A stretch of 6,586 bases of DNA, from assembly GCA_021795255.1 (NCBI GenBank), contig JAJYPQ010000230.1:1-6586 (forward strand). Reading direction: 5' to 3'. The translations under genes and the position numbers were made by a program. The notes beneath the pieces are model-generated. The model was not told the origin of the DNA. It was given only the letters and a program-made list of their open reading frames with translations, and made no database searches. Shown here one piece after another: positions 1 through 6,586 of the stretch; the stretch's first letter is position 1, and the number at the start of each line of letters is the position of its first letter. Source of the DNA: Pseudomonadota bacterium (lineage in GTDB: Bacteria; Pseudomonadota; Gammaproteobacteria; Acidiferrobacterales; Acidiferrobacteraceae).

Positions 1-115
1 CCGGAATCATGCGTAAGGTCAAAATCATAAAAAATACGAGCAAGAAGAACATGACATCGATCATGGGTATGAGCTCGATTCGCCCCTTACGTGTCTCGAA
101 ATAACGCATCTTCAT
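1..115 (-). CDS. exbD: ExbD biopolymer transport protein, N-terminal part (cut by window edge)
   Basis: Only the first 38 codons are in the window. The peptide opens MKMRYFETRKGRIELIP, followed by the membrane segment MIDVMFFLLVFFMILTLRM. This is the ExbD/TolR pattern: a short basic cytoplasmic tail, then one transmembrane helix containing the essential Asp (here D20 in PMIDVMF), which carries protons in the ExbB-ExbD motor. The periplasmic domain that would contact TonB lies outside the window. The ATG at 115 was chosen because it follows the exbB stop by only three bases, so the genes are co-transcribed and probably translationally coupled. A second ATG two codons later (109) is possible. 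The family call follows from the helix motif and from the position directly behind exbB; TolR is the alternative, but the neighbouring receptor favours ExbD. Confidence 0.92.
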   Translation of the reverse strand, partial: MKMRYFETRKGRIELIPMIDVMFFLLVFFMILTLRMIP

Positions 116-118
116 CGC

Positions 119-805
119 TTAATCCAGAAGAGCGGCGGGCATCGGACGGCCCTTAGCGGGCGCATCGGCTTTTGAGGCCGATACGACGGGTGCGCCGTCG
201 AGGCGGTTTAAGAGCATCACCTTCACGATATCCAATTGATGGAGCACGCCGCGAACCTTGTTATTAAGGGCATTGAAGGCCAAAAGCCCGGTCATGGCCA
301 CAAACAAACCGGAGGCGGTGGCCACCAGGGCATCGGCAATACCACCCGTGACGGCAGTGGCTTTGTGGCCCGGGACCGATAAGACCGAAAACGCATGGAA
401 CATGCCGATGATCGTACCAAAGAGGCCCAAGAGCGGCGCCAGGGTGACGATGGTGTCCAGCAGCCACAAGCGCTTATCGAGGGTCGGGGCCAATCTGAGA
501 GTCGCCTCATCGAGGCGATTGGCAAGCTGTTCGCCGCTTGTGATCCCGATATGGGCTATGGCGACATCGAGCAAGACCGCTTCCGGCAGCTCGGGGTGCG
601 AGGCCGCCAGAGCCTTAAGCTGCGCGCGCGAGGCCTCTTGGCACGCACCGAGTCGCTCCACAAGACCATTGCCCTGCAAAAGCGTCCGCCGTAGATACCA
701 GAACCGGTCGATGATAACCGCAAGCGCGACCGTCATGGTCGCAATCATGAGGTACAAGACGCCGTCCGAGTAGTTGGCGAGATGAATCAGGTAATGGATC
801 GTCAT
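119..805 (-). CDS. exbB: ExbB biopolymer transport protein (MotA/TolQ/ExbB family)
   Basis: A 228-aa inner-membrane protein and the scaffold of the proton-driven ExbB-ExbD motor that energises TonB. Three hydrophobic segments are visible at about residues 16-38, 113-139 and 155-181. The last two carry the family core: TLAPLLGLFGTIIGMFHAF, then GGIADALVATASGLFVAMTG, whose small residues and threonines line the ExbD helix path. The long cytoplasmic loop (about 40-112) is typical, as is the short charged C-terminal tail. An upstream in-frame ATG at 847 would add 14 residues, but the ATG at 805 is preceded at five bases by a near-perfect ribosome site (AGGAGGG), and the extra residues would run through the proposed operator. 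exbD follows three bases after the stop. The gene is transcribed divergently from the TonB-dependent receptor, so the unit is probably a dedicated motor for it; tonB is not in the window. Confidence 0.94.
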   Translation of the reverse strand: MTIHYLIHLANYSDGVLYLMIATMTVALAVIIDRFWYLRRTLLQGNGLVERLGACQEASRAQLKALAASHPELPEAVLLDVAIAHIGITSGEQLANRLDEATLRLAPTLDKRLWLLDTIVTLAPLLGLFGTIIGMFHAFSVLSVPGHKATAVTGGIADALVATASGLFVAMTGLLAFNALNNKVRGVLHQLDIVKVMLLNRLDGAPVVSASKADAPAKGRPMPAALLD

Positions 806-810
806 GGCTG

Positions 811-817
811 CCCTCCT
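811..817 (-). promoter_or_regulatory. Shine-Dalgarno site of exbB
   Basis: AGGAGGG on the minus strand, five bases before the ATG at 805. It decides the exbB start against the longer reading frame that opens at 847. Confidence 0.85.
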
Positions 818-841
818 AATTGAGTCGACAGGATGGGCGTC

Positions 842-885
842 GCCCATGACATGCTAATGACACGATAGTGACGATTATGTGACAG
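842..885 (-). promoter_or_regulatory. Tandem Pho-box-like operator (four 11-bp-phased half-sites) upstream of exbB
   Basis: Read on the minus strand, the heptamers CTGTCAC, TCGTCAC, GTGTCAT and ATGTCAT follow one another at exactly 11-bp intervals (starting at 885, 874, 863 and 852). They are separated by the 4-bp spacers ATAA, TATC and TAGC. The known PhoB half-site is CTGTCAT with a 4-bp AT-rich spacer, and these units match it at 5-6 of 7 positions with GTCA kept in all four. Orientation is toward exbB. A -10 element at the canonical 10-bp distance is poor (CATCCT, about 835-830), so the exact exbB promoter is unclear. Another OmpR/PhoB-family regulator with similar repeats is the alternative. 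Confidence 0.7.
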
Positions 886-891
886 GTTGGC

Positions 892-916
892 TTGGGGGGC
901 GTCCCGGCCCCCCCAA
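892..916. repeat. GC-rich perfect hairpin in the divergent intergenic region
   Basis: TTGGGGGG pairs with CCCCCCAA across a 9-base spacer, giving an 8-bp stem. No T-tract follows on either strand, so it is not an ordinary intrinsic terminator. It lies between the two proposed PhoB operators and could insulate the two divergent promoters. Its role is unknown. Confidence 0.55.
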
Positions 917-1010
917 ACCCCGCTCACGTCTTATAAGCACGCGCTTTCGATTCGGCATTCGGCGGCGTCCGGCTTTGCGGGCCCACGCCCACTCGCTGAG
1001 CGAGGCCTTG

Positions 1011-1056
1011 TGAGATTGTTGTCATACCTACGTCATGCCCCCTTTATACAATCTCA
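1011..1056. repeat. Perfect 9-bp inverted repeat around the receptor promoter
   Basis: TGAGATTGT (1011-1019) and ACAATCTCA (1048-1056) are exact reverse complements, 28 bases apart. They enclose the proposed Pho box and overlap the -10 region. The repeat could be a second operator or could form a cruciform or loop over the promoter. Chance cannot be excluded for a single 9-bp pair. Confidence 0.5.
1019..1052 (+). promoter_or_regulatory. Pho-box-type promoter of the TonB-dependent receptor
   Basis: TTGTCAT (1019-1025), a 4-bp spacer ACCT, and ACGTCAT (1030-1036) form an 18-bp direct repeat that resembles the PhoB consensus (6/7 and 5/7 matches to CTGTCAT). A degenerate third unit, TTGTGAG, lies another 11 bp upstream at 1008. 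Exactly 10 bp after the box comes TACAAT (1047-1052), a 5/6 match to the -10 hexamer. No good -35 sits at normal spacing, as expected for PhoB-activated promoters, where the box replaces the -35; E. coli phoA has the same 10-bp distance. Transcription would start near 1059, leaving a leader of about 45 nt before the GTG at 1103. Confidence 0.68.
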
Positions 1057-1086
1057 GGCGCTTTTTACACCTGACACGATATTCAT

Positions 1087-1095
1087 AAAAGGGGG
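1087..1095 (+). promoter_or_regulatory. Ribosome binding site of the receptor
   Basis: AAAAGGGGG ends seven bases before GTG at 1103. It supports that start over the upstream TTG at 887 of the open frame. Confidence 0.6.
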
Positions 1096-1102
1096 TATTC
1101 TC

Positions 1103-3562
1103 GTGCGCCAGACCAATAACCGATCATTGACGCCCCGCAAAGCCGCGCCGTTACGGCCTACACACATAGCCATCGGCGTCGCGCTTGCATGTGCTCCGGC
1201 GGTCCACGCTCAGACGCTTCATAAGCACAAAAGCAAGAGCTCGAACGCGACCACAATCAATATCGGAGCGGTGTCTGCATCCTCCACGCCGCTCGATACA
1301 TTGACTCACCTGCCCACACGCAAGCAAGTGTTTAAATCGACACAATCGGTGAAACTGATTGGAAAAAGAGAAATGGCCGTGGCCGGGCCCGCTGGCGGCT
1401 CCGCGCAGGCGCTGGCCGTCGCCCCAGGCGTGAATGTCGCGAGCGATGGTTCCACCGGGGCGCCACGATCAGCAATCAGCATCAACGGCATGAAGACCGG
1501 TTGGGGCAATATTGCCGGTAACGCCAATGACGGCACAGTGATGGTGACCTTCGACGGGGTCCCCATGGTCGACCCCGCCTACGAAGTCTGGCAATCATCC
1601 GAGGTGCCGCAGATGTCCCTCATTCGCGGAATCTCTGTAACTTACGGCCCGGGCTATGCCGTCAACCGTTGGTACGACAATATCGGGGGCGCGATCAACT
1701 TCGTTCCGCTGCAACCGGCGAAGAAGGCCAGCGCTACCATCGGGACCTTTGCAGGAAGCTTTGGAACATACGGCGAAAACTTCAATATTCAAACCGGCGA
1801 CATGGGCAACGGCTGGTCTGCGGTTCTCGCCGGCGGAGTCACAAAGGCCAATAGCAACTACCTTCACGGATACGGTTTCAATAACCCCTCAAAGAATCAC
1901 GCCTATTACGCCAAAGTCATAAAGGCGTTTCACGGCGGCCACATAAGTTTTGGTGCTTATGATGCCCGATCAGAATCCTATAGGCCCTTACCCATTCCCA
2001 CCACCCCCAATCCTCTCGTCACGGTAAACGGCGTCAATCCCAATACCGGCGCCGTGAACCCGGGTCCCGAATATAGCCAGCAGACGACCGGGTTTTACAC
2101 AACCCTCCCGTATTCCGAATACTGGAAGCAGAGCATTGTTTCCACCCACATTCTTTATTCACGCTTCGTCAATCGGCTGTCTCGTCATGTCACGGTTCAC
2201 AATTTGTTGTGGTACCGCTACGGGCATCGGGAACACCTCCATTATGACAATTTCGGCTACAACGCCAACGTTCTGGACCAGTATTACAACACGGCTAGCT
2301 CGACATACGGCGACAAAATGGACTTTGATATTAGCCTACCGTTCAATAACGTGTCGGTCGGCGGGTACTGGCTCAATAGCAAGTATTCGTCGTTACTCGA
2401 GTTCTACAATCCGTCCCTACCGGCTCAGTATGCCTACGGTCCTAACGCCGGAAGCAACGCCACGGTCAACGGCCAGTCTGTCAATTACAGCTTGGCGCTG
2501 CCCAGTCATTACCATGACTCTTACCTTTACATGACGGATTTGGCGGCCTTTATTCAGGACGACATCCAGCCGATACGGTCGCTCCGCGTTACTCCCGGTA
2601 TTCGTGTCATCAGTTTCCAGACGAATTTCGTGAATAATGCGCAAACCATGTTTCCCACCAACGTCAACGACCAAATCGGCACGAATGGCGACGGCACGGG
2701 AGGCAACAACCAACCGAACTCATCGACCACTTTTAGCGAGGTCGAGCCTTCGCTCGGCGTGAGCTGGCAAGCATCCAAACAGATCGCCCTGTATGCCAAC
2801 TACGCGACCGCCTACAAGGCGCCGGCCGGGGCCACGGGGACCTACGCTCACCTTCTGGCCTCATCCTTACAACCACAGAAGTCGACACAGTATCAGGTGG
2901 GATTAAAGGGCCTCATTCGCAATAATGGCATTCTGCGCCATTCCGCGTTTGGTATAAATTACTACGACCTGAACGACACGAACGAGATTATTCCAATTCC
3001 CGTCGTGAGCCATCTTTATAGTCTTTTCGCCTCGGGCTCCTCGAAATTCAACGGCGTCAATATGTACTTTGAAGACGCTCCGATTTATACCTTACACGTG
3101 TTCTCCAACATCAGTTTCGAGAAGGCGACCTACACGAGCTATACGACGCCGAGCGGCGGCTCCTATTCCGGTCTGCCCATCTCTAATGTTCCAGCCGAAA
3201 CCGTCAATCTTGGCGCCTACTATAAGATGTATGACGCCGGTGTTCTGTATGCGCCGCGCATATGGTGGCAGTACACGGGCACGCAGAATATATACGACAA
3301 CAATACGAATGCGCCTACAACGCAAAAGCTACCGGCGTTTGGGATTTGGAACGCGTCCTTACGAATGACCGTCTCGCATCGGGACATTTTGGCCGGCTTA
3401 CATCGCGTATCTTTGAACGTCGGTGTCTATAATGTACTCAACAAACATTACAACGCCTACCAATATATAAGCAGCGGTGGATACTATGGCGTAGCGGGTC
3501 AAATGCTGGGTGAGCCTGGTGCCCCACGCTCCATCTACGTGTCTCTGAGCGCGAAGTTTTAA
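1103..3562 (+). CDS. TonB-dependent outer-membrane receptor
   Basis: An 819-aa precursor of a 22-strand beta-barrel transporter that imports a scarce solute using energy from TonB-ExbB-ExbD. The GTG start is preferred because a purine-rich ribosome site precedes it. The protein then opens with a proper signal peptide: basic residues 2-18, hydrophobic HIAIGVALACAP, and an AVHA cleavage site before Q37. The longer open frame back to TTG 887 would bury this signal behind 72 residues. A His/Lys-rich linker (37-47) and a possible TonB box (about 50-58, TTINIGAV) lead into the plug, about 75-203. Plug hallmarks are SISING-like AISINGM, VTFDGVPMVDP, VPQMSLIRGISVTYGPG and NIGGAINFVP. The remainder is aromatic-rich amphipathic barrel, ending in SIYVSLSAKF with the terminal Phe used in outer-membrane insertion. 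The substrate cannot be read from sequence. Divergence from exbBD and the PhoB-like promoter suggest a phosphorus source rather than the usual iron chelate (inference). Confidence 0.92.
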   Translation: MRQTNNRSLTPRKAAPLRPTHIAIGVALACAPAVHAQTLHKHKSKSSNATTINIGAVSASSTPLDTLTHLPTRKQVFKSTQSVKLIGKREMAVAGPAGGSAQALAVAPGVNVASDGSTGAPRSAISINGMKTGWGNIAGNANDGTVMVTFDGVPMVDPAYEVWQSSEVPQMSLIRGISVTYGPGYAVNRWYDNIGGAINFVPLQPAKKASATIGTFAGSFGTYGENFNIQTGDMGNGWSAVLAGGVTKANSNYLHGYGFNNPSKNHAYYAKVIKAFHGGHISFGAYDARSESYRPLPIPTTPNPLVTVNGVNPNTGAVNPGPEYSQQTTGFYTTLPYSEYWKQSIVSTHILYSRFVNRLSRHVTVHNLLWYRYGHREHLHYDNFGYNANVLDQYYNTASSTYGDKMDFDISLPFNNVSVGGYWLNSKYSSLLEFYNPSLPAQYAYGPNAGSNATVNGQSVNYSLALPSHYHDSYLYMTDLAAFIQDDIQPIRSLRVTPGIRVISFQTNFVNNAQTMFPTNVNDQIGTNGDGTGGNNQPNSSTTFSEVEPSLGVSWQASKQIALYANYATAYKAPAGATGTYAHLLASSLQPQKSTQYQVGLKGLIRNNGILRHSAFGINYYDLNDTNEIIPIPVVSHLYSLFASGSSKFNGVNMYFEDAPIYTLHVFSNISFEKATYTSYTTPSGGSYSGLPISNVPAETVNLGAYYKMYDAGVLYAPRIWWQYTGTQNIYDNNTNAPTTQKLPAFGIWNASLRMTVSHRDILAGLHRVSLNVGVYNVLNKHYNAYQYISSGGYYGVAGQMLGEPGAPRSIYVSLSAKF

Positions 3563-3660
3563 CGATGGAGCGAAGAGGCGATCCTAGCGGAAGCGCCGGG
3601 TACGCCTTATCCAATATGAAATAAATGGATGCTCTGTCCAGACAGATTTTTGGGTGACGC

Positions 3661-3697
3661 GGAATGCCGCCTGTGTCCGTCAAGTGGCGGCCATTCC
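3661..3697 (+). terminator. Possible transcription terminator after the receptor gene
   Basis: GGAATGCCGCC and GGCGGCCATTCC pair as an 11-bp stem with one bulged base and a 14-base loop, about 100 bases after the receptor stop. Only CCTTTCT follows, so the T-tract is weak. The rest of 3563-3771 shows nothing recognisable. The hairpin could instead belong to the end of the adjacent insertion sequence. Confidence 0.4.
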
Positions 3698-3771
3698 TTT
3701 CTAAACACGACGACATAAATAATGCAGAATTATGATATCATTGCACCCCTCATTTCTACGGGACAGAGACG

Positions 3772-4255
3772 ATGCGGAAACTGCAGATTGAGGATGCATG
3801 AGGTCATGCGAATAGCGATTCAGCAAGAGATTGGGCGTAGCGAGGAATCGCATTACGATCATCGATTGCATGGATTGCTGCTGGTGGCTGCTGGTCAATC
3901 CTGCCGGGAAGTCGCGGAGCTGTTTGGCGAGAACGGTACGACCGTGCAGCGCTGGGTGCGCCGCTTCGAGCAGGGCGGTCTGGACGCCCTGCGGGAAGGC
4001 GAGCGATCGGGCCGACCGCGGACGCTGGAGGCGAAGGATTGGCGTCGGTTGCAGGGCGATCTGCGCAAGACCCCGCGGGACTTCGGCCTAGCCGCCACGC
4101 TTTGGGATGGCCCGGTCCTGGCGGAACATCTGCGTCGTCGGTACGGGGTCGATCTGGGCGTGCGGCAATGCCAGCGATTGTTCCGGCACATGGGCTTTCG
4201 GCTTCGCAAGCCACGTCCCCAGGTCGCCCAGTCCGATCCGCTGAAAGCCGCGGCA
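3772..4255 (+). pseudogene. IS630-family transposase, 5' half only (frameshifted and truncated)
   Basis: The family-like start MRKLQIEDA reads from ATG 3772, then hits TGA. The next base frame continues EVMRIAIQQEIGRSEESHYD, so one extra base near 3799 (gat gca t gag gtc) has broken the start. From there, residues resemble the N-terminal DNA-binding half of IS630 transposases: a helix-turn-helix (HGLLLVAAGQSCREVAELFG, TTVQRWVRRFEQGGLDALRE), a GRPRTL linker, and the second winged-helix segment ending GFRLRKPRPQVAQSDPLKAAA. Homology stops at about 4255, where a normal transposase of about 340 aa would enter its DDE catalytic domain; instead 13 unrelated codons lead to a stop at 4294. A shortened product from ATG 3794 or 3806 is possible but cannot transpose. 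No terminal inverted repeat could be assigned. Confidence 0.82.
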
Positions 4256-4274
4256 GGTAAAAAAACTTGGCTCC

Positions 4275-4350
4275 TCAGTAAAATTCGTGGGTGAGCTTTG
4301 GCTCCGGAAGCTTGCCGAGTGCATGATATAAAGCCATTTCCAGCAGCTTG
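4275..4350 (-). other. Unidentified C-terminal gene fragment between the two pseudogenes
   Basis: On the minus strand the frame KLLEMALYHALGKLPEPKL, then THEFY and TGA (4277-4275), reads as plausible coding sequence. It uses a different frame from the integrase remnant it abuts and is not part of the transposase. It may be the tail of a third gene trapped when the flanking genes were joined by deletion. I do not recognise the family. It could also be chance. Confidence 0.3.
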
Positions 4351-4693
4351 GCGTTCTTGGATAAAGCCCGCTATGTCCTTGCCACGAATCGCCGCTAACG
4401 TCTTGCGGGCGAAGGGTCGCTGTTGAAAACGCCGACATCTGAGAATGTCATGGTGAGCATCTTTCTTCTTGGGTGCTACCTCACACGCATAGCGCTCGAG
4501 AGCCTCCGTCAAGGTCGTGGCCTCTGCCTCGGCCCGCGAGACAAAGACACCCCGATCCATCTCCGATTCAATCTGCTTGGCCCAGGCCTCAAGCCTTGGC
4601 TTTGGTATTAAAGGTTTTGCACTGGAGGGGTTGTCCGCGCTTGCGGACGCGCGCCTCCCACTGGAGGTCTCCACGCTTTCTTATAGATGCCAT
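4339..4693 (-). pseudogene. Tyrosine integrase remnant, N-terminal third (frameshifted)
   Basis: From ATG 4693 the minus strand reads MASIRKRGDLQWEARVRKRG, QPLQCKTFNTKAKA, then needs one base removed (an extra A at 4591 or 4592 on the plus strand) to continue EAWAKQIESEMDRGVFVSRA, EAEATTLTEALERY, the AP-KKK linker, and LAAIRGKDIAGFIQERQAAG. This is the start of a site-specific integrase: an N-terminal arm/AP2-like DNA-binding segment, then the beginning of the SAM-like core-binding domain. It stops at about 4339, before the catalytic domain with its R-H-R-Y residues, which is absent. The gene points away from the tRNA attachment site, and its start lies about 100 bases from it, as expected for an integrase of an older element at the same site. 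Function is lost. Confidence 0.8.
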
Positions 4694-4706
4694 TTTTATT
4701 CCCGAT

Positions 4707-4725
4707 TTTTAGCCGTCAGCTAAAA
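4707..4725. repeat. Small AT-rich hairpin
   Basis: TTTTAGC and GCTAAAA form a perfect 7-bp stem with a 5-base loop, just upstream of the dead integrase start. It could be an old operator or a weak bidirectional terminator beside the element junction. Confidence 0.4.
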
Positions 4726-4795
4726 CCTAGTGGAGAAAAAATGGAGCAAATAATCAATCCCGCTCAGGGGATAATTCGTAAGTCTTTGTTTTATA

Positions 4796-4844
4796 TGGTG
4801 GGCCCGGAAGGACTTGAACCTTCGACCAGAGGATTATGACTCCT
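4796..4844 (-). other. 3' fragment of a tRNA-Ile2(CAU)-like gene: integrase attachment site
   Basis: On the minus strand the fragment contains the anticodon loop TCATAA, anticodon 3' stem TCCTC, variable loop TGGTC, a perfect T arm (GAAGG-TTCAAGT-CCTTC), acceptor 3' strand CGGGCCC, A73 and encoded CCA. The D arm and 5' acceptor strand are missing: upstream sequence is unrelated, position 27 mismatches 43, and position 32 is an unusual G. The break therefore lies in the anticodon stem-loop, a usual crossover point for tRNA-targeting integrases. GGTCNNNGGTTCAAGTCC favours Ile2(CAU) over elongator Met. By geometry the element lies to the right, and the intact tRNA should be at its other end. Confidence 0.85.
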
Positions 4845-4866
4845 GATTTATAGGGCCACGGTTCGT

Positions 4867-4990
4867 CTTACTTTAAGTGTGTGTCGTTTGAAACTGCTTT
4901 AATTCCCTTTATATAAAGCCTATAATCTATCCCACGTTGTTTGAGCCCACTTTAAGCCGCAGTCTTACATAGTGCTTACGCGCTACTTAC
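4867..4990 (+). repeat. Phased short repeats upstream of the integrase (possible arm-type or excisionase sites)
   Basis: CTTAC occurs at 4964, 4975 and 4986, exactly 11 bp apart, and once more at 4867. ACTTTAAG occurs at 4870-4877 and 4949-4956. All lie between the attachment site and the integrase start, where arm-type integrase sites and directionality-factor sites normally occur. Function is inferred from position only. Confidence 0.45.
4888..4926 (+). promoter_or_regulatory. Candidate sigma-70 promoter(s) for the integrase
   Basis: TTGAAA (4888-4893) with a 16-bp spacer to TATATA (4910), or 18 bp to TATAAA (4912). Alternatively, a perfect TATAAT (4921-4926) stands 17 bp after a weak TTTAAT (4898). 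The stretch 4694-5008 has no gene and is markedly AT-rich; it holds the hairpin, the attachment site, this promoter region and the phased repeats. Confidence 0.5.
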
Positions 4991-5008
4991 ACGGGTAAAG
5001 GCGGAAAT

Positions 5009-6217
5009 ATGAAGATCACCAAGCGGACAGTCGATAGCACCCTCCTACCAGCCAAAGGCTATGCCCTGCATTGGGATAATGAACTGAAAGGCTTTGGCCT
5101 TCGCGTCACGTCGAGCGGGGTTAAGTCGTTCATTCTGCAAAAGCGTATTCATGGCAAAGATCACCGAATTACCTTGGGGCGCTATGGGGCCGTAACGGTA
5201 GAGCAAGCCCGAAAGGATGCACAGATCAAGGCGGGCCTTATTGCCAGCGGTGGCGATCCGGTAGCAGATAAGAAGCGGGCCGACCTCGCCACTAAGACGC
5301 TGGCCGAAGTCCTGGCCGACTATGGGGAAGCCCGGAACGCAATTACAGACAGCACCCGGAAGGATATGGCCGGGGTACTCAAACGCTACTCTGCGGACTG
5401 GCTCAAGAAGCCTATCAATACGATCACCCCGGATAAGGTGCTTGCCCGGCATAAGCGCATAGGACAAGAGACGCCCGCCAGTGCGAATAAATGGGCTCGT
5501 TATCTGCGGGCCTTACTGAGTTTCGCGGCTGGCCGTTACACCGACACCGAAGGCCATCCCATTCTGACCGACAATGCCGTTAAGGTATTATCCCGCGCCC
5601 GTTCGTGGTACCGCGTGGAGCGTCGGCAGAGTGTGATACAGCCGCACCAGATCGCGGCGTGGTGGGACGCTGTGACCCGGTTACGCAATACCGCCCATAG
5701 GGATTATTTCCTGACCCTGCTACTGACCGGCCTACGCAAAGAGGAAGCCCGGACCCTGCTATGGGCAGACGTGGACTTTCAGGCCCGGACCCTGACTGTT
5801 CATGGCACCAAGAATCACTCAAGCCATACCCTGCCCATAGGGCCGTATCTCGCTCAGTTATTGGACGCCCGCGAACGCTTGGGGGGCACGGTGTTTACCA
5901 GCACCCACGGGCAGATCGGGAACCTTCGTTATAGTCTCGAAAGCATCGCCCGCATAAGCGGCGTCAAGTTTATGGTCCATGACCTCCGGCGGACCTTTGC
6001 CACGGTGGCCGAAAGTCTGGACATACCAGCCTATGCCTTGAAGCGACTCATGAACCACAAGGCCCAAGGCGACGTGACCGGGGGCTATCTCGTCATTACC
6101 ACCGAACGGCTACGGGCTCCCATGGAGAAGATCGAGGATTATGTTTTGAAGGCGGCCGGGGTCCGCGAAAGTGCGGACGTGGTGACCCTTCCCAAGGGAT
6201 ACGGCATTGCCGTATAA
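5009..6217 (+). CDS. Tyrosine-recombinase integrase, P4/Arm-DNA-binding type
   Basis: An intact 402-aa integrase that inserts and excises its element at the neighbouring tRNA site. Residues 1-90 form the arm DNA-binding domain of this type (YALHWDNELKGFGLRVTSSG, then KSFILQKRI and ITLGRYGAVTVEQARKDAQ). Residues about 93-195 form the SAM-like core-binding domain, and about 205-382 the catalytic domain. The catalytic set is complete: R243 (TGLRKEEAR), K268 (HGTKNHSSHTLPI), H324 and R327 (VHDLRRTFAT), H350 (LMNHK) and nucleophile Y360 (GGYLV). Length is normal for the family. The ATG at 5009 has AAAGGCGG about five bases upstream. The gene starts 165 bases from the attachment site and reads into the element. 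Its stop overlaps the old toxin start (TAATG), so the two were probably translationally coupled. Nothing suggests it is inactive. Confidence 0.95.
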   Translation: MKITKRTVDSTLLPAKGYALHWDNELKGFGLRVTSSGVKSFILQKRIHGKDHRITLGRYGAVTVEQARKDAQIKAGLIASGGDPVADKKRADLATKTLAEVLADYGEARNAITDSTRKDMAGVLKRYSADWLKKPINTITPDKVLARHKRIGQETPASANKWARYLRALLSFAAGRYTDTEGHPILTDNAVKVLSRARSWYRVERRQSVIQPHQIAAWWDAVTRLRNTAHRDYFLTLLLTGLRKEEARTLLWADVDFQARTLTVHGTKNHSSHTLPIGPYLAQLLDARERLGGTVFTSTHGQIGNLRYSLESIARISGVKFMVHDLRRTFATVAESLDIPAYALKRLMNHKAQGDVTGGYLVITTERLRAPMEKIEDYVLKAAGVRESADVVTLPKGYGIAV

Positions 6218-6535
6218 TGCGCTGACTCTGATCGAGACACCGCTGTTTTCAAAGCAGTGGCCCGACTACTGGGATGAGGATGAGCGGGGCGCCTTCTGCG
6301 CGTGGCTTGCGACCCATCCCGATGCGGGCGACGTGATACCGGGGAGCAGCGGATGTCGCAAGGTGCGGTGGTCACGCTGAGGCGTGTGGCCAAGTGGGGG
6401 TGACACGTGATCTATAATTCGGCCACGGCCAGCGGGCAGACGCCTGGCAGACGAGGCACCGATAGTATACTGATGGCCGCTGGCGTTAAGAGTACCGCGG
6501 GGACAGTGCCTTGGAAGAAGGAGGCCCATGCCTGA
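6217..6535 (+). pseudogene. Decayed RelE/HigB-type toxin gene
   Basis: The ATG overlaps the integrase stop (TAATG), but one base seems lost after it: ATGCG then CTG ACT. Reading on from 6219 gives LTLIETPLFSKQWPDYW, DEDERGAFCAWLATHPDAG, DVIPGSSGCRKVRWSR, then TGA at 6378. This matches the first half of RelE/ParE-superfamily toxins (ribosome-dependent mRNA interferases in type II toxin-antitoxin pairs), whose ETP-F, NP-AGD-IPG-GG-RK-RW pattern is distinctive. After the stop, frame changes recover a VIYN-like strand (from 6407) and a tail KKEAHA ending in TGA at 6533-6535, about the right total length of 105 residues. The middle (WLL-IYAK in relatives) is scrambled. At least one internal stop and two frameshifts make it non-functional. 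The first half is confident, the second half tentative. The cognate HTH antitoxin is not next to it. Confidence 0.72.
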
Positions 6536-6586
6536 GATCAGCCGCTTTTACGGTATTGTCCTGGCGATGTTCTGGCGTGACCACCT
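6528..6586 (+). CDS. DUF4160-family protein, N-terminal start (cut by window edge)
   Basis: ATG 6528 follows AAGGAGG closely. The 19 visible residues, MPEISRFYGIVLAMFWRDH, match the characteristic opening of DUF4160 proteins (MP-IS-FYGI-I-MF--DH, normally followed by PPHFHA). These small proteins of unknown biochemical role are usually encoded next to a DUF2442 protein, often in mobile-element or toxin-antitoxin-like settings. Here the start overlaps the end of the decayed toxin by eight bases, the spacing of a two-gene toxin-antitoxin unit, though DUF4160 is not a known partner of RelE. The identification rests on a short stretch. Confidence 0.65.
   Translation, partial: MPEISRFYGIVLAMFWRDH

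Follow-up and report, generated by a model that had tools for sequence, protein, structure and literature searches.

The 297 bp that separate the divergent exbB and TonB-dependent receptor genes (positions 806-1102 of the window, the whole 6,586-nucleotide stretch of DNA that was analysed) probably hold two divergent PhoB-activated promoters, and the TonB receptor/ExbBD locus they would control is likely used for phosphorus acquisition. We give this reading a probability of about 0.78. The receptor is probably switched on at low phosphate, because its promoter has the same layout as that of the phosphate-transport genes of relatives. The sequences themselves show the anatomy of the region, its likeness to the pstS boxes of the lineage, the link of the pattern with phosphate genes across genomes, its retention in some relatives, and PhoB and PstS in related genomes; PhoB binding, the start site, the phosphate response, the nature of the substrate and the presence of PhoB in the genome of the window are inferred. 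A Pho box is a pair of 7-nt direct repeats with 4 nt between them (PMC4415409, in the available text), and the elements of the locus are the following.

1..118, minus strand: N-terminal part of exbD, running past the window edge (family match)
119..805, minus strand: exbB, 228 aa, complete (open reading frame and family match)
830..835, minus strand: CATCCT, putative weak -10 of exbB, 10 bp past the array
846..885, minus strand: array of four half-sites at 11-bp spacing (two Pho boxes), facing exbB
1008..1014, plus strand: degenerate half-site TTGTGAG, the most upstream, in 11-bp register with the next two; GTGTCAG in the related locus L002
1019..1036, plus strand: Pho box TTGTCAT-ACCT-ACGTCAT (TTGTCAT 1019-1025, ACCT 1026-1029, ACGTCAT 1030-1036)
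1037..1046, plus strand: spacer GCCCCCTTTA, exactly 10 bp, between the Pho box and TACAAT
1047..1052, plus strand: -10 hexamer TACAAT, identical in the related loci L001 and L002
1059, plus strand: predicted transcription start, about 7 nt past the -10, the exact base being taken from general promoter knowledge
1103..3562, plus strand: TonB-dependent receptor, 819 aa, GTG start (ATG at this spot in L001)

The receptor contains both plug and beta-barrel domains (PF07715 and PF00593, above cut-off) and is 92% identical to the closest database protein; among the 120 matches listed of 159, the named relatives include Acidiferrobacter, Acidithiobacillus, Acidihalobacter, Acidiphilium and Metallibacterium. 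Thirty-eight related loci were compared with the window locus, and the divergent exbB/receptor layout is common to L001 (93%), L002 (90%) and L012 (67%). Directly past the receptor lies an IS630-family transposase fragment (3722-4294, 95.6 bits for a cut-off of 100), followed by a tyrosine integrase (5009-6217). Window positions 4791-4843 correspond to the 3' part of the tRNA-Met gene of L001 (8965-9041), which sits there between the receptor and an rpoD-like gene, named by reading its start. As the integrase is found at the tRNA-Met site, unlike in L001, an integrative element seems to have inserted into the tRNA gene.

The preliminary description had placed the motif TTGTCAT-ACCT-ACGTCAT, 10 bp and then TACAAT in front of the receptor, and all its positions were right; that it opened the feature at 1008 is explained by the third in-register half-site, TTGTGAG. 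The receptor-side array has three half-sites in 11-bp register, the Pho box being the downstream pair, and by inspection this box fits the pattern TGTCAY-N5-YGTCAY-N10-TANNNT. The absence of a conventional -35, also claimed there, was confirmed: a search of 780-1200 for a sigma-70 -35/-10 pair gave none (shuffle mean 0.3), and an ordinary sigma-70 promoter was rejected on that ground. A riboswitch leader was discarded as well, since Rfam at E up to 1 gives none near the promoter, just a weak tRNA-like match at 4799-4857. In the predicted leader, CGCTTTTTACA (1063-1073) is identical in the window, L001 and L002.

On the exbB side the array reads, on the minus strand from 885 down to 846, CTGTCAC-ATAA-TCGTCAC-TATC-GTGTCAT-TAGC-ATGTCAT. 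Its final half-site TGTCAT, with (C/G)ATCCT 10 bp further on, is kept in all four aligned sequences (window, L001, L002, L012), and the hexamer CATCCT is a poor -10. The proposal that the two arrays are independent of each other holds insofar as they are 122 bp apart, oppositely oriented, and each followed by a conserved hexamer 10 bp on.

A matrix for scoring these sites was derived from relatives: the Pho boxes in front of pstS were collected across the family that includes G001, the genome to which L001 belongs. Of the eighteen genomes searched, 17 carry a complete pstS gene and the other, G007, a fragment only (L080). For each gene the box taken was the one closest to the Pho-box consensus, and spacing was not part of the choice. 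In all 17 readable family pstS genes, the best box within 350 bp upstream is followed by 10 bp and TA...T. Because the genomes are related, these 17 promoters are not independent; 13 distinct boxes occur among them, and these make up the matrix. Twenty-one pstS genes were scored, the 17 of the family and four from Acidithiobacillus, L071 (G010) and the fragment L080 being left out; three of the four Acidithiobacillus genes have the box, 10 bp and TA...T, and L082 has no box directly before the gene. The receptor promoter has the layout of the 17 family pstS promoters, and to this extent the earlier proposal of a classical PhoB-activated promoter appears sound.

Of the 13,138 positions scored in the window, the seven best are 868 minus (16.2), 846 minus (15.5), 1008 plus (13.0), 846 plus (11.7), 6545 plus (10.9), 1019 plus (10.3) and 857 minus (8.6), and six of these seven fall in the intergenic region. 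With 8.6 to 16.2, the Pho sites of the window stay under the 20.0 to 26.7 of the training boxes; one reason is that a matrix favours its own training set. The receptor Pho box, at 10.3, may be a weaker site than those of pstS. When 806-1102 was shuffled 5000 times with dinucleotides preserved, the forward maximum was reached seven times, the reverse maximum once, and both together never, in agreement with the earlier view that two opposite Pho-box clusters are unlikely to arise by chance. In two of the 5000 shuffles a forward box scored 10.2 or more and had TA...T 10 bp further on. In control loci carrying other response-regulator genes (L050-L068, 132,288 positions), two positions reach at least 10.2, and neither has TA...T at that distance.

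The strict pattern TGTCAY-N5-YGTCAY-N10-TANNNT was then counted in the 18 family genomes, with the reversed pattern as control. There were 32 matches, versus one for the control. The genes behind them are 13 pstS, eight OprD-type porins (two named by Pfam, the other six by sequence likeness), six MFS transporters, two receptor orthologues and three others. For the two MFS proteins tested, the best NCBIfam model is a phosphate:H+ symporter, with 298 and 342 bits versus a cut-off of 610, and the remaining four of the six were named by likeness. The pattern thus marks mostly phosphate transport genes, which speaks for the PhoB-type layout proposed at the outset. The second half-site of the window, CGTCAT, is present in five of the six MFS promoters, and so is a regular half-site variant in this lineage. 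In G001, the three pattern sites belong to pstS, a porin and the receptor orthologue; in G002, the receptor orthologue has one of four. Three of the 32 matches have no phosphate gene behind them: two are in a region with NUDIX-like frames, joined in L164 by an isocitrate-dehydrogenase-like one, and the third is upstream of a small exported protein, all named by reading translations. In G014 (L172) and G016 (L164) the box is perfect and has TA...T 10 bp on, but no phosphate gene was seen to follow; in L164 the isocitrate-dehydrogenase-like frame opens about 450 bp past the box.

Half-sites 2 and 3 together with the -10 agree between the window and L002 at 19 of 20 positions, and the two spacers at 6 of 14 (Fisher p 0.0012, the pieces having been chosen after the box had been seen). 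Identity over longer segments is 74/117 (891-1007), 32/45 (1008-1052), 40/50 (1053-1102) and 35/45 (846-890). Since 32/45 is lower than the 40/50 of the leader, the box region is not the most conserved overall, and the contrast lies inside it. The receptor-side site is kept in L001, L002 and L012.

The preliminary description had suggested looking for the same box upstream of orthologous receptors, and here the outcome is divided. The family has 12 receptor orthologues of at least 69% identity, 11 of them readable (L087, in G017, comes without upstream sequence and was left unscored). Directly upstream, a box with TA...T at 10 bp is found for three, in G001, G002 and G007 (8.9, 14.6 and 14.8), and is missing for eight, whose best score is at most 4.0. 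In at least six of these eight (G004, G005, G006, G008, G013 and G018), the receptor comes after a PhoB-like regulator gene, and a degraded site stands before that gene instead: CGTCAT, 10 bp and TACACT, with a degraded first half-site and scores of -1.6 to 9.5 in a scoring that gave a bonus to candidates with TA...T. In G012 TAATTT stands in place of TACACT in front of the regulator gene, and in G003 the corresponding sequence is masked. Boxes are found for part of the paralogous receptors (39-45% identical), and the hexamer 10 bp on can differ there, AAGAAT being one example. In the Acidithiobacillus relatives, arrays precede the regulator, the receptor, or a receptor paralogue, as in L035, where CTGTCATGTGATTGTCAT and further repeats are followed by 10 bp and TATCAT. 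Arrays with TA...T at 10 bp are also found in L031 (5508-5536) and L028 (2837), about 380-540 bp before the receptor, a gap with space for a small gene or a long leader.

PhoB is found above the family cut-off in 11 of the 12 related genomes searched, and the one encoded in G001 matches the effector domain of E. coli PhoB whose structure was determined on pho-box DNA (1gxp, 147 bits; search for solved relatives, E 1e-15). The genome of the window presumably encodes PhoB too. Phosphorylated PhoB would bind both sets of tandem 11-bp repeats, the forward one at 1008-1036 and the reverse one at 846-885. The bound protein would substitute for a -35 element and bring sigma-70 RNA polymerase to TACAAT on the receptor side; recruitment at CATCCT, on the exbB side, would be weaker. 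Phosphate scarcity would in this way lead to the TonB-dependent receptor and its ExbB/ExbD(/TonB) energiser being made together. A role in phosphorus acquisition is most likely for the receptor, whose substrate would be phosphorus-containing or phosphate-liberating; no solved structure related to it by sequence was found at E 0.001. The related clusters L014 and L022 encode MFS proteins whose best model is a phosphate:H+ symporter (320 and 305 bits, cut-off 610), and L014 and L030 have phosphoesterase-family genes. Together with the promoter evidence, these symporter-like proteins and phosphoesterases point to phosphorus rather than iron.

The main rival to this reading concerns the protein that reads the repeats. 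Instead of PhoB, or beside it, the reader could be the OmpR/PhoB-type regulator with a degenerate receiver that is linked to the locus in relatives, and that would work without phosphorylation or on another signal. Going by L001, its gene would lie some 1.4-2.2 kb past the left end of the window. Its gene accompanies the receptor in many relatives, occurs in 12 of the 18 family genomes, and in L001 (2717-3547) is on the same strand as exbB-exbD-tonB. The protein has a Trans_reg_C effector domain resembling that of PhoB, and its N-terminal domain is modelled with moderate confidence (mean pLDDT 73) as a (beta-alpha)5 pseudo-receiver fold of the response-regulator kind, even if TM-scores over the whole chain are low, at about 0.3. 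The regulator lacks the acidic pair, Thr and Lys found in the PhoB receiver; members of the L001 group retain the Asp, which others have lost. The best NCBIfam model is PhoB for the L037 regulator (99 bits versus a cut-off of 296), and RppA for that of L001 (34 bits), with PhoB second (28). CGTCAT/C, 10 bp and TACACT occur upstream of 10 of the 13 family regulator genes examined. However, a search at E 1e-10 gave no regulator in G002 or G007, both of which have the receptor box. That absence favours PhoB as the reader, though both genomes are drafts and the contig of L002 stops within exbB. The recognition helix of the regulator is, moreover, unlike that of PhoB at several positions, while the window boxes match pstS boxes, and the regulator gene of L001 has no box before it (best 2.9). 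We regard the linked regulator as an unlikely reader, though one to be taken seriously. Such PhoB-like regulators with degenerate receivers are linked to these receptors in several acidophiles, and a relative in G009 adjoins a second pstS. A combination of the two readers can be imagined, rather speculatively and with low odds: a two-tier switch on a TonB-energised phosphorus importer in iron-rich acid, where phosphate is bound up with ferric iron. PhoB would act at pstS-like boxes, and the receptor-linked, degenerate-receiver PhoB paralogue would read the CGTCAT-type variant, uncoupled from PhoR and perhaps weighing iron against phosphate.

Control by PhoB also has to be set against two readings that we hold to be far less probable. 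An iron-siderophore receptor under iron (Fur) control would agree with the distant resemblance of the receptor to siderophore receptor models and with the treatment of related clusters as Fe(III) uptake in the available text of PMC2631029. The resemblance is far below cut-offs, and the TonB-dependent siderophore receptor class was rejected (TIGR01783, 78.4 bits versus 223.5). The intergenic sites, for their part, match pstS boxes and not Fur: the best match in 806-1102 to the 19-bp sequence that we take to be the Fur consensus is 11/19, equalled in 166 of 500 shuffles, no better than chance, and Fur regulation was rejected. This makes iron control very improbable. Least probable of all is that chance or mere inheritance accounts for the repeats, which would then have no function. 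Two observations would be in keeping with such an origin: L001 is close enough for the spacers to be conserved as well, and in L002 the leader is better conserved than the box region. Against it stand the shuffles, none of which matched both strands, the 32-to-1 excess of the genome-wide pattern, and the better retention in L002 of half-sites and -10 than of spacers.

Acidophile TonB receptors have been annotated as iron-siderophore receptors (PMC2631029 and PMC2621215, in the text available for each). The FecA3/FecA9 clusters of Acidithiobacillus and Leptospirillum, with ExbBD-TonB, a phosphatase and a PhoB-like regulator, are described in PMC2631029, which put forward an iron-phosphate circuit in 2008; gene order suggests that FecA3 belongs to the receptor family of the window. 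A. ferrooxidans has two pst clusters and PhoR/PhoB (PMC2621215). The term "Pho box" has no occurrence in the available main text of PMC2631029, nor in that of PMC2621215. A search of the available literature combining Acidithiobacillus and Pho box found no paper, and nothing on phosphate control of receptors was found in the available text of one paper that mentions both Acidiferrobacter and TonB-dependent proteins. At low pH, iron is plentiful. Pho boxes that have the pstS geometry of the lineage, on both the receptor and the exbB side of the locus, suggest that the scarce nutrient is phosphorus. They also lend the circuit proposed in 2008 support at the DNA level, and open it to tests in cultures of Acidiferrobacter or Acidithiobacillus.

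The receptor promoter is probably a further, well-supported example of an already known PhoB-type switch. In E. coli phoA, 10 bp separate the Pho box from the -10, and the phoA/pstS-type PhoB promoters of this bacterium share with the window two repeats 4 nt apart and a -10 with no -35. The window differs from them by its second half-site, ACGTCAT and not CTGTCAT, by its third, degenerate half-site, and by the gene it drives, a TonB receptor. The FecA3/FecA9 clusters are of the same kind as that of the window, although in the available text of PMC2631029 their receptors are read as iron transporters. The Caulobacter PhoB regulon likewise includes TonB receptors, thought to import alternative phosphate donors (PMC11208175, in the available text); Caulobacter belongs to another bacterial group, and in the window the ExbB/ExbD energiser is divergent from the receptor, under a box array of its own.
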